From Lacipirellula parvula (GTDB taxonomy: Bacteria > Planctomycetota > Planctomycetia > Pirellulales > Lacipirellulaceae), in contig NZ_AP021861.1 of NCBI RefSeq assembly GCF_009177095.1, positions 2,524,501 to 2,588,500 of the forward strand: a stretch of DNA of 64,000 nt, given 5' to 3'. The position numbers were made by a program, and so were the translations under genes. Below are positions 1-64,000 of the stretch, piece after piece (within the stretch, counting starts at the first letter, position 1; the number at the start of each line of letters is the position of its first letter). The notes under the pieces are model-generated. The model made no database searches. It was not told the DNA's origin and was given only the letters and a program-made list of their open reading frames with translations.

Positions 1-1258
1 GCATCGGGCCGACGAGAATGCCGACGGGCCCAAGCGCCTTCACGCCGCCGAGAACGCTCATCAGCGCGAGTAGCGGGTGGAGGTTCGATTGGCCGTGGAG
101 GACGAGTGGTTTGATGACGTTGTCGATCGTCGAAACGACGCCGCCGCAGTAGAGGGCGAGCAGGATGGCCGTCATTGGTTCGCCGGTGACGGTTGTCTGA
201 ATGCCATCGGCGCCGGTGACGATCCGTTCCCCTTGGTAGAGGAAGACCCAAATGCAAGTCGGGATCCAGATGCCGGCGGCGCCGACAAAGGGGATCACCG
301 ACGCGATCATCGTCACCATCATGAGCAAGAAGATCGGAGCGCCCGCATCCAGGGCGAAATAGAAGCCGAGCCCAGCGAGCAGGCCTTGCACCACGGCGGC
401 TGCGAGCACCGCGACGACGACCGCGCGGCTAACATTGGCGAATTTGTCGAGCAACTCGCGTTCATACTCGTTGTCGAGCGGCGAGAGCCGCATCATCGTG
501 TTGATCATCGTCGGCCCGTCGACGAGGAAGTAGTAGATCGCCAGGACCATAATGATCAGCCCTAAGACGACCCCCACCAGTCCTTGGGCGGTCGCGATCA
601 GAATGCCGCCGATGGCGCCGGCTGCGAAGTCGTAGAGTGCATCGACCCGCAGGCGGAGATTCGGTTCTGTGGCTGAGCCGTGCTGGCCGTCGCCGTCCAG
701 CGTGGACTCGAACACGGTCGGGCCTTCGGCCGCCTCGTCGTCCGCATCGTCGCGACGCGAGGTGATCTTGTCATCCTGATCGTCGGCTTCCGCCGTCCCG
801 TCGGATGAGGGCTGCGATTGAAGAGGCTTCTCGGCCGTTGCGGGCGAAGCGGTGCTCGCGGCCAGCGGGTCGACGGCAGGTTTCTCATAGATGTCGAGAA
901 ATGGCACCACGTCGGTCACCGACTGAGCGGCGCGCGTCAGCTTGTTCTCGAGAGCTTTGCGGTTCTCGTCGTTCTTGAGGTAAACGAACACCGTCCGACC
1001 TTCGAGGTAGGCGTTCCAGCCCAGCCACGCCGTGGGCAGCAGCACCACGAGCATAATGAGAAAGGTGGTGATGATCGCCGAAAGCCGTATGCTGCCTGGC
1101 AACCGATCGCGGACCCAGACGTGAAGCGGCTTGAAGACGACCACGAACACCGCCGCCAGGAACAGCGGCAGCACGAACTGCGCCATCACCTTGAAAAACA
1201 TCGCGGCGATGAACGCCAGAATGGCGACCAGAACGATAAACGAAACGACGCGCGGCAC
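1..1258 (-). CDS. AI-2E family transporter (PerM-like), C-terminus cut by window edge
   Basis: Reading the minus strand from a GTG at 1258 gives an open frame to the window edge. The start has a good AAGGAG (1265-1270) six bases upstream. The protein opens with hydrophobic helices (VSFIVLVAILAFIAAMFF, LPLFLAAVFVVVF), then another helix pair, and a charged, low-complexity D/E/S-rich loop around residues 130-190. After that come the helices and the GEPMTAILLALYCGGVVSTIDNV-like segment typical of the AI-2E/PerM permease family (PF01594). Members are about 350-400 residues with 7-8 membrane spans. About 419 codons are present here, so little is missing, and the extra length is the acidic loop. 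Substrate is unknown: family members have been linked to AI-2 export or Na+/H+ exchange, which sequence cannot separate. Confidence 0.85.
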   Translation of the reverse strand, partial: MPRVVSFIVLVAILAFIAAMFFKVMAQFVLPLFLAAVFVVVFKPLHVWVRDRLPGSIRLSAIITTFLIMLVVLLPTAWLGWNAYLEGRTVFVYLKNDENRKALENKLTRAAQSVTDVVPFLDIYEKPAVDPLAASTASPATAEKPLQSQPSSDGTAEADDQDDKITSRRDDADDEAAEGPTVFESTLDGDGQHGSATEPNLRLRVDALYDFAAGAIGGILIATAQGLVGVVLGLIIMVLAIYYFLVDGPTMINTMMRLSPLDNEYERELLDKFANVSRAVVVAVLAAAVVQGLLAGLGFYFALDAGAPIFLLMMVTMIASVIPFVGAAGIWIPTCIWVFLYQGERIVTGADGIQTTVTGEPMTAILLALYCGGVVSTIDNVIKPLVLHGQSNLHPLLALMSVLGGVKALGPVGILVGPM

Positions 1259-1576
1259 GGCCGGCTCCTTGAGGGCAGGGGGCTGTCGGCTAACTGCTCC
1301 CGGCTCTCGGCCAAACAGATTTGTCTGGCCGAGAGCCGATAGCTGATAGCCGAGTTTTTCATTCTATGCGTTTCTTCGCCAGACCCTAGACCAGCTTGCC
1401 GGGCGTGCTGGGCGGGATGTAGCGGTGACGCGGGGGTTTGCCGCTGATTCCGCGGTCGGAAGGCGTTGCGAGCCGTCTCGCCGCGCCCGAGCGGCGGGGA
1501 TTCTGGTATGTTGAAGTAAGGCTTATGAGTATCGCGTGGGAATTGTCGAGTGCGATGCGGAGCCCCGAAGGGGCGG

Positions 1577-1757
1577 CATGATGTAGCCAGGGGCGCCAGC
1601 CCCTGGACCGGATCGTGCCAAGTACAGAAAGCCCCGCGAGGGGCGACACTTGCCGCGTCGATCTCACTCTGCACGCGACCAGGAATTCTGTCGCCCCTGC
1701 CGGGGCTTAGACGTAGAAAACGCCTTCATCCAGGGGCTCACGCCCCTGGCTACATGA
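1577..1757. repeat. Nested twin-hairpin repeat element
   Basis: Occupies much of the 530-base gap between the transporter and the glycosyltransferase. The outer arms 1577-1607 and 1729-1757 are complementary (GTAGCCAGGGGC / GCCCCTGGCTAC), and each arm is itself a hairpin (CAGGGGC-n-GCCCCTG). An inner pair at about 1627-1650 and 1689-1710 repeats the design (AGCCCC-GCG-AGGGGC / GCCCC-TGCC-GGGGC). Nothing in it looks coding. Confidence 0.8.
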
Positions 1758-1790
1758 TTTCGCTCCTCCGGAGCTGCAAAACATCGTCGC

Positions 1791-2813
1791 ATGATCAGCA
1801 TCGTTATCCCGCTACTGAACGAAGTCGGCACGCTCGAACAGCTCCACCACGAGCTGAGCGAGCTGGCCGCTGCGCGCGGATACGAGCTGCAGATGATCTT
1901 CATCGACGACGGCTCGACCGACGGCTCGTGGCAGGTCGTCGAACGGTTGGCCGCAACCGACTCGCGCGTCCTGGGAATTCGCTTCCGCCGCAACTTTGGC
2001 AAGGCAGCCGCCCTCTCCGCTGGCTTCGATGCGGCTCAAGGCGAAATAATTGTCACGATGGACGCCGACTTGCAGGACAGTCCGGCGGAGATCCCCAAGC
2101 TGCTTGCCGTGCTCGACGCCGGCGCCGATGTGGTGAGTGGCTGGAAACGCGAACGTCACGACCCTTGGCACAAACGCTATCCCTCTAAAGTCTTCAACGC
2201 CCTCGTCGGCAAGATGACCGGCGTTCAGCTGCACGACCACAATTGCGGCCTGAAGGCATATCGCCGCGACGTGATTCACGAGATCCGCCTCTACGGCGAA
2301 CTTCACCGCTTCGTCCCCGTGCTGGCCGCGGCTCGCGGCTTCCGCATCGGCGAGACGGCGGTCGAGCATCGGCCGCGGCTCTCGGGCGTTTCGAAGTATG
2401 GCTGGACGCGGATTCCCAAGGGGCTGCTCGACCTGCTCACCGTGCAGTTCATCACCCGCTACGGCCAGCGGCCGCAGCATTGGCTCGGATCGGCCGGGCT
2501 GATTTCGCTGCTGCTTGGCGGGCTCGGGATGGTGTATCTCGCGTTCATTTGGGTTTGGTCCCGGATGCCGTGGTCGGAGCATGTGGTGCATCTGCATGAA
2601 ACGGCGGCATTGTTCTACTCGCTCGCGCTGCTGTTATTCGGTTCGAACCTGCTCGCGATGGGCTTCGTCGCGGAGATGATCGCCGCGTCGGTATCGCGGC
2701 ATCGTGACGAGTTTTCGGTGGCGCAGTACACCTCGCCGCAAGGCAAGAACGCCGGCGCCGGGCCACATGCCGCGACGAATCAATCGGCTGGCCAGGAGCA
2801 TGAGTCGCGATGA
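1791..2813 (+). CDS. Glycosyltransferase family 2 (dolichol-phosphate-mannose-synthase-like)
   Basis: 340 residues. The GT-A fold starts immediately (ISIVIPLLNEVGTL), with FIDDGSTDGS near residue 40 and the metal/nucleotide-sugar binding DADLQDS near residue 90. QFITRYGQRPQH leads into two C-terminal membrane helices at about 235-260 and 270-300. This architecture matches the DPM1/GtrB/ArnC group, which transfers a sugar from NDP-sugar to polyprenyl phosphate at the cytoplasmic face. The stop overlaps the next start by four bases (ATGA), so the two genes are translationally coupled. The neighbour is a GT-C-like membrane protein, a plausible acceptor-side transferase using the lipid-linked sugar. 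The tail after residue 310 is low complexity. No clear Shine-Dalgarno precedes the ATG. Confidence 0.9.
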   Translation: MISIVIPLLNEVGTLEQLHHELSELAAARGYELQMIFIDDGSTDGSWQVVERLAATDSRVLGIRFRRNFGKAAALSAGFDAAQGEIIVTMDADLQDSPAEIPKLLAVLDAGADVVSGWKRERHDPWHKRYPSKVFNALVGKMTGVQLHDHNCGLKAYRRDVIHEIRLYGELHRFVPVLAAARGFRIGETAVEHRPRLSGVSKYGWTRIPKGLLDLLTVQFITRYGQRPQHWLGSAGLISLLLGGLGMVYLAFIWVWSRMPWSEHVVHLHETAALFYSLALLLFGSNLLAMGFVAEMIAASVSRHRDEFSVAQYTSPQGKNAGAGPHAATNQSAGQEHESR

Positions 2814-4336
2814 TCGAGGCCGCCGCTGATCCAACCCGCCTGCTGCGGCGCGGCGTCTACGCCCTCCTCATCGCGCTGGCGGCGGGCAACATGGCGGGGC
2901 GACTTCTCGCGGTGAACGCCGTCAATCGGCAGGAACTCGAAACGAGCCGCATCGCTCAACGCCTTTCAGAAGCCGAGAAGCAATTCCGCGCCGAGGGGCT
3001 TCGCGAGGATGTGCTGCAGGCGAAGCTTGCCGCGGCCAAGCAATTGATCGAGCGTGAAGAACGCCGGCAGCGGCCGTTCCTGAGCGCTAACGACCGGAGC
3101 CGTTGGCTCGCGATCCGCGCGCTTGCCGACACCGGTTCGTTCGAAATCGACCCAGTGATGGACGCGAACGTCTGGAACACGATCGACATGGTGCAGCATC
3201 GCGGCCGCGACGGCGAGATGCACCTCTACTCGAGCAAGCCGCCGTTGCTGATCGTCCTGCTGGCGGGCGAATACTGGGTGATTCAAAAAGCGACCGGCTG
3301 GACGCTCGCCGACAATTCGTACGAAGTCGTGCGGCTGATGCTGTTTACCGTGCAGGTGTTGCCGACGCTGTTGCTGCTCGCGATCGTCGCAAGCCTGGCC
3401 GAGCGGTTCGGCACGACCGACTGGGGACGGATCTTCGTCGTCGCGGCGGCGGCGTTTGGGACGATGCTCACGCCGTTCGCCGTGGTGTTGAACAACCACA
3501 CGATCGCGGCAGTGAGCGCGGCGGTGGCGCTCGAAGCCTTTGTGCGGATCTGGTTCGACGGCGAGCGACGCTGGCGGTGGTTTGCCCTCGCGGGGCTGGC
3601 GGCGGCGTTTACGGCGGCGAACGAGTTGCCGGCGCTATCGTTCTTCGCCCTTGTTGCGGCAGCATTGCTGTGGCGGAACTGGCGGATGACGACAGTAGGC
3701 TTCGCGCCGCTGGCCCTCACGGTGCTGGTCGCCTCGTTCGCGACGAACTACTGGGCTCACGATAGCTGGCGGCCTCCTTACGCCCACCGCAGCGCGACCG
3801 ACTCCGCCGATAACTGGTACCACTACAGCTACACGCTCGGCGGCAAAGAGCGGCAGAGCTATTGGCTCGATCCGCAGGGTCTCGATCGCGGCGAGCCGAG
3901 CAAAGTCGATTACGCGATCCATTGCCTCGTCGGCCACCACGGGCTCTTCTCGCTGACGCCGATTTGGCTGCTGAGCGCGTGGGGATTGTGGATTTGGGGC
4001 GTTCGCGGCACGCCGGAGCAGCGGCAACTTGCGGCGGGCATCGCGCTGCTCACCGTGGTCTGTCTGGCGTTTTACATCGGCCTGCGGCCCCAGATCGATC
4101 GCAACTACGGCGGGATGACGAGCGGCCTGCGGTGGCTGTTCTGGCTCGCGCCGCTGTGGCTGACGGCGATGATTCCGGCGGTCGATCGACTGGCGCAGTG
4201 CCGCAAAGGCATGGCGGTCGCGCTCGTACTGCTCGCGTTCTCGGTGCTGTCGGCGAGCTATCCGACTTGGAATCCTTGGACGCAGCCGTGGATTTACAAC
4301 TGGCTGCAATCGTGCGGCTGGCGCGGGGCGGTGTAG
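2810..4336 (+). CDS. Polytopic membrane protein, probable GT-C-type glycosyltransferase
   Basis: 508 residues. An N-terminal anchor helix is followed by a coiled, charged stretch (about 45-90, LSEAEKQFRAEGLREDVLQ) and a soluble segment with SNDRSRWLAIRALADTG. Then comes YSSKPPLLIVLLAGEYWV, similar in spacing to the KPP-type loop of ArnT/GT39 enzymes. About nine further hydrophobic helices run to the C-terminus. Coupling by overlap to the upstream GT2, which would make polyprenyl-phosphate sugar, supports a periplasm-facing transferase using that donor. I cannot identify the acceptor. Annotators may call it hypothetical: the GT-C assignment is inferred from the motif and neighbour. Confidence 0.75.
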   Translation: MIEAAADPTRLLRRGVYALLIALAAGNMAGRLLAVNAVNRQELETSRIAQRLSEAEKQFRAEGLREDVLQAKLAAAKQLIEREERRQRPFLSANDRSRWLAIRALADTGSFEIDPVMDANVWNTIDMVQHRGRDGEMHLYSSKPPLLIVLLAGEYWVIQKATGWTLADNSYEVVRLMLFTVQVLPTLLLLAIVASLAERFGTTDWGRIFVVAAAAFGTMLTPFAVVLNNHTIAAVSAAVALEAFVRIWFDGERRWRWFALAGLAAAFTAANELPALSFFALVAAALLWRNWRMTTVGFAPLALTVLVASFATNYWAHDSWRPPYAHRSATDSADNWYHYSYTLGGKERQSYWLDPQGLDRGEPSKVDYAIHCLVGHHGLFSLTPIWLLSAWGLWIWGVRGTPEQRQLAAGIALLTVVCLAFYIGLRPQIDRNYGGMTSGLRWLFWLAPLWLTAMIPAVDRLAQCRKGMAVALVLLAFSVLSASYPTWNPWTQPWIYNWLQSCGWRGAV

Positions 4337-4369
4337 AGCGTTCGCCGGCCGCCACGCGAAACCTGCATT

Positions 4370-4457
4370 CTAGCCCCTGGCTTCGCCAGGGGGTGACGCC
4401 GCGTAGGGCAACGCTTACCGAGATACATGCCCACCCCCTGGCGGAGCCAGGGGCTAG
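4370..4457. repeat. Twin-hairpin repeat (CTAG-bounded)
   Basis: Begins and ends with CTAG. The left hairpin is CCCCTGGC-TTCG-CCAGGGGG, followed by GTGACG and a spacer. The right hairpin is CCCCCTGGC-GGA-GCCAGGGG. The two hairpins are also complementary to each other. It lies between convergent genes (2810-4336 and the RluA gene), and the RluA stop codon (4454-4456 on the minus strand) falls inside its right end. A sibling is at 60296-60388. Confidence 0.9.
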
Positions 4458-5158
4458 AGGAGGTCGATCGGCAGGTTCAAAGCATCCCAAGTCGCTGGCA
4501 GCGGAGCGACGATGTCGACCGGCTCGTTCGTCATCGGATGGCGAAAGCCCAACTGCCGCGCGTGGAGCGCAATTGGCTTTTCCCGTTCATCGAGCCTAGG
4601 ATCGCCGAACGGTTGCGTGCTTCCATACTGCGAGTCGCCGACGACGGCATGGCCGCGGGAACTCGACTGAATACGGATCTGGTGCGTGCGGCCTGTTTCA
4701 AGCTCGATCTCCAGCCACGCGCCGGTCGGCCCCTGCCACATCACGCGGTAGTGCAGCACCGCATGCTTCGCCGCGGGGTGATCGGCCGTAACGACTTCGG
4801 CTTGGGCCATACCGTGTCGCTTGTGGAGGTAGTCGGTCCAGGTTCCTTCGTCGGGCGTGACGACGCCTTCGACGAAGGCCCAATACGATTTGTTGATCGT
4901 GCGATTTTCAAACTGCGCCGACAGCCGTTGCGCCGCTCGCACATGCCGCGCGAAGACGATCGCGCCCGACACGGGCCGATCGAGCCGATGCGGCAGCCCC
5001 AGATAAATGTTCGCATCGGCCGGCTTTCCTTCGCGTTCGCGAAAGAATTCCTTTACCTGGATCTCGAGGCTATCAATCCCCGCCGGCGCCTGCGTCAGCA
5101 CGCCTGAAGGTTTGTTGATTACGAGACACGGCCCATCGTCATACAAAACGTCAAGCAT
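4454..5158 (-). CDS. RluA-family pseudouridine synthase
   Basis: 234 residues from ATG 5158 (MLDVLYDDGPCLVINKPSG). The frame is open further upstream, but that extension would translate a palindromic repeat and the 3' end of the neighbouring gene, so it is rejected. The signature HRLDRPVSGAIVFAR near residue 55 contains the catalytic Asp of the RluA/RsuA superfamily. GRTHQIRIQ and a later HARQLGF support the assignment. It isomerises specific uridines in rRNA or tRNA. No S4 domain is present and the length is short, as in RluA/TruC-type members, so the target site cannot be named. Confidence 0.9.
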   Translation of the reverse strand: MLDVLYDDGPCLVINKPSGVLTQAPAGIDSLEIQVKEFFREREGKPADANIYLGLPHRLDRPVSGAIVFARHVRAAQRLSAQFENRTINKSYWAFVEGVVTPDEGTWTDYLHKRHGMAQAEVVTADHPAAKHAVLHYRVMWQGPTGAWLEIELETGRTHQIRIQSSSRGHAVVGDSQYGSTQPFGDPRLDEREKPIALHARQLGFRHPMTNEPVDIVAPLPATWDALNLPIDLL

Positions 5159-5165
5159 CGATTCA

Positions 5166-5195
5166 GTAGCCGCGGGGCAACGCCCCGCCGGAGCG
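5166..5195. repeat. Short GCGGGGC hairpin repeat
   Basis: TAGCC-GCGGGGC-AAC-GCCCCGC-CGGAGC. The stem at 5172-5188 has the same flanks (TAGCC and CGGAGC) as copies at 29200, 31140, 48946 and 59070, but with different stem bases. It sits in the 68-base gap between two minus-strand genes. Confidence 0.85.
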
Positions 5196-5226
5196 AGAAT
5201 AAAAAAACGAAAAAAAGCTGCGAGTG

Positions 5227-6132
5227 TTACCGATTCAACCGACGCCTGCAAAGCATGGCAGGCGCCCGCCCCAAGTTGCGGCGACAACTCAGTCGCCGAA
5301 AGACCAGCGGCTGAGCGACCGCCAGCGCGATCAAACTACCAGTTGCGGGTTCAGGAATCGCGAACTCGGCCGAGAACGGATAGTGGTCCGACGCCGCATA
5401 GGTCGTCAAATTGACGTCGAACCGCCCCAACTGCTGCACCCGCCACGCCGGCGAACGGTAGAAAATGTAGTCGATCTGCGTTGTGCGCGCGAGGCCGGGA
5501 TTGGCGATGTTCGTCGCGTCATTCCACACGCTGGCGAGCGCAGCATACGATGTCGTCGTAGGACGCGAGTTCATGTCGCCTGCGAGCAACGCGGGCGTCG
5601 TCGAACTTGCTACGAGACCATTGATGAATGCCGCCTGGGCGTCGCGGTTGCTCTGATTGCTCGCATCGAGGTGGGTCGCGAAAAAGTTGAATTCGACCGT
5701 CTGTGGATCGGCGTCGAACGACAGGCCCATCTGGATGACTGCCCGCGCTTCGCCGCCGCCCGGGCTGGGGAGCGCACGGTTGGTCGTATTGACGATCGTC
5801 AGCCACGGCGCTACCAGCACGCCGTTGCCATACTGGCCCCCCATGAAGTTAATCGTGCGGCCGAAGTAACCCTGCATGTCGGTCCGCTGGGCGAGTTCCT
5901 GCAACTGGAAGATGTTCGACCCGCTGCGAGTGTTTCCTTGGTCGAGCTCTTGCAGCGCGACGAGGTCGGGTTTCGCCGCCAGAATGACGCTGGCGATCCG
6001 ATCGAGATCGTAGACGCCGTCGCGCCCCTCCGAGTGGTGAATGTTGTATGATAGCACCCGCAGCGTTCGCGCCAGCGCAGGCTGAGCCGTCGCGAGAATC
6101 AGAATGGCTAGAAGGAGTCGAAGCGGAGGCAT
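5227..6132 (-). CDS. Secreted endonuclease/exonuclease/phosphatase-family protein with PEP-CTERM anchor
   Basis: 301 residues. A Sec signal peptide (LRLLLAILILATAQPALA) is followed by the EEP fold: LSYNIHH with EGRDG, the metal-binding QELD near residue 63, GDMNSRP near 193 and the C-terminal SDHYPF near 250. All the expected catalytic blocks of this Mg-dependent nuclease/phosphatase superfamily are present. The end reads IPEPATGSLIALAVA then RRLSCRR, which is a PEP-CTERM sorting signal (PEP, hydrophobic span, basic tail). The mature enzyme should therefore be exported and then processed or anchored by an exosortase/archaeosortase-type system. Substrate (extracellular DNA, phosphoester or lipid) cannot be told. 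Confidence 0.85.
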   Translation of the reverse strand: MPPLRLLLAILILATAQPALARTLRVLSYNIHHSEGRDGVYDLDRIASVILAAKPDLVALQELDQGNTRSGSNIFQLQELAQRTDMQGYFGRTINFMGGQYGNGVLVAPWLTIVNTTNRALPSPGGGEARAVIQMGLSFDADPQTVEFNFFATHLDASNQSNRDAQAAFINGLVASSTTPALLAGDMNSRPTTTSYAALASVWNDATNIANPGLARTTQIDYIFYRSPAWRVQQLGRFDVNLTTYAASDHYPFSAEFAIPEPATGSLIALAVAQPLVFRRLSCRRNLGRAPAMLCRRRLNR

Positions 6133-6178
6133 CGCGGCGGAGTCGGCTGGCGGAGGAGCGAAAAATCGCGAACGGCGT

Positions 6179-6991
6179 CTATCTGTTGTTGCTCGCCGCC
6201 AGGAACTTCGCCAGGGCCCGATCGACCAATCCGGGAAAAAGTCTGTTTACCGCTACCAGCGCCCGTCCCCGCCAGTTGGGAAAAATCTCGCGGCGCCCCC
6301 GTTCCAAGGCACGTACCGTCTGCTCGGCGACTGCAGCAGCGGGAATGGCGGTCGACTCGCCCCACGGCAGTTCGCCCCGCTTGGCAATGAGATGGTCGAA
6401 GAATTCGGTCTCCGTCGTGCCGGGGCTTACGATCAGCACCTCGACGCCGTCGGCCGCAAGTTCCGCTCGCAGCGATTCGCTCCACCCGCGGAGCGCGAAT
6501 TTACTGGCGGCGTATTCACTGTTTAGCGGCAGCCCCCGATGCCCGATGATCGAGCTCATGTTCACGATTGCCGCTTGCCGGCTCTGCCTGAGCAGCGGCA
6601 GGGCGAGCCGCGTCAACTCCGTGGCGGCGAAGAAGTTCACCTCCAGAATTTGGCGGAGCGTCGACTCGTCGCTCTCGGCGAAGCGGCCGTGAGCGCTGAT
6701 GCCGGCGTTGTTCACCAGCACGTCGATGCCTTCCCACAGCGCGACGGCGCGTTCAACGAGCGCCGCTCGAAACAACGGATCGGTCACATCGCCGGCTAGC
6801 GCTTCCGCTGTAGCCCCGCACTGTCGGCATTCAGCTGCGACAGCGGACAACTCCTGCTCGCGTCGAGCCGTCAGCAGGACGCGGCTGCCGCGCCGCGCGA
6901 ACGCCAGCCCGAGCTCCCGGCCAATGCCGCTGGAAGCGCCGGTGATGACGACGCGGCAGTTGGAGAGCGAGCGACGAGCCATCGCGAACAT
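6179..6991 (-). CDS. SDR-family NAD(P)-dependent oxidoreductase
   Basis: Up to 270 residues. It has the classical short-chain dehydrogenase pattern: TGASSGIG cofactor loop near residue 18, LVNNAG near 90, the catalytic Ser in NMSSIIG near 145, YAASK near 158, and SPGTTETEF after it. The C-terminus is basic (RRALVAVNRLFPGLVDR), as in membrane-associated SDR subfamilies. ATG 6991 and ATG 6982 are both possible, and neither has a good ribosome-binding site. The gene starts four bases after the hflX stop on the same strand, so it is probably cotranscribed with it. Substrate unknown. Confidence 0.88.
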   Translation of the reverse strand: MFAMARRSLSNCRVVITGASSGIGRELGLAFARRGSRVLLTARREQELSAVAAECRQCGATAEALAGDVTDPLFRAALVERAVALWEGIDVLVNNAGISAHGRFAESDESTLRQILEVNFFAATELTRLALPLLRQSRQAAIVNMSSIIGHRGLPLNSEYAASKFALRGWSESLRAELAADGVEVLIVSPGTTETEFFDHLIAKRGELPWGESTAIPAAAVAEQTVRALERGRREIFPNWRGRALVAVNRLFPGLVDRALAKFLAASNNR

Positions 6992-6994
6992 CCG

Positions 6995-8335
6995 TTACGC
7001 AACTTCGCCGACGGCTTCATCGCCGGCAGCAGTGTGCCGGCCGAGGGGCGACGCGATGTACGGGTGAACCTCGATCTCGGGATCATCACGCAGCGAGCCG
7101 AGATGCTTCCGCGAGAGCCGACAATGCACGCTCGCCCGATCGCCGGCAAACGTTCTGCTGATCACCTCGCCGTACTTCGCCAGGTAAGCGAGCAGCCGAC
7201 CGTTACTGACGCTGAAGCGGAACTCCAGATCGAGGAAGTCTTGGCTAAGAGCGTCGCTCACCGCCGAGGCGAGTCGCGGCAGACCGTCTTCCGTGCGGGC
7301 GCTAATCAGCACCGCCGAAGGATAAAGCTGCCGAATCGCCTGGAGCCGCGTCGGATCTTCGACTTGGTCGACTTTGTTGAGGGCCAGGAGCGTATCCTTC
7401 TCCTCGATGCCGAGTTCGCGGAGCACGTCGTAGACCGCCTTGATCTGATCGAGCGCGACCGGACTGCTGGCGTCGGCGACGTGAATCAGCAAATCGGCCT
7501 GGCGGGCCTCCTCGAGCGTCGCCTTGAAGCTCGCGATCAGGTTATGCGGTAGGTTGCGGATGAATCCGACCGTATCGCTGAGCAGTACCGGACCCCAGCC
7601 TGGCAGGTGCCAACGGCGGGTGCGCGTGTCGAGCGTGGCGAACAGCTTGTCCTCGGCCAGCACGTGCGAATCAGTGAGCGCGTTCATCAGCGTGCTCTTG
7701 CCGGCGTTCGTGTAGCCGACGAGCGACACGGTCATCCGATCGCTGCGACCAGCGACTTCGCGCTCTTTGCGACGCTGCACTTTTTCCAGTTCGCGACGCA
7801 GATCGGTGATCCGCTTCTCGGCCAGCCGACGGTCGGTTTCGAGCTGCTTTTCACCCGGGCCGCGCATACCGACGCCCATCTTCATACGCGACAAGTGCTT
7901 CCACATGCCTTTGAGCCGCGGCAGCGAGTATTCAAGCTGCGCAAGCTCCACGGCGAGCCGCGACTCGTACGTCTGCGCACGGCTAGAGAAGATGTCGAGA
8001 ATCACCTCGGTGCGGTCGAGCACCTTCACCTTGAGCTGCTCTTCCAGGTTGCGCATTTGCGCCGGGGAGAGGTCGTTGTCGAAGATGACGACGTCGGCCT
8101 CGGTGGCCTCGACGAGGAACTGTAGCTCTTCGACCTTCCCATGACCGATGTACGTGGCGGCGTCTGGAGCGTGCCGCTTCTGGGTCATCCGCCCCACGAC
8201 TTCAGCGCCGGCGGTTTTAACGAGGCCGGAGAGTTCGTCGAGGGGATCGCCGTGAAACGTATCTTCAGAAAGCTGAACGCCAACCAGGACGGCGGACTCG
8301 CTGTCGACGCTCTGCTTGCGATCGGTATTTGACAC
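6995..8335 (-). CDS. hflX: Ribosome-associated GTPase HflX
   Basis: 446 residues. The N-terminal HflX domain has GRMTQKRHAPDAATYIGHGKV and FDNDLSPAQMRNLE, then the hallmark MRGPGEKQLE and a helical linker of Lys/Arg/Glu. The G domain carries GYTNAGKST (G1, about residue 207), DTVGFIRNLP (G3), NKVD (G4) and SAR (G5). HflX binds the 50S subunit and splits stalled or hibernating ribosomes during stress. It is not next to hfq here. The C-terminal portion (FRFSVSNGRLLAYLAKYGEV) fits the family. Confidence 0.95.
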   Translation of the reverse strand: MSNTDRKQSVDSESAVLVGVQLSEDTFHGDPLDELSGLVKTAGAEVVGRMTQKRHAPDAATYIGHGKVEELQFLVEATEADVVIFDNDLSPAQMRNLEEQLKVKVLDRTEVILDIFSSRAQTYESRLAVELAQLEYSLPRLKGMWKHLSRMKMGVGMRGPGEKQLETDRRLAEKRITDLRRELEKVQRRKEREVAGRSDRMTVSLVGYTNAGKSTLMNALTDSHVLAEDKLFATLDTRTRRWHLPGWGPVLLSDTVGFIRNLPHNLIASFKATLEEARQADLLIHVADASSPVALDQIKAVYDVLRELGIEEKDTLLALNKVDQVEDPTRLQAIRQLYPSAVLISARTEDGLPRLASAVSDALSQDFLDLEFRFSVSNGRLLAYLAKYGEVISRTFAGDRASVHCRLSRKHLGSLRDDPEIEVHPYIASPLGRHTAAGDEAVGEVA

Positions 8336-8457
8336 GTGTGGGAAGGGACTCCTTCTGGTGGCCGGTTGCCGTGCGGCGGCGGAAAGGATGAGCAGGCTGC
8401 CGCCTCGGTTGATTATACCCTCGAGGACGCAAGCGACCTAGGCGGGGTTCGCGCGGC

Positions 8458-8498
8458 AAAAAAAAGCGGCCCGCACGCCGTTAGGGCGCGCGGGCCGC
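8458..8498 (-). terminator. Intrinsic terminator of the giant surface-protein gene
   Basis: On the minus strand a GC-rich hairpin of about 14 bp (GCGGCCCGC arms, loop CTAAC) at 8466-8498 is followed by eight T residues (8458-8465). It lies 38 bases after the stop at 8536. Confidence 0.9.
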
Positions 8499-8535
8499 GA
8501 AATTCACTACGTTGGCGGACACCTGGCGATCGCCG

Positions 8536-11500
8536 TTAGAGCAGCTCTTCGCCCCAGGCGGCAAAAACCTCGTCGCCGGCGCCTTCTTCCTCATTACCAG
8601 AGAAGAGTGCGTCGAGTTCTTCCGAGCGGCTTTCATTGAGGTAGATCGACGTGGACCGGACTTTGCTGACCGCACCGTCGTTCCAGAGCAACGAGTCGTC
8701 AATGACGTCCGCGGTCGCCGTCTTGGCAGCAGCTCGCGCGGGACCGCCGAGCGACGCCAAGGAGTCGTAGTCGTTGGCGTCCGCGTGGCTTTCATCGGTT
8801 GACGATGCGACTGCGGCAGGCGGCGTCACCGGCGATGCAACTCCCTGCGAGCCAAACGTGGAAGTCGGCTCTTCTTCCGCCAGCAGCGACGCCGTGTAGG
8901 TCACGGCGGCAGCGGTGGTCGAGGCGGCGGCCATCGCGGCCGGCGGTTCCGCCACCGAACCGAAGCCAGTCTTCCAGATCGTCAGGTCGGTGGAGTTCAC
9001 CTGGCCGTCGTTATTCGCGTCGCCTTGCGACTTCGTTGCGCCGCTCGTCTTGCCAAAGTTCCGCTGCCAAGTCAGGAAGTCGGAGCCGTCGACTTTGCCG
9101 TCGTCGGTGAAGTCAGCGGGCAAGGCTGGCGCCAGGTCCGACTCGAAGGCGCCGACGTCGATGCGTCCGCGCTGGACGCGAGCGAAGCCTTCGCCCCGCT
9201 GGTCGAAGTTCAGCGCGGGGTTGTAGACGCTCGGGTTGAAGGTCGGGCTGCCGGCGTTGATGGCCGGGCTGCCGGCGAGCAGGGCGTGCGTCAACACCGA
9301 GAACGGGTTGTTCTGTGCGCCGCCGTTATCTTGCAGCGGAGCGAGCAGCGGGTTGGTAACGCCGGCCTGATCGCCAGTCTTATTGAAGATTGCTTGCGCG
9401 TTGCCGACGCCGATGACGTTGTAACCCAGCGACTGAATCGAGTTCACGCCGTTGCCGTCGACGAAGTCGACGTCGGTGCCGGTTCCCGTCGCAGCGCCGC
9501 CGTTGCCGGCAATGATCGACGAGTAAATCTTCGTCTGCGTCGCCGTCGTTCCTTGGCTGGCCACGCCGTTGCCCGAGTTCATCAACGCGAACGGCGTGGC
9601 GGTGTTCGAGTTGTTCGTGATCGTGCTGTGGTAAATCTCAAGCAACCCGTCGGCGTTGAAGACGCCCGCTCCGCGTAGCGGGGCGGTATTCCCGGAGATC
9701 GTCGTGTTGAGGATCAGCGTCGATTGCGTGCCGGCGAGGTTCGTGTCGCTGTAAACGCCGCCCCCCTTCGACTGAGCATGAGAGACGAAGTTCTCGACGA
9801 TCGAGGAGTCGCGAATGATCAACGCGCCGCCGACGTTGTAAACGCCGCCGCCGTGGCCGCCGGTATTCGAGGTCGTATTGCCTTGAATGCTTGATTCGAC
9901 GATCGAGCCGCTGCCGCCGATCATGGCAATGCCAGCGCCGGGAGCGTTTAGCCCGGTCGTTGAGTTTTGCGTGATGATCGACCGGAGGGCCGAAAGCGTT
10001 CCGCCGTTCAAGTAGATGCCGCCGCCCGTCGACTGGCTTCCGGCCGTCCGGTTCAAGCTGACGACGGAATCGACTAAATTCACTGCCCCGCCATAAGAGG
10101 CGATGCCGCCGCCCTCGGAGTTGGAGCCGGTGGTGTAGTTGCCGCTGACGGTCGAATCATTCAAATTGATCGCACTCAGCGCGCCAGTCGCGTAGATGCC
10201 GCCGCCGTCGGACGTGCCGGCAGGAGCTTGGTTGCCGCTGATGAGCGTGCGCGTTGCGTTGAGCACCGCATTGTTCAGGGCGATGGCGCCGCCGTCGGCG
10301 CCCGTTGCAAACGCCGTGTTGCCGACCAGGATCGTATCGAGGATCTCGACGGTGGAGTTGATCGCATAGATAGCGCCGCCGTCGGCGTTGGCTCCGCTCG
10401 TGCTGTTGCCGTTCATCTGCGAGTTGGAAATCTTTAGCGAGCCGTTCTGCTGGAAGATGGCGCCGCCCGAGGTCGTGTTGCGGTTCGCTTGGAAGGAGAC
10501 CTGTTCAATCGTCAGGTTTTCCGAGTTGTTGATCGCGCCTGCACGTGCGCTTTCGATGGCGACGCCTTTAATGCTGACGTCGATGGTGGTCGTCGCGCTG
10601 CCGTCGTTGATGACGAACATCGGAGCCGTCGTGAGGCTCGTTCCAAAAATACGAATATCGAACCAACCCGGGCCTTCGATCGAAACCGAGTCGGTAATCG
10701 TCAACGAAGTCCCGGTGACGTTGATCTGACCGACCAGCTGCGTCAGATCGATGAAGTCTTGCAGCGGGTTTTCGTTGGCAATTTTAATTGCTTCCCGAAG
10801 AGTCAGATTCCCTTCCGAATAATCGCCGTTGTCAACGTCGGCGGTGCTGTCGACGACGAGTACCGCCGGCTGCAGTTCGTAAGCGCCGATGTCGATGATG
10901 CCGGGGCCTGCGCCCATGCCAGTGGCGTCGTAAACGCGTACGAACGACCCGCCGCGCTGGTCGGTTTCAGGCGTATCGCCTTCGCCGTTGACGTCGGCAG
11001 GGTTGCCGGCGTCAATAATGGGGCTGCCCGCCAACGGCCGATGCGTTTGGATGAAACCGCCGGTGTTCGCCAGCGGGGCCAGCATCGGATTGAGGATGTT
11101 TCTTCGATCGCCGGTCGCGGTGAACACGAAGGATGCGTTGCCGCGGCCAATCAGGTTGTAGCCCAGCGAAAATGTGTTGGCTGCGCCTGTTGCATACTCA
11201 ATGTCGTTATTGAGATTGCCCGAGATGATCGAAGAGTAAACTTCCGTTTTCGTATTCGAGTAATTCGCGCTATAGACGCCGCTGCCGCGCGTCGACGCCG
11301 CGCTGTTCAGCGTGATGGTGCTATTGCGAATGATGACGTGTCCGTCATCGTTGCCGATGCCTGCTCCGCGTCCGCCGGCGGTGTTGCCGGAGATCGTCGA
11401 ATTGACGATGAGCGCTTCGATCGCGACGCCGGCCACGCCGCTTGTGTTGACGAAGATCGCTCCGCCGTTGCCGCTGGTGGCATTGTTGTTGAAGGTGCTG

Positions 11501-13425
11501 TCGTAGACGGCGAGATTGCCAAACTGCGTGAATATAGCGCCGCCGCTCAACGTCGAGAAGTTGTCCTTCATCGTCACGTGGCGGAGCGTCAGGTTCTCGT
11601 TCGAGTAGATGCCGCCGCCCGGGCCGACTTGGTCGGCGCCCATCATCGTGATGTAGCTGATCTCGATGTTGAGGAGCGTCTCGACGTCGTTGTCGTCGAT
11701 CGCGAATACATGCGAACCAAACCCGTCGTTGATGGACGGCGTCTCGTCCGTGCCAGTCGCGTCGACTTCCAGGATGAACGTCGACGGACCTTGGATAATC
11801 ACTTCGTGATCGATCACGAGCGAGCCGAAATCAGGCGACAGCAAGATCGTCGGCGCCGCCGACAACGTTGGATCGTATTCCGTCTTCAGCGAGTCGGCGA
11901 AGCTGATCGTATCGAGTTCGGGGTTCTTGAAAGAGAACTCCAAAGCCTCGCGCAGCGAGAAGTCGTTCCCGCCTTCGAGGTTGCCGTCGATGACTTTCGT
12001 GAGGCGATCGGTCGTCCCCGAGTATTGAACGTCCGACTCGTCGACTAAGGAGTCGACGAAAAACACGACGGCCTGGACTTCCGCGGCGCCGATGTCGATG
12101 ATCGGCTCTTCAATCTCCGGCTTGCTGTAGATGCGCGTGAAGTGGCGGCCGCGTTGTTCGTAGAGGCCGGCCTGCCCGGCAGTGCGCTCCGGATTGCCGG
12201 CGTCGATGAGCGGGCTGATTCCGTCGAAGTCGGGGTCTTCGGGATCGTTATTCGGCAACATCACCGGGATGGAGCCGCCGTAATCATCTAAGTCCTTGAG
12301 CTGCGGATCGGTGCCGGGCGCGAGATCGCCGTCGCCCCCTTCGATTTGGTCCCCTAAGGCGCCGATCAGGTTGTAGCCCTGATTTTCAAACGAATTGAGC
12401 AGCGGTAGTGGCGGATCGTCGTCCGATTCGCCGACGACGGCGACGTCGCTCTCGCTTCCCTCGCGGAAGACGACGGTGTGCGTCATTAGCGTTTTGACCG
12501 TTTCTGGAGGCGGGTCTGCGCCTTCTTCTTCTGGCAACGGATTACCCCAACTGGCGACGCCCTCGCCGAATCCTGAGCCCGAGCTGTTGTCGAAGAAGGT
12601 GCTCTGCGAAATCTCCATCCTGCCGTTGCGATTGAGAACGCCGCCGCCGAAACCAACGTTAGCGCCGCCTGCGGGAGCGCGGTTGGCGTAGAAGGTCGAA
12701 TTGGAGATCGTCGTGAAGGGCTGTGAGTTGTCGTCGCCGGACGCGTTCAGAATGCCGCCGCCGCCGATCCCGCCGCCGCTGTTGTTCTGAAATAGGCTGC
12801 GATCAACGGTCAACGAGCCGAACTGAGCGTAGACGGCGCCGCCGCCTTGTGACGCGCGGTTGTTGCTGAAGATGACCTCGGTCAAGGTGAGAGCTTCGCG
12901 ACTGAAGATCGCTCCGCCGCGAGCGGCGGCGTCGTCGCCGGTGATGTTGCCCCCTTGCAACGTCATCCCGGAGATTGTGACGTTTCGAACTTGCTGGTCC
13001 GTGCCGATGTTCAAATTGAAGATCCGCGAATCGGCGTCGGCGCTGACAGTCAACTTTCCCGCGCCTGGACCGAGGATCGACACTGGCTGAGTGATATTCA
13101 ACTGACCAAGGTTCAGATTGATCTGCGCCGTGCCGCCCTCAAACACGTCGTCAGAGAAGAGAATCACGTCGGCCGCCGCGGTCGCGTTGGCTTGGTTGAC
13201 GGCCCAGCGCAGCGAACCGTAATAGACGGCGTCGTTGTCGGGGTTGGTATCGAGGTCCGTGCTGACGACGAACGTGGCAAGCACGCGACGATCTTCTAAC
13301 TCTTCGTACGTCAGCAGGTTGCGGTGAGCGAGGGCTCCGCGGGTCAACTGTCGCTGCGCTGAATTCCGCCGAGGCTTGCCGTGCGCGCGGTCACGCTCCC
13401 GCCGGAACCAATTTCCCTTGCCCAT
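8536..13425 (-). CDS. Giant secreted right-handed beta-helix protein with CSLREA-like modules and dockerin-like tail
   Basis: 1629 residues from ATG 13425, which has AGGGAG eight bases upstream. The open frame runs on to 13758 but that part looks non-coding. The N-terminus is basic and ends in LTYEELEDRRVLA, the planctomycete LEPR/LEDR-type motif of exported giant proteins. Three modules follow at about residues 55-450, 455-855 and 860-1430. Each starts with a SLREA-type segment (GSLRWAVNQAN, FSLREALEF, LTLREAIKIAN), continues with parallel beta-helix repeats (SGN, GGGIY, NSTISGNTA) and closes with AGSPIIDAG then DQRG and DIGAYE. Residues about 1438-1490 hold two Ca-binding dockerin-like loops (DFTDDGKVDGSDFLTW, DANNDGQVNSTDLTIW). 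The tail is Ala/Ser-rich then acidic. Likely a surface or extracellular-matrix protein; ligand unknown. Confidence 0.88.
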   Translation of the reverse strand: MGKGNWFRRERDRAHGKPRRNSAQRQLTRGALAHRNLLTYEELEDRRVLATFVVSTDLDTNPDNDAVYYGSLRWAVNQANATAAADVILFSDDVFEGGTAQINLNLGQLNITQPVSILGPGAGKLTVSADADSRIFNLNIGTDQQVRNVTISGMTLQGGNITGDDAAARGGAIFSREALTLTEVIFSNNRASQGGGAVYAQFGSLTVDRSLFQNNSGGGIGGGGILNASGDDNSQPFTTISNSTFYANRAPAGGANVGFGGGVLNRNGRMEISQSTFFDNSSGSGFGEGVASWGNPLPEEEGADPPPETVKTLMTHTVVFREGSESDVAVVGESDDDPPLPLLNSFENQGYNLIGALGDQIEGGDGDLAPGTDPQLKDLDDYGGSIPVMLPNNDPEDPDFDGISPLIDAGNPERTAGQAGLYEQRGRHFTRIYSKPEIEEPIIDIGAAEVQAVVFFVDSLVDESDVQYSGTTDRLTKVIDGNLEGGNDFSLREALEFSFKNPELDTISFADSLKTEYDPTLSAAPTILLSPDFGSLVIDHEVIIQGPSTFILEVDATGTDETPSINDGFGSHVFAIDDNDVETLLNIEISYITMMGADQVGPGGGIYSNENLTLRHVTMKDNFSTLSGGAIFTQFGNLAVYDSTFNNNATSGNGGAIFVNTSGVAGVAIEALIVNSTISGNTAGGRGAGIGNDDGHVIIRNSTITLNSAASTRGSGVYSANYSNTKTEVYSSIISGNLNNDIEYATGAANTFSLGYNLIGRGNASFVFTATGDRRNILNPMLAPLANTGGFIQTHRPLAGSPIIDAGNPADVNGEGDTPETDQRGGSFVRVYDATGMGAGPGIIDIGAYELQPAVLVVDSTADVDNGDYSEGNLTLREAIKIANENPLQDFIDLTQLVGQINVTGTSLTITDSVSIEGPGWFDIRIFGTSLTTAPMFVINDGSATTTIDVSIKGVAIESARAGAINNSENLTIEQVSFQANRNTTSGGAIFQQNGSLKISNSQMNGNSTSGANADGGAIYAINSTVEILDTILVGNTAFATGADGGAIALNNAVLNATRTLISGNQAPAGTSDGGGIYATGALSAINLNDSTVSGNYTTGSNSEGGGIASYGGAVNLVDSVVSLNRTAGSQSTGGGIYLNGGTLSALRSIITQNSTTGLNAPGAGIAMIGGSGSIVESSIQGNTTSNTGGHGGGVYNVGGALIIRDSSIVENFVSHAQSKGGGVYSDTNLAGTQSTLILNTTISGNTAPLRGAGVFNADGLLEIYHSTITNNSNTATPFALMNSGNGVASQGTTATQTKIYSSIIAGNGGAATGTGTDVDFVDGNGVNSIQSLGYNVIGVGNAQAIFNKTGDQAGVTNPLLAPLQDNGGAQNNPFSVLTHALLAGSPAINAGSPTFNPSVYNPALNFDQRGEGFARVQRGRIDVGAFESDLAPALPADFTDDGKVDGSDFLTWQRNFGKTSGATKSQGDANNDGQVNSTDLTIWKTGFGSVAEPPAAMAAASTTAAAVTYTASLLAEEEPTSTFGSQGVASPVTPPAAVASSTDESHADANDYDSLASLGGPARAAAKTATADVIDDSLLWNDGAVSKVRSTSIYLNESRSEELDALFSGNEEEGAGDEVFAAWGEELL

Positions 13426-13764
13426 TTCGCTCGCTCTCCCTGGAGAAGTCTCAAGTGCCGTCTTCGACTGTTTTTTCCACAGACAAACCGACATTGTAAT
13501 TCGCGCCGTCAGATTAGGCAAAAACCGTGCAAACGGAAAATTCCCAGATTTGCAGGGATTTTCGCCCGGGAACGCCTGAGTGGGAGACGCCAAACGAACG
13601 CGGCAAGACGCTTTGGGGAAAGCGACGGGAATTCGCGTGACGATTCGGCGTGGATTCCGCCCTTCATCCGCGCGGTTGCGTCCTTCCACAGGCGTTGGCT
13701 GGCAGAATGCTCGCGGCGCCTGACCGGAGGCTGGAAGGGCGCTCCTGTAGGGCGCCAACGAAAA
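13426..13764. other. Upstream region of the giant gene, no gene seen
   Basis: A non-coding stretch between the giant gene and the terminator of the barrel gene. Minus-strand reading from 13758 is open but has no ribosome-binding site, and its composition is unlike the protein. It probably carries the promoter of the giant gene. I could not pick a convincing -35/-10 pair. Confidence 0.5.
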
Positions 13765-13796
13765 CAGGCTCCGGCATCTGTGGATGCCGGAGCCTG
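13765..13796 (-). terminator. Intrinsic terminator of the BBP7 barrel gene
   Basis: A perfect 14-bp stem (CAGGCTCCGGCATC and its complement) with a four-base loop, followed on the minus strand by TTTTCG. It lies 67 bases beyond the stop at 13863. Confidence 0.9.
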
Positions 13797-13862
13797 CGAA
13801 GTTGCCAGATTTTCTGCTTGTCGAGTCGTCGAAGGCGGTATCTCGCAGGCGAGATCGTGCGT

Positions 13863-15086
13863 CTACCAGATGTACTCGATGCCGCCGTGGAAGCCGTTGT
13901 ACACCGCGTCGGCCTGCGTATAGAGAGCTGTCGAAGCGACGTTGAACGGATCGATGTTGTTGCCGACCGTTACCAAGCTGCTCATATACAGCACTCGGTA
14001 GCCGCCGCGGAGCGACACGCTCGGCAGGATGTCGGCGACGAGGTCGAACTTCGCTTCGCCGACGAACGCCACCTGATTGCCGTCCGCGTTGAAGTTGACG
14101 TTTGAGATGTCGGGATCGGGAATGTTGGTCTGGTGACCGTATTTAAAGCGGTTGTTGTAGATGCCGCCTTTCACTTCGCCGCCGAGCCGCAGGCCCTGAC
14201 GCAGAGCAATCCAGCCGTCGCCGCCAAGTTGGGCGCCGACGAGGTCGTTCGTCGTGTCCCAGTTGATGCTGCTGTCGCCGAGGAGCGCCGTGGCGTCGAA
14301 GCTCATCTCCTCCGTCATCCGCACATAGCGGAAGCCGGCGAGGTAGGTGCCCGAGATCCGCGGATTGTAACCGACCCAGTAGCGGCGGTAGCTCAATTCG
14401 GTGCTTTGCAAATCCGACTGATAGTCGACATTGTACACCGAACCTTCGTCGAGACCGTCGATCGGGAACACGCCGTACTCGGAGAAGACCGAGTTCAACT
14501 GGTAGTCGACGCCGTTCGCGACGTCGACCGAGTTGACCGTCGTGTTAAACCCGAGATCGTAGATCCCCATGTAGGTCATTTCGAAGACCGAAAGCGGGCC
14601 GAGATCAAGCCGAGCGGCGATTTCCCAGCCGGCCTCGTAGTCTTCGTTCAGGTCGGCGAGGTCGAGAATCGTCGGACCGGCGACGCCGACCGAGCCGAGC
14701 GGCGGCACGTCGCGGAACGAGCGGTCGCTCTGCAAGAACACCGCGTTGGCGGCGATGTCGAAGTAGTGCGGGCCACACTGGTCGGGCGTGCCGTAGCCGC
14801 CGAAGTCGGCGTTGCCTGGATCGCCGTACTCGCAACCAGGCTGACAGCCGGGCTGGCACATCTCGCCGTAGCCGGGGCCAGGCGCGTTGTAGCTAGCAGG
14901 CATGACGATCGATTCGCCGTAGGCGTTCTGGTAGGCGCCTCCTTGGTAGGCGGCTTGCCCGCCGGCCAGCGGCGCGGCGGGAAAGTTGTTGGGCACTTGG
15001 GCCAAGGCCTTCGTTCCGGCCCCGGCGCCGCAGGCGAGCGCGGCAGCGACCATGGCCGCTGTCGAGCGATTGAAAAGCGATTTCAT
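13863..15086 (-). CDS. BBP7-family outer-membrane beta-barrel protein
   Basis: 407 residues. The signal peptide (MKSLFNRSTAAMVAAALACGAG, cleavage after ALA) is followed by a Gly/Pro/Cys-rich spacer (residues 30-100, with MCQPGCQPGCEYG). Then comes a barrel of alternating aromatic strands (YFDIAANAVFLQSDRSF, LSYRRYWVGYNPRISGTYLAGFRYVRM, QLGGDGWIALRQGLRLGGEVKGGIYNN) ending in FHGGIEYIW with a terminal aromatic. This matches the planctomycete BBP7 (PF07585) type. It is probably a porin-like or structural outer-membrane protein. It is monocistronic with its own terminator. Confidence 0.85.
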   Translation of the reverse strand: MKSLFNRSTAAMVAAALACGAGAGTKALAQVPNNFPAAPLAGGQAAYQGGAYQNAYGESIVMPASYNAPGPGYGEMCQPGCQPGCEYGDPGNADFGGYGTPDQCGPHYFDIAANAVFLQSDRSFRDVPPLGSVGVAGPTILDLADLNEDYEAGWEIAARLDLGPLSVFEMTYMGIYDLGFNTTVNSVDVANGVDYQLNSVFSEYGVFPIDGLDEGSVYNVDYQSDLQSTELSYRRYWVGYNPRISGTYLAGFRYVRMTEEMSFDATALLGDSSINWDTTNDLVGAQLGGDGWIALRQGLRLGGEVKGGIYNNRFKYGHQTNIPDPDISNVNFNADGNQVAFVGEAKFDLVADILPSVSLRGGYRVLYMSSLVTVGNNIDPFNVASTALYTQADAVYNGFHGGIEYIW

Positions 15087-15486
15087 CCGTCCATTCCCCC
15101 TAGTGCGACGAGAAGGGGCGCGACAGTTCCGCCCCCCCGGGTGGATCTGTCGGCTGCCGCGTCGACCCCCGCCGACGCGTGCTCGCCTGTCTCCTGCCGT
15201 TGTATCGTGGCAAGCGCTCAGAGCAGATTGCGTCTTGGCAACCTACTATGGGCTCGGAACAACTTATCGGACTCAGAAATGCGGAATAATCAGGGGTTTC
15301 CGGAGATGCGGCAGATTTTCGCGCAAGTCCCCAATTTAACGCGCCCCGAGAACCAATCCGCTTGCCGCTGAATGCTGGCGCCAAGCTGGCGGCCGGCGAC
15401 GAGAGTACGGCCATTTAGCCGCGGGCGTCAGCCAGCGAACCTGCCGCGAGCGGCGGGGCTAAATGGGCGTTGGGGAGTGGCGGCTG
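15087..15486. other. 400-base intergenic region with an inverted repeat at 15410-15468
   Basis: Holds the untranslated leader and promoter region of the barrel gene, plus an inverted repeat close to the nadE stop: GCCATTTAGCC at 15410-15420 pairs with GGCTAAATGGG at 15458-15468, with GC-rich sequence between. No ORF of interest. Confidence 0.6.
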
Positions 15487-17481
15487 TTACTTCGCCGCAG
15501 CCAGATAGTCGCGTAGAGCTGCAAGTTCGCGCTCAAACCCGCCGCTCAAAATTGGGAACCGGCACCAGCCCTTTGGATCGAGCCCGCGATCATCGACATG
15601 GAACCCGGGGGCAAACCGCTCGCGCTTCCACTGGTTCCGCGACCAGAGCGTGAAAAATCGCTCGACCCACTGACCCAGCTGAGCGACCGATTCATTAGCG
15701 AACTGCGGCCGGATGGTTTCAAGCACTTCGACCGACGTCAGTTTGTCGCGGATCGCCGAGCGTTCGATCGCGTCGAGCACGCGGTACGGCATCAGGTCGC
15801 CTTCATCGGTTTGCCCTTCGGTCGGGGGACGAAGCTCCGCGGTCGGGCGTTGATTATTGACGACCGACAACGCCGCGAGCGCGCCGACGCCTTGCGGGCC
15901 GGTTGCTTCCATCCATTTGAGCCAGTCGAGCAGAAACGCCTTATCGACCCCGCCGATCGGCGCGAGCCCGCCGCACGTGTCGCCATCCATTGTCGCGTAG
16001 CCGACGGCCGCCTCGCTGCGGTTGCTGGTGACTAGTAGCAGTGCATCGCGGAGGTTCGCGAGCAGCCACGCCGCCGGGCCGCGGGCGCGGGCCTGGATGT
16101 TTTGCAGTGCCACGTCGTCGCGATCCCACGTCAACTCGCGGCCTGTTGCTTTGGAGACCGTCGACACGTAGCCGTCGACGAGGGCGTCGATGTTCCACTG
16201 GAGGAACTCGGCGCCGACGGCCTTCGCCACTGTCTCGGCGGCGTTCCGCGTCGTTTCGCCGCTGTTGCGCGTCGCTTGGTAGACGCAGGCAAGCAAGCGG
16301 CCAACGGCTGCTTCCGCCGATCTCGCGCCGCCAAGGTCGCGAATCTGCGGAAGCTTGGTTGCGAATTTTTCAGCGCTAAGTTCCGCGATGCCGAGCTTCG
16401 CCATCAACCACACGAGCGTCGTTACCGCCGAAGAATCGGCGCCGCCGCTGAGCGACACCACGAATCCGCGGCTGCGGCTCTTGCGCAAGTAATCGAACAG
16501 CGCGAGCGCGACGGCCCGCGCGAACTCCTCGTTCTTCGGCGGCGGCGAAGCGTCCCACGGCGACGGTTTCGCTACGGGGCAGGGGAGCTGCGGCGATTTC
16601 AGTTTGAACGACGACCGCACTGTCTCGCCGCCATAGGCATGCGGCGGCAGGCTGGGCTCGCTGGACGTCGCTTTCAAGCGGCGGGTCTGTTCGACGTCGA
16701 TGTCGGCGCAAATCAGCGAGTGGTCGGCGAACGACAGCCGCGGCCCTTCGGCGAGCATCCGGCCGCTGCTCGCGATGTGCGTTCCGCCGTCGAAGATCGC
16801 CCGGCCCGCTTCATTGCCGAGCAAGTTCGCGAACGCGAAGCTGACGTCAAAGGTGCGCGAGCCTTCGAGCACCAGTCGCCGGCGAATGTCCTGCTTGCCA
16901 AACGAAAAATGGCTGGCGGTTGGGTTCAGAATGACATCGGCGCCGCCGGCGGCGAGGCGCGAACCGGGGCGATCGGCGACCCACGCGTCGCGGCAGATCT
17001 CGATGCCGATCCGCACGCCGTCGCAGTTGTAGAGTAAGTCGCCGACGGGAACCTCGCGGCCATCGAGTTCAATCCGCTCGACGGCGCTCGTCGGCCATTT
17101 GCGGAACCAGCGCGGCTCGTAGTGAATGCCGTCGCCCGCGAGGTGCTGCTTGAGCGTGAAGCCCAGCACTTCGCCGTTGCAGACGAGCGCCGCGGCGTTG
17201 TAGAGCCCGCGATTCACCATCAGCGGCAAGCCCAGCGCCACCGCCATGCCTTCAGTGGCGGGCGCGATCTCGGCAAGCATCTCCAGCGCCGTCCGCTGCA
17301 GGCCAATCGAGAAGTACTGATCCTCGCAGCCGTACCCAGTAATGCAAAGCTCCGGCAAGCAAAGAATCGCCGCGTCGTCGGCCTTCGCTTCAGCGATGGC
17401 GGCGAGGATACGGTCGCGGTTACCCGCCCAGTCCATGGGCGTTTGATTCAACGAAGCGGCGGCAAGGCGGAGTTTGTGCAT
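15487..17481 (-). CDS. nadE: Glutamine-dependent NAD+ synthetase
   Basis: 664 residues from ATG 17481 (a TTG two codons upstream is less likely). The N-terminal nitrilase-type glutaminase domain has its triad in view: Glu in CLPELCITGYG (about residue 46), Lys in LKQHLAGDG (about 112) and Cys in GIEICRDAW (about 159). The C-terminal synthetase domain has the ATP PP-loop SLSGGADSS (about 344) and GDTCGGLAPIGGVDK. It converts NaAD, ATP and glutamine to NAD+. The downstream-strand neighbour is cinA, whose family includes NMN deamidases of NAD recycling, so the pairing could be functional, but see the cinA entry. Confidence 0.95.
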   Translation of the reverse strand: MHKLRLAAASLNQTPMDWAGNRDRILAAIAEAKADDAAILCLPELCITGYGCEDQYFSIGLQRTALEMLAEIAPATEGMAVALGLPLMVNRGLYNAAALVCNGEVLGFTLKQHLAGDGIHYEPRWFRKWPTSAVERIELDGREVPVGDLLYNCDGVRIGIEICRDAWVADRPGSRLAAGGADVILNPTASHFSFGKQDIRRRLVLEGSRTFDVSFAFANLLGNEAGRAIFDGGTHIASSGRMLAEGPRLSFADHSLICADIDVEQTRRLKATSSEPSLPPHAYGGETVRSSFKLKSPQLPCPVAKPSPWDASPPPKNEEFARAVALALFDYLRKSRSRGFVVSLSGGADSSAVTTLVWLMAKLGIAELSAEKFATKLPQIRDLGGARSAEAAVGRLLACVYQATRNSGETTRNAAETVAKAVGAEFLQWNIDALVDGYVSTVSKATGRELTWDRDDVALQNIQARARGPAAWLLANLRDALLLVTSNRSEAAVGYATMDGDTCGGLAPIGGVDKAFLLDWLKWMEATGPQGVGALAALSVVNNQRPTAELRPPTEGQTDEGDLMPYRVLDAIERSAIRDKLTSVEVLETIRPQFANESVAQLGQWVERFFTLWSRNQWKRERFAPGFHVDDRGLDPKGWCRFPILSGGFERELAALRDYLAAAK

Positions 17482-17544
17482 GCCCAAAGTATACGCCGTG
17501 GCGAACGGCGCGAAAGGCGGCCGTCGATACCTGCTAACGCCTGC

Positions 17545-18813
17545 TCAGAGCGGAGCTTGCGTCTCTTCGGGCAGGTCGCGAGCGAGCAGCACCAGCCGCA
17601 ACGCATTGAGCGCCTGCTTGGCCGCCCGCGCTTGACGGATGGCCGGATGGGTGGCGCTATCGAACTGCAGCCGTCGCGTCCGGTCCGGGCCGGCGATCGA
17701 GATGCAAAGCTTCGCCGCTCCGCCGTTTTGGATCGGCGGGAACGCCGCGACGCCAATGCCGTAGTCAGCGCCGATCGTTCGACGCACCCACTCGGCCGCC
17801 GTCGTGGCAACGAGCGAATCGCTCGGCGCGGCGTCTCGCAGAGCCGGTTCGCCCGTAAGTTGTTCCAGCTGCTTCAAACTGCCGATGAGGAAGCCGCCAG
17901 CCAGGACGCTCTCGACCGGAGCCGCTTTCGCGAGCCACTCAGACACCAGCCCGCCCGTCGCCCATTCGGCAACGGCGACCGTTTGATGCCGATTAACCAG
18001 TAGCCGCGAGTCGACGTCTTCCAGTTCGTCCTCTTCCTCGCCATACGCGATCGTGCCGAGGATCTCGTAAATCGTCGCCGCCGTCGGCTCCATTGCGCGG
18101 CGGCAGGCGTCGTCATCGGGCCCCGCGGCGGTGATGCGGAGCGTGATCGTCGCGTCGCTCACCGTGATCCCCACCGATGGCTCTCGGCCGCGGCGGATAA
18201 GGTCGGGCAGCATCGCTTCGAGCTGGCTCTCGCCAACGCCGAAGCACTTGATGCGGCGGTGGCGAATCACCCGCGCCTCGCCCCGCGCGGAGGCGATCGC
18301 GGGAGCGACGGTTTGCTCCCACATCGGCCGCATCTCGGCCGGCACGCCGGGCAGCGCGAACACGCTGCACGGGAGTCGATCAGCGCGGTCGACATGAAGC
18401 TCAACGCCCGGCGCCGTGCCGTGCTCATTCGGAATCGCCGTCGCTCCCTCCGGGAAATCGGCCTGCACGGCGTTCCGCTCGGGCATCGTGCGGCCGCGAC
18501 GGTCGAACAGTTGGCGAATGTAAGTCAGCGACGCCTCGTCGCGTACCAGCCCTACGCCCGCCGCAGCCGCAATCGACTCGCGCGTCAGATCGTCGGCCGT
18601 CGGCCCGAGCCCGCCGGTCGCGACCACCACGTCGACACGCCCCATCGCCAGCTTGAACGCTTCCACGTTGTCGGCGAGGTTGTCGCCGATTGTCGTGTGG
18701 AACGCGACGTCGACGCCGAGCTCCGTCAGCCGCTCGGCCAGCCACTGCGTGTTCGTATCAAGCCGCTGGCCCGTGATGATCTCGTCGCCGATGGCAATGA
18801 TTTCTGCACGCAT
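17545..18813 (-). CDS. cinA: CinA family protein with degenerate amidase domain
   Basis: 422 residues. The N-terminal MoCF/COG1058 domain is intact: AEIIAIGDEIITGQRLDTN at the start, VVATGGLGPTADDLTRE near residue 65 and ALPGVPAEMRPMW near 150. This domain carries ADP-ribose pyrophosphatase-type activity in studied members. The C-terminal PncC/NMN-deamidase domain is recognisable from residue 270, but its key block reads AEWATGGL where the family has AESCTGG, so the catalytic Ser is replaced by Trp. The following VSYSN-x-AK block, with Tyr and Lys, is replaced by FLIGSLKQL. The amidase half is therefore probably inactive. Start ATG 18813 lies 33 bases after the broken ORF6N gene. Confidence 0.88.
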   Translation of the reverse strand: MRAEIIAIGDEIITGQRLDTNTQWLAERLTELGVDVAFHTTIGDNLADNVEAFKLAMGRVDVVVATGGLGPTADDLTRESIAAAAGVGLVRDEASLTYIRQLFDRRGRTMPERNAVQADFPEGATAIPNEHGTAPGVELHVDRADRLPCSVFALPGVPAEMRPMWEQTVAPAIASARGEARVIRHRRIKCFGVGESQLEAMLPDLIRRGREPSVGITVSDATITLRITAAGPDDDACRRAMEPTAATIYEILGTIAYGEEEDELEDVDSRLLVNRHQTVAVAEWATGGLVSEWLAKAAPVESVLAGGFLIGSLKQLEQLTGEPALRDAAPSDSLVATTAAEWVRRTIGADYGIGVAAFPPIQNGGAAKLCISIAGPDRTRRLQFDSATHPAIRQARAAKQALNALRLVLLARDLPEETQAPL

Positions 18814-18846
18814 CGGCGTCGTCTCTCTTGAAGTTTATAAAAATGG

Positions 18847-19425
18847 TTACGGCTCGTCGTCGCGATCGAGATCGTCCGCATCAGGCGCGACATGAAATCC
18901 CATCTGCCGTCGCGGCGCCGGCGGGCGTTCCAACATCCGCTGCAGCACGTCGCTGATCGCTTTGATCTGGTGATCTTGGAGCTTCACCGTTTCCGCGAGC
19001 CCCGTCAACTGCTGCACCAACTCGCCTGGCGTCGCCAGCCGCCGCCGCAACCGCCCGAAGGTCCGCATAATCGCGATGTTCACGCTCACCGCCGTTGGCG
19101 AGCGGAGGACGCTCGAGAGCATTGCCACACCATGTTCCGTGAAAACCCGCGGCGGAATCCGCCGGCCGCCATGGCTAGAACTTGATATCGCATTTTGCGA
19201 TAGCAAGTCCGTAAACTCTTGTCAGGTAAGAAGAAACGAAAAGTCGTCGGGGAACCGCTCCAGGTTTCTAGCTACCTGCTCGTTGAGGCGCGAAGTGCTC
19301 ACGCCGTACAGCCGGGCCAGATCGGAATCGATCATCACCCGTTGCCCGCGGATCACGTGAATCGACTGTTCGATCCGCTCCGGCGCGGGCACGCCCAGCA
19401 GCGGCTTGGGGAGTTTCTTGGCCAT
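18847..19425 (-). pseudogene. ORF6N (KilA-N-like) domain protein interrupted by in-frame TGA
   Basis: Minus-strand reading from ATG 19425 (MAKKLPKPLLG) gives the ORF6N domain start: SIHVIRGQRVMIDSDLARLYGVSTSRLNEQVARN and FPDDFSFLLT. A TGA follows at 19222-19224. Reading through it in the same frame continues the family exactly (QEFTDLLSQNA, GGRRIPPRVFTEHGVAMLSSVL, SVNIAIMRTF) to a stop at 18847. The C-terminal third is a charged helix (LAETVKLQDHQIKAISDVLQ). One base (for example CGA to TGA) separates this from an intact gene of about 192 codons. ORF6N proteins occur in phages and as solitary bacterial genes of unknown role. It could be a real nonsense mutation, a sequencing error or a recoded codon. 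Confidence 0.8.
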
Positions 19426-19526
19426 GCGACTGAGCATGGTTGGCGACGATCGGCGTCGCAAGCAGAATTTCTACTTCGTCAGTGGTTTTTTCCGTGCCGT
19501 CGCGAATGGGGATGGCGATTGACGAA

Positions 19527-19643
19527 GATTGGACAGGATCACAGGATTTCGCGGATCGACAGGATTCAATGCATACCAGGACTTCCGAGTTTGCATTTCA
19601 TCCTGTTGATCCGCGCGATCGTGTAAATCCTGTCAAAATCCAA
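19527..19643. repeat. Imperfect long palindrome, ACAGGAT type
   Basis: The left arm at about 19527-19571 (ATTGGACAGGATCACAGGAT, GCGGATCGACAGGAT) is complementary, with mismatches, to the right arm at about 19609-19643 (ATCCTGTTGATCCGCGCGAT, AAATCCTGTCAAAATCCAAT). It separates the ORF6N pseudogene from the lipoprotein gene, ending six bases before the latter's stop. Confidence 0.75.
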
Positions 19644-19648
19644 TGCGC

Positions 19649-20257
19649 TTAGTGCCCGAACGTCACGCCCCAACTCACCCCAGGCCCATGGCAATGGCTC
19701 GGCCCGTAGTAAGGCGGCGGATAGTAGTGCTCAACAATCACCGGTTGCGGCCCCGCGACCACCACCGGCGCCGGCCCCATCGGTATCGGCGGCGCTTGCA
19801 TCGTTTGAATGACATCGGCGGCGACGCCGTTGTTGTGCAGATAAATGACGTCGTTCGCGGTGAGCGGCCGCGCCATGCCCGAGGTCCGCACATAGTTCGA
19901 AATCAGCGCCGGGTTCACCCCCGAGCGCGTCATCGCGATCACCTCTTCCGGAGTCGCGGCGCCCGCCTGCACTTGGCGGCCCATCGCCATGGCGATCTCG
20001 GCGCGGTTCTGCGCTTGAATATCATCGATCGCCGTTCCCACCGCCGCGCCGCCGAGCGCACCGACGCCGGCGCCAATCAGCGCGCCGCCTGCCGTGCTGC
20101 CGACGGCGTTGCCGACGATCGCGCCCACGCCCGCGCCGCCCAGGGCGCCAATGCCGGCCCCTTGGTCGGAGTAGTAAGGTGAACGACAGCCTACGGCGGC
20201 GAGCGCCATGGCCAACAGCAGCGGCGCCGCGCAAACGCGGCAGAACGGGCGGGTCAT
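19649..20257 (-). CDS. Glycine-zipper lipoprotein, function unknown
   Basis: About 202 residues from ATG 20257 (MTRPFCRVCAAPLLLAMALAAVGC). An ATG at 20272 is also possible. It has a lipoprotein signal with lipobox AAVGC. After that a 45-residue glycine zipper (GAGIGALGGAGVGAIVGNAV and a second copy) predicts membrane insertion or oligomerisation. A helical part follows with VIAMTRSGVNPALISNYV and NDVIYLHNNGVAADVIQTM, a pair of short repeats seen in many planctomycete lipoproteins. The tail is Pro/Tyr/Gly/His-rich. Probably an envelope structural protein. Confidence 0.8.
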   Translation of the reverse strand: MTRPFCRVCAAPLLLAMALAAVGCRSPYYSDQGAGIGALGGAGVGAIVGNAVGSTAGGALIGAGVGALGGAAVGTAIDDIQAQNRAEIAMAMGRQVQAGAATPEEVIAMTRSGVNPALISNYVRTSGMARPLTANDVIYLHNNGVAADVIQTMQAPPIPMGPAPVVVAGPQPVIVEHYYPPPYYGPSHCHGPGVSWGVTFGH

Positions 20258-20458
20258 CGGGGTGGGCCCCATCGGGGTGACTCTGAGCAGTGCGGGGCGG
20301 GGATCGTCTCAATCGGTCAGGGGACGGTCAAGGCCGTCTGATCCCGCTGACGGGGGGATTTGCGGGCGCCAGCGACTTGCATCTGCCCCGCGGCGCGCTT
20401 AGACTTCAAGTAACTCGGGATTTGTGGCCGCTTGCAGCCGTGACTGCTAAAGAGCCAA

Positions 20459-20561
20459 GCCGTTGCCCCCTTGCCCATTGCTGGCAGAGGGGGCGGCGGC
20501 AATCTTTATGGAGCTTGGTGAGCATCAAGCCGCATCTGCCGAGAGCGCATGCGGCTTTTTT
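20459..20561 (+). promoter_or_regulatory. Candidate attenuator leader: stable hairpin, competing small hairpin, intrinsic terminator
   Basis: No plus-strand gene lies upstream, yet a strong plus-strand terminator stands 54 bases before the next gene: stem AAGCCGCAT / ATGCGGCTT (20527-20535, 20549-20557) then six T. Before it are a 13-bp hairpin at 20459-20500 (GCCGTTGCCCCCT with GU pairs) and a small hairpin, CTTGGT-GAGC-ATCAAG (20514-20529), that shares three bases with the terminator stem. A transcript beginning at about 20280-20450 would be stopped unless this fold changes. The downstream gene is a sulfur amino acid enzyme. I could not match a known SAM or SAH riboswitch consensus. Confidence 0.5.
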
Positions 20562-20614
20562 CGTGCCTGTGCGTTGCGTAGGAGCCCTCGCGGCTCGTCC
20601 GCCCACTCACCGAG

Positions 20615-21871
20615 ATGCCAGAAATGAGTCACACTCAGATGACCCGCCAGCCGTCCGCGGGAGACGATTCCGTCTCGCCGACCCTCCCCGCCGCCGATCA
20701 ACAGTTTGGCACCGTCGCCGTCCACGCCGGCGAGGCCCGTCAAAAACCGGGCGACGCGATCACCGACGCCATCTTCTGCGCGTCGACTTACACGTTCGAA
20801 GATACGCAGTCGATCATCGACTTCATCGAACAAGAGCAGCCCCGCGAAGAGTACGGCCGCTACGGCAACCCGGGCGAGAAAGTCGTCGAGCGCAAGCTCG
20901 CCGCGCTTGAAGGTGGCGAAGAAGCCGTCCTCTACTCCAGCGGCATGGCCGCGATGGTCGGCCTGCTGATGGCCAAGCTCAGCAGCGGCGACGAAGTCAT
21001 CTTCTTCGACGAGTGTTATCACCGCAGCCGGGAGTTCTGTATTAAGCACCTGGGGCGGTTCGGCGTGACGACGCGCCAGGTGAAGACCTGCGACTACGCC
21101 GCGATGGAAGCGGCCATTACGCCCAAGACCCGCATGCTCATCAGCGAGTCGCCCACCAATCCCCACCTCAGCGTCATCGACCTCGAACGCTTCGCCGAGA
21201 TCGGCCGCAAGCACGGCGTCGACACGCTCATCGACGCGACGCTCGCCACGCCGTACAACCTCCGGCCGATTGAAGCGGGCGTCGACTTCGTCCTTCACTC
21301 GGCGACCAAGTACCTCGGCGGTCATAACGACCTGCTCGCCGGCGTCGTCATCGGCTCGAAGGAGAAGATGGATTCTGTCCGCAACCTCCGCGGCATCATG
21401 GGCGCCGTCAACGGACCGCAAAACTGCTACCTGCTTGGCCGCGGCTTGAAGACGTTCGAACTCCGCATGCAGCGGCACAACGAAAACGGCATGATGGTCG
21501 CCGAGTTCCTCGCCGGCCATCCGCGGATCGAAAGGGTCTACTACCCCGGCTTGCCGTCGCACCCCTACTACGACGTTGCCCGCAAGACGATGCGCGGCTT
21601 CGGCGGCTTGGTGACGTTCCTGGTGAAAGACGCCGACTGGCGGGCGACGGCCGACGTAATCGACGCGGTGAAGATTCCCCGCATCGCCCCGAGCCTCGGC
21701 GGCGTCGAGTCGCTCATCGAGCAACCGCTCGTGATGAGCTACTTCCAGCAAACGCCCGAGGCCCGCAAGCAGTTCGGCATCTTCGACAACATGATTCGCA
21801 TGAGCTGCGGCATCGAAAGCGCCGACGACCTCATTGCGGACCTAAGCCAAGCGCTCGACGCCACGGCGTAG
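20615..21871 (+). CDS. Cystathionine gamma-synthase family PLP-dependent enzyme
   Basis: 418 residues (ATGs at 20624 and 20639 are alternatives). Fold-type I Cys/Met-metabolism enzyme: EYGRYGNPGEKVVERKLAALEGG near residue 90, YSSGMAAMVG near 107 and DATLATPYN near 203. The PLP Lys is in LHSATKYLGGHND near 223, and SLGGVESLIEQP is near 370. Family members catalyse gamma-replacement, gamma-elimination or beta-elimination in transsulfuration or methionine salvage. The substrate cannot be fixed by sequence. A paralogue of the same fold follows 480 bases downstream, so together they may form forward transsulfuration (gamma-synthase plus lyase). Preceded by a possible attenuator. Confidence 0.88.
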   Translation: MPEMSHTQMTRQPSAGDDSVSPTLPAADQQFGTVAVHAGEARQKPGDAITDAIFCASTYTFEDTQSIIDFIEQEQPREEYGRYGNPGEKVVERKLAALEGGEEAVLYSSGMAAMVGLLMAKLSSGDEVIFFDECYHRSREFCIKHLGRFGVTTRQVKTCDYAAMEAAITPKTRMLISESPTNPHLSVIDLERFAEIGRKHGVDTLIDATLATPYNLRPIEAGVDFVLHSATKYLGGHNDLLAGVVIGSKEKMDSVRNLRGIMGAVNGPQNCYLLGRGLKTFELRMQRHNENGMMVAEFLAGHPRIERVYYPGLPSHPYYDVARKTMRGFGGLVTFLVKDADWRATADVIDAVKIPRIAPSLGGVESLIEQPLVMSYFQQTPEARKQFGIFDNMIRMSCGIESADDLIADLSQALDATA

Positions 21872-21878
21872 CTGAGAG

Positions 21879-22342
21879 GGTGATCGGGGATCGGTGATTG
21901 GTGATCGGTAATGCTTTTTGGAGCAATGTTCGATGGCCAGCAGTCACGAAGATCTCGAAGTGTGGCAACTTGGCATCGACTTAGTAGATGCGGTCTACGA
22001 TGTGTGTTTGTCGATGCCGGCTGCTGAACGCTTTGGTCTGATTAGCCAGATGCAACGCGCGTCTGTTTCAGTTCCTGCCAACATTGCCGAAGGTTGCGGG
22101 CGCGGTTCTACGAAGGACCTCTTGCGACATTTGGCCATCTCGCAAGGCTCGCTCGCAGAACTTCGCACGTTGCTGCTAATCGTGCAGCGTCGGAATTTTG
22201 TAGCGGCCGAAGAGCTTGAACCGGTCGACGCGTTGGCATCGCGAGTCGGTCGACTACTAGTCGGCTTGCAGCGCTCCCTACGCAAAAAGCTTGAGTAAAG
22301 TTAACGTCGTCTCCGATCACCAGTCACCGATCCCCGATCACC
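21879..22342 (+). mobile_element. IVS-like element: S23-family ORF enclosed by complementary arms
   Basis: The left arm 21879-21907 (GGTGATCGGGGATCGGTGAT...) and the right arm 22314-22342 (...CACCGATCCCCGATCACC) are 29 nt and complementary except for one position, which becomes a G-U pair in RNA. The arms can thus form an uninterrupted 29-bp RNA stem whose loop is exactly the S23-like gene (21933-22298). This is the layout of 23S rRNA intervening sequences, but it sits inside a protein-coding operon between two PLP-enzyme genes. Excision, mobility and processing are inferred, not shown. Confidence 0.65.
21933..22298 (+). CDS. Four-helix-bundle protein, S23 / 23S rRNA intervening-sequence protein family
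   Basis: 121 residues from ATG 21933, with GGAG nine bases upstream. It is the compact all-helical S23/TIGR02436 type: HEDLEVWQLGIDLVDAVYDV (helix 1), ERFGLISQMQRASVSVPANI with AEGCGR (the family hallmark), STKDLLRHLAISQGSLAELR and the last helix VDALASRVGRLLVGLQRSLR. The same fold is used by the Avd accessory protein of diversity-generating retroelements, but no reverse transcriptase is nearby. Bundles of this family bind nucleic acid as pentamers in studied cases. Its position inside a 29-bp arm pair and between two co-directional metabolic genes suggests an inserted element rather than a member of the pathway. Confidence 0.9.
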   Translation: MASSHEDLEVWQLGIDLVDAVYDVCLSMPAAERFGLISQMQRASVSVPANIAEGCGRGSTKDLLRHLAISQGSLAELRTLLLIVQRRNFVAAEELEPVDALASRVGRLLVGLQRSLRKKLE

Positions 22343-22351
22343 TGCCTCCCC

Positions 22352-23497
22352 ATGCAATTCCGCACCCGCGCCATCCACGTCGGCAACGAGCCGTGCGCCG
22401 AAACCGGCGCCGTCGTGCCGCCGATCCATCTGGCGACCACTTTCATCCAACCAGGCGCCGGCGATTGGGGCGAGTTCGATTACTCCCGCAGCGGCAACCC
22501 GACGCGGAAGAATTTTGAAACGACCCTCGCTTCGCTCGAAGGGGGCGTCGGCGCCTTGGCGTTCTCCACCGGTATGGCGGCGACCCACTGCGTCATTGCT
22601 TCGCTGAAGAGCGGCGACCACGTCGTCGCCGGCAGCGACATCTACGGCGGCAGCTACCGGCTGCTCCACAAAATCGCCAATCGCGCCGGCATCACGGTGA
22701 CGCTCGTCGACACGACTGATCTCGCGAGGGTCGAAGCCGCCTTCACCCCCGCGACGCGGCTCCTCTGGATCGAAAGCCCCGGCAACCCGCGCATGTCGAT
22801 CACCGACATCGAAGCCTGCGCGAAGCTCGCCCATCGCCACGGCGCCCTCCTCGGCATCGACAGCACCTTCGCGACGCCGGTCCTCACGCGGCCGCTTGAA
22901 CTCGGCGCCGACATCGTGATGCACTCGGCCACCAAATACATCGGCGGTCACAGCGATGCGATGGGCGGCGCGCTCGTCGTCCGCGACGCGGCGCTGCTCA
23001 AGGAACTCTACTTTGTGCAGAACGCCACCGGCGCCGTCATGGGGCCGCTTGAAGCCTTCCTCTGCTCCCGCGGGCTAAAGACGCTCGAACTCCGCGTTCG
23101 CGAGCAATGCCGCACTGCGCAGCAGCTGGCCGAGTGGCTCGCTTCCCACTCCCGCGTCGCGCGGGTACTCTACCCAGGGTTACCAAGCCATCCCGGCCAC
23201 GAACTTGCTCGCAAGCAAATGGGCGGCCAGTTTGGCGCCATGATGTCGTTCGAGATCAAGGGCGACCTCGCCGATGGCAAGCGATTTGCAGAGTCGACCA
23301 AACTGTTCGGCCTCGCTGTGAGCCTCGGCGCCGTCGAGTCGTTGATCGAACAGCCGGCGTCGATGTCGCACGCTAGCTACGACGCGGCCGACCGCGCGAA
23401 GCACGGCATCGCCGACGGGCTGATTCGGATTTCGGTCGGCCTCGAAGCGTACGAGGATTTGCGCAGCGATTTGGAATCGGCGTTCGGCGCGATTTAA
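22352..23497 (+). CDS. Cystathionine gamma-synthase/lyase-like PLP enzyme
   Basis: 381 residues. It begins MQFRTRAIHVGNEP, ten bases after the right arm of the S23 element. Typical family blocks: PPIHLATTF, YSRSGNPTRKNFE, FSTGMAATHCV, SDIYGGSYRLLHKI (the YGG loop), DSTFATPVLTRPLELGAD and the PLP Lys in MHSATKYIGGHSD. The end has SLGAVESLIEQPASMSHA and IRISVGLE. It fits cystathionine gamma-synthase, gamma-lyase or O-acetylhomoserine sulfhydrylase, and sequence alone does not decide. No ordinary ribosome-binding site: the arm of the repeat takes that place, so translation could depend on the stem. Confidence 0.9.
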   Translation: MQFRTRAIHVGNEPCAETGAVVPPIHLATTFIQPGAGDWGEFDYSRSGNPTRKNFETTLASLEGGVGALAFSTGMAATHCVIASLKSGDHVVAGSDIYGGSYRLLHKIANRAGITVTLVDTTDLARVEAAFTPATRLLWIESPGNPRMSITDIEACAKLAHRHGALLGIDSTFATPVLTRPLELGADIVMHSATKYIGGHSDAMGGALVVRDAALLKELYFVQNATGAVMGPLEAFLCSRGLKTLELRVREQCRTAQQLAEWLASHSRVARVLYPGLPSHPGHELARKQMGGQFGAMMSFEIKGDLADGKRFAESTKLFGLAVSLGAVESLIEQPASMSHASYDAADRAKHGIADGLIRISVGLEAYEDLRSDLESAFGAI

Positions 23498-23531
23498 CGA
23501 CATACATTGCATTTCTAATACATTGAATGCC

Positions 23532-23612
23532 TCAACACAGAGGACACGGAGAGCACAGAGCAAAGCATTAGCCGCATTGTCTTCTCCGTGGCCTCTGTGC
23601 TCTCTGTGTTGA
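23532..23612. repeat. Imperfect palindrome, ACACAGAGG type
   Basis: TCAACACAGAGGACACGGAG at 23532 onward pairs imperfectly with CTCTGTGCTCTCTGTGTTGA ending at 23612. Loop about 23 bases. Lies between two co-directional genes. Confidence 0.8.
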
Positions 23613-23664
23613 ACGTATTTTCAAACAGGCTTCCGAATCACTCGGAACCGATTGGAGCGTAGCC

Positions 23665-24576
23665 ATGCAACTTGGTTTTGTGACTGCCATCTTCGGCGAC
23701 CTGAAGCTCGAAGAAGTTCTCAAGCACGCGTCGGAGATCGGCTACGACTGCGTCGAAGTGATGTGCTGGCCCCCCGGTACGGTTGACCGCGAGTACGGCG
23801 GCGTCGTCCACATTGACTGCACCGAGTTCACGCAAGCGCAGGCCGACGATATTCGCGCCCTGTGCGAGAAGTACAAGGTCGCGATCTCCGCACTCGGCTA
23901 CTACCCGAACGCCCTGTCGCACGACGAGGAAGAAGCGCAAATCGCGCGGACCCACGTTCGCAAGGTGATCGACGCCGCGACGAAGCTCGACCTGTCCGGC
24001 ATCAACACCTTCATCGGCGCCAACCAGTACGAGTCGCTCGAAGACAACCTGCTGAAGTTCGAAAAGGTCTGGCCCGAGATCATTCGCTACGCCGAAGACC
24101 GCAACATGCGGGTCGGCATCGAAAACTGCCCGATGATGATCGACAAGAGCTGGCCGTTTGGTTGGAACCTCGCCCGCACGCCGGCCATCTGGCGGCGGAT
24201 GTTCGAGGTGATCCCGTCGGTCTTTTTCGGCCTCAACTATGATCCGTCGCACCTGCGGATGCAGCTGATGGATCCGATCGCCCCGGTCTACGAGTTCGGC
24301 CAGCGAATCTTCCATAGCCACGCGAAGGACATGCGGATCGACGTCGAAAAGCTCAACCGCCTCGGCTCGCTCGTGCCGCCGATGCAACGCAGCACCGCCA
24401 AGATCCCCGGCCTCGGCGACGTGAACTGGGGCAAGTACATCGGCGCCCTTGCTGACGTCGGCTACGACGGTCCCGTTTGCGTCGAAGTCGAAGACGAAGC
24501 CTTCGAAGGGAGCCTTGAGAAGCGGCGTAAGTCGCTCGAAATCAGCTACCGCGTGCTGCGACCGCTGATTGCTTAG
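23665..24576 (+). CDS. Sugar phosphate isomerase/epimerase (xylose isomerase-like TIM barrel)
   Basis: 303 residues starting MQLGFVTAIFGDLKLEEVL, with GGAG upstream of the ATG. AP_endonuc_2/COG1082 barrel: GYDCVEVMCWPPG near residue 26, ISALGYYPN near 77, metal-ligand Glu in RVGIENCP near 153, Asp in NYDPSH near 193, His in FHSHAKD near 214 and Glu in VCVEVEDE near 273. Planctomycetes carry many such enzymes acting on sugars or inositols. No neighbour fixes the substrate. Confidence 0.88.
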   Translation: MQLGFVTAIFGDLKLEEVLKHASEIGYDCVEVMCWPPGTVDREYGGVVHIDCTEFTQAQADDIRALCEKYKVAISALGYYPNALSHDEEEAQIARTHVRKVIDAATKLDLSGINTFIGANQYESLEDNLLKFEKVWPEIIRYAEDRNMRVGIENCPMMIDKSWPFGWNLARTPAIWRRMFEVIPSVFFGLNYDPSHLRMQLMDPIAPVYEFGQRIFHSHAKDMRIDVEKLNRLGSLVPPMQRSTAKIPGLGDVNWGKYIGALADVGYDGPVCVEVEDEAFEGSLEKRRKSLEISYRVLRPLIA

Positions 24577-24593
24577 CTAGGGAAAGGGCAACT

Positions 24594-24730
24594 CCGAAGA
24601 CGCGAAGGAAGATGACCGCGGATAGCGCAGATTTCACAGATAAAGTGAGGGGTGAGTTCGCTCCCCATTTTTCTATCCGTGCCATCAGCGAAATCCGCGG
24701 TGGTCTTCTCTTTTTAACTTTGCGTCTTCG
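24594..24730. repeat. Long imperfect palindrome between convergent genes
   Basis: CGAAGACGCGAAGGAAGATG with ACCGCGGATAGCG (24594-24632) pairs with GCGAAATCCGCGGTGGTCTT and GCGTCTTCG (24688-24730). A small hairpin (GGGGTGAG / CTCCCC) lies in the middle. It ends four bases before the rlmKL stop. Confidence 0.75.
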
Positions 24731-24733
24731 TGA

Positions 24734-27262
24734 TTAACTCTTCACAATCCGCCAGCAGCGGTGGATTCGTTTATTACGAAAATCTTCCGGCACTGTCTTA
24801 TTCGAAATCTCGCGGACCGCGGCGCCGCGCAGCGCTTGCTCGTCGAATTTGAACTTCCGCGAGTTCGTCGAGAAGTACATCACGCCGCTCGGCGTCATGC
24901 AGCGCAGCACTTCGTTGAGCAGCCACTCGTAATCTTGCTGCACGTCCCAGTCGTCCTCGACCCGCTTGCTGTTCGAGAACGTCGGCGGATCGACGACCGC
25001 CAGATCGAACTGCGGCCGGCCGCCCAGCGACGCGACGAACTCGCGGCTGTCGTCGCGAACGAGCCGATGCTGCGGCCCGTGGAGGCCGTTGAGTTCCAGG
25101 TTCCGTTCAGCCCATTCAAGGTACACCGGCGACAGATCGACGGTGGTCGTTTCGCTCGCCCCGCCCGCCGCGGCGTACGCGGTGAACGAACCGGTGTAAG
25201 CGAACAAATTGAGGAACCGCTTGCCGGCCGCCGCGTCGCGAACTATGCCGCGGGTGACGCGGTGATCGAGGAACAGGCCCGTATCGAGGTAGTCCGACAG
25301 GTTTACTTCGAACTTGAGCCCCCCTTCGTTCACGACTCTCACGACCTGCGCATCATCGAACCGCTCGTACTGCTCCGTGCCGCGCTGCCGTTGACGTCGC
25401 TTGACGAAGACGAGATCCTCCGGCGTTTCGAGCGCCTCGGCCGCGGTGCGCACCATATGGTCGAGCCAGTCGGCATGCTCCGCCGCGGTCCGCTCGTGGG
25501 GGCGATCGAACTCGGCGATGTGGAGCGCGTCTTCGTAGCGATCGACGACGAGCGGAATCTCGGGGATGTCGCGCTCGTAGATGCGATAGCAAGTGATGCC
25601 GCGCTTCGTCGGCCAGCGGCGCAAGTGGCGGGCGAGCTTCTTTAGGCGGTTACCAAAGTCGGCGGCTTGGCGTTCGGCGTCGGCGTGTAGGCCGCCGAAG
25701 GCGGGGCGCTGCACCGGGCGCGGCGTGCGTGGTTGCTGCGGAACATTGCTTACGTTGGACTCGTGCGAGCCTGAATCTGCACTGAATTCCGCCGCCGAGC
25801 TCACCTCCCAACTTGCCCCCGTTTGGTCCCCCTCCCCTTGAGGGGGAGGGGATAGGGGAGGGGTGATTGAAGTGGCAGACGACTCCGCCACTTCAGCCCC
25901 CCTCCCCAGCACTCCCCTCGAGGGGGAGGGAGCCGGAGCATTCTTGAGAGTTGAATCTGACGAATCAGGTGGAGCTTGTGACGAGGGACGCTCAACAGGG
26001 TCGGGGACCTTTTGCCACTCGCGACTCTCTTCTGAATTGGCGCTCTCCAGTGGCAAAAGGTCCCCGACCCCTTCGCCGCTTCCCACGCCATTATCGCCGC
26101 TAGTCTTAGCAACCCCATCCTTCCGCCGCGGCGGCTTCGGCCCAAAGAACTGAAACAAATTGCACTGCAGCCGCCCGTTGTACAGCTTCCGCCGCTTGTC
26201 AGACTGCTGCCCGACGAGCCGTTCAAAGTCAGGATGCGCCGTCAGAATAAAATGCGACCAAGTCTTTAATCGCCGCAGCACGTTCGGAATCGAACGATAC
26301 AGCTCTTCGATCTCCGCCTCTTCGCCCATCCGCACGCCGTAGGGCGGGTTCGTGATCACGCAACCATAGTTGCGGCTGCTGGTGAGCTCATCGAACGTAT
26401 GCTGCTGGAAGTGAACATCGTCGGCCACGCCCGCGAGTCCCGCATGGTAGCGAGCAAGTTTCAGTGACTCGCCATCGGCGTCGCAGCCAATGATCCGCAG
26501 CGGCAGCGCGGGCAGCGCGAGATCGTCCGCTTCCTCGCGGGCCGCTTGCCAGGCCGCGGCCGGAATTTGCTCCCAAGTCTCCGCGGCGAACGCCCGCTTC
26601 CGTCCCGGCGCGAGCCGCCGCCCGATCATCGCAGCTTCAATCGCAATCGTCCCCGTGCCGCAGAAGGGATCGACGAGTTGACGCTCCGGCTTCCAAAAGC
26701 TGAGCTGCACCATCGCCGCCGCCAGCGTCTCGCGCAATTGGGCCGCCGCGGCGAGCGTGCGGTAACCGCGGCGATGAAGACCGTGGCCCGACGTGTCGAG
26801 ATCGATCGTCGCGAGATCGTTGACCAGCGACACTTCGACGGCGATCGGCGCGCCAGTTTCCGGAAGTTCCACGCCTGGCCGCGCGGCGAGCAGCCGCTCG
26901 ACGATCGCCTTCTTCACCGAACGCTGAATCGCCGGCACGCTCGAAAGTTGCGACTTGACCGATCGCCCGCCAACCGGGATCGCCGCGTCGGCGGCAATCC
27001 ACTCTTCCCACGGGAAGTCGCGCGTCGTATCGAATAAGGCGTCAAAGTCGGCCGCCTGAAACGACGCGAGCTCCACCAGCACGCGGTCGGCCGAGCGGAG
27101 CCACATGTTCGCCCGGCAGAGCGCCGACGCATCGCCGCTGAACGCGATTCGCCCGGGCCGGGCGACCTTCGCGGCGTAACCGAGATCGCTCAGTTCGCGG
27201 ACGACGACCGCCTCCAAACCGAAGGCGGAAGTGGCGATCAAATTGAGCGAAGCGGCAGGCAT
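24734..27262 (-). CDS. rlmL: Bifunctional 23S rRNA methyltransferase RlmKL with repeat-derived linker
   Basis: 842 residues from ATG 27262 (MPAASLNLIATSAFGLEAVV), where the family begins. An ATG at 27337 would add 25 residues. The THUMP region covers about 50-160. The RlmL half (N2-methyl-G2445) has DPFCGTGTIAIEAA near 215 and TNPPYG near 303. The RlmK half (m7G2069) has LNLFAYTGSFTAYAA near 685 and VVDPPTFSNSK near 757. E. coli RlmKL is about 700 residues. The excess is a low-complexity linker, about 385-510 (Ser/Pro/Glu/Gly-rich), encoded by two palindromic elements (25827-25931, 25998-26070) that keep the frame open. The product methylates two bases near the peptidyl transferase region during 50S assembly. 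Confidence 0.92.
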   Translation of the reverse strand: MPAASLNLIATSAFGLEAVVVRELSDLGYAAKVARPGRIAFSGDASALCRANMWLRSADRVLVELASFQAADFDALFDTTRDFPWEEWIAADAAIPVGGRSVKSQLSSVPAIQRSVKKAIVERLLAARPGVELPETGAPIAVEVSLVNDLATIDLDTSGHGLHRRGYRTLAAAAQLRETLAAAMVQLSFWKPERQLVDPFCGTGTIAIEAAMIGRRLAPGRKRAFAAETWEQIPAAAWQAAREEADDLALPALPLRIIGCDADGESLKLARYHAGLAGVADDVHFQQHTFDELTSSRNYGCVITNPPYGVRMGEEAEIEELYRSIPNVLRRLKTWSHFILTAHPDFERLVGQQSDKRRKLYNGRLQCNLFQFFGPKPPRRKDGVAKTSGDNGVGSGEGVGDLLPLESANSEESREWQKVPDPVERPSSQAPPDSSDSTLKNAPAPSPSRGVLGRGAEVAESSATSITPPLSPPPQGEGDQTGASWEVSSAAEFSADSGSHESNVSNVPQQPRTPRPVQRPAFGGLHADAERQAADFGNRLKKLARHLRRWPTKRGITCYRIYERDIPEIPLVVDRYEDALHIAEFDRPHERTAAEHADWLDHMVRTAAEALETPEDLVFVKRRQRQRGTEQYERFDDAQVVRVVNEGGLKFEVNLSDYLDTGLFLDHRVTRGIVRDAAAGKRFLNLFAYTGSFTAYAAAGGASETTTVDLSPVYLEWAERNLELNGLHGPQHRLVRDDSREFVASLGGRPQFDLAVVDPPTFSNSKRVEDDWDVQQDYEWLLNEVLRCMTPSGVMYFSTNSRKFKFDEQALRGAAVREISNKTVPEDFRNKRIHRCWRIVKS
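25827..25931. repeat. Palindromic element inside rlmKL, CCCCTCCCC type
   Basis: Hairpin CCCCTCCCC-TTGA-GGGGGAGGGG at its left end and CTCCCCTCGAGGGGGAGGG at its right end. Nested arms GGGGTGATTGAAGTGGC / GCCACTTCAGCCCC lie between. It falls entirely within the linker of rlmKL and is free of stops in the coding frame. Confidence 0.85.
25998..26070. repeat. Twin-hairpin element inside rlmKL
   Basis: Arms 25998-26019 and 26049-26070 are a perfect 22-bp inverted repeat. Each outer end is itself a hairpin (GGTC-GGG-GACC and GGTC-CCC-GACC), the same design as the intergenic twin-hairpin elements. The spacer is 29 bases. Translated in frame in rlmKL. Confidence 0.9.
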
Positions 27263-27363
27263 GGCGAGCGGGCGGCGGGGTGCAATCGGTAGCGGAACTC
27301 CCTCAGCGGGCCGTCCGAGTCGAAGCGAATCTTCCACCTTAGAGCAGCGGCCACCTGCTTTCT

Positions 27364-27585
27364 ATGGGACAGGGCCGCGGCCGCCCCAAACGGATTGAAG
27401 TGTGGCTGAAAACCGTGTTGCTTTCGGCCACCGGCGCCGCTCTACTGTATATGTGTTTAGTGGTTCAGTCGCGTTCGAACCCCGACGCCGCGGAAAGCGT
27501 TCCCGCCGGCGTCAATCACCATGCGCCGTCCACCAGGCGAAAAAGCCGCGACCGGTGGTCGCGGTCCCCGCGATTGGCCGCATAA
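27364..27585 (+). CDS. Doubtful small ORF with one membrane helix
   Basis: 73 codons in the 390-base gap between rlmKL and the zinc-finger gene. The first half is basic then hydrophobic (IEVWLKTVLLSATGAALLYMCLVV), as in a small membrane protein. The second half is charged and overlaps a minus-strand terminator hairpin at 27540-27564. No ribosome-binding site is visible. Probably not a gene, listed because nothing else explains the stretch. Confidence 0.2.
   Translation: MGQGRGRPKRIEVWLKTVLLSATGAALLYMCLVVQSRSNPDAAESVPAGVNHHAPSTRRKSRDRWSRSPRLAA
27540..27564 (-). terminator. Intrinsic terminator of the zinc-finger gene
   Basis: On the minus strand, stem CCGCGACC-ACC-GGTCGCGG (27546-27564) is followed by CTTTTTCG. 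It lies about 90 bases after the stop at 27654. Confidence 0.7.
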
Positions 27586-27653
27586 CCACAAACCACAAAA
27601 CAACTTACGCTTAATGTCGCCAAAAATGCAAAACGCGACACAACACGACATAA

Positions 27654-28124
27654 CTACAGCCGGCACGAGGGCGAGCCGGTGCAGAACAGCTTGTACCGAG
27701 TCGGCCCGCCGCCGCGGCTGACGCGGATTTCGAGCAAGGCGCCGCATTTGGGACAGTAATCAGGTTCGACAAACGACCGACCGCGGTCGGCCGCATCCTG
27801 GCAACCGACACAGCGCCGGGCATCAGGTTTGAACTCGAGCCGCTCCGGCGGAATCGGCTCGCGACAAATCTCGCAGATGACGACCTGCTCCCACTCGTCG
27901 CCGTCGGATTGGTCCGGATCGATCGTCAGCTTTAATTTTGGCTTCTTGCAGCGATCACAGGGGAGGGCGTGCCCATCCTGGGCGAGCACCTCGCGCACAA
28001 TCTCCTCCGGCGGATCGGTCGCCCGACGAAAGTGCCCCAGCGGCCGCAACCGACGAACAACCTCCGCCTCACCGCAAAGGGTCCACCAACCGCAATCCTG
28101 GCATTCAAGCTGAACAGATAACAT
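27654..28124 (-). CDS. Double zinc-ribbon protein (DksA/TraR-like finger), function unknown
   Basis: 156 residues, rich in paired cysteines. N-terminal CQDCGWWTLC, then LPCDRCKKPKLKL near residue 55. A DksA/TraR-type C4 finger follows, CEICREPIPPERLEFKPDA-RRC-x2-C (about 83-108), with CPKCG near 124 and a final C near 147-153 resembling the topoisomerase-type zinc ribbon. The coiled coil of true DksA is absent, so it is not a standard RNA-polymerase secondary-channel factor. Probably a small regulatory or nucleic-acid-binding zinc protein. Followed by its own terminator. Confidence 0.75.
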   Translation of the reverse strand: MLSVQLECQDCGWWTLCGEAEVVRRLRPLGHFRRATDPPEEIVREVLAQDGHALPCDRCKKPKLKLTIDPDQSDGDEWEQVVICEICREPIPPERLEFKPDARRCVGCQDAADRGRSFVEPDYCPKCGALLEIRVSRGGGPTRYKLFCTGSPSCRL

Positions 28125-28147
28125 CGCTGCACTTCAGGGAGGTAGCA

Positions 28148-28320
28148 AACCACGACGACACAACGGACACGACGAAAACCGACAAGCGATCGCTGCCCGT
28201 CATTGTATTTCCTTTGCGCCTCTGCGCCTTTGCGTGAGATCTTGAAAAAGAAGCGTCTCACGCAAAGGCGCGAAGAGGAGACGGAATGCTTGCATGCATT
28301 CCGTCGTGCCGTCGTGGTTC
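28148..28320. repeat. Nested palindrome, CCACGACG outer and GCGCCTTTGCG inner arms
   Basis: Outer arms: ACCACGACGACACAACGG (28149 on) with CCGTCGTGCCGTCGTGGTT (to 28319). Inner arms: GCGCCTTTGCGTGAGA (28224-28239) with TCTCACGCAAAGGCGC (28255-28270), a perfect 16-bp stem. It ends nine bases before the purU stop. Confidence 0.85.
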
Positions 28321-28328
28321 AATTCAAA

Positions 28329-29183
28329 CTACTTGAGGGCGACAACGCGGTTGAAGTGCAGCGCCACCTCGCCGTCGACGACGCGGCGGACGCCTTCGAC
28401 GAGGCAGGCGGGTTCATTTTGCTGTTCGCCGCGGCGGATGATTTCGTCGCGCGGCGTCCCGGGGGCGACGGTGAAGGTCGTTTGGTTGACGATTTGATTA
28501 CCGGCGTCGAGCTCCGGCACGATGAAGTGGCAAGTGGCCCCATAGGTAAGCATCCGCGCGGCGTGGGCGTCGTGGTAAGGACGCATGCCGGGGAACGAAG
28601 GGAGCAAACCGTGGTGGAGGTTGATGATCCGACCGCCGGCGTATTTCCAGCAGCTCGACGGCGGCAGGATCCGCATGTAACGGGCGAGAATGATGTAATC
28701 GACGCCCAGTTCGTCGCAGATGTCGATCAACCGATCGTCGTCAACCGAGCCGTCGGCGTCGCCGATGTAATGCCACGGAACGTTGAACTCGTCGGCGAGG
28801 CCGCGGCAAACTTGGCGGTTGCTGATGATCGCCGCGGCGTCGGCGTTGATCGTCCCGTCGGCGATGGCGGTGAGGACGGCGCGGGGCGTTTCGGTGCGGA
28901 GCGTGCAACAAATCGCCAGTCGCGGTCGGCGGCCCGGTTCGCGGGGAACCCAAGTGCGAATCGACAGGCCGGTTCGTTCGCTGATCTCGGCGACCGATTG
29001 CCGCAGCGTCGCGTCGTGAGCCGGATCAAGCTCGACCCGCGTCAGCATCGAAAAGACTGACGCTTCGTCGTGGTCGTACATCTGGATCTCGGCGATGTTG
29101 CCGCCGAGTTGCGTCACGCAATGGACGATCGGATCGGCAAGCCCGCGATGATCAGGCCCAACGGCAGTAATAACGTATTGCAT
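28329..29183 (-). CDS. purU: Formyltetrahydrofolate deformylase
   Basis: 284 residues from ATG 29183 (MQYVITAVGPDHRGLADPIV). The longer open frame upstream translates a repeat and is rejected. N-terminal ACT domain (1-80), then a formyltransferase fold with INLHHGLLPSFPGMRPYHDA (the Asn/His catalytic region, about 205-225) and GATCHFIVPELDAG (catalytic Asp, about 232-245). It hydrolyses 10-formyl-THF to formate and THF, balancing one-carbon pools and supplying formate for purine synthesis. It is divergent from the AAA ATPase across a 229-base gap that contains a GCGGGC hairpin repeat (29203-29219). Confidence 0.93.
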   Translation of the reverse strand: MQYVITAVGPDHRGLADPIVHCVTQLGGNIAEIQMYDHDEASVFSMLTRVELDPAHDATLRQSVAEISERTGLSIRTWVPREPGRRPRLAICCTLRTETPRAVLTAIADGTINADAAAIISNRQVCRGLADEFNVPWHYIGDADGSVDDDRLIDICDELGVDYIILARYMRILPPSSCWKYAGGRIINLHHGLLPSFPGMRPYHDAHAARMLTYGATCHFIVPELDAGNQIVNQTTFTVAPGTPRDEIIRRGEQQNEPACLVEGVRRVVDGEVALHFNRVVALK

Positions 29184-29199
29184 AACGCGAAACTCAGCA

Positions 29200-29226
29200 G
29201 CCGCGGGCGGGCGGCCCGCCGGAGCG
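29200..29226. repeat. Short GCGGGC hairpin repeat
   Basis: CAGCC-GCGGGC-GGGCG-GCCCGC-CGGAGC in the gap between the divergent purU and AAA ATPase genes. Same flanks as the hairpins at 5166, 31140, 48946 and 59070. Confidence 0.75.
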
Positions 29227-29412
29227 ACACAGTTGGGTTTTGAACGACGAATGAGCCGAAGCTTCGCGCCAGTCGTACGGGTTGTACCGACAGCGCCTGC
29301 CGCGGCCAATCGCAACCGGCGCGGGGTAAGTCTACGACGTAAGATAGCTTGCGCCGACGTCGCGCACTTACGAATCACCTTTTCTACCGCTCCCCAGGCA
29401 GTTGCGCCTACG

Positions 29413-30945
29413 ATGAGCAGCACCGACTCACCTGTTTCCGCACCGAATCGTCCGGCATCTGCCGGCGCGTCGAACGATTTAGAGTCGATGCTTGCGCGGA
29501 TTCACCAGCTCGCGGAGAGTACGCGCACCGAGGGACAGGCCGCGGTCGCTGCTCCCGTCGCCGCGCCGCCGCGCGAAGTCTCAGGCACGAACACAACGAT
29601 GATCGATCCGCCCACGCTGGCCGCGGCGCGGTCGATCCGCACGACGCCCCCGCCGGCGTCGCGCAATGCCGAGGCCGAAGACGCCGAACCGTGGCGGCCG
29701 CTCGAGCCCCAGTCGCTTAAAGCGGCCGGCGTCAGTGAAAGCCAACTCGAACATCTCGCACTCAAGTGCCTCGCCGCCTGCGGCGAAATGAGCGGTCGCG
29801 CGCTTTCCGATCAACACGCGATTCCGTTCCGCTTGCTCGCGCCAGTGTTGCAGGAGATGAAGCTCGGTCAGCTGGTCGCGTTCCGCGGCTCGGCGCCGAT
29901 GAACGACTTCGTTTATCAGCTCACCGACATGGGGCGGGACCGCGCGAAGAAGCTTTCCGAACTTTGTAGCTACTTCGGCGCCGCGCCGGTGCCACTCGCC
30001 ACTTATTGCGATAGCGTTAAAGAGCAAAGTCTGACGAAGCAGCACCCGACGCAGAGCGACCTGGAAAAGGCGTTCGCCGATCTGCTCATCAACAAAAACA
30101 TGCTCAAGCGGCTCGGGCCAGCGGTGAATTCGGGCCGCGGGTTGTTCTTGTTCGGTGCGCCGGGTAACGGCAAAACGAGCATCGCCGAGCGGGTCACGGC
30201 GGCGTTCGGCGATTGCATTTGGATTCCGCGGGCGATTAGCGTCGACGGCGAAATCATGCGCGTCTTCGACCCAGGCTTGCACACCGAAGCGCCGCTCAAC
30301 GAGCCGACCGGCCCGCTGCAGATGAAGCCGATCGACCTCCGCTGGGTGCGAATCAAACGGCCAACGATCGTCGTCGGCGGTGAACTCACGATGGACGCGC
30401 TCGAAGTCCAATCGAGTGCCGGCGTCAACGTGAGCGAAGCGCCGATCCAGATGAAGAGCAACTGCGGCACCCTCGTCATCGACGACTTCGGCCGGCAGCG
30501 GATGACGACCGATCAGTTGCTCAATCGCTGGATCGTGCCGCTCGAAAAACGGTACGACTTTTTGCAGATGAACAACGGCAAGAAGATTCAGGTGCCGTTT
30601 GATCAGCTGATTATTTTCTCGACGAACCTCGAGCCGAAGCAACTCGTCGACGATGCGTTCCTGCGGCGTATTCCGTACAAGATCGAAGTGCTCGATCCGT
30701 CGGAGGAAGAGTTTCGCGCGTTGTTCCAGATCATGGCGCCGAAGCTGGGGATTCGCTTCGAGCAATCGGCGCTCGACCATTTGGTCAACAACCACTACAA
30801 GGCGATCCACCGCCCGTTCCGCTGCTGCCAGCCGCGCGACTTGCTGCTGCAGATCGTTAATTATTGCCACTACATCAGCAAACCGCCGGAGATGACGGTG
30901 GAGTATTTCGATTACGCAGTGGCGAATTACTTTGCGATTATGTAG
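29413..30945 (+). CDS. AAA ATPase with N-terminal winged-helix-like region, function unknown
   Basis: 510 residues from ATG 29413 (MSSTDSPVSAPN). Residues 1-100 are Ala/Pro/Thr-rich and disordered, with a short helix (LESMLARIHQLAEST). Residues 105-200 look like a winged-helix or zeta-type domain (LEHLALKCLAACGEMSGRAL, FRLLAPVLQEMKLGQLVAFRG). The ATPase has Walker A FLFGAPGNGKTS near 247, Walker B LVIDDFGRQ near 355 and a sensor LIIFSTNLEP near 397, then a helical lid (FRCCQPRDLLLQIVNYCHYI). Similar stand-alone ATPases are common in planctomycetes. No neighbour gives a client. Confidence 0.85.
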   Translation: MSSTDSPVSAPNRPASAGASNDLESMLARIHQLAESTRTEGQAAVAAPVAAPPREVSGTNTTMIDPPTLAAARSIRTTPPPASRNAEAEDAEPWRPLEPQSLKAAGVSESQLEHLALKCLAACGEMSGRALSDQHAIPFRLLAPVLQEMKLGQLVAFRGSAPMNDFVYQLTDMGRDRAKKLSELCSYFGAAPVPLATYCDSVKEQSLTKQHPTQSDLEKAFADLLINKNMLKRLGPAVNSGRGLFLFGAPGNGKTSIAERVTAAFGDCIWIPRAISVDGEIMRVFDPGLHTEAPLNEPTGPLQMKPIDLRWVRIKRPTIVVGGELTMDALEVQSSAGVNVSEAPIQMKSNCGTLVIDDFGRQRMTTDQLLNRWIVPLEKRYDFLQMNNGKKIQVPFDQLIIFSTNLEPKQLVDDAFLRRIPYKIEVLDPSEEEFRALFQIMAPKLGIRFEQSALDHLVNNHYKAIHRPFRCCQPRDLLLQIVNYCHYISKPPEMTVEYFDYAVANYFAIM

Positions 30946-30978
30946 GCGGTGGTGCTGCGACGATTAGGGAGCATAAGA

Positions 30979-31130
30979 TTAACCACGAAGGCACGAAGAC
31001 CACTAAGAAACACGAAGTAATTTGAGAGAAGGGTAGGTAGGAAATGGGGTGGGCCGCCCTGTCCAAATCACTTTCCCCTTTCTTCCTTGGTGCGTCTTAG
31101 CGCCCCTTTGCGTCTTAGTGGTTCGTCTTA
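30979..31130. repeat. Imperfect long palindrome, CCACGAAGGCACGAAG type
   Basis: TTAACCACGAAGGCACGAAG with ACCACTAAGAAACACGAAG (30979-31016) pairs imperfectly with CTTGGTGCGTCTTAGCG and TTTGCGTCTTAGTGGTTCG (31086-31125). Lies between convergent genes. Confidence 0.75.
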
Positions 31131-31135
31131 TGAGT

Positions 31136-31482
31136 GCCGCTCCGGCGGGTCGTTGACCCGCGACTGCGAACGCTGAAAGCGTTCAAGCTTCCAGCCCAGG
31201 GTTCGACGCGCAGCGGCGTACCCTGGGATTTTTGGATCGCGGTTGATCACAACCCTGAAAGGGTTGCGTCGGCCGTTTGGCTAGCGAGCTGATTCAACCC
31301 TTTCAGGGTTGGTGCGGCGAACTGGCTAGTCGACCCGGGGGAGATTGCTTGCGCAATCAACCCCGGGCTGGATGATGCAACGCCGTTGGCGTTGAGGAGC
31401 GGAGGCAAGCACAAGCGAGAGGGTTTGCGCTCTCATTGCCGCTTGCGGGGACGCTCCGGCTGGTCGTTGCCCGGCGGCTACT
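31136..31482. repeat. Composite repeat block with at least four hairpin types
   Basis: Fills 345 bases with no credible gene. In order: GCGGGTC-GTT-GACCCGC hairpin (31145-31161); CGCTGAAAGCG; CCCAGGGTTCGACGC with GCGGCGTACCCTGGG; a twin-hairpin pair AACCCTGAAAGGGTT (31251-31265) and AACCCTTTCAGGGTT (31296-31310); CCCGGGGGAGATTGCTTGCG with CAATCAACCCCGGG (about 31334-31367); AACGCCGTTGGCGTT; and a degenerate GCTCCGGCTGG-CCGGCGGCTACTAG copy whose end contains the stop codon of the dCTP deaminase gene. Confidence 0.8.
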
Positions 31483-32053
31483 AGAGAATTAGCTCGGCGT
31501 CGAAATTTAACGGAAGCTGCGGGTCGGCGCCGTTCTTTGACGCGAATTCTTGGAACAGCATGCTCGGTTGGATGTCGTGGTTGTGCTGGTACTTGCTCGC
31601 GTACTCGGCGTAGGCGCCGGTGATCTCGTGGTAGAAGATCTGGCAGATCGGCACGCCCGGGTAGATGCGGATCGGCTGTACGGCGAAAATCTCCAGCGTC
31701 CAGTAGCCGCAGAAGCCGACGTCGCCGAAGCCGGCGGTCACGTGTACGAACAGTCCCAGCCGGCCGATCGATGAACGGCCTTCGATCTGCGGCACGAGGT
31801 TGTGCGTTTCGGTCCGCTCGACGGTCCGGCCCAGATAGAGCTGGTTCGGGCTGAGGACCAATCCTTCGGGCGGGATTTGCACGCGGCGGACGCGGTTCGC
31901 CTTGGCCATGTCGAGGATCACTTCCTCGTAGACCATCAGCTCGTCGTGGAGCGTGAGGTTGTAGCTGTTAGGGTTGAGCGCCGCCGGATTGTACGGTTCG
32001 ATCTTCACGTCGCCGCCGAGGCGAGCAGCGATTTCTTGACCGGAAAGAATCAT
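31481..32053 (-). CDS. dcd: dCTP deaminase
   Basis: 190 residues from ATG 32053 (MILSGQEIAARLGGDVKIEP), with GGAG seven bases upstream. An upstream extension to 32131 overlaps nth and is rejected. Trimeric dUTPase/dCTP-deaminase fold: LNPNSYNLTLHDELMVYE, PNQLYLGRTVERTETHNLVP, then EGRSSIGRLGLFVHVTAGFG and GFCGYWTLEI with the catalytic Glu, and IYPGVPICQIFYHEI. It makes dUMP precursor from dCTP. The HVTAGFGD loop is closer to the bifunctional deaminase/dUTPase type than to E. coli Dcd, so dUMP could be the direct product. Cotranscribed with nth (20-base gap). Confidence 0.92.
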   Translation of the reverse strand: MILSGQEIAARLGGDVKIEPYNPAALNPNSYNLTLHDELMVYEEVILDMAKANRVRRVQIPPEGLVLSPNQLYLGRTVERTETHNLVPQIEGRSSIGRLGLFVHVTAGFGDVGFCGYWTLEIFAVQPIRIYPGVPICQIFYHEITGAYAEYASKYQHNHDIQPSMLFQEFASKNGADPQLPLNFDAELIL

Positions 32054-32073
32054 GGAACGCTCCGTCGGAGGAA

Positions 32074-32784
32074 TCAGGCGGCGGGGAGGCCAATGCGCGG
32101 GCAGAATTTCAGCATCGTGCACTCGTCGCATTTTGGCTTACGGGCGATGCAAACTCGCCGGCCGTGTGCGATGAGGCGGTGTGAAAAGTCGATCCATTCC
32201 GTTTGCGGAATGATCGCCATCAGATCGGCTTCGACTTTTACCGGGTCGTCGTTCGCGGTGAGGCCGAGTCGGCGGCTCAGGCGGCCGACGTGGGTGTCGA
32301 CGACGACGCCGGTCGCTTGGCCGAACGCCACGCCGAGCACGACGTTGGCCGTCTTGCGGCCGACGCCGGCGAGAGCGACGAGTTCGTTGAGCGTTTCGGG
32401 AACCTCGCCGCCATGGTCGTCGACGATGGCCGTGGATGCGGCCTTAATGTTCTTCGCTTTGTTGCGAAAGAAGCCGGTGCTCTGGATGGCCTTCTCAATC
32501 CCAGCGAGTGGCGCCGCGGCGAAGGCGGCGGGATCGGGGTACTTAGCGAACAGCGCGGGGGTAACGATGTTCACCCGGGCGTCGGTGCATTGAGCTGAGA
32601 GGATGGTCGCGACCAGCAACTCGAAGGGCGAGTTGTGGACGAGGGCGCACTCGACTTCGGGATATTCCTTATTGAGGGCCCGGACGACCTGTCCCGCGCG
32701 GCGTTTGACCTCGGCGTGGCTGCCGATGGCGGCGGGCGGCTTCTTGGCCGCGGGAGGGCTGCCAGCAGGCTTCCGACCAGTCAT
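32074..32784 (-). CDS. nth: Endonuclease III (DNA glycosylase/AP lyase)
   Basis: 236 residues from ATG 32784. The N-terminus is a Lys/Pro/Ala-rich tail (1-25), then the family core begins ([19 protein letters not shown]). The helix-hairpin-helix [14 protein letters not shown] carries the catalytic Lys, and [13 protein letters not shown] the catalytic Asp. The [4Fe-4S] motif is C-x6-C-x2-C-x5-C ([17 protein letters not shown]) near the C-terminus. It removes oxidised pyrimidines and cleaves AP sites. Grouped with dcd, a nucleotide-pool enzyme that also keeps uracil and damaged bases out of DNA. Confidence 0.95.
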
Positions 32785-33077
32785 ATTTCGCCTGCCATGG
32801 TGAGTTGAGACCGGCCCGGGCCGCCTCCGGGAGAGTGTTCCCACGGCCTCAGAGGGGCCGATTCTCCCGTCAGTCGACCAATTGTGAGGGCGGCGCCGAT
32901 AGTGTCAACCCGCTCGAACGGCGGCCGCAAAAGCGGGGTACTGGGGCCGCCTTGTCGTTTCTGGCCCGCCGTGGGCGCCACGTCTATAATCCACCAGCGA
33001 TTCACCCGAACGGATCGTTCCCCGACCCTGGCCGCCTGTGCCGACACGTCAGCCGCGCCGCCCGGAGCCACCGCACA

Positions 33078-33488
33078 ATGCCGCACGACGCCGAATCAGA
33101 CGATTCGCTCTACGACCAAGGCATTCGCTATTTCAACGATTGCGAATTCTTTGAGGCTCACGAAGTTTGGGAAGAACTGTGGACCGAATACCGCGGCCCG
33201 CTGCGGAAGTTCTATCAAGGGCTGATTCAAGCGGCGGTCGCGCTTCATCACTTCGGCAACGGTAACATCCGCGGCGCGAAGAAAGTCTACTTGTCGAGCC
33301 GCGGGTATCTGGAAACCTTCCAACCTGCCTGCCGTGGCATCGATCTCGAGGCGTTTCTCGGGCAAATGGACCAGTGCTTCGCGGCGGTGATGGCTGCGAC
33401 CGATGAGTTTCCGAAGCTAGAGATCGAACCTGATTTGATTCCTGAAATTCACCTCGACCCGGCGCTTGCCGCCGCGGGCGAGACCTAA
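33078..33488 (+). CDS. DUF309 domain protein
   Basis: 136 residues from ATG 33078 (MPHDAESDDSLYDQG). The frame is open 91 codons further upstream, but that stretch is repeat-like and Arg/Pro-rich. The core is YFNDCEFFEAHEVWEELWTEY then RKFYQGLIQAAVALHHFGNGN and GAKKVYLSSRGYL, the signature of DUF309 (PF03745): two antiparallel helix pairs with conserved His/Glu (EAHExWE) that could bind a metal. Biochemical role unknown. Divergent from nth. Confidence 0.9.
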   Translation: MPHDAESDDSLYDQGIRYFNDCEFFEAHEVWEELWTEYRGPLRKFYQGLIQAAVALHHFGNGNIRGAKKVYLSSRGYLETFQPACRGIDLEAFLGQMDQCFAAVMAATDEFPKLEIEPDLIPEIHLDPALAAAGET

Positions 33489-33509
33489 ACACTGTTGGCG
33501 ACGACATAA

Positions 33510-33587
33510 AAGCCACCGGCTCCGCCGGTGGACGAACTACCACCCAAGCTGTTTTTCACATCGTCCACCGGCAGAGCCGGTGGCTTT
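33510..33587. repeat. Twin-hairpin repeat, GCCACCGGC type
   Basis: The arms 33510-33536 and 33561-33587 are complementary. Each is a hairpin (CCACCGGC-TCCG-CCGGTGG and CCACCGGC-AGAG-CCGGTGG). The spacer is 24 bases. Follows the DUF309 stop. Confidence 0.9.
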
Positions 33588-33640
33588 CAATCGCGGCGAT
33601 GAGTGCCGCCTCCTCACGCCTCCCGCCCACCGCACACGCC

Positions 33641-34369
33641 ATGTCCATGCTGCCCTGGAACACCGACGACCTCACCTTTGACGAAACTCGATTCAAGGGA
33701 GTCGCCCGGCTGTTCCCGCTGCCCGACCTTGTGATGTTCCCGCACGTGATGCAGCCGCTCCACATTTTCGAGCCGCGGTATCGGGAGATGCTCAACGACG
33801 CCCTCGACAGCGACGGCCTCATTGCGATGAGCATCCTGGCGCCAGGCTGGGAAGCGAACTACGAGGGAAAGCCGCGGCTGCTGCCGCAGGTTTGCGTTGG
33901 CAAGGTGGTGACGCACCAGCGCCTGGAAGATGGCCGCTACAACATCATGTTGCTCGGGATGCGACGGGCGCGGTTGGTGAGCGAAGTCGCCACCGGCCGC
34001 TCGTTTCGGACGGCAGAGTTGGAACTACTTGATGAAACTTATCCCGGCGAGGGCGAGGCCGATCGGGCCGAATTGCAGGCGGTGCTCTGCCGGGAGTTCC
34101 AGCAGGCGCTGCCGTTACCTCCCGGGGCCAAGTCGCCCGGGCCGGTGCAAGACCTTCTCGCCGCGGAGTTGCCGCTGGCGGTGCTGACTGATTTGGCGAG
34201 CTTTGCCCTACCGCTCGATGCAGGGCTCAAGTGCCGGTTACTCGCCGAATGCAATGTTGATCGTCGGGCCGAGCTGCTGCTGGAAACGCTCGGCAAGCCG
34301 TGGAAGGGAATCCCCGCGACGCCCGCACCGGCAGCGGCCGGTTTTCCGCCCCGTTTCAGCCAGAACTGA
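33641..34369 (+). CDS. Lon N-terminal (substrate-binding) domain protein
   Basis: 242 residues from ATG 33641 (MSMLPWNTDDLTF). An ATG at 33599 would add 14 weak residues next to the repeat. The stretch LFPLPDLVMFPHVMQPLHIF followed by EPRYREML is the classic start of the Lon substrate-binding domain (PF02190). Then come IAMSILAPGWEANYEGKPRL, GKVVTHQRLEDGRYNIMLLGM and RARLV. No ATPase or protease domain follows: the C-terminal 90 residues are helical with VDRRAELLLETLGK. Such stand-alone LON proteins are of unknown role, possibly adaptors. It ends in an Ala/Pro-rich tail. Confidence 0.9.
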   Translation: MSMLPWNTDDLTFDETRFKGVARLFPLPDLVMFPHVMQPLHIFEPRYREMLNDALDSDGLIAMSILAPGWEANYEGKPRLLPQVCVGKVVTHQRLEDGRYNIMLLGMRRARLVSEVATGRSFRTAELELLDETYPGEGEADRAELQAVLCREFQQALPLPPGAKSPGPVQDLLAAELPLAVLTDLASFALPLDAGLKCRLLAECNVDRRAELLLETLGKPWKGIPATPAPAAAGFPPRFSQN

Positions 34370-34453
34370 GCCGGTTGACTCGCTGCGCCGCCGCAACGTA
34401 CGATCGGCTGTTTCTTTGATTTACGGACGGAGTCTCCCACTAAGCAGAGTCAC

Positions 34454-34545
34454 TGTGGGAGGCGTCTCCGACGCCGATTCCGCATTGCTGGGGTGACGAT
34501 GTCACGCCGGCGGACCGCCGTCGGGGTCGGAGACCCCTCCCACAC
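34454..34545. repeat. Twin-hairpin repeat, GTGGGAGGCGTC type
   Basis: TGTGGGAGGCGTCTCCGACG (34454 on) pairs imperfectly with GTCGGAGACCCCTCCCACA (to 34544). Each side is a small hairpin (GCGTC-TCC-GACGC and GGGTC-GGA-GACCC). A middle hairpin TGACGATGTCA lies between. Confidence 0.8.
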
Positions 34546-34589
34546 GCTCGGTCACTGGTACTTCTAAATTTATAGAGACGGCGGTATTG

Positions 34590-35246
34590 ATGAGCGCTTC
34601 GCAAGCGAACGGCGGCAAGTCTGTCGACCACGGCAGTCTGTCGGGAGAACTCGACGAACCAGGTGACAACGCGACCTCGCACGAGGTCGATCTGCCGCGC
34701 ATCGAGCGGGCGGTTCGCGAAATTCTGTTCGCCGTCGGCGAAGATCCCGATCGCGAGGGCTTGCGCGAAACCCCGGCCCGCGTGGCGCGGATGTATCGCG
34801 AGCTGTTCAGCGGGCTGCATACCGATCCGCGGATCCATTTGCAGAAGTTCTTCACCGAGAAGTACGACGAGATGGTCCTCGTGAAGGATATCTCATTCAA
34901 CAGCATGTGCGAGCATCACATGCTGCCGTTCATCGGCAAGGCCCACATCGGCTACGTCCCCAACGGCAAGGTCGTCGGACTGAGCAAGCTGGCCCGCGTC
35001 GTCGAAGAGATTTCGCACCGGCCGCAGGTGCAGGAGCGGATGACCGAGCAGATTGCCAACTTGCTCGTCGAAGAACTCGGCGTGAAAGGCGTCGCGGTCG
35101 TGATCGAGGCGGCCCACTCGTGCATGTCGATCCGCGGCGTGCGGAAGCCGGATAGCTTGTGCGTCACTTCGGCGATGAAGGGGCTGTTCCGCTCGAACCT
35201 GTCGAGCCGGTCGGAAGTGATGAATCTCATCTACGGCGGCAAGTAG
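34590..35246 (+). CDS. folE: GTP cyclohydrolase I
   Basis: 218 residues. After a polar tail of about 35 residues the family core starts: [36 protein letters not shown], then [20 protein letters not shown] with the zinc Cys and His, [20 protein letters not shown] and [14 protein letters not shown] with the second zinc Cys, ending SRSEVMNLI. It converts GTP to 7,8-dihydroneopterin triphosphate, the first step of folate and pterin synthesis. The gene starts at ATG 34590, three bases after a TTG. The membrane-protein gene follows after 36 bases. Confidence 0.95.
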
Positions 35247-35282
35247 GCTGAGCAAGCCGAACGCCTAGCCCGCGGGGAACGC

Positions 35283-36059
35283 ATGGCGCTGCTGACGGAA
35301 TTTCTGCTGCGGCTGTCGTTTGGCCTCGCGGCGGGAATGACGATCGCTTCGCCGCGATTGGTGACGAGCGGGTACTTTCGCAACCATCTCTACGTGACGC
35401 TCGGACTCTCAGCGCTTGCGGCGCTGCTGAGTCGCGTGGCGGCGCCGGCGGCGTTCGGTTGGGCGATTTGTTCGGCCGTGCTGAGTTACGTTGGCGCCGT
35501 TTGCTGGCTCTATGAGAAGCCGCGGGCTGGCGTGGCGCTGCTGTATGGCGTGGCGATCGTCGGCGCCGTGGGATCGCTGGCCGCGATGAGCGGCGTCGAC
35601 AGCCTTCACGTCACGGGAGCAGCAGCGGAAGCGTCGGGCGTGCTGGAGTGGCTGCGGTTCCTGCAGCCGATCACCTCGGGCTTGCTGCTCGGCACGACGA
35701 CCGCGGCGATGTTGCTTGGGCACTGGTACCTAAACGCCCCCGGCATGCAATTGGCGCCGCTGCGTGAACTGCTGCTCGCAATGGCGGCGGCGGTTGCGCT
35801 ACAGACGCTCCTCTGCGGCGCTGGGCTCGTTGGCGAGGCGTCGTCGCAAGCGCTCAGCACGCAAGATTGGCTCTTCCTGCTGCTGCGGTGGTCATTCGGA
35901 TTGATCGGCGTGATCGTGCTCATTTACCTGACCTGGAAAACGCTCGAAATCCCCAACACGCAGAGCGCCACGGGTATTCTGTACGTCGCCGTAATCGGGA
36001 CGTTTGTCGGCGAAACGATGTCGTTGCTACTGTCTGCCGAGTCGGTTTACCCCGTATAA
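35283..36059 (+). CDS. Polytopic membrane protein, function unknown
   Basis: 258 residues with about eight hydrophobic helices and short loops (LLRLSFGLAAGMTIASPRLV, HLYVTLGLSALAALLSRVA, LLYGVAIVGAVGSLAAM, LLLAMAAAVALQTLLCGAGL, WSFGLIGVIVLIYLTWKTL). The first helix followed by RLVTSGYFRNH and the last with FVGETMSLLLS are the only distinctive parts. No recognised transporter motif. A GGGG box lies seven bases before the ATG. The stop overlaps, out of frame, an ATG that could begin the next gene, so coexpression is likely. Confidence 0.8.
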   Translation: MALLTEFLLRLSFGLAAGMTIASPRLVTSGYFRNHLYVTLGLSALAALLSRVAAPAAFGWAICSAVLSYVGAVCWLYEKPRAGVALLYGVAIVGAVGSLAAMSGVDSLHVTGAAAEASGVLEWLRFLQPITSGLLLGTTTAAMLLGHWYLNAPGMQLAPLRELLLAMAAAVALQTLLCGAGLVGEASSQALSTQDWLFLLLRWSFGLIGVIVLIYLTWKTLEIPNTQSATGILYVAVIGTFVGETMSLLLSAESVYPV

Positions 36060-36115
36060 TGGCAGTTTGCCTTGGCCACGAGGGCGAGGCGTCCCGTTCC
36101 CCCCCGCGGTCAGCG

Positions 36116-36592
36116 ATGCACGTCACCTACGCCTGCAGCTCTTGCGACAGCGCCGTTCGTCACGAGTTCGACGAACGGACGACGGCGCTCGCGTGCCCGG
36201 CGTGCCGGCACGAGGTGGCGCTGCCGGAGGGGGCCGTGAGCGGCGAGCGGGTACGGCGGTGCCTTGTTTGCCCGAGCCACGACCTGTACATGCGGAAAGA
36301 CTTTCCGCAGCGATTGGGCGTGCTGCTCGTAGCGATCGGCGTCGTCGGCAGCTCGATCGCCTGGGCCAACGCGAACCTCGCGTGGACGTTCGGGATTTTG
36401 TTCGCCACGGCGCTGGCCGACCTGCTGCTATTCATGTTCGTCGGCAACGCGCTCATGTGTTACCGCTGCGGCGCCCAATACCGCGGCGTGGCGGAGATGG
36501 AAACGCACGGCCACTTTAATTTGGAAACGCACGAGAAGTATCGGCAGATCGCGACGCGGACGAAGGAGCTTGCAACGTCGCCCCCTTCTTGA
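36116..36592 (+). CDS. Zinc-ribbon membrane protein, function unknown
   Basis: 158 residues from ATG 36116 (MHVTYACSSCDSAVRHEF). An ATG at 36059 would add 19 residues. Two CxxC knuckles (CSSC, CPAC) form an N-terminal zinc ribbon (7-35). A third Cys pair (RRCLVCPSHDLYMRKDFP) comes next, and two membrane helices (LGVLLVAIGVVGSSIAWA, FGILFATALADLLLFMFV) follow. A final CYRCGAQYRGV sits before a charged tail with HEKYRQIATRTKEL. A widespread planctomycete-type small protein, perhaps a membrane zinc sensor, but this is inference. Confidence 0.75.
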   Translation: MHVTYACSSCDSAVRHEFDERTTALACPACRHEVALPEGAVSGERVRRCLVCPSHDLYMRKDFPQRLGVLLVAIGVVGSSIAWANANLAWTFGILFATALADLLLFMFVGNALMCYRCGAQYRGVAEMETHGHFNLETHEKYRQIATRTKELATSPPS

Positions 36593-36609
36593 ATTCAAAA
36601 AAGTATTGC

Positions 36610-36704
36610 ACCACGACGACACAACGAGCACGACGGAATTTTAGATTGCAGCTCGCCTGAATGGGTTACTTGGTTTTTCGTCGTGTCCGCTGTGCCGTCG
36701 TGGT
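36610..36704. repeat. Palindrome, CCACGACGACAC type
   Basis: ACCACGACGACACAACGAGC (36610 on) pairs with GCTGTGCCGTCGTGGT (to 36704), and inner CACGACG pairs with CGTCGTG. Loop of about 43 bases. Between two co-directional genes. Confidence 0.85.
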
Positions 36705-36749
36705 TATTCTTCGTGATTAAAAGTCATCCGCACGCCTCGCAATCGCCCT

Positions 36750-39700
36750 ATGGACGCTGAACAGCTTCGCATCCGTGACGACCTGCGGGGGCAACTCGAC
36801 GGCGACGTCCATTGCGACGACTTGTTCGTGCAGATGTACGCCAGCGATGCGAGCATCTTCGAAGTGCCGCCATTGGGGGTGGCGTTGCCGCGGCATCGGG
36901 ACGATGTCGTGGCGATCGTCCGGTATGCGGCGGAACGGGGTATTCCGCTCTTTCCCCGCGGAGCCGGGACGGGGTTGGCGGGCGATTCGCTCGGGCGCGG
37001 CATCGTCGTCGATTTTTCGAAGCACATGCGGCGGATCGTTTCGGTAGGCGAAGATCACGTCGTCGTGCAGCCGGGGGTGGTGCTGGCGCAGCTGAATGAT
37101 CGGCTGGCCCGCAGCGGCCGGATGTTCGGGCCCGATCCGGCCAACGTCGAAGTGACGACAATGGGAAGCGTCGTGGCCCTCGACGCGTCGGGAAGCCGCT
37201 GGCCGGCGTATGGTTCGACGCGGCGGCATGTGCGCGAGCTAGAGGTTGTGCTCGCCGACGGGCAGGTGACGAGATTGTCGCAACATGTTCCCGACGTCGA
37301 CGCCGAGCGTCGCGATGACCCGGCCGGAACGCTGGCGGCGGGAGTCGCCGACATCATCGCTCGGCATCAACATGCGATTGACGAGCGACGGACGCGCAGC
37401 CTCGTTGATCGGAGCGGCTATCGGCTGCACGACTTGTGGAAGTCGAATGACGCCGATGAGCGGGGCACGATCGACCTGGCACGGTTGCTCGTCGGCAGCG
37501 AGGGAACGCTCGCGATCGTCACCGAAGCAACGCTCGCGACAGTGGCGCTTCCGGAGCACACCGGCAGCATGCTGCTGTTTTTCACGTCGCTCTCCGGTGC
37601 GGCGCAGGCGGCCGCAGAACTCTCGATGCACACGTTGCGGGCATGCGATCTGATGGATCGCCGCCATCTCAGCCTCGCCCGCGAAACGAACCCGCGGTAC
37701 GAGTTCTTGATTCCCGCCGAGGCCGAGGCGGTGCTGCTCGTTGAATGCGGCGGCGAATCTGAGGAAGAGGTGCTTCAGGCGCTGCGCGAGATCGAGCACC
37801 TGCTGGTCGATCAGCGGCGGATGGCGTCGAGCTCGCAACTCGCGCTCGATCCGTTTGACAGCGACGTCCTGTGGCAACTCGCGCGGCGGTATGTACCAAC
37901 TTTGTACCGCCTGCGCGGTTCGTCGCGGCCGGTGCCGTTTGTGGAAGACATCGCCGTGCCGCCGCAGGCGCTGCCGAACTTCTTGCAGAAGTCGCTCGAG
38001 ACGTTGCGGCGGCATCAGGTGACGGCGTCGATCTTTGGACACGCGGCGCATGGGCAGCTCCACATTCGGCCGTTTATCGATCTCACCGACCCCGAGGAAG
38101 TGCCGAAGCTTCGCGAGCTGGCGGAAGAACTGTACGGCTACACGTGGGAAGTGGGCGGCACGATTAGCGGCGAGCATGCCGAAGGATATAGCCGGACGCC
38201 GTACGCTGCGGGACAGCACGGGCCGTTGATGGCGGCGTTCCGCGAGGTGAAGTCGCTGTTCGACCCGCGCGGGATTCTCAACCCGGGCAAAAAGATTCCG
38301 GCCGATTCGGTGCCACTCGAAACGCCACTGCGGCGCGTGACGTTCCCGCTGCTGGATCGTTTGGAAGTTGATGACGCGCCGCCGCAGTCGAGTTCGCTTA
38401 AGCGCCCGCCGTCGAGTTTGATTCAGCTGCAACTCGACTGGCGTCCCGACGAAATGACGTACGCGGCGCGGATGTGCAACGGCTGCGGCGCTTGCCGCAC
38501 GCAGGAAGCCGAGTCGCGGATGTGCCCGACGTTTCGCCCCGCGCCGCGCGAGGAAGCGTCGCCGCGGGCCAAGGCGAATCTGGCGCGGGCGATTCTCACC
38601 GGCGCGCTGCCGGCGGGGGCGGTGCTTGAGGAAGCGGTGAAAGAGGTATGCGACCTCTGCATCCACTGCCACATGTGTCGGCTCGAGTGCCCGGCCAACG
38701 TCGATGTGCCGAAGCTGATGGCCGAGGCGAAGGGTTCGTACGTCGCCGTCAACGGGCTGCGGCTGCACGATTGGTTCATCACGAACATCGACGTGCTGTG
38801 CGGCTACGCGTCGCGCTTCCCCAACATTGCGAACTGGGCGATTCGCAGCCGCTGGGCGCGGTGGGTGATCGAGCGGACGCTGGGCATCGCTCAGGGACGG
38901 AAGTTGCCGCGGTTCACGCGCGGGCCGTTCCTCGAATCGTCGACGCAAGCGCGACTGGCCAAACCGAATCGCGACCCGGGCGAGAAGGTGTTGCTGTTCG
39001 TCGATACGTTCGCCAACTTCTGCGATTCGCAGTTGGCGAAGGCCTTTGTCGCCGTGCTTGAGCACAACGACGTGTCGGTTTATATTCCCGATCGCCAGTA
39101 CGAGGCGGGGATGCCGATGATCTCGCAGGGAGCGCTCGGCCCCGCGCGGTTGCTTGCTGAACGCAACGTGGCGATGCTCAGCGAAGCGGTGCGGCAGGGC
39201 TACACGATCGTTTCAACAGAGCCGTCGGCGATTCTTGCGCTGCAGCGCGAGTATGCTCACTTGCTCGGCGACGATTCCGATGTGCGGCTGGTGGCGGAAA
39301 ACTCGATGGAGGCGACGCAGTATTTGTGGCGACTCCATCAGAAGGGGCGGTTGCGGCTTGATTTTCAACCGCTGGAGATGACCGTCGGCTATCACACGCC
39401 GTGCCATGTGAAGGCGCTCGAAGTCGGCGTGCCGAGCGTCAACTTGATGGGGCTGATTCCGAAGCTCGACTTGCGGCTGATCGAAAAAGGTTGCAGCGGC
39501 GCGGCGGGACTCTTTGGGTTTCAAAAGAAAAACTACCGGACAAGTCTGCGGATTGGCTTGCCGCTGATCACCGAGCTTCGCAAGGGTGGCTACCGGCTGG
39601 GCGTCACCGAATGCAGCACGTGTCGGATTCAGATGGAGCAGGGGGCGTCGATGGCGACGCTCCATCCAGTAAAGCTTGTCGCGCTCGCCTACGGGCTGAT

Positions 39701-39755
39701 GCCCGAGCTGCGGCAGTTGATTGATAGTCCCGCGCAGGAGCTGGTAGTAAGATGA
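36750..39755 (+). CDS. FAD-linked oxidase / Fe-S / CCG-domain oxidoreductase (D-lactate or glycolate dehydrogenase type)
   Basis: 1001 residues in three parts. First an FAD-binding type 4 domain: IPLFPRGAGTGLAGDSLG near residue 65 and LVGSEGTLAIVTEATL near 248, with the C-terminal cap HAAHGQLHIRPF near 435 and GEHAEG near 474. Second, two [4Fe-4S] ferredoxin clusters: MCNGCGACRTQE and CDLCIHCHMCRLECP near 575 and 635. Third, a CCG-type heterodisulfide-reductase-like domain: TPCHVKA near 890 and GVTECSTCRIQ near 950. This is the fused form of GlcD plus GlcF-like subunits and oxidises a 2-hydroxy acid with electrons passed to the respiratory chain. Substrate not fixed. The stop overlaps moaD by four bases, a curious coupling. 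Confidence 0.9.
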   Translation: MDAEQLRIRDDLRGQLDGDVHCDDLFVQMYASDASIFEVPPLGVALPRHRDDVVAIVRYAAERGIPLFPRGAGTGLAGDSLGRGIVVDFSKHMRRIVSVGEDHVVVQPGVVLAQLNDRLARSGRMFGPDPANVEVTTMGSVVALDASGSRWPAYGSTRRHVRELEVVLADGQVTRLSQHVPDVDAERRDDPAGTLAAGVADIIARHQHAIDERRTRSLVDRSGYRLHDLWKSNDADERGTIDLARLLVGSEGTLAIVTEATLATVALPEHTGSMLLFFTSLSGAAQAAAELSMHTLRACDLMDRRHLSLARETNPRYEFLIPAEAEAVLLVECGGESEEEVLQALREIEHLLVDQRRMASSSQLALDPFDSDVLWQLARRYVPTLYRLRGSSRPVPFVEDIAVPPQALPNFLQKSLETLRRHQVTASIFGHAAHGQLHIRPFIDLTDPEEVPKLRELAEELYGYTWEVGGTISGEHAEGYSRTPYAAGQHGPLMAAFREVKSLFDPRGILNPGKKIPADSVPLETPLRRVTFPLLDRLEVDDAPPQSSSLKRPPSSLIQLQLDWRPDEMTYAARMCNGCGACRTQEAESRMCPTFRPAPREEASPRAKANLARAILTGALPAGAVLEEAVKEVCDLCIHCHMCRLECPANVDVPKLMAEAKGSYVAVNGLRLHDWFITNIDVLCGYASRFPNIANWAIRSRWARWVIERTLGIAQGRKLPRFTRGPFLESSTQARLAKPNRDPGEKVLLFVDTFANFCDSQLAKAFVAVLEHNDVSVYIPDRQYEAGMPMISQGALGPARLLAERNVAMLSEAVRQGYTIVSTEPSAILALQREYAHLLGDDSDVRLVAENSMEATQYLWRLHQKGRLRLDFQPLEMTVGYHTPCHVKALEVGVPSVNLMGLIPKLDLRLIEKGCSGAAGLFGFQKKNYRTSLRIGLPLITELRKGGYRLGVTECSTCRIQMEQGASMATLHPVKLVALAYGLMPELRQLIDSPAQELVVR

Positions 39756-39997
39756 GGCTGACGGTGAAATTGTTCGCCGCGGCCCGGGAATTAGCGGGTT
39801 GCGGCGAGTTGCCGATTGAGTTGCCCGTTGAGGCGGACGTGGCGGCGCTGCGGACGGCGTTGTGCGCGACAGCGCCGGCGCTTGCGGAATTGGCGCGGCG
39901 GTCGCTCATCGCGATCAATGAGGAGTATGCAGCGGATGCGACGCGGTTACAGGATGGCGATGTGGCGGCGCTGATTCCACCGGTGAGCGGCGGCTAA
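39752..39997 (+). CDS. moaD: Molybdopterin synthase sulfur carrier subunit
   Basis: 81 residues with the ubiquitin-like pattern: MRLTVKLFAAARELAGCGEL at the start, LARRSLIAINEEYA in the middle and the required C-terminal Gly-Gly (IPPVSGG). The Gly-Gly end is thiocarboxylated and delivers sulfur to cyclic pyranopterin in the MoaE dimer. The ATG overlaps the previous stop. moaE and moaA follow in the same direction, with a palindrome (40008-40029) in the gap to moaE. Confidence 0.95.
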   Translation: MRLTVKLFAAARELAGCGELPIELPVEADVAALRTALCATAPALAELARRSLIAINEEYAADATRLQDGDVAALIPPVSGG

Positions 39998-40007
39998 AAA
40001 GAAATAA

Positions 40008-40029
40008 CCTGGGGCAAGCTTGCCCCAGG
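40008..40029. repeat. Perfect 22-base palindrome between moaD and moaE
   Basis: CCTGGGGCAAG at 40008-40018 followed directly by its complement CTTGCCCCAGG at 40019-40029. It forms an 11-bp stem with little loop and has no T tract after it. Confidence 0.9.
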
Positions 40030-40075
40030 CTAGCGGCGCGAGTTGATGCGGCGATAGCTAGGGTTTGAGCTTGGC

Positions 40076-40501
40076 ATGATTCAACTGACCGACAACCCGA
40101 TCGATGCGACCGCGCTCTTGCAATCGGTCCAACAGCCGGAGGCAGGCGCCGTGGTGCTGTTCCTCGGGATCACGCGGCAGTTTACCAAGGGGCGCGAGAC
40201 GGCGACGCTCAGCTACGAAGCCTACCGCGAGATGGCGGCGAAGGAACTAGAGCGACTCGAGCAGCAAGCACGCGAACGGTGGCCGCTGGTGGATTGCAGC
40301 ATCGTGCACCGCTTGGGCGAGGTGCCGCTGGCCGAGGCGAGCGTGGCGATCGCGGTGAGCAGTGCGCATCGCGGCGATGCGTTCGATGCGGGGCGGTGGT
40401 TGATCGATACGCTCAAGGAAAGCGTACCGATTTGGAAGCAAGAGCATTGGGCCGATGGCGGCGCCGAGTGGGTTCATCCAGCGACCAACGTAAACGGATA
40501 A
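40076..40501 (+). CDS. moaE: Molybdopterin synthase catalytic subunit
   Basis: 141 residues. GAVVLFLGITRQFTKGRET near residue 24 (family: GAxxxFxGxxRxxxxG), LSYEAYREMAAKEL near 44, VHRLGEVPLAEASVAIAVSSAHR near 80 (HRxGxxxxGExxVxVxxxxxHR) and the active-site lysines in LKESVPIWKQEHW near 115. It forms the heterotetramer with MoaD and makes molybdopterin. In a moaD-moaE-moaA run. The xanthine dehydrogenase genes about 8 kb further along would use the cofactor. Confidence 0.95.
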   Translation: MIQLTDNPIDATALLQSVQQPEAGAVVLFLGITRQFTKGRETATLSYEAYREMAAKELERLEQQARERWPLVDCSIVHRLGEVPLAEASVAIAVSSAHRGDAFDAGRWLIDTLKESVPIWKQEHWADGGAEWVHPATNVNG

Positions 40502-40516
40502 GTTTGGCGATAGGCG

Positions 40517-41557
40517 ATGTCGACGGCGATCGAACATGCAGCGAACGAGGATGCGACGGCGGGAAAACTTCCGCCGCTCGTCGATGCGTTCGGCCGTCGG
40601 CATACAAGTCTCCGCATCAGCGTTACCGATCGCTGCAACATCCGCTGCTTTTACTGCATGCCTGCCGAGGGCGTCGTCTTCCGGCCGCGGGCGGAACTGT
40701 TGACGTTCGAGGAGATCGAGCGATTCGTGCGATCGCTCGTGCCGTTGGGCCTCGACAAGCTGCGACTTACCGGCGGAGAGCCGCTGTTGCGGGCCGACTT
40801 GCCCGAACTCGTCCGCATGCTGGCGGCAATCCCGGGCATCCGCGACTTGGCGCTGACGACGAACGGCATGTTGCTCGACCAGCAAGCTGCAGCGCTCCAG
40901 TCAGCAGGCCTGCGACGCATCAACATCAGCCTCGACACGCTCAGCGAAGCGACGTTCGAGCGGATCACGCGGCGGCAGGGGCTTGATCGCGTGCTCGCCG
41001 GTATCGCCGCGGCACAGGAGGCGGGGTTCGACGAAATCCGTCTCAATGCGATTGCGATTCGTGATCTCACCGAGAGTGAAATTGTTCCACTCGTCGAGTT
41101 TGCCCGCGAGCGCCAATTGGAACTCCGGTTCATCGAGTTCATGCCGCTCGATGCCGAGCATCATTGGTCGAGCGACCAGCTATTGACGGGCGCTGAGATT
41201 CGCCGCATCGTCGAAGAACGTTGTGGCCCGCTGCAAGTCGCGCCGCGCGACAATGCGAGTCAGCCGGCGGTCGACTTCTGCTTTGCGGATGGCGGCAAAA
41301 TTGGTTTTATCAACCCGGTAAGCGAGCCGTTCTGCGGCGATTGCAATCGGCTCCGCTTGACGGCGGAGGGGCAAGTGCGAAACTGCCTATTCTCAACAGT
41401 TGAATGGGACGCCCGCCGCGTCCTCCGTAACGGCGGGAGCGACGACGACCTGCGGACGCTGGTTCGCGAGTCGGTCGCCGCGAAAGCCGCCGCCCACGGC
41501 GTCGGCCGGAGCGATTTTCATCAGCCCGAGCGGGCGATGTACCAAATCGGCGGATGA
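40517..41557 (+). CDS. moaA: GTP 3',8-cyclase (molybdenum cofactor biosynthesis protein A)
   Basis: 346 residues. Radical SAM cluster C-x3-C-x2-C in TDRCNIRCFYCMP near residue 38, LRLTGGEPLLR near 80 and TTNGMLL near 113. A second C-terminal [4Fe-4S] site has cysteines in EPFCGDCNRLRLT near 272 and VRNCLFS near 292. It ends with the conserved Gly-Gly tail (YQIGG). It converts GTP to 3',8-cyclo-7,8-dihydro-GTP, the first pterin step of the cofactor. Starts 15 bases after moaE. MoaC is not in the window. Confidence 0.96.
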   Translation: MSTAIEHAANEDATAGKLPPLVDAFGRRHTSLRISVTDRCNIRCFYCMPAEGVVFRPRAELLTFEEIERFVRSLVPLGLDKLRLTGGEPLLRADLPELVRMLAAIPGIRDLALTTNGMLLDQQAAALQSAGLRRINISLDTLSEATFERITRRQGLDRVLAGIAAAQEAGFDEIRLNAIAIRDLTESEIVPLVEFARERQLELRFIEFMPLDAEHHWSSDQLLTGAEIRRIVEERCGPLQVAPRDNASQPAVDFCFADGGKIGFINPVSEPFCGDCNRLRLTAEGQVRNCLFSTVEWDARRVLRNGGSDDDLRTLVRESVAAKAAAHGVGRSDFHQPERAMYQIGG

Positions 41558-41569
41558 ATCAGTTGATAT

Positions 41570-41735
41570 TTACCACGACGAACACGACGAACACGACGAG
41601 AAGAAAAGAAGAGTTGGAACCGCCGATGAACGCGGATAAGCGTAGATTGAGCAATCAATAATTTGATCTGTGTTAATCTGCGTCCATCGGCGGTTCCAAA
41701 GTATTTCGTCGTGTCCGTCGTGACGTCGTGGTGAA
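41570..41735. repeat. Nested palindrome, CCACGACG outer and GGAACCGCCGATG inner arms
   Basis: Outer: TTACCACGACGAACACGACG (41570 on) with CGTCGTGACGTCGTGGTGAA (to 41735). Inner: GGAACCGCCGATGAACGCGG (41616 on) with CTGCGTCCATCGGCGGTTCC (to 41698). Same nested design as 28148-28320 with a different inner arm. Confidence 0.85.
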
Positions 41736-41758
41736 ATTCATTTGTAAAAAGTCACCTC

Positions 41759-43018
41759 ATGAGGAATTCCCCCGTGAAGTTTGTCGCTACGATCGTCTGC
41801 CTCGGCGCCATGGGCGTCGCTTCGCTTGCTTCCGCTGAGATTGATCGCTCGAAGGTTGATCAATCGCCGCTCAAGTCGGTGAAGGTGGTTGAGGCGTTTC
41901 CGAACCTGTTCTGGCCCGACGACGTCACCGGCGTTGACGAAGGGAAGCCGAAGGAACTGCGCCCGCTCGTAATCACCGGGGCGGGTGATGGCAGCGGCCG
42001 GTTGTTCATCGCGACGCAGCCGGGGCGGATCCATGTGATCGAGAACAAGCCTGACGCCGAGGAGATGGGGACGTTCCTCGACATCACCGATCGCCTCCAC
42101 TACAAGGCGCCTGCCGAAAACGAGGAGGGCTTCCTTGGCCTCGCGTTCCATCCGAAGTTCAAGGAGAACGGCGAGTTCTTCGTCTACTACACGAACGACT
42201 ACAAAGACGAAAAGGATCGCAAGTCGATCATCTCGCGGTTCCGCGTCTCGAAGGACGACCCGAACAAGGCCGATCCGGCTAGCGAAGAGATCATCATGGA
42301 GATCCCGCAGCCGTATTGGAATCACAACGGCGGCACGCTCGTGTTCGGTCCGGACGGTTACTTGTACGTCGGCCTCGGCGACGGCGGTTCGGGGCGCGAT
42401 CCGCACGGCAACGGTCAGAATCTCAACACGCTGCTTGGCAAGATTTTGCGGATCGACGTCGACAACAAGGATCCGGGGCTGAACTACGCAATTCCCAAGG
42501 ACAACCCTTTCGTGGGTCGCAAGGACGCGCGCGGTGAGAACTGGGCCTACGGCATTCGCAACATTTGGCGGATGGCGTTCGACCGCAAGACCGGCACGCT
42601 GTGGGCCGGCGAGGTTGGCCAGGATTTGTGGGAAGAGATCGACATCATCGAAAAGGGGGGCAACTACGGTTGGAACCTCCGCGAAGGGACTCACAAGTTC
42701 GGCGACAAGGGGAGCGACCCGCGGGCCGATCTCATCGAGCCGGTGTGGGACTACCACCACGACCTCGGCAAGTCGATCACCGGCGGCAACGTCTACCGCG
42801 GCAAGAGCGCGCCGGAACTCGAAGGCGCCTTCATGTATGGCGACCTCGCGACGGGGCAGGTCTACGCCCTGTGGGTCGACGAAGCGACGAAGCAGGCGAC
42901 AGCGAACCGACTTGTCCTCGAGAAGGGGACGCCGATCTTCACCTTCGGCGAAGACGATAACGGCGAGACTTATTTCTCGACCCAAGAGGGCGGGATTTAT
43001 AAGTTTGAGTCGCAGTAG
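41759..43018 (+). CDS. Secreted PQQ-dependent sugar dehydrogenase family protein
   Basis: 419 residues (ATG 41759). Signal peptide (VKFVATIVCLGAMGVASLASA), then a six-bladed propeller of the soluble glucose/sorbosone dehydrogenase type (PF07995). Recognisable parts are DGSGRLFIATQPGRIHVIEN near residue 75, GFLGLAFHPKFKENGEFFVYYT near 122, NHNGGTLVFGPDGYLYVGLGDGG near 185, the long GNGQNLNTLLGKILRIDV, ENWAYGIRNIWRMAFD and NYGWNLREG. It likely oxidises sugars in the periplasm with PQQ, but related planctomycete proteins may be inactive structural propellers. No PQQ synthesis genes are visible. Ends in a clear terminator. Confidence 0.88.
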   Translation: MRNSPVKFVATIVCLGAMGVASLASAEIDRSKVDQSPLKSVKVVEAFPNLFWPDDVTGVDEGKPKELRPLVITGAGDGSGRLFIATQPGRIHVIENKPDAEEMGTFLDITDRLHYKAPAENEEGFLGLAFHPKFKENGEFFVYYTNDYKDEKDRKSIISRFRVSKDDPNKADPASEEIIMEIPQPYWNHNGGTLVFGPDGYLYVGLGDGGSGRDPHGNGQNLNTLLGKILRIDVDNKDPGLNYAIPKDNPFVGRKDARGENWAYGIRNIWRMAFDRKTGTLWAGEVGQDLWEEIDIIEKGGNYGWNLREGTHKFGDKGSDPRADLIEPVWDYHHDLGKSITGGNVYRGKSAPELEGAFMYGDLATGQVYALWVDEATKQATANRLVLEKGTPIFTFGEDDNGETYFSTQEGGIYKFESQ

Positions 43019-43068
43019 GTTGGCGAGGCGGGAATGCCGCCTCGACTTCGCTTGAATGCATTACGAGA

Positions 43069-43110
43069 ATGCTCGACGGTCAGTCACGCTGATCGTCGAG
43101 CATTTTTTTT
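43069..43110 (+). terminator. Intrinsic terminator of the sugar dehydrogenase gene
   Basis: Stem ATGCTCGACG / CGTCGAGCAT (43069-43078, 43094-43103) with a 15-base loop, then eight T. The hairpin overlaps the 3' end of the convergent small membrane-protein gene (stop at 43080). Confidence 0.9.
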
Positions 43111-43319
43111 CGCTTGCAAGAGTCGCCGCGCGGCAGCAGTAAGTAGCTCACCACCGTGCTGATCGAAAGCAATACGAGCAGCGCTGAAACGGTGAGCGTC
43201 GCGAAGAGTCCCCACGCGTTGCCCAAAATCAAGGTGAACGCTCCGCCGACCAGGAGTGCTGCGGTAGCGAAGAGCATCGCGATTGCAGGTAGCCGGAGCT
43301 TGCGACGCGAGTGACTCAT
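43080..43319 (-). CDS. Small two-helix membrane protein, function unknown
   Basis: 79 residues. Basic N-terminus (MSHSRRKLRLP), two hydrophobic helices (AIAMLFATAALLVGGAFTLIL and GLFATLTVSALLVLLSISTVVSYLLL) and a basic-then-acidic tail whose codons lie inside the terminator hairpin of the facing gene. Not recognised. The positive-inside charge pattern makes a real protein plausible. Confidence 0.6.
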   Translation of the reverse strand: MSHSRRKLRLPAIAMLFATAALLVGGAFTLILGNAWGLFATLTVSALLVLLSISTVVSYLLLPRGDSCKRKKMLDDQRD

Positions 43320-43426
43320 TAGCGTTACGAAAGGAAACCAGCCTTACCCCACGTTGAAGGATTGAGTAACGCCGCGGTTTTCGCTTGTGGCCGATATCGC
43401 CGTTCTGCGAGCCGGAGTTGCTCCAA

Positions 43427-43915
43427 TTATACCGCCACGACGATTCCCAGTAGGCCCGCTACCGCGGTCATGGCGATGATTGCCGAGCGAACTGTAAACC
43501 GCTGCCCGAGGCGGAGGGCGCCGACGCCCAGCAAAGCGAAGAGGAGGGCGGCGTACCAGAGTGGGAAAATGAGGGACCCGTCGGCGGCGCCGAACGAGCC
43601 GTTCGACGCCAGTTTGTTCTGAAACCAAATGTCGATCGGACGGTCGTCCAGGGTGAAATGAACGATCGTCCGCGACATGCCCATGCCGGTTCCGCCGCCG
43701 GCTGTGATCGCCCTCGGAGTGCCGACTGGGCAAAGCTCAGGATCCACCGGCGTGGCAGAGGCTTCCGCCATCCCATGGGTGGCGTCGAAGCTCCACAGAC
43801 GCGTTCGGGTTTCGATGCCGAATCGGCAGAAGTTTCCGCTCCCCCATAGCGCTAGCGAGAAGACGCCGAGCGTGAAGCATACCGTCGCCAGGGCGTAGCG
43901 GAGGTAAGAGAGCAT
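43427..43915 (-). CDS. Membrane protein, function unknown
   Basis: 162 residues from ATG 43915 (MLSYLRYALATVCFTLGVFS). One N-terminal helix, then a soluble extracytoplasmic domain (about 25-105; IETRTRLWSFDATHG, RTIVHFTLDDRPIDIWFQNK) and two C-terminal helices (LIFPLWYAALLFALLGVGAL, SAIIAMTAVAGLLGIVVAV). Planctomycete genomes carry many such short proteins, and I know no function. The open frame continues upstream to 43993 without support. Confidence 0.7.
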   Translation of the reverse strand: MLSYLRYALATVCFTLGVFSLALWGSGNFCRFGIETRTRLWSFDATHGMAEASATPVDPELCPVGTPRAITAGGGTGMGMSRTIVHFTLDDRPIDIWFQNKLASNGSFGAADGSLIFPLWYAALLFALLGVGALRLGQRFTVRSAIIAMTAVAGLLGIVVAV

Positions 43916-44239
43916 GGCGGCCAGTATAGCGGGCGTCGGCAACATTGAGTGAGGCGTCTTCTCCGTCGCCGCTCGGTTGAAGGCCCAACGCATGACAGAT
44001 TGACGACACCTGCATCGCTGGCGATACGTCGCCCGCGGCCCTGCTGGGCTTGAAAAGTCAGTAATTCACGCGAGAGTTGTAGTTGCGCAGAGTTGGCGCC
44101 CCGTTTGCGTCCACTCTTGCCGGCGAGGTGCGTCGTGGGCCGACGCAGCGTTCTCGCCCGCTTGCCGCCGCCGACCCAATGCACAGCGGCGGCAAGTTGC
44201 AATGGTTACAAGGTGCTCCCGAGGAAGGGGGATCTCGCC
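43916..44239. other. Divergent intergenic region
   Basis: About 320 bases between the divergent membrane-protein gene and the YXWGXW-protein gene. It should hold both promoters. No repeat of the families described here and no further ORF is convincing. Confidence 0.4.
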
Positions 44240-46627
44240 ATGGCTGTCGTTAAGTATTTCACTGCACTCAGCGCGCTCGTCGCCGTTTCGTTCGCACCGA
44301 TCGCTGCGACGCGTGCTTTCGGAAAAGTCCCTGCTCCGCCCGCACCGGGCGGAGCCCCCGCTGCGGCGGTTGCGCCGGCGAACCCGGGGCCACTGGCCGG
44401 CGCCCAGCAGCAGGGCGGGATGCAAGTGCTCGACCAGGGGCCGATCCACGAGGCCTTCGCCGAAGCGGTCGTTCTCGAAGCGGGCCAATCGATCCGCGTG
44501 AAGCAGGAACCGCCGGAGCCGATCAACGAACTGCCGCCTGAGGTCCGTCCGGAGGGCGACAATGTCGAGTGGATTCCGGGCTACTGGATGTGGTCGGACG
44601 ATCAGAACGATTTTATTTGGGTGAGCGGCGTCTGGCGCGATATTCCGCCGGGGCGTCGTTGGGTGCCGGGACATTGGACGGCTGCCGACGCCGAGTTTCA
44701 GTGGGTGCCGGGCTTCTGGGCCGGCGAGCAGGTGCAAGAAGTGCAGATGCTGCCGTTGCCGCCTGAGACGTTGGAAGTTGGGCCGTCGAGCCCGGCGCCG
44801 GCGGCGAATTTTTTCTGGGTGCCTGGTTGCTGGACGTGGAACGGCGGCGCCTACGATTGGCGGGCTGGCTATTGGTACGCCGGGCAAAATAACTGGGTTT
44901 GGATTCCCGATCGCTACTGCTACACCCCGCAGGGGGCGATCTTCATCTCTGGGTATTGGGATTACCTGCTCGCTTACCGCGGGTTGGCGTATGCCCCGGT
45001 GTGGTGGCCGCAGCCGGTGTGGCGCGGCGTCGGCTGGTCGTACCGCCCGTACAGCGTGCTCGATTCGGGGCTGCTGCTTTCGGCGCTCTACATCAACCGC
45101 CACCATCACCACTACTACTTCGGCTACGGCGGCTGGCACGGCAACCACTACAACCCTTGGTGGCAGAACGGCGGCCGCGGTCGCGGGTACGATCCGTTCT
45201 GTGCGTACCACCGCTGGCACGATGGCCGCAACCGGGATGACTGGTCGAACAACTATCGCCGCGACTTCGATCGCTTTCAACAAGACTACAGGCGGCCAAG
45301 CGGCGGTCCCCAGGGTGGTCCGAACGGTATTGCCGGCGGCGGCCCCAACGGCGGTCCGCATCGCAACAAGCTCGTGACGACTGCCGACTTGCGCCAACGT
45401 TCGCAGATCGGCCAAGTGAAGTTGCAGCAAGCTTCGAAGGTCGACCTTGATCGCTCGCGCGGCCAGATCGACCAGTTCAAGCAGATCCGCGATGCGCGAG
45501 TCGCTGCGGAAGGACGCTTCAAAGGATTCGAGAACGGCTTTCCGAAGAACTTCGACGATTTGAAGAACGGGCGCGGCGGCCAGCCAGGCCGCGGGCCTGG
45601 GCAGGGCGCGGGGATCGACCGCGACGCAATTGCGGGCGGAAAGAACGGGCGGCCCAACGATCCAGGCAAACTCGCCGGCGTCGTCGATCGCGACGTGATT
45701 CGCGGCGGCAAGCAGCTAGACGGAATCGACGGCAAACGGCCGGCCTTCAACTTACCGCCTGTCGCGCGCACAACCGGCAAGCCGGCCGTCGACGCCGGCG
45801 TCGGCAGCGGCAAACCTCCGGGATTCGTCGGCGGTTCGCGCGGCGACGTGCGGACGCTGCCAAACGGTTCAGTGCGCGGCGGCGATGCGAATGGGATGAA
45901 GTTCAGCGACTTGCAGCGGCAAATGCGCGATCGCGGCGGCAATCTTCCTGGTGGTCAGAATGGCCAAACCGGCGGGGGCAGCTCGGTGGTGCGTCGCGAA
46001 CAATTGCCGGTTGGCAGCGGCGGCGGAATTCCGAGCGCGTCGCGAGAAATCATTCGCGGCGGCCAAGACTTGCCGCAGAACGGCGGCGCCGACCCGTTCC
46101 GCTCGAATCGTTCCGTGCGGAATCCGCAAGAATTCCGTCGGCAGCAGAACTTCGACGGCAATCCATCCTTTCCGCAAGGGAGCGGCCGCACGATGGAGGG
46201 TCGCGCTCGCATCGAGATGCCGCAGAATCGCCTGCAGCAACCAGTTGGCCCGACGGGGCAACTGGGCGTCCGCAGCATGCCGTACCAGTCGCGGAATCTG
46301 CAAGTGCCGATGCCGAGCGGAGCAAGCTCCCCGAGCATGATTCAGAGCGATCGGCCGAACCAGAGCTTTCGCGGCGTACCCAGCGGCGGAGTCGGCGCGC
46401 CGCGGTCGTTTGGCGGCTTCAATCAGGGTAACTCCGGCAACTTTGGCAGCGGTAACAGCGGCGCTGAGATGCGCGGCTTCCGCGGACCGTCCGGGGGCGG
46501 CGGGGGCGGGCAGATGATGCGCAGCCAAGGGGGGAGTGGCGGCGGCGGACCATCGGCCTTCCGCAGCAGCGGCGGCGCCGTCGGCACTGGAGGTGGCGGC
46601 GGAGGCCACGGCCACGGCCGCCGTTGA
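44240..46627 (+). CDS. Large secreted YXWGXW-repeat protein with Gly/Asn/Arg-rich tail
   Basis: 795 residues from ATG 44240, with GAGGAAGGGG about nine bases upstream. Signal peptide (YFTALSALVAVSFAPIAATRA). Residues about 110-290 contain at least seven YXWGXW-type units (WIPGYWMW, WVSGVW, WVPGHW, WVPGFW, WVPGCWTW, WRAGYWY, FISGYWDY), then an aromatic/His-rich segment (RHHHHYYFGYGGWHGNHY). From about 355 to the end it is low-complexity Gly/Arg/Gln/Asn/Pro, with repeats of FKNGR or GGxGGG kinds. The repeats suggest an extracellular or envelope protein with strong aromatic stacking, perhaps carbohydrate or matrix related. Function unknown. Confidence 0.85.
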   Translation: MAVVKYFTALSALVAVSFAPIAATRAFGKVPAPPAPGGAPAAAVAPANPGPLAGAQQQGGMQVLDQGPIHEAFAEAVVLEAGQSIRVKQEPPEPINELPPEVRPEGDNVEWIPGYWMWSDDQNDFIWVSGVWRDIPPGRRWVPGHWTAADAEFQWVPGFWAGEQVQEVQMLPLPPETLEVGPSSPAPAANFFWVPGCWTWNGGAYDWRAGYWYAGQNNWVWIPDRYCYTPQGAIFISGYWDYLLAYRGLAYAPVWWPQPVWRGVGWSYRPYSVLDSGLLLSALYINRHHHHYYFGYGGWHGNHYNPWWQNGGRGRGYDPFCAYHRWHDGRNRDDWSNNYRRDFDRFQQDYRRPSGGPQGGPNGIAGGGPNGGPHRNKLVTTADLRQRSQIGQVKLQQASKVDLDRSRGQIDQFKQIRDARVAAEGRFKGFENGFPKNFDDLKNGRGGQPGRGPGQGAGIDRDAIAGGKNGRPNDPGKLAGVVDRDVIRGGKQLDGIDGKRPAFNLPPVARTTGKPAVDAGVGSGKPPGFVGGSRGDVRTLPNGSVRGGDANGMKFSDLQRQMRDRGGNLPGGQNGQTGGGSSVVRREQLPVGSGGGIPSASREIIRGGQDLPQNGGADPFRSNRSVRNPQEFRRQQNFDGNPSFPQGSGRTMEGRARIEMPQNRLQQPVGPTGQLGVRSMPYQSRNLQVPMPSGASSPSMIQSDRPNQSFRGVPSGGVGAPRSFGGFNQGNSGNFGSGNSGAEMRGFRGPSGGGGGGQMMRSQGGSGGGGPSAFRSSGGAVGTGGGGGGHGHGRR

Positions 46628-46647
46628 AGGTCAACCACGCGGCGCCT

Positions 46648-46675
46648 CGGACTGGTCGCTTAAGCGACCAGTCCG
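46648..46675. terminator. Perfect 28-base palindrome between convergent genes
   Basis: CGGACTGGTCGCTT immediately followed by its complement. It lies 20 bases after the stop of the YXWGXW gene and 33 bases before the stop of the facing outer-membrane gene. No T tract on either side, so it may act with Rho or as a transcript-end stem for both genes. Confidence 0.6.
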
Positions 46676-46708
46676 AACCCACGGTTGAGATTGCCAGTGC
46701 TAGGGGCG

Positions 46709-47746
46709 TTAGTACCGCAGAATCGCATCGACCGTGAGGCGATTCTCAAGCACGTCGCGGCGTTCGGTGAGCGGCAGTTCCCACGCGACGCCGATTTCAA
46801 CATGCCGGTTCGGCTTGTACTTGGCGCCAATCGCCCCGGTGACGATGTCGTTGCCAGCCACGCCAGTCGAACCGAAGTTGAACAGATCGCCGCCTTCAAT
46901 GCCGGGAGCAAAATCGTTGTTGCCCGAGCTCATCCAATGGTACCAGTTGTATTCCGTGAGGAAGTACCACTTTTGCAGCACCTGGTAGTCGAAGTGGTTC
47001 GACCAGTACCACATCTGGCTCTCTTCGCTGCTGTCGGCAGGTAGACGGAAGCCGGAGCCGCTGATCACGTGGCCATATCCTAAAACCTGTGCGCCGCCGG
47101 TGAGGAACAGGTGGAACTCGCCGTCGCCGTTGCCTTGCCGCGTGCGCGGCGTGCCGGCCGGAATTTCGTAGGTGAGGCCGCCGCTGAGGAGCCGTTGCGT
47201 CTCGGCATCGGAGTAGATGGTGTATTTCAAACCGGCCGCCACGTCGGCCCAACCGTCGGCGATCACTGGGTTCTGCGAGACGGCGTAGCCATCTTTCGTG
47301 GCGATGATCGACAGCCGGTCGGTGATGCGAGCCCGCGCCTGGGCCGCGTAAACTTGAATGTCGCCGCCGCCTGCCGCAAGCGGGACTTTATGGTTCAAGA
47401 AGATGCCGCGGACTTCGGTTAGCTGGCGGGGATCTTCGAAGAAGACCGGGTTCGTCATCGGACTGATGAAGCTGTCGAAGCAGTGATCCGACTGTTTGAT
47501 CAACCCGCAGAGGATCGCTTTCTCGCAGCAAGAGTCGCTGCACGAAAGCTGCTCGCTGCAGCCGACGTCGCACGAGGGATCGTCGATCACGAACTGATCG
47601 GCGATGGCCGGCGGGCTGGCGTACTCGTAAGGGGCGACGGCCGAATCGGCGCCGACGATTTCCGAGGGCATCAGTTGCTGAGCGGGGGCGATCGACGGCA
47701 TGCCGAGCGCCAGCGCCGCAACGGCGGCGGAGAATTTGGCGTTCAT
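46709..47746 (-). CDS. Outer-membrane beta-barrel protein, function unknown
   Basis: 345 residues. Signal peptide (FSAAVAALALGMPSIAPAQQ), then a short Cys-rich spacer (CDVGCSEQLSCSDSCCEKAILC, about 58-80) and a barrel of amphipathic strands: GGGDIQVYAAQARARITDRL, ADVAAGLKYTIYSD, GEFHLFLTGGAQVLGYGHV, QMWYWSNHFDYQVLQKWYFL, IVTGAIGAKYKPNRHVEIGV. It ends LENRLTVDAILRY with a terminal aromatic. Resembles planctomycete transporter-like barrels. The Cys cluster could form disulfides or bind metal. Confidence 0.78.
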   Translation of the reverse strand: MNAKFSAAVAALALGMPSIAPAQQLMPSEIVGADSAVAPYEYASPPAIADQFVIDDPSCDVGCSEQLSCSDSCCEKAILCGLIKQSDHCFDSFISPMTNPVFFEDPRQLTEVRGIFLNHKVPLAAGGGDIQVYAAQARARITDRLSIIATKDGYAVSQNPVIADGWADVAAGLKYTIYSDAETQRLLSGGLTYEIPAGTPRTRQGNGDGEFHLFLTGGAQVLGYGHVISGSGFRLPADSSEESQMWYWSNHFDYQVLQKWYFLTEYNWYHWMSSGNNDFAPGIEGGDLFNFGSTGVAGNDIVTGAIGAKYKPNRHVEIGVAWELPLTERRDVLENRLTVDAILRY

Positions 47747-48003
47747 CCTGAACGGTGTCCTATGTGCGTCGTCCGTGTCGAGCAGCCGGGAGCGTGGGGC
47801 TCGGAACCGGCGCGGCCCAGAGAGCGGCCTGACGCTAGCATCGACGAGAATTAGCGTTAATGCGCTGGATTTTGTTCAAGCCTAGCGCGCACGGAATAAA
47901 CGTGATGACTCTTTCGACAGGAGTCGCGCGATGCGGCAATTGGCGCCTGGCGCAGTCGTTATGGGTCGCAAGGTTTAACAGACGAGATGCTGAAGCTTGC
48001 TTC
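47747..48003. other. Intergenic region upstream of the outer-membrane protein gene
   Basis: Together with the repeat at 48004-48083 it makes a 350-base gene-free stretch. Expected to hold the promoter of the minus-strand barrel gene. No ORF or structured element is evident before 48004. Confidence 0.4.
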
Positions 48004-48083
48004 TGGGTGCCACTGGCATCCTGCCAGTGCTGAAGTAGGTACTCGCTCGGCACTTCTCACTGGCAAGATACCAGTGGCACCCA
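48004..48083. repeat. Twin-hairpin repeat, GTGCCACTGGC type
   Basis: TGGGTGCCACTGGCATCCTG (48004 on) pairs with TGGCAAGATACCAGTGGCAC (to 48080). Each half is a hairpin (CACTGGC-ATCCT-GCCAGTG and CACTGGC-AAGATA-CCAGTG). Lies beyond the xdhC stop. Confidence 0.9.
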
Positions 48084-48095
48084 AAGCTGATTGAT

Positions 48096-48935
48096 CTAGG
48101 CGGGGCTTTTGAGTGCGTCGCGAACTTGAAGCAGTTGGGCGACGACGCTGATCGCGATCTCCGCCGGCAGATTGCTGCCGAGCGGCAGGCCGATCGGGCA
48201 GTGGAACGCATCGGCTTGTTCTTCTGGAATGCCTGACGCTAGGAGTTCGCGGCGGAGAACCGCTCGCTTGGCGGCGCTGCCGATGACGCCGAGATACGGA
48301 AATTTCTGGCCCTGCCGAAAGATCGCTTCGAGAATCGGCCGGTCGGTGCGGTGGCCCATCGTCATGCAGAGGACGAAGGCGTCGCGGGGGAGGTCGCCCA
48401 ACAGCGCGGCAGGATCAGCAAGGCAGTGTCTGCGAAGCCGTGGGTGGTCGGGGAGCTTGGCGAGCCATTCGTCGCGCGGGTCGACGCAAAGGATGCGGCA
48501 GGGAAGGGGGAGCAGCGCGGCGATGACCGCCGCCGCGACGTGGCCGGCGCCGAAGATGACAATCTGCCATTCGCCGTGATTGTAGATTTCGAAGAAGAGC
48601 TGGACGACTCCGCCGCAGGTCATGCCGACGTCGCGTTGGAGGTTCCACTCGACGAGCTGGGGGGAAGGAGTGACGGAAGACCGGGGGGATGAACCCCCCG
48701 GCTCGCAGGTGGGCGGTTCGTTGTGGAGGAGTTGTTGCGCTGCGGCGATCGCTTTGGCTTCGACGCGGCCGCCGCCGACGGTGCCGAAGTCGAGCCCCGC
48801 CGCCGTGACGAGCATCTTGCTGCCGACGTCGCTCGGCGTGCTCCCCACGGCGCCGACAAGCGTGACGCTCACGAACGGCGCGCCGGCGGCGGCGAGCTCG
48901 GCGAGGCGTTCGACGTATCCGTGAGGGGAGGGCAT
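48096..48935 (-). CDS. xdhC: XdhC family molybdenum cofactor insertion protein
   Basis: 279 residues. N-terminal XdhC/CoxI domain with VTLVGAVGSTPSDVGSKMLV near residue 25, GTVGGGRVEAKAIAAAQQLL near 52 and DVGMTCGGVVQLFFE near 102. Then a Rossmann C-terminal domain with VIFGAGHVAAAVIAALL near 127, VLCMTMGHRTD near 185 and YLGVIGSAAKRAVL near 210. It binds Moco, aids its sulfuration and inserts it into xanthine dehydrogenase. Between LL and the CGG motif there is an extra Pro/Ser-rich insert of roughly 16 residues encoded by a palindrome (48681-48701). Grouped with xdhB and xdhA. Confidence 0.92.
   Translation of the reverse strand: MPSPHGYVERLAELAAAGAPFVSVTLVGAVGSTPSDVGSKMLVTAAGLDFGTVGGGRVEAKAIAAAQQLLHNEPPTCEPGGSSPRSSVTPSPQLVEWNLQRDVGMTCGGVVQLFFEIYNHGEWQIVIFGAGHVAAAVIAALLPLPCRILCVDPRDEWLAKLPDHPRLRRHCLADPAALLGDLPRDAFVLCMTMGHRTDRPILEAIFRQGQKFPYLGVIGSAAKRAVLRRELLASGIPEEQADAFHCPIGLPLGSNLPAEIAISVVAQLLQVRDALKSPA
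48681..48701. repeat. Palindrome inside xdhC
   Basis: CCGGGGGG-ATGAA-CCCCCCGG, an 8-bp perfect stem. It sits in a stretch of xdhC that has no counterpart in the usual family spacing and reads in frame. Confidence 0.8.
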
Positions 48936-48945
48936 TTGCGGGGTA

Positions 48946-48970
48946 GCCGCGGGTCAACGACCCGCCGGAG
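48946..48970. repeat. Short GCGGGTC hairpin repeat
   Basis: GCC-GCGGGTC-AAC-GACCCGC-CGGAGCA. Stem 48949-48965 in the 41-base gap between xdhC and the DUF1559 gene. It is an inverted-orientation copy of the hairpin at 59074. Confidence 0.85.
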
Positions 48971-48976
48971 CAGTAT

Positions 48977-49807
48977 TTAGTTGACTCGCCATGCAGACAG
49001 AAGCTCGTTGCGGTCTGCGTTCTTGGCGCCGGTGATTGTCAGGAACGGATGGAGGACAGTCATCGGTGCGTCGGAGGAGATCGCCCAAACTTGACCGTCA
49101 GCAAACATGACGTGGATGCGGTCGTTGAGGAGCCCTTTCACTGAGCTGCCGAGTCGGCCACTCTGGGCTAGCAACTCGTCAACGTCGTAGTCGCCAGGCT
49201 CCATCCAATTTTTTCCCGAATTGGCAACTTCCATTAAGATCAGGACATCCGCAGGGAGTTCACTCCAATGAGCGGCAGGATTCGGGGAAATTGCCGTATC
49301 GTCGCCTACGATGGCAAAGATGTTCGTGTTGCAGTCGCTTGTAGACGGGGCCAAGCAATACACGTCAAAATGCATTTCTCTGAGATCGCGATTGGCGGGA
49401 GATTGCCATGATTCGTGATAACTCCAATCCATGTTGCTATCGAGCTGCGCGACGAAGGGGGTGATTAACCAACGCCAACTATTAAGCGGCGCGCCGGCAT
49501 CGTCAACAGAGTGATTGGCCACGCCAGTATCTTGGGTGTCAGCGTAGTTGCTCAGACCGAGTCCGATTTGCTTCATCGAGTTTGTGATGTGGTTGGAGGT
49601 CGCACGCAGTCGACCGCTAACCCAAACCGAATGAAATCCGAAGACGATGAATGCGACTGCGGTGGTGGTGAGCAGCAATGAACGCAAACTGAATCGGAAT
49701 GAGCTTGGCCCTAGTTGTTCATCGAGAGACCTTGCGATTTCGTTCGTTATGCTTGATACGCCGTCTTGGGCGAACCCGGATGCGTCGGGACTTGAAAACT
49801 GAGACAT
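48977..49807 (-). CDS. DUF1559-like protein with RFSLRSLL membrane anchor, inserted in the xdh cluster
   Basis: 276 residues. Polar N-terminus (1-37), then FRFSLRSLLLTTTAVAFIVF, the RFSLRTLL-type anchor common in planctomycete proteins, instead of the prepilin leader of ordinary DUF1559 members. Next come SNHITNSMKQIGLGLSNYAD (family: NNLKQIGLALHNYHD), WRWLITPFVAQLD, a Cys pair (YCLAPSTSDC), ADVLILMEVANSGKNWMEPG and DRIHVMFADGQVWAIS (family: GxNxxFADGSV). The start overlaps the 3' end of xdhB by 61 bases and no later Met is suitable. Probably a late insertion into the cluster rather than part of purine catabolism. Confidence 0.82.
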   Translation of the reverse strand: MSQFSSPDASGFAQDGVSSITNEIARSLDEQLGPSSFRFSLRSLLLTTTAVAFIVFGFHSVWVSGRLRATSNHITNSMKQIGLGLSNYADTQDTGVANHSVDDAGAPLNSWRWLITPFVAQLDSNMDWSYHESWQSPANRDLREMHFDVYCLAPSTSDCNTNIFAIVGDDTAISPNPAAHWSELPADVLILMEVANSGKNWMEPGDYDVDELLAQSGRLGSSVKGLLNDRIHVMFADGQVWAISSDAPMTVLHPFLTITGAKNADRNELLSAWRVN

Positions 49808-52095
49808 CGTAAAATCTCCTCTCCAGTCGCCGGTAAATTTAGAGAAGTCGCCGCCTCGGAGCTCGTATAGGTCAATGCATTCTTCACCGCAGCCCAGGCC
49901 GCAATGCCGAGCATCAGCGGCGGCTCGCCAACCGCTTTGCTGCGGCGGATGTTTTGGACATTATCATCATTGTCGAATAACGACAATCGAAAGTCGATGG
50001 GAACGTCTGTGATCGCCGGGATTTTGTACGTCGTCGGCGAGTGGCTCAGCAGCACGCCTTTGTCGTTGTAGGTGAGGGCCTCCGCGGTGACCCAGCCCAT
50101 CCCCTGAATAAAACCGCCGATGATTTGGCCGCGATCGACGCCCGGGTTGATCGAGCGGCCGATGTCGATCAGCAGGTCGGCGCGGGCGACGGTCAACTCG
50201 CCGGTGAAGCGGTCGATCGCGACTTCAACGGCAGCGGCGCCTTGCGTGAAGTAGAAGAAGGGCGTGCCTCGCCCCGTTTCGCGGTTAAAGTCGATGCCCG
50301 GCGTGGCGAAGAACCCGCGGGCGCCGAGGTCGACCCGTTCGCGGCGGGCTTCGTCGCACAGCGGGCCGAAGGCGATTCGCAGTTCGGGGCGGCGAGTATC
50401 GTAGACGACGTTATCCGCGAAGACGATGTGCCGCGGCGATGGCGTGAGGCCTTCGGCCTTGTCGGACAGTCGGTCGGCGGCGAACTTCTTCAACCGGCGT
50501 TTGATCTGCTGGCAGGCTCGCACCGCGGCGGCGCCGTTGAGGTCGGTGCTCGCCGAGGCGGCGGTCGGCGAGGCGTTGTTGTTTTTCTCGGTCGAGGTCG
50601 CCATCAAGCGGACGCGGGCCGGATCGAGGCCGAACTCGTCGGCGACGAGTTGGCGAATCTTCGTGTTGAGGCCCTGGCCCATCTCGGTGCCGCCGGTGGA
50701 AACCTGTACCGTGCCGTCGGTGTAGAGGTTTACCAGCGCGTTCCCTTGATTAAGGAACTTCGAAGTGAAACTGATGCCGAATTTCATCCCGGTGAGGGCG
50801 AGGCCGCGGAGCGTGAGCGGATCGTTCGCGTTGCGGCGGGCGATCTCCGCGCGGCGGGCGTGATATTGCGAAGAGGCGGCGAGGGCGTCGAAGATTTCAG
50901 GCAGGTGATTCTTCTCGACGATCTGGCCGTAGGGCGTGACATTTCGGTCGGTGACGCCGTAGACATTCGCGCGACGCACATCGTAGGCGTCGATCGCGAG
51001 ATGCTGGGCGATTGACTCGAGGATGTTCTCGGTCGCCGCCATCGCCTGCGGACCGCCGAAGCCGCGGAACGCTGTGTTCGATGGCAGGTTCGTGAAGCAA
51101 ATGCGGCCACGGAAATCGGCGTGCGGAATATAGTAGGCGTTGTCGGAATGGAGCAGCGTCCGCTCCATGATCGACGGCGAAAGGTCGAGCGAGCAACCGC
51201 CGTTCGAATAATAGTCGTACTTCAGCGCGTGGATGCGGCCGTCACGCTCGAAGCCGACCTCCCAGCGGACGAGGTAGGGATGCCGCTTGCCGGTGGAGCA
51301 CATGTCGGTGTCTTTGTCGAAGATCACTCGCGCGGCGCGACCCGTTTTACGAGCGACGAGCGCCGCCATCATCGCGGGGATCGCCGCCTGTGTTTCCTTG
51401 CCGCCGAAGCCGCCCCCCATTCGCTTCGTGACGCAAACAACTTCGTGAAAGCCGACGCCGAGCATCTCGGCGACGACGGTTTGGATTTCCGTTGGGTTTT
51501 GCGTCGAGCTGTGAACGACCATTTGGCCATCTTCGCCGGGGTAGGCGATAGCGGCCTGCGATTCAAGATAGAACTGCTCCTGACCGCCGATGTGGAACGT
51601 GCCGCTGAGGCGATGGGGCGCTTTTTTCAGTTCGGCTTCGATCTCGCCGCCGCGGGCGATGCGGCGTTCGACGCCGAGGAAGCGCTCTCGAGCGATCGAT
51701 TCTTCGAGCGTAAGGAGCGGCTGTTGCTCTGAATATTTCAATTCGACCGCGGCGATGCCGTGATGGAGCGCGGCGCGGGATTCAGCGGCGACGATGGCGA
51801 CCGGCTGGCCCACGTAGAGGAGTTCGCGGTCGGCGAGAAACGGCTCATCGGCTGCGAGCGGGCCGAACATGTTGTGCGCGGGAATGTCGGCAACTGTGTA
51901 GACGGCCGCGACGCCGGGGATCGCCAGCGCTGCTGTCGCATCGATGCCTGTGAGCGTGCCACAGGCGATGGGGCTGGGCACGAACGCAACGTGAAGCTCC
52001 CCCGCCATCGACGGCATATCGTCGAGGTAGTACGCCTGGCCGGTGACGTGGCCGACGGCGGAATCGTGCGGGATGGTTTGGCCGACGCTCGGCAT
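49747..52095 (-). CDS. xdhB: Xanthine dehydrogenase molybdopterin-binding subunit
   Basis: 782 residues. Starts SVGQTIPHDSAVGHVTGQAY, then YLDDMPSMAGELHVAFVPSP. Cofactor and catalytic motifs: KRMGGGFGGKETQA near residue 225, NTAFRGFGGPQAMA near 338, GTEMGQGLNTKIRQ near 470 and the catalytic Glu in KAVGEPPLMLGIAAW near 735. It hydroxylates hypoxanthine and xanthine to urate with the small subunit as electron carrier. The end after ATGEEILRCL, where relatives stop, carries about 18 extra residues that overlap the DUF1559 gene, as if the original stop was displaced by an insertion. Confidence 0.94.
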   Translation of the reverse strand: MPSVGQTIPHDSAVGHVTGQAYYLDDMPSMAGELHVAFVPSPIACGTLTGIDATAALAIPGVAAVYTVADIPAHNMFGPLAADEPFLADRELLYVGQPVAIVAAESRAALHHGIAAVELKYSEQQPLLTLEESIARERFLGVERRIARGGEIEAELKKAPHRLSGTFHIGGQEQFYLESQAAIAYPGEDGQMVVHSSTQNPTEIQTVVAEMLGVGFHEVVCVTKRMGGGFGGKETQAAIPAMMAALVARKTGRAARVIFDKDTDMCSTGKRHPYLVRWEVGFERDGRIHALKYDYYSNGGCSLDLSPSIMERTLLHSDNAYYIPHADFRGRICFTNLPSNTAFRGFGGPQAMAATENILESIAQHLAIDAYDVRRANVYGVTDRNVTPYGQIVEKNHLPEIFDALAASSQYHARRAEIARRNANDPLTLRGLALTGMKFGISFTSKFLNQGNALVNLYTDGTVQVSTGGTEMGQGLNTKIRQLVADEFGLDPARVRLMATSTEKNNNASPTAASASTDLNGAAAVRACQQIKRRLKKFAADRLSDKAEGLTPSPRHIVFADNVVYDTRRPELRIAFGPLCDEARRERVDLGARGFFATPGIDFNRETGRGTPFFYFTQGAAAVEVAIDRFTGELTVARADLLIDIGRSINPGVDRGQIIGGFIQGMGWVTAEALTYNDKGVLLSHSPTTYKIPAITDVPIDFRLSLFDNDDNVQNIRRSKAVGEPPLMLGIAAWAAVKNALTYTSSEAATSLNLPATGEEILRCLSFQVPTHPGSPKTAYQA

Positions 52096-52106
52096 AGTGA
52101 TCTCGT

Positions 52107-53555
52107 TTATACCGCCGCAAGTTGCGATTGTGTTTGGTAGTAAAACTTCAGCAGCACGTTGCGAGTTAGCTGTCGTCTGTACTCCGCGGAGCCGCGAACG
52201 TCGTCGATGGGCGTCACTTCGTTGACCGCGATGTCGCCGGCCGTTTGCATTGTTTCGAGAGTGAGCGGTTCCCCGACGAGGAAGCGTTCGGTTTGCCTCG
52301 CTCGCATCACTGTCGGGCCGACGGCGCCGAAGGCGATGCTTGCTTGTTTGATTGCGTCGCCGTCGAGTTGCATCCGGACGGCGGCGGTGAAGCCGGAGAT
52401 ATCGAGATCGCGACGGCGAGAGACTTTGTAAAGTTGCAGCAACTCGCTCTCCGCTGGCAGCGGGATGCGAACTTCGGTAATGAGTTCGCCCGGTTTCAGT
52501 TCGAGCTTTTTGTAGCCGTGGTAGAACTGATTGATGTTCACCTCGCGGCGGCCCGACTTACTGGCCAGCACCAGCACCGCTTCCATCACGAGCAAGAACG
52601 GGAGCGAATCGGCGATCGGCGAGGCGTTCGCAATGTTGCCGGCGATCGTGCCGACGTGCCGGATTTGCGGGGCGCCAAAGAGTTGCAAGATGCGGGCAAA
52701 CGCCGGCGCTGCTTGGCGGAATGCTGCGAGCAGCGTCGTCCAGCTTGCGCGGGCGCCGCAACGGAAGACGCCGTCTCCCACCGCGATGGCTTCGAGTTCC
52801 GCAATGCGATTCAAATCGAGGATCACCGGCGGCAAGCGGTGGGCTTTGTTTGCGCGGACGCCGATGTCGGTGGCGCCGGCGACGATTGTGGCCGTCGGCT
52901 GCATCGCGAGGAAATCGAGCGCCTCCTCCAGCGTGCGAGGCGAGCAGGCGACATGCTGCACGCCGAATGAAGTCGTTTCGAGACGCAGTTCGTCGTCGCC
53001 AGTGCTAGCAAACGCACCCAGCATCGGTGCGGCGGGATAGAGTTGCGCGAGCCGATCGTGATCGGCGCCGTTGCATTTCAAGCCGGAGTCGATGATCGGC
53101 GTATAGCCTGTGCAGCGGCAGAGGTTGCCGGTGAGTTCGGAGCGGAGCGTCGGTTCGTCGAGTGCCTTTTGCTGCTCTAGCAGCCCGGTCATCGCCATGA
53201 CAAAGCCCGGCGTGCAAAAACCGCATTGCGAGCCATGACAATCGACCATCGCCTGCTGCACAGCGTTGAGCGTGCCGTCGCGGCGGAGCCCTTCGACGGT
53301 GACAATGTGCGTGCCGTCGAGCTGGAACATGAATTGGATGCAGGAATCGACAGGCTTGTAGTCGAGCTGCTGGCGATTGGCAGCTGGACGGCCGATGAGT
53401 GTGGTGCAGGCGCCGCAATCCCCTTCGCTGCAGACGATCTTCGTTCCGACCAAGCCGCAACGAAGTCGCAGATAATCCGACACCGACAGGAACGCATCCC
53501 CGCCGCGGACTTCGCGTTGTTCACCGTTGATGAAGAGGAGCAGGTGGTCGCGCAT
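52107..53555 (-). CDS. xdhA: Xanthine dehydrogenase small subunit (2Fe-2S and FAD)
   Basis: 482 residues. N-terminal ferredoxin cluster CSEGDCGACTTLIGR near residue 43, second cluster HGSQCGFCTPGFVMAM near 108 and NLCRCTGYTPIIDS near 145. FAD domain from about 185 (TIVAGATDIGVRANK near 222, IRHVGTIAGNIANASPIADS near 302) and a CO-dehydrogenase flavoprotein C-terminal part (LQLYKVSRRRDLDISG). It passes electrons from the molybdenum subunit to NAD+. xdhB starts 11 bases downstream. Divergent from allC with a promoter between. Confidence 0.94.
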   Translation of the reverse strand: MRDHLLLFINGEQREVRGGDAFLSVSDYLRLRCGLVGTKIVCSEGDCGACTTLIGRPAANRQQLDYKPVDSCIQFMFQLDGTHIVTVEGLRRDGTLNAVQQAMVDCHGSQCGFCTPGFVMAMTGLLEQQKALDEPTLRSELTGNLCRCTGYTPIIDSGLKCNGADHDRLAQLYPAAPMLGAFASTGDDELRLETTSFGVQHVACSPRTLEEALDFLAMQPTATIVAGATDIGVRANKAHRLPPVILDLNRIAELEAIAVGDGVFRCGARASWTTLLAAFRQAAPAFARILQLFGAPQIRHVGTIAGNIANASPIADSLPFLLVMEAVLVLASKSGRREVNINQFYHGYKKLELKPGELITEVRIPLPAESELLQLYKVSRRRDLDISGFTAAVRMQLDGDAIKQASIAFGAVGPTVMRARQTERFLVGEPLTLETMQTAGDIAVNEVTPIDDVRGSAEYRRQLTRNVLLKFYYQTQSQLAAV

Positions 53556-53653
53556 GGGCGGGGCTCGCTGCGGCCCCCGGTTTTAAGAACCGGGAGCTAA
53601 GGGGGGAACCGTTGTCGTTGGCTGTCGCGATCGACGTTCTTCCACGTTGAACT

Positions 53654-53682
53654 TTGGAAAAACTGCCGATCGCGACTATAAT
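53654..53682 (+). promoter_or_regulatory. Sigma-70-type promoter for allC-allE
   Basis: TTGGAA (53654-53659), 17-base spacer, TATAAT (53677-53682). Expected start site near 53689. It lies in the xdhA-allC divergent gap. It also shows that an apparent upstream TTG start for allC at 53654 cannot be right. Confidence 0.7.
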
Positions 53683-53728
53683 CCGCTCGCACCGCCCGAA
53701 CACCCCAATTATCGGTTCTGTTTTGCCT

Positions 53729-54997
53729 GTGGTCAATGAAAGTTCTGAGTGGCAGCGCTTGGCTGCGGACGTGATGGAGCGGTGCGACGCGCTCGCACGC
53801 TGCAGCGACGAACCGGGACGGATTACACGACTCTTCTGCACGCCGGCGATGCGCGACGCCCATCGGCTCGTCTCCGGTTGGATGGAAGCTGCTGGCATGA
53901 GCGGCCGTTGCGACGCGGCGGGGAACCTGCGGGGAACTTACGCACCGACCGGTTGCGATGCGAAGCGGTGCGTGGTGATCGGTTCGCACCTCGACACCGT
54001 CGGCGACGCCGGCCGCTACGACGGCATCCTCGGCGTGATGATGGGGATTGCCGTGGTCGAGGCGGTGCGGCAGGCGAACGTTGCGTTGCCGTGGGCGATG
54101 GAAGTGATCGGTTTTTCCGAGGAGGAGGGCGTTCGCTTTCGCTTGCCGTTCATTGGGAGTCGCGCGCTTGTGGGAACGTTCGATCCGCAATTGCTGACGC
54201 TCTGCGACGACGCGGGAGTTAGCCTGGGGCGAGCACTCACCGCGTTCGGTTGCGATCCGCATGCGATCGATGCGTGCCGCGTTCTGGAGGGCGAAATTGT
54301 CGCTTACCTCGAACCCCACATCGAGCAGGGACCGCTGCTCGAAGCAGTCCATCAGCCGCTCGGCGTGGTGACGGCGATTGCCGGCCAAACGCGGCTCACC
54401 GTCGAGTGGGCAGGGGAGGGGGGGCATGCCGGCACGGCCCCGATGAACTTGCGGAACGATCCGCTTCCCATTGCTGGCCGTTGGGCGATCGCTGTCGAAG
54501 AACTCGCTCGCGCGACGCCAGGGCTCGTCGCGACCGTCGGGCGGTTCGTCGTCGACCCGAACGTGCCGAATTGCATTCCGCGGATGGTGACAGCGTCGCT
54601 TGACGTGCGACATCAGGACGACGCCGTACGGATTATGGCGGTGGCGAAGTTGCTCGCCCTGGCGGAAGAGCTGGCGCAGGGCGCCAATTTGGCTGTGCGC
54701 GTGGAGCGGCAGCACGAACACGCGGCGGTTGCGATGGACGTTGAATTGACGGCAGGGCTCGCCGCGGCAGTGACTGAGGTCGATGCCGCACCACGGCTCA
54801 TGGTCAGCGGGGCTGGCCACGACGCCGGCGTTGTCGCTCGCGCGGCGCCGACGGCGATGCTCTTTCTCCGCAGTCCCGGCGGCGTGAGCCATCATCCGGC
54901 CGAGGCCGTTCACGCGGCTGACGTAGCGCTCGGGCTTGAGGCACTGGTAATGTTCGTAAAGCAGTTGGCGGCGCAGTCGGCCGCCGCTTCGCGTTGA
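53729..54997 (+). CDS. allC: Zn-dependent amidohydrolase, probable allantoate amidohydrolase (M20 family)
   Basis: About 422 residues from GTG 53729 (start uncertain: the frame is open to 53654 but a TATAAT promoter lies inside, and ATG 53774 is also possible). M20/AllC motifs: ITRLFCTPAMRDAH, CVVIGSHLDTVGDAGRYDG with zinc His/Asp, VIGFSEEEGVRF with bridging Glu, EPHIEQGPLLE, GHAGTAPM in the lid domain and SGAGHDAGVVA near the C-terminus with a zinc His. It hydrolyses allantoate to (S)-ureidoglycine, CO2 and NH3, or is an N-carbamoyl-amino-acid hydrolase. The following allE-type gene supports allantoate. Confidence 0.85.
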   Translation: MVNESSEWQRLAADVMERCDALARCSDEPGRITRLFCTPAMRDAHRLVSGWMEAAGMSGRCDAAGNLRGTYAPTGCDAKRCVVIGSHLDTVGDAGRYDGILGVMMGIAVVEAVRQANVALPWAMEVIGFSEEEGVRFRLPFIGSRALVGTFDPQLLTLCDDAGVSLGRALTAFGCDPHAIDACRVLEGEIVAYLEPHIEQGPLLEAVHQPLGVVTAIAGQTRLTVEWAGEGGHAGTAPMNLRNDPLPIAGRWAIAVEELARATPGLVATVGRFVVDPNVPNCIPRMVTASLDVRHQDDAVRIMAVAKLLALAEELAQGANLAVRVERQHEHAAVAMDVELTAGLAAAVTEVDAAPRLMVSGAGHDAGVVARAAPTAMLFLRSPGGVSHHPAEAVHAADVALGLEALVMFVKQLAAQSAAASR

Positions 54998-55023
54998 TAG
55001 ATCACAAGCACCGAATAATAGTA

Positions 55024-55785
55024 ATGAGCCATCCTGCCATGGATTTGTTTGGAACGACTCGCAGCCGCGTCACGTCGCAGCATGCTCTCATCACGCCCGA
55101 CACGTGGGTGTGGCAAGATCTTCCTGGTTGGCGAGGGGCCAAGGGCGTCGTCCACATCTCGCCTCACATGGGCGCCCGGTTCGTGCAGGCTAACGTCGCG
55201 ATTGATGCAGGTGGTTTCACCGGCGGCGCGGCCGAAGGGGTCGAACGCGTCGTCTGGGTGCGAACGGGGAAGCTTGCGCTCAAGTTGCCAGGGGGCGCTG
55301 CGCACACGCTCGTGGCGGAAGATTTTGCGTACCTCCCGTCCGATCGGCCGCACGAACTGAAGGCGATCGAAGCGAGCAACATCGTGCTATTTGAAAAGCG
55401 GTACGTGAAGGCGGCGTTCGAATTCCCCGAAGCGATCGTCGGCAAAACGGCCGACGCGCCGGGCGTGGCGTTCATGGGCGACGAACAAGCCCGCCTGCAA
55501 ACGCTGCTGCCGACCGACGAGCGGTTCGACATGGCGGTAAACGTTTTTACTTATCAGCCGGGGGCCAACCTGCCGCAGGTCGAGATCCATGTGATGGAAC
55601 ACGGCCTGGTGATGCTCGACGGCATGGGCGTCTACCGGCTGGGCGATTCGTGGTACCCGGTCGAAGAAGGCGACGTCATTTGGATGGCGTCGTACTGCCC
55701 GCAATGGTTCGTGGCGATGGGAAAGGCGCCGGCGCGCTATCTCTACTACAAAGACGTGAATCGTGAACCGCTGCTGGGCTTGTAA
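55024..55785 (+). CDS. allE: (S)-ureidoglycine aminohydrolase (bicupin)
   Basis: 253 residues from ATG 55024 (MSHPAMDLFGTTRSRVTSQH). A two-cupin protein: HALITPDTWVWQDLPGW near the start, VWVRTGKLALKLPGG near 78, FAYLPSDRPHELKAIE near 97. The second cupin, VEIHVMEHGLVMLDGMGVY, has metal-binding Glu/His near 190 and ends GDVIWMASYCPQWFVAMG. It releases ammonia from (S)-ureidoglycine, giving (S)-ureidoglycolate. Directly after allC, and opposite xdhA, so the island covers the first (xanthine to urate) and last (allantoate onward) steps of purine breakdown. Urate oxidase, HIU hydrolase, OHCU decarboxylase and allantoinase are not in the window. Confidence 0.9.
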   Translation: MSHPAMDLFGTTRSRVTSQHALITPDTWVWQDLPGWRGAKGVVHISPHMGARFVQANVAIDAGGFTGGAAEGVERVVWVRTGKLALKLPGGAAHTLVAEDFAYLPSDRPHELKAIEASNIVLFEKRYVKAAFEFPEAIVGKTADAPGVAFMGDEQARLQTLLPTDERFDMAVNVFTYQPGANLPQVEIHVMEHGLVMLDGMGVYRLGDSWYPVEEGDVIWMASYCPQWFVAMGKAPARYLYYKDVNREPLLGL

Positions 55786-55809
55786 CTGTTGCCGCGGCGC
55801 GGTGAGCGA

Positions 55810-56817
55810 CTAACGCAGAATCGTCGCGTCTGACGACGGCGTTTCGACGGCATTCGCCTGGCGAACCTCGCCGCTCGCGGCGGCGGGAGGGGCGATGCCT
55901 TCCGCGAAGTCGCTCGGCCACGTCGTCTTCTCGGGCGCGTCGGCGAGTTCCGTCGACTGCTCGTACTTCGCCGCCGCTTGGGCGAATGGTTCCATGCCGA
56001 CTTCCGGCGCGGGCGACATCGCGTTGACGGCATGCCCGACGCCGGCGCCGGCGAGCGAGAAGACGATGGTCGAACCAGGAACGAACAACCCCGTTTGCCC
56101 GCCGATTTCGCTGCCGAATTGCGGATAGAGGGCGTCGCGAGCGGCGACCTGCTCGTCGTACGTGCCGTTCTGAGCGACGTGGGCGTAGACTTCTTCTTTC
56201 GCCGCTTGCTCGGGGTAGAGCGTTAGAATCGGCAGCGAGTAGATCGAGGCGTAGGTCCCCGGGTTATCGCGCCAACGAACGTTCTTCGCATGGGCGCCTT
56301 GTTCGACCGCGAGCGCCGGAATGTCGGAGTAGACGTAGATGCTGTCGGTGTAAGGATTGTACGAATCGCCGCCGACGAGCCCGCTGAAGACGCGGCCTGG
56401 CAAAATCGTGTAGCCAAGCGTGCGGACCGCGCCGAACGTGTACCGCCAACCGGCGCCGACGCTTTTGTTTGCGGCTAGCCGGCGCCATTCGTCGCCGGGG
56501 GCGTACTGGTTGATGCGAACCTTGGTCGAGCCCATGCCGTTGGCCGCCATGTATTCCGAGAGCTTCAGCTCGGTGTCGGCCGAGACTTGATGATTCGACG
56601 CGCGGCGATCCCAGAGGGCGATTTTTTCGGGTACGCCAAGCACCCAGCCGACGCCGTCGACGACGGGATGCGCGTCGCCCCGCTCGAATTGCGGGCTGTC
56701 GTCGAGGGGGCGCGACATGCCATTTGCCGGCGATTGATCGAACGTCGGCACGCGGTGAGCCGCGCAGCCGGAAGTGATCGATAGCGCCAGTAGCAAGACC
56801 GCAGCGCGAGATTTCAC
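55810..56817 (-). CDS. Secreted lipoprotein, function unknown
   Basis: 335 residues. Lipoprotein signal (AAVLLLALSITSGC, lipobox ITSGC). Distinct blocks: HPVVDGVGWVLGVPEKIALW near 50, NQYAPGDEWRRLAANK near 103, YTFGAVRTLGYTILPGRVFS near 127 and SYNPYTDSIYVYSDIPALAV near 152, with EQGAHAKN (a short HEAxH-like stretch but lacking the first His). GSTIVFSLAGAGVGHAVNAM near 250 is a hydrophobic segment. The C-terminal 70 residues are Ala/Pro/Glu-rich and disordered. It resembles planctomycete lipoproteins of unknown role. Facing allE (24-base gap), so not part of that operon. Confidence 0.78.
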   Translation of the reverse strand: MKSRAAVLLLALSITSGCAAHRVPTFDQSPANGMSRPLDDSPQFERGDAHPVVDGVGWVLGVPEKIALWDRRASNHQVSADTELKLSEYMAANGMGSTKVRINQYAPGDEWRRLAANKSVGAGWRYTFGAVRTLGYTILPGRVFSGLVGGDSYNPYTDSIYVYSDIPALAVEQGAHAKNVRWRDNPGTYASIYSLPILTLYPEQAAKEEVYAHVAQNGTYDEQVAARDALYPQFGSEIGGQTGLFVPGSTIVFSLAGAGVGHAVNAMSPAPEVGMEPFAQAAAKYEQSTELADAPEKTTWPSDFAEGIAPPAAASGEVRQANAVETPSSDATILR

Positions 56818-56977
56818 GACGCGACTCGACGAGGGTGAACGGTGTGCACGCCGCTTCGAACGACGAGACGGCGGCGAAACAATGGCGTGGGATTAAACAG
56901 TCCCAGCGACGGGGCGCCAAGAGTGATTTCCAGCCGCCAAGATCGCTGCTAGCTGCTGTTCGAGCGCGGATGGGAAG

Positions 56978-58897
56978 CTAGTAGCGCATCATGATTTCGC
57001 CGCCATCGAGCCCTGCGATTCCCTTGAAACCACCTTCGGCGATCGCGGCGCCGAGGTCGGTCACTTGGCGGTAGTAGCTGTTGCTAGCCCGCTTGCCCGT
57101 GTACTTGCTCTTCAGTTCTTGGCAGAACACGTCGGCCGCGGTGCGCACGAGCTCGTCCTGCTGGCGGGCGCCGTAGAGCGACGCGCAGAGCATCGTGATC
57201 AAGTCTTGGCAGCGTTGTGATAGTTCCGCCATGCGGCATTGGCGATCGGCGAGGGCGAGTTGGAACTTGCTCATCGTTTGCGAGATTTCGAGACCCATCG
57301 CGTGGAGGTTCTCGCACGCGAATTCGGCGTGCCGGCGCAGCTCGGCCGACATCGTTGGCAGTTGTGGGGCGGCGCCGCTCGACAGCCGGCGGGCAATCAT
57401 CCACTTGGCGTAGGGCCACGCGACCCCCTTCAGTGCCCAGGCATGCGCGGGGTTAAGCGGGTTCGGCTTCTTGATGCCGGCGGCGGCGAGCGTCTTGCCG
57501 ATCGGTTCGAAGAACGTTTTGCCGTGCTCCTTCACGAGCGATTTGAAGAAGCCCATCGCGAGCATCTCGCCCTCGCCTTCGTAGATGCACGGAGCGAGGT
57601 ATTCGTGGACGTTGTCGCCAAAGTTGTGGCCATGCAAGAACGAGCGGCCGCCGTGAGTTTTCATAAACAGCTCGATCGCCGCATGCTTTTGCGCTTCGCT
57701 GCCGAAGATTTTGGCGACGATGCATTCCATTTCGCCGCGATAGCCGCGATCGATCAGGCCGGCGCACCAGGCGACGAGGCCGTCCGCGGCGGTTATCAGG
57801 CCGGCCAGTTGGCCGAGGCGGCGACGGACAAGTTCGCGACGGGCGATCGTTTGGCCGTAGGTTTCGCGGAAGTTCGCCCACGGAATGATGTTCGCCATCA
57901 TGAGGCGCATCGTGCCGGCGGCGTTCGCACAGAGGGCGATGCGGCCGAGGTTGAGACCGTGGTACGCGATGGTGAGGCCGTCGCCCTTCGGAGGCGTTAG
58001 CAAGTTCTCGGCCGGCACGCGGAAGTCGCGGAAGATGATACCGCGATTGTAGGTGTGCTTGAGCGCCCAGAGGCCGTACTTGCGGAGTTGGAACTGGTCG
58101 TTTTCTTCTCGCGGCAATTCGACGATGAGGACCGCCGGCTTGCCTTCGATCAGGCAGACGAGACCAATCGTCCGGCCGGGGACGACGTTGGTGATGAACA
58201 GTTTTTCGCCATTGACGATGAAGTCGTCGCCGGAGCGGACGGCCGTTGTTTTCAGTGCCGTGAGATCGCTGCCGGCGCCCGGTTCGGTAAGCGCGAACGC
58301 GCTGAGCCGCTCACCCGAGGCGAGCCCTGGCAGAAAACGTTGCCGTTGTTCGTCCGTGCCGAACGTTCGCACGGGGTCGACGGCGCCGATGCAGCCGTGG
58401 ACCGATGCCAAGCCTGCAACCGTCGGGTCGATGGTCGCCATCCGCGTGAGGAACGGGGCGAACGCCGAGAAGGGCGTGCCTTTGCCGCCGTAGGCTGGGT
58501 CGACGAGCAGCCCCCAGTAGCCCGCTTGCCCAAGTTCGGCGAGCACGTGGTCGGCGATCTTGTGTTCGTCGTTGTAGAGCGAACCGCCGTCGCGATGGCG
58601 ACGGACGATCTCCACCGAGGCGTCCATCACCTGCTGGATGGCTGGCGGCGTCACCGCTGGTTCGCTTTGAAACAAATCGACCGGTACGCCGTTGTCCCAT
58701 ACCGCGCGGTGGGCTGGACTGTTCGCGGTTTGATATTGAGCGGCGAACAGCTTTTCGACTTGATCGTCGGCCGCATCGATTGCCCCGGTGCGACGGGCCT
58801 CGTCGTCGCTCTTGCCGCCAAGCTTAAGCGCCGTTTCGGCGAACGAGGGGCCGTCGTTGTCGTCGGACGCGGGGCGAGGGCGGAGCTCGGTGGACAT
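56978..58897 (-). CDS. Acyl-CoA dehydrogenase family protein
   Basis: 639 residues from ATG 58897, with GAGGA six bases upstream. Residues 1-75 are an Asp/Ala-rich tail, then ACAD N-terminal helices ([15 protein letters not shown]). The FAD/substrate motif [20 protein letters not shown] is near 203, [13 protein letters not shown] near 227, and the flavin-side helix [18 protein letters not shown] near 322. [20 protein letters not shown] is near 410 and corresponds to the catalytic region. The C-terminal 150 residues are an extra helical domain as in FadE or VLCAD types (members of about 600-800). Likely oxidises long-chain acyl-CoA. No operon partner is visible. Confidence 0.88.
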
Positions 58898-59066
58898 CAC
58901 GGTTCCTCATAGTCGGAAAAGGCAAACTTCAGTACATTCTACCGTCGTCGGGCCTGTTCGACTCCCTTGAATCCTCGGACCAATCGCTACAGACGGACTC
59001 GCGACCAAGTTTGGGCTGCGGTGCGTAGAGACGGTTGGGGGCGAAGGGCGTTGATCCATTGAATAT

Positions 59067-59126
59067 CGCTCCGGCGGGTCGTTGACCCGCGGCTACTGAT
59101 CACCAGTCACCGATCTCCGATCACCT
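59067..59126. repeat. GCGGGTC hairpin followed by a solo S23-element right arm
   Basis: The hairpin GCGGGTC-GTT-GACCCGC is at 59074-59090 with the usual GCTCCG and GGCTACTGA flanks. Directly after it, 59098-59126 (GATCACCAGTCACCGATCTC then CGATCACCT) matches the right arm of the S23 element at 22315-22342 with one difference. It ends seven bases before the ATG of the M29 gene. No left arm or S23 ORF is nearby. Confidence 0.85.
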
Positions 59127-59133
59127 AAATCCC

Positions 59134-60246
59134 ATGCACGATCCACGCATCGACAAGCTTGCCAATTTGCTCCTTGATCACAGCTGCCGGATCCAACCGG
59201 GCGAGCGGGTCGTCATCGAGGCCTTTGATTTGCCCGAGATGAACCTCGTTTGCGCGCTGGTCGAAGGCGCCGCGGAACGGGGGGCGATTCCGCTGGTCAC
59301 CACGAAGAGCAACAAGGTGCTGCGGTCGCTCTACCGCACAGCGACCAAGGAGTCGATGGAAGCGGCCGCGAAGTTTGAGAAGGATCGCATGGATTCGGCG
59401 CAGGCCTACATCGGCATCCGGGGCGCCGCGAACAGCAGCCAGCAGGCCGACGTGCCGCAAGAGCGGATGGACCTCTACCAAAAGTATTGGTGGCATGCCG
59501 TTCACAGCGAGATCCGCGTCCCGAAGACGAAGTGGGTCGTCCTTCGCTACCCGACCGACTCGTTCGCCCAAGCAGCGAACATGAGCAGCTCTGCGTTCGA
59601 AGATTTTTACTTCAACGTCTGCACGACTGACTACGTTGCGATGAAGGAAGCGCAGCTGCCGCTGAAGAAGCGGATGGAAGCGGCGGACCGGGTGAAGATC
59701 ACTGCGCCGGGTACTGAGCTCGAATTCTCGATCAAGGACATTCCGGTGATTCCGTGCTTCGGCGAGCGGAACATCCCCGACGGCGAAGTTTTCACGGCCC
59801 CCGTGCGCGACAGCATCAACGGCGTTATTCGCTTCAATACGCAGTCGCGCTATCAAGGGACGGTGTTCAGCGACATCACGTTCGAATTCAAGAACGGCAA
59901 AATCGTAAAGGCTACCGCTAACAATACCGAGCGAATTAACGCCGTGCTCGACTCCGACGAAGGCGCCCGCTACTGCGGCGAATGGTCGCTCGGGACGAAC
60001 AACCGCGTTCGCCACCCGATGCTCGACACGCTGTTCGACGAAAAAATCGGCGGCAGCTTCCACCTGACGCCGGGCAACGCCTACGACATTGCGGACAACG
60101 GAAATCGCAGCCGCATTCACTGGGACTTGGTGCTGATCCAACGCGAAGATTACGGCGGCGGCGAGATCTGGTTCGACGGCGAACTGCTGCGGAAAGATGG
60201 CCGGTTTGTGCCGGCGGATTTGCAGGGGCTGAACGAAGGGTTGTAG
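59134..60246 (+). CDS. Aminopeptidase, peptidase family M29
   Basis: 370 residues. Thermophilic-aminopeptidase fold: MHDPRIDKLANLLLDHSCRI, GERVVIEAFDLPEMNLVCAL, then VPKTKWVVLRYPTDSFAQAA. The two-metal site residues are in GERNIPDGEVFTAPV near 207, ARYCGEWSLGTNN near 280, the block starting DEKIGGSFHLTPG near 305 and RIHWDLV near 328. It removes N-terminal residues from peptides, cytoplasmic. It has no ordinary ribosome-binding site: the solo right arm of the S23-type repeat (59098-59126) occupies that position, as it does for the PLP gene at 22352. Confidence 0.9.
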   Translation: MHDPRIDKLANLLLDHSCRIQPGERVVIEAFDLPEMNLVCALVEGAAERGAIPLVTTKSNKVLRSLYRTATKESMEAAAKFEKDRMDSAQAYIGIRGAANSSQQADVPQERMDLYQKYWWHAVHSEIRVPKTKWVVLRYPTDSFAQAANMSSSAFEDFYFNVCTTDYVAMKEAQLPLKKRMEAADRVKITAPGTELEFSIKDIPVIPCFGERNIPDGEVFTAPVRDSINGVIRFNTQSRYQGTVFSDITFEFKNGKIVKATANNTERINAVLDSDEGARYCGEWSLGTNNRVRHPMLDTLFDEKIGGSFHLTPGNAYDIADNGNRSRIHWDLVLIQREDYGGGEIWFDGELLRKDGRFVPADLQGLNEGL

Positions 60247-60295
60247 CCGTCGGCAAGATTTATCCGCGCACTCGTGAAGTGCCGTTGCACTGTTC

Positions 60296-60388
60296 CTAGC
60301 CCCGGGCTCTGCCCGGGGGTGACGTTGCGTTACGCGCGACAATGCCCATCGGAATTGTGACCGACCCCCGGGCGGAGCCCGGGGCTAG
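60296..60388. repeat. Twin-hairpin repeat (CTAG-bounded), sibling of 4370-4457
   Basis: CTAG ends. Left hairpin CCCCGGGC-TCTG-CCCGGGGG then GTGACG; right hairpin CCCCCGGGC-GGA-GCCCGGGG. Compared with 4370-4457 both strands of each stem changed together (T-A to G-C) while the GTGACG and loop-side positions stayed. Confidence 0.9.
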
Positions 60389-60403
60389 TACGCCGCGATG
60401 TCC

Positions 60404-60658
60404 TCAGTAGCCGCTGAGAATGATTCGATCGAGCAACAGTGCCAGTGCCGCACCGAGAGTCGCCGACGCGATGCAGCGCGGGCAGATGGCGTCCCCACTG
60501 GCAATCGCTTGTTGCTGCAGCTTCCGTTGGCGGAGCGTGGAGCGCAGCAGATCTGCCGCCATCGTTTCGCTCTTCCCCTCGCGATGAGCCCACGCAGCGA
60601 CTTCCTTGTTCGACCGCGTCGAACAACTGTCCAGCAGTGATAAGTGGGAGAGATTCAT
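60404..60658 (-). CDS. Possible small membrane-tail protein, function unknown
   Basis: 84 residues. A Ser/Leu N-terminus, a charged helix (LLRSTLRQRKLQQQAIASGD) and a CPRC pair just before a hydrophobic tail (IASATLGAALALLLDRIIL). The combination of a Cys pair and tail anchor is seen in small planctomycete proteins. No family recognised. Supported only by composition and position between a repeat and a divergent regulatory region. Confidence 0.4.
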   Translation of the reverse strand: MNLSHLSLLDSCSTRSNKEVAAWAHREGKSETMAADLLRSTLRQRKLQQQAIASGDAICPRCIASATLGAALALLLDRIILSGY

Positions 60659-60800
60659 CGCAGCGTCTCGTTAGCCGTCCAGGCTCAACTGCGACATTGG
60701 AGGTGGCAATCGGCCCGCGGGTTCGCCGGCTGCCGAAAATCCTCGCGATTCGGCTGCACTGGCCCCGACGTAGCCAACAGGCTTCCAGCGAAATGCGGCA

Positions 60801-60820
60801 CTTGTGAATTAATTCACAAG
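60801..60820 (+). promoter_or_regulatory. CRP/FNR-type operator dyad
   Basis: CTTGTGAATTAATTCACAAG, a perfect 20-base palindrome containing TGTGA-N6-TCACA, the CRP consensus. Its centre is about 62 bases before a plausible start site set by TTGTTG (60838-60843) and TGATAT (60862-60867), which is the class I activator position. Downstream gene: the CBS protein at 60976. Confidence 0.6.
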
Positions 60821-60975
60821 CGAGAATTGCCTCTTTTTTGTTGGCCGACCCTGTGGTTGAGTGATATTGTTACTATTGGAACCAAGAGTAGGGGCTGCAT
60901 GGCGGAACCTCTTCTCTACACTCATTGACGACGATTTGCGGATGGGCGGCGCAAATCGCGGGAGCGGTGCGGAAC

Positions 60976-61449
60976 ATGACGCAAATCACGGCCCGCGACT
61001 GTATGGTGACTGAGGTATATACCCTCACACCGTCGACCGACGTCATCGACGCGGTTCGATTTCTGTTGGAGCACGACATCTCGGGCGCTCCGGTCGTCGA
61101 CCGTCACGACCGTTATCTGGGTGTCTTCAGCGAGAAGTGTTCGATGCACGTGATGCTCGATGCGGCGTACGAGCAGTTGCCGGTGCGCGACGTGCGAGCC
61201 TTCATGGATACCGAGGCCCAAACGATCAGCCCGGAGACGCAACTCCTCTCGATCGCTCAGGTCTTCCTGCTGACGCCATATCGGCGGCTACCGGTAGTGG
61301 AGGATGGGCGGCTCATCGGGCTGGTGACGCGCGGCGACGTGATGTCTTGCTGGATGGATCTCATTGACCAATTTCCGAGCGAATCGCCCGAGACTACGCT
61401 GCTCTACTTCAGCTCGCTGTTTGCGAGTGAAGAGGCCCCGCTCGCGTAG
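60976..61449 (+). CDS. Two-CBS-domain protein
   Basis: 157 residues from ATG 60976 (MTQITARDCMVTEVYTLTPS). Two CBS motifs: STDVIDAVRFLLEHDISGAP with VVDRHDRYLGVFSEK (first) and QLLSIAQVFLLTPYRRLPVV with EDGRLIGLVTRGDVM (second). CBS pairs bind AMP, ATP or SAM and act as energy or redox sensors. No catalytic domain is attached. The CRP-type dyad 155 bases upstream hints at control by a cyclic-nucleotide or redox regulator. The short C-terminal tail is acidic. Confidence 0.88.
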   Translation: MTQITARDCMVTEVYTLTPSTDVIDAVRFLLEHDISGAPVVDRHDRYLGVFSEKCSMHVMLDAAYEQLPVRDVRAFMDTEAQTISPETQLLSIAQVFLLTPYRRLPVVEDGRLIGLVTRGDVMSCWMDLIDQFPSESPETTLLYFSSLFASEEAPLA

Positions 61450-61644
61450 GTTGGGCTTTCTGGAGACCGCCTCCAAAAGACTCCGCGACGCTATTTGAGC
61501 CGTTCAGCGAACGCCTTCGTTGCGGGTTGGCGCGAAGCGTGTGACGCCCCGGCGTGCGGTCTGATAAACCTTGACGGCGCCAGCGGTTCCACCTACCATA
61601 GCAGGGTAATCTCTCTGGACGCCCTAGCTCTTGGCGCCTCTCTG

Positions 61645-62052
61645 ATGTCGAGTTCAGCCCTGTTTTCCCGAGTAAATCGCACGTTGGCGCTGATCGCGCT
61701 GGCGTCGATTAGCGCGCTCGGAATGTTCGGGCACTCGCTCCACTCGCTACTTCCTTGCGGCGACGGCGCCTGCGGAATTCAGGCTTCAGCGGCTGCGGAG
61801 ACCTGTTGCTGCTGCCATCATCACGCTGCTGAAGAAGTAGCTGCTGAAGGCCCACGGGTGACAAATCCCGGGCACGACGCTGAGAACTGCCCGCTCTGTA
61901 CGCTGCTCGCCCAGATGAAGGTGAGCCGTCCGTCGCAAACATTCGCGACAATTGAAACGGTAGCCGTCGAGCTGCCGATCGTGTTCGTCGAAACGCTGCG
62001 TTCGCAGCAGTTCGACCTCTCTGCCGCACCGCGCGGCCCGCCGCTGGCGTAA
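61645..62052 (+). CDS. Small secreted Cys/His-rich protein, function unknown
   Basis: 135 residues from ATG 61645 (MSSSALFSRVNRTLALIALA). One N-terminal helix (LIALASISALGMFGHSLHSL) followed by LLPCGDGACG, a cluster CCCCHHH near 54-61 and CPLCTLL near 83. The helix followed by a Cys/His cluster resembles DUF2946-type proteins tied to copper or other metals, but identity is too low to claim. First of three co-directional genes (with 62220 and 63232) that all carry His- or Cys-rich segments. Confidence 0.65.
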   Translation: MSSSALFSRVNRTLALIALASISALGMFGHSLHSLLPCGDGACGIQASAAAETCCCCHHHAAEEVAAEGPRVTNPGHDAENCPLCTLLAQMKVSRPSQTFATIETVAVELPIVFVETLRSQQFDLSAAPRGPPLA

Positions 62053-62219
62053 CGAGCGCACTTCTTGCGCTCGGCGATTGCGTTCTCTTGTCAGCTGCCC
62101 GTTCGCTTGGATTGGCTTCCACGTTCGTTGCATGCGCGCAGTTTTAGCGCCGCTGCGAACGGGCGAGAGTTCCCTTCAGCATTGGTTCTCGCTCTGAATT
62201 TTCCAGCAAGGGGTCCATC

Positions 62220-62999
62220 GTGCGCGCACGGTCTGGATACGGTTTCACGCTCGTTGAGCTATTGGTCGTCATTGCCATTATTGGCGTGTTGATTGCGTTG
62301 TTGCTGCCGGCGGTGCAAGCCGCTCGCGGCGCTGCGCGGCGTTCGCAATGTGCGAACAATCAGCGGCAAATTGGCTTGGCGATCCATCAGTTCGCCGACG
62401 TGCACCGCGGGCGGTTTCCTGAAATCGCCCACGGCCACAGCGGTCACGAGGAGCCTGAAGACGCCTCCGATCCGCATGATCACGACGCGGAAGACGAGGT
62501 CGATTCGTGGGTCTATTCGCTCGCGCCCTACATGGAAAGCGTCGATGCGATCCGGCTCTGCCCGGAGGATCACGAGCGGATCGAGAATACCAATGGGCGC
62601 GTCACCAGCTACGCGATGAGCGGCTATTTGCAGGATCCGGCCAAGGCCTATCCGCCGTCGTCGCTGCCGCCGGGCGTCTCGCCGCCGGAGGGAATGTATG
62701 GAAGCCTTTTCGATCTTCCGTCGACTCACGCCACGATCATGATGTTCGAGGCGGGGATGACCGTGGAGGCGACCTTCGACCATGTCGAAGCTCCCGAGTG
62801 GTTCAGCGAGCAGAACCTCAAGCACAATGCGACCGATCGAAGCGTTTGGAACGCGGTTGAGCGGGAAGTGGCGGTGGACCGGCATACCGGCGCCGTCGCG
62901 AACTGTCTCTATGCCGACGGGCACGTGAAGGCGCTCGCGTCGGAGGAGATTGCTCAGTGGTGCGACGAAGGTTTTGATTTTGCCAAGCCGCCGGAATAA
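62220..62999 (+). CDS. DUF1559 pseudopilin-like protein with His/Asp-rich insert
   Basis: 259 residues from GTG 62220, with AAGGGG six bases upstream. Type IV prepilin leader [20 protein letters not shown] at residues 8-27 (processed after Gly by a prepilin peptidase), continuing [20 protein letters not shown] and [12 protein letters not shown], which marks DUF1559. Residues about 72-92 are a histidine/acid cluster ([19 protein letters not shown]), unlike ordinary members. It ends with the family H[16 protein letters not shown] block. Planctomycetes have dozens of DUF1559 paralogues. The metal-binding insert and the neighbours suggest a metal-related role. Confidence 0.85.
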
Positions 63000-63231
63000 G
63001 GGCTGGGCCAGCAGGCAAGTTCTGAGCATGCAATCGCCGCCGCAGCTCAGCTGCGGCTTCTAGAGTCCGTGCGCAAGCGTCGCCGCTACAACGTCGCTGC
63101 GCTCGGCGTCCTGTTTTTCAACGCGCTTCACCCCGCGAACGCTACCGGTGCGCGCATGCGCTCCACGCTCAGGGGGCAGGGCGTCGTTGAACTCACTCAC
63201 TTGCATTTATTCAACATTGGAACTGCTAACC
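63000..63231. other. Intergenic region with one hairpin
   Basis: Contains a hairpin GCCGCAGCT-CAGCTGCGGC at about 63041-63059, then the leader of the next gene. No clear Zur- or Fur-like dyad was found. Confidence 0.4.
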
Positions 63232-64000
63232 ATGAAATTTTCTCACCTGTCTCTCTCTTGCCTGTTGGCTCTTAGTACTTGTTCGCTCGCTCCGAACTCT
63301 GCTCGCGCCCATAGCGACGCGCTGCTGACGAACGTCGGCGGCCAGGTCGCTGTCGGCACAGCGGCCGACATCGATGGTCCCGAAGAAGCGTTTGGCCTCC
63401 ACGCCGACGTCTTTGAGGCCATTTTACGTTCTGGATTCGCCCCGCCGACGCCGGCTGATTTCGAAGGGGACGAGCCTGGCTTCTTTGGCCTGCATGGCGT
63501 CAACGACGCCGCCAAGCTGGCGGCGCTCGGCGCCGCGGCCTTGCCGCCGGGCGCCGCGGTGACGGGAAGCATCACGACGTTCACCGTCAACGGCGCGAGC
63601 GACTCGCTGTTTTACTGGAACGGCGTCGGCGCCGTCGATTTTCAGCCGATCAGCGCGGCTCAACCGGGCGTGACGTTCGCCTTCAGCCCGGCAGCGTTCG
63701 GCGCCACCGGACCGAACGGCGCGCTCGACGATCACCCGATCTACCAGATCAACCATCCGACCGGCACGCCCGCCGACGGCGTGTATCTCGTGGCGCCGAC
63801 GATTGGCGTCGCGGGGCTGAGCGACTCGCGGCCGTTTTACATGGCGTTTCTCGTTGATGCCTTAATCACCGGCGAGGACGAACTCGAACTGGTTGAAGCG
63901 GCGCTGGAAGGTTTGGAAGAGGAGGCGACGCCTGATGCACTTGCCGACTTCGGAGGCGGAGTGGCGAAAGACTTTGCGTATTACGAAACGAGCGTCGCGT
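63232..64000 (+). CDS. Secreted protein, probably anchored, 3' end outside window
   Basis: 256 residues are visible from ATG 63232 (MKFSHLSLSCLLALSTCSLA). Signal peptide cleaved near ARA, then HSDALLTNVGGQVAVGTA at the mature N-terminus. It is soluble and beta-rich (SITTFTVNGASDSLFYWNGV), with conserved-looking FGLHADVFEAIL, FFGLHGVND, DDHPIYQINHPTG and GVYLVAPTIGVAGLSDSRPF, then an acidic helix. This resembles secreted planctomycete and cyanobacterial proteins that carry a PEP-CTERM end and are linked to zinc starvation, as I recall the family. That link is tentative because the C-terminus is cut off. Confidence 0.65.
   Translation, partial: MKFSHLSLSCLLALSTCSLAPNSARAHSDALLTNVGGQVAVGTAADIDGPEEAFGLHADVFEAILRSGFAPPTPADFEGDEPGFFGLHGVNDAAKLAALGAAALPPGAAVTGSITTFTVNGASDSLFYWNGVGAVDFQPISAAQPGVTFAFSPAAFGATGPNGALDDHPIYQINHPTGTPADGVYLVAPTIGVAGLSDSRPFYMAFLVDALITGEDELELVEAALEGLEEEATPDALADFGGGVAKDFAYYETSVA

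Follow-up and report, generated by a model that had tools for sequence, protein, structure and literature searches.

Between two genes for PLP-dependent enzymes in Lacipirellula parvula lies a gene for an S23-family protein, enclosed by two complementary arms that are built of tandem 7-nt units, and we think it likely that the whole is a single member of a widespread class of short, S23-coding insertion elements whose ends are inverted heptad arrays. The observation is true and far more general than the single element in our window. S23 elements are already known from rRNA; new here are those outside rRNA that end in inverted heptad arrays, and the intervening sequences (IVSs) of 23S rRNA are probably the rRNA-located special case of such insertion elements.

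The genome, 6.92 Mb on one contig, was the source of the window, by which we mean the whole 64-kb stretch analysed (genome positions 2524501-2588500); coordinates below are those of the window unless they are called genomic. The upstream arm (21879-21908, + strand) consists of four GGTGATC-type heptads plus GG, with its G-rich strand as the sense strand, and the downstream arm (22313-22342, - strand) is the same array inverted, with an irregular GGGGATC unit in the matching register. Over 30 nt the two are 97% complementary, the only mismatch being T/G, and they enclose a loop of 404 nt. The element fills its spacer, because the upstream gene, for a Cys/Met metabolism PLP-dependent enzyme (20615-21871, + strand; PF01053, 4e-127), stops at 21871 and the downstream gene, for a cystathionine gamma-synthase-like PLP enzyme (22352-23497, + strand; PF01053, 6.5e-144), starts at 22352; the upstream arm begins 7 nt past the stop codon of the one, and the downstream arm ends 9 nt ahead of the ATG of the other. 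These neighbours are co-directional with each other, and for the second, the best NCBIfam model is cystathionine gamma-synthase, at a score below that model's cut-off. A sequence-only reading of this DNA had recognized an S23-family ORF between two PLP-enzyme genes, within complementary arms at 21879-21907 and 22314-22342 whose sole mismatch set T against G, and had likened the whole to an rRNA IVS. All of that has stood up: the arms are one pair longer than described, and the resemblance lies in an S23 ORF with complementary arms, here in an operon spacer.

Six inverted repeats in the window score 44 or more. Of these, the S23 pair alone has a loop longer than 121 nt, and it alone shows a clear period of 7 nt (0.83). 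Its arm score of 55 compares with 28.6 at the 99th percentile of position-shifted controls, and in the predicted minimum-energy RNA fold the arms pair (z -7.8 versus shuffles). With up to two mismatches, GGTGATYGGTGATYGG matches the window 10 times, against 0.22 expected. A solitary array of the GGTGATC heptad family lies at 59096-59125 (- strand; genome match 2583598-2583625), with no inverted partner detected nearby.

The enclosed ORF (21933-22298, + strand) starts at the ATG at 21933, which gives 121 aa, or possibly at a TTG at 21918, which would give 126 aa, and its stop codon ends at 22298. It is a full-length member of the S23 (23S_rRNA_IVP, four helix bundle) family, scoring above the curated cut-offs across the whole of the model both for PF05635 (E 1.3e-32, 112.6 bits, cut-off 33.8) and for TIGR02436 (4.1e-31, 107.4 bits, cut-off 24); the family definition is silent about flanking arms. 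Against orthologues its pN/pS is 0.23-0.32, with synonymous sites saturated, and the ORF is therefore under purifying selection. To our knowledge, S23 proteins have a solved ring structure and no known function, and we take XCC0516 to be an S23 homopentamer whose ring structure is known. The window's ORF matches this crystal-structure protein (PDB 2GSC, E 2e-20), and S23 has been described as a pentamer (PMC4990558). The related Avd family of diversity-generating retroelements (DGRs), whose relation to S23 has been noted (PMC10053308), was considered as an identity for the ORF and rejected: the weak match to bAvd (28.5 bits, cut-off 40) and that to DivGenRetAVD (19.9 bits, cut-off 80) both fall below cut-off, and no reverse transcriptase lies near the element, the single RVT_1 match of the genome being at 4.28 Mb, 1.7 Mb away. 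A group II intron, a DGR or a known structured RNA was rejected as well, with no reverse transcriptase close by and no Rfam match at 20000-25000.

How general is the layout? L. parvula has eight PF05635 genes, and a check for arms around other S23 genes found complementary flanking arms at all eight and at most planctomycete loci. Nearly all of the arms in this genome differ in sequence, with units that include GAGTTGC, CAGGGTT, AATGGGG, GAAGGGG, GAATGAC and GGTGATC; at one locus (L001), the pair is weak, at 12 nt and a score of 24. An internal stop codon breaks two of the eight ORFs (L001 and L003), and the class therefore includes decayed copies. Nor is a location outside rRNA an exception: none of the eight was seen in an rRNA gene, and the flanks that were read hold protein-coding neighbours. 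Counts given for the whole genome come from searches by pattern and by family.

For the wider comparison, there were 242 usable S23 loci (8 in L. parvula itself, 87 elsewhere in its family, 70 elsewhere in its phylum and 77 found by a scan across GTDB), picked by best family score rather than randomly. The upstream flank of each was locally aligned with the reverse complement of its downstream flank, and the control was the identical geometry shifted along the same loci, with a separate cross-locus null besides. Among 165 planctomycete loci, 91% exceed the 95th percentile of the control and 83% the 99th; GTDB-wide, the corresponding figures for 62 loci with full flanks are 77 and 65%, and about a quarter of the GTDB-wide loci have weak arms. 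Good pairs, with a score of at least 30, occur in Bacteroidota, Acidobacteria, Alpha-, Beta- and Gammaproteobacteria, Chloroflexi, Clostridia, Nitrospirae, Neomarinimicrobiota and Armatimonadetes, as well as in one cyanobacterium and one CPR bacterium. S23 inside inverted arms is a layout of at least ten bacterial phyla, and this recurrence suggests that a family of short insertion elements has been overlooked. Copy number varies too: a draft genome of the same family (G031) has 20 PF05635 matches, the highest in the family, which suggests a local expansion.

The sequence of the arms varies between elements, and what they have in common is a rule: tandem 7-nt units with RG, inverted, with the G-rich side upstream. 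In the 177 elements with good pairs, base identity within an arm is 0.64 at a lag of 7 and 0.63 at a lag of 14, and no other lag up to 20 gives more than 0.34. With 37% G and 13% C, the upstream arm is G-rich, and the downstream array is C-rich in the sense RNA. Alignment of the heptads by rotation, for which 139 elements were used, gives a profile of R (0.88) and G (0.94) with little constraint on the five positions after them, that is, RGNNNNN, with an expectation-maximization (EM) alignment score of 402.7 versus 359.5 +- 1.1 when the phases are permuted; the RG profile is recovered separately from each arm and from the family, phylum and GTDB-wide sets. An arm usually has four to five units, with a mode of five that depends on the array-extension rule used. 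Similarity of the heptads tracks similarity of the S23 proteins (Mantel, 0 of 500 permutations), a correlation that may reflect joint inheritance, recognition or both.

Elements of this class come and go. The spacer between the two PLP-enzyme genes holds an S23 element in three genera, namely in L. parvula, in the MAG HKST-UBA22 and in Bythopirellula polymerisocia Pla144, and the latter two copies are the closest S23 proteins found to that of the window (74% and 68%); since the three are mutual closest relatives, vertical inheritance with losses fits too. A check of orthologous loci for sites lacking the ORF found that S23 is often absent, two congeners included at this very spacer, where several other relatives have ORF-less inverted repeats of an 8-9-nt type and others have short plain spacers. 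Five more S23 sites of the genome, compared with congeners, tell of comparable gain or loss. At one of them, two congeners carry S23 and a third, G038, shows a plain spacer; the gcvH-gcvPA-like spacer (L344-L347) has S23 here only, and the four congeners compared (G034, G035, G036 and G038) hold ORF-less inverted repeats of differing sequence; the remaining compared sites are mixed. Spacers such as the gcvH-gcvPA-like one look like hot spots or like places of very fast arm turnover. Because congeners have at the orthologous spacers either nothing or ORF-less inverted repeats of another sequence, the element is dispensable. We saw neither a transposition event nor an excision product, and no target duplication either, the orthologous spacers being too diverged to define one.

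The element that we picture is a unit made of a G-rich array of about four to five RGNNNNN heptads, an S23 ORF and the array inverted, placed in operon spacers in sense orientation. It would be mobile, or often turned over, as a unit of DNA, and it likely lacks a promoter, its S23 being expressed via host read-through transcription. Across the elements, the median distance from an upstream stop codon to the first arm is 3 nt, and that from the second arm to the next ATG is 10 nt. The S23 homopentamer may recognise the arms, possibly with one RG heptad per subunit, and the ring would thereby hold or mark both ends of the element. The transcript could form a long stem for RNase III to cut, as in rRNA IVSs; such candidate cutting, which is plausible, would make the insertion tolerable in the transcript and would not be what keeps the arms alike. 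They would be matched via inverted duplication or hairpin-templated correction. If this is right, the 7-nt grammar shared by both flanks of S23 genes is a concrete candidate ligand for the S23 ring.

The nearest known system is the 23S rRNA IVS of Coxiella burnetii and Leptospira, in which, as in the window, an S23 ORF lies inside complementary terminal arms. In Coxiella, the stem is 28 bp long, GACAGAT heptamers stand in tandem beside the ORF, and RNase III cuts within the stem (PMC4990558); the heptamer contains AG and so fits the RG grammar. The window's element has arms comparable to the ~28-bp stem (30 nt, 97%) and an S23 ORF with heptameric repeats. It differs in location: rRNA IVSs sit in rRNA helices, with their processing by RNase III shown, whereas our element sits in a protein-operon spacer, flanked by PLP-enzyme genes and with no Rfam match at the locus. 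At the RNA level it may nonetheless act as an IVS does. Inserts in CPR rRNA can encode an S23 protein as well (PMC11270868), and the origin of rRNA IVSs was still called unclear 25 years after their identification (PMC4990558). On our reading, the rRNA IVS would no longer be an oddity of rRNA but one particular form of an intergenic element that is common. In the literature we found no description of a 7-nt grammar for rRNA IVSs and no publication linking S23 genes outside rRNA with inverted heptad arms, in a search that most subscription journals and bioRxiv lay beyond.

A second set of likenesses is with intergenic tandem heptamers. TAACTGA heptamers are found in Beggiatoaceae, where they mostly lie immediately before start codons, and also in cyanobacteria and Bacteroidetes, without an established explanation (MacGregor 2015, PMC4679880). 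They and the cyanobacterial STRRs are, like the S23 arms, tandem 7-nt units between genes (lag-7 identity of 0.64 in the class, 0.83 in the window's arm), and the reverse complement, TCAGTTA, resembles S23 heptads such as AGTTGTC and AGTTTTC. In contrast to those arms, the TAACTGA repeats are reported as direct repeats and not as inverted pairs, and in a paper with 0 mentions of S23 (PMC4679880). We infer a possible link from these sequence resemblances, through which S23 elements would offer an origin for the heptamer repeats reported in Beggiatoaceae and cyanobacteria. More boldly, and as a conjecture that we would sooner doubt than defend, S23 genes and inverted RG-heptad arrays might form a single bacteria-wide class of mobile nucleoprotein element, moving with no known transposase, in which the S23 ring reads one RG heptad per subunit on 35-nt ends and of which the rRNA IVSs, the Beggiatoa TAACTGA repeats and the cyanobacterial heptanucleotide STRRs are members or relics.

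Could the element instead be an mRNA intervening sequence, whose arms are complementary so that RNase III can excise S23 and split the two-enzyme message, perhaps uncoupling the two enzymes? We regard this as possible and lean against it. The predicted RNA fold has a 30-bp stem with a single G.U pair, and the Coxiella IVS is put together likewise, with RNase III cutting inside its stem (PMC4990558). The sense bias is strong as well: with co-directional neighbours, S23 is sense in 167 cases versus antisense in 9 (95% sense, p 8e-39), as judged by automatic ORF calling with some errors in GC-rich DNA. Such a bias does not need an RNA stem, because the antisense orientation would form the stem equally well. 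If pairing in RNA were selected, G.U mismatches between the arms should outnumber the mirror-image A.C ones. The 177 elements have 181 of the G.U type versus 185 of the A.C type (p 0.88; 95% CI 44-55%), so pairing at the RNA level is not visibly maintained; this equality counts against an mRNA intervening sequence, and it lends no support to the sequence-only reading's view that the stem is maintained on RNA, which we reject as the cause of arm complementarity.

What, then, keeps the arms alike? That both are simply arrays of one unit is part of the answer and not all of it, since real arm pairs match in register and beat all 12 unit shuffles in 39 of 108 cases, where 8.3 would be expected. 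In orthologous elements, moreover, a change in one arm goes with a change in the other: the window's site has GGTGATC units in L. parvula, GGTGACT/GGTGATC units in G026 and GGTGATT units in G012, and a different unit occupies both arms in G036 at the L005 site and, likewise, in G035 at the L003 site. Because of this match in register and this joint change, copying or correction between the arms at the DNA level fits better than selection for an RNA helix. Most likely, one arm is copied from the other as DNA, together with matching to the specificity of the protein.

Another reading makes the heptad inverted repeats an independent, MITE- or REP-like DNA that is moved by an enzyme encoded elsewhere, with the S23 ORFs as passengers. 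We consider this unlikely, and there is something to be said for it. ORF-less versions exist within the genome itself and at the corresponding spacers; L. parvula has six ORF-less inverted GGTGATC pairs with loops of 18-107 nt (genomic 338661-338741, 1735347-1735443, 3181104-3181221, 3779970-3780121, 5621358-5621420 and 6253710-6253840), possibly miniature derivatives. Genes for PDDEXK_3 (GxxExxY) proteins lie in similar arms of another repeat type, often ACCACRGAG..CACRGAG..CACRGAG with a spacing of 8-9 nt, in 4 of 4 cases in this genome (L098-L101) and in 30 of the 31 scored in the family (including L312-L340), and the arm layout is therefore not peculiar to S23. There are also four matches to the Y1 transposase family in the genome. 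Against a passenger role, the association with S23 is close, the heptad type follows the S23 type, and the repeat period goes with the protein, at 7 for S23 versus 8-9 for PDDEXK_3, whose loci are likely a second, parallel class of element. Nor do the Y1 transposases appear to own the arms: three of their four loci (L360, L362 and L363) have strong inverted repeats of their own, unrelated in sequence, and the fourth has none.

REP/RAYT systems and MITEs do share with S23 elements short intergenic inverted repeats and ORF-less derivatives, and the window's element, like an insertion sequence or a MITE, has terminal inverted repeats. The S23 arms differ from both in being tandem heptad arrays of many unrelated sequences, with no transposase or target duplication found and no transposase or nuclease encoded within the element. 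They depart from REP/RAYT further in that the arrays stand 404 nt apart, with no adjacent Y1 gene, and that the Y1 loci carry other repeats. A literature search on the arm repeats and GxxExxY returned nothing relevant. Past the cystathionine gamma-synthase-like gene of the window, the spacer at 23533-23611 has an ORF-less inverted repeat of the PDDEXK_3 type, CAACACAGAGGACACGGAGAGCACAGAG ... CTCTGTGCTCTCTGTGTTG.

The protein TRAP binds NAG repeats, and on that model, S23 might bind the heptads in its own mRNA and so regulate itself or a neighbour, with the inverted copy serving the downstream gene. One RG per 7 nt and a mode of five units do match a pentameric ring (2GSC; PMC4990558), and the arms adjoin the regions of start codons. 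The arms also occur without S23, however, in ORF-less inverted pairs, and a single RNA-binding specificity could not recognise the two arms as RNA, because the downstream array is C-rich in the sense RNA; we find this reading quite improbable. Chance, or a common terminator-like inverted repeat next to an S23 gene, deserves virtually no credence, for the arm score lies far beyond the shifted and cross-locus nulls, complementary arms recur at all eight S23 genes of the genome, and nothing speaks in its favour after controls.

The heptads themselves invite one other thought: 7 is coprime with 3, so tandem heptads could in principle set a stop codon in every reading frame. As such insulators they were rejected, the upstream arms showing no enrichment (0.176 versus 0.149 +- 0.031 with phases permuted); the downstream arms are enriched (0.241 versus 0.082 +- 0.023), but in only a quarter of elements. 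At one S23 locus (L208), the arms exceed 200 nt, with about 30 GGTGGAC-type heptads in each, and heptad arrays can therefore expand greatly.
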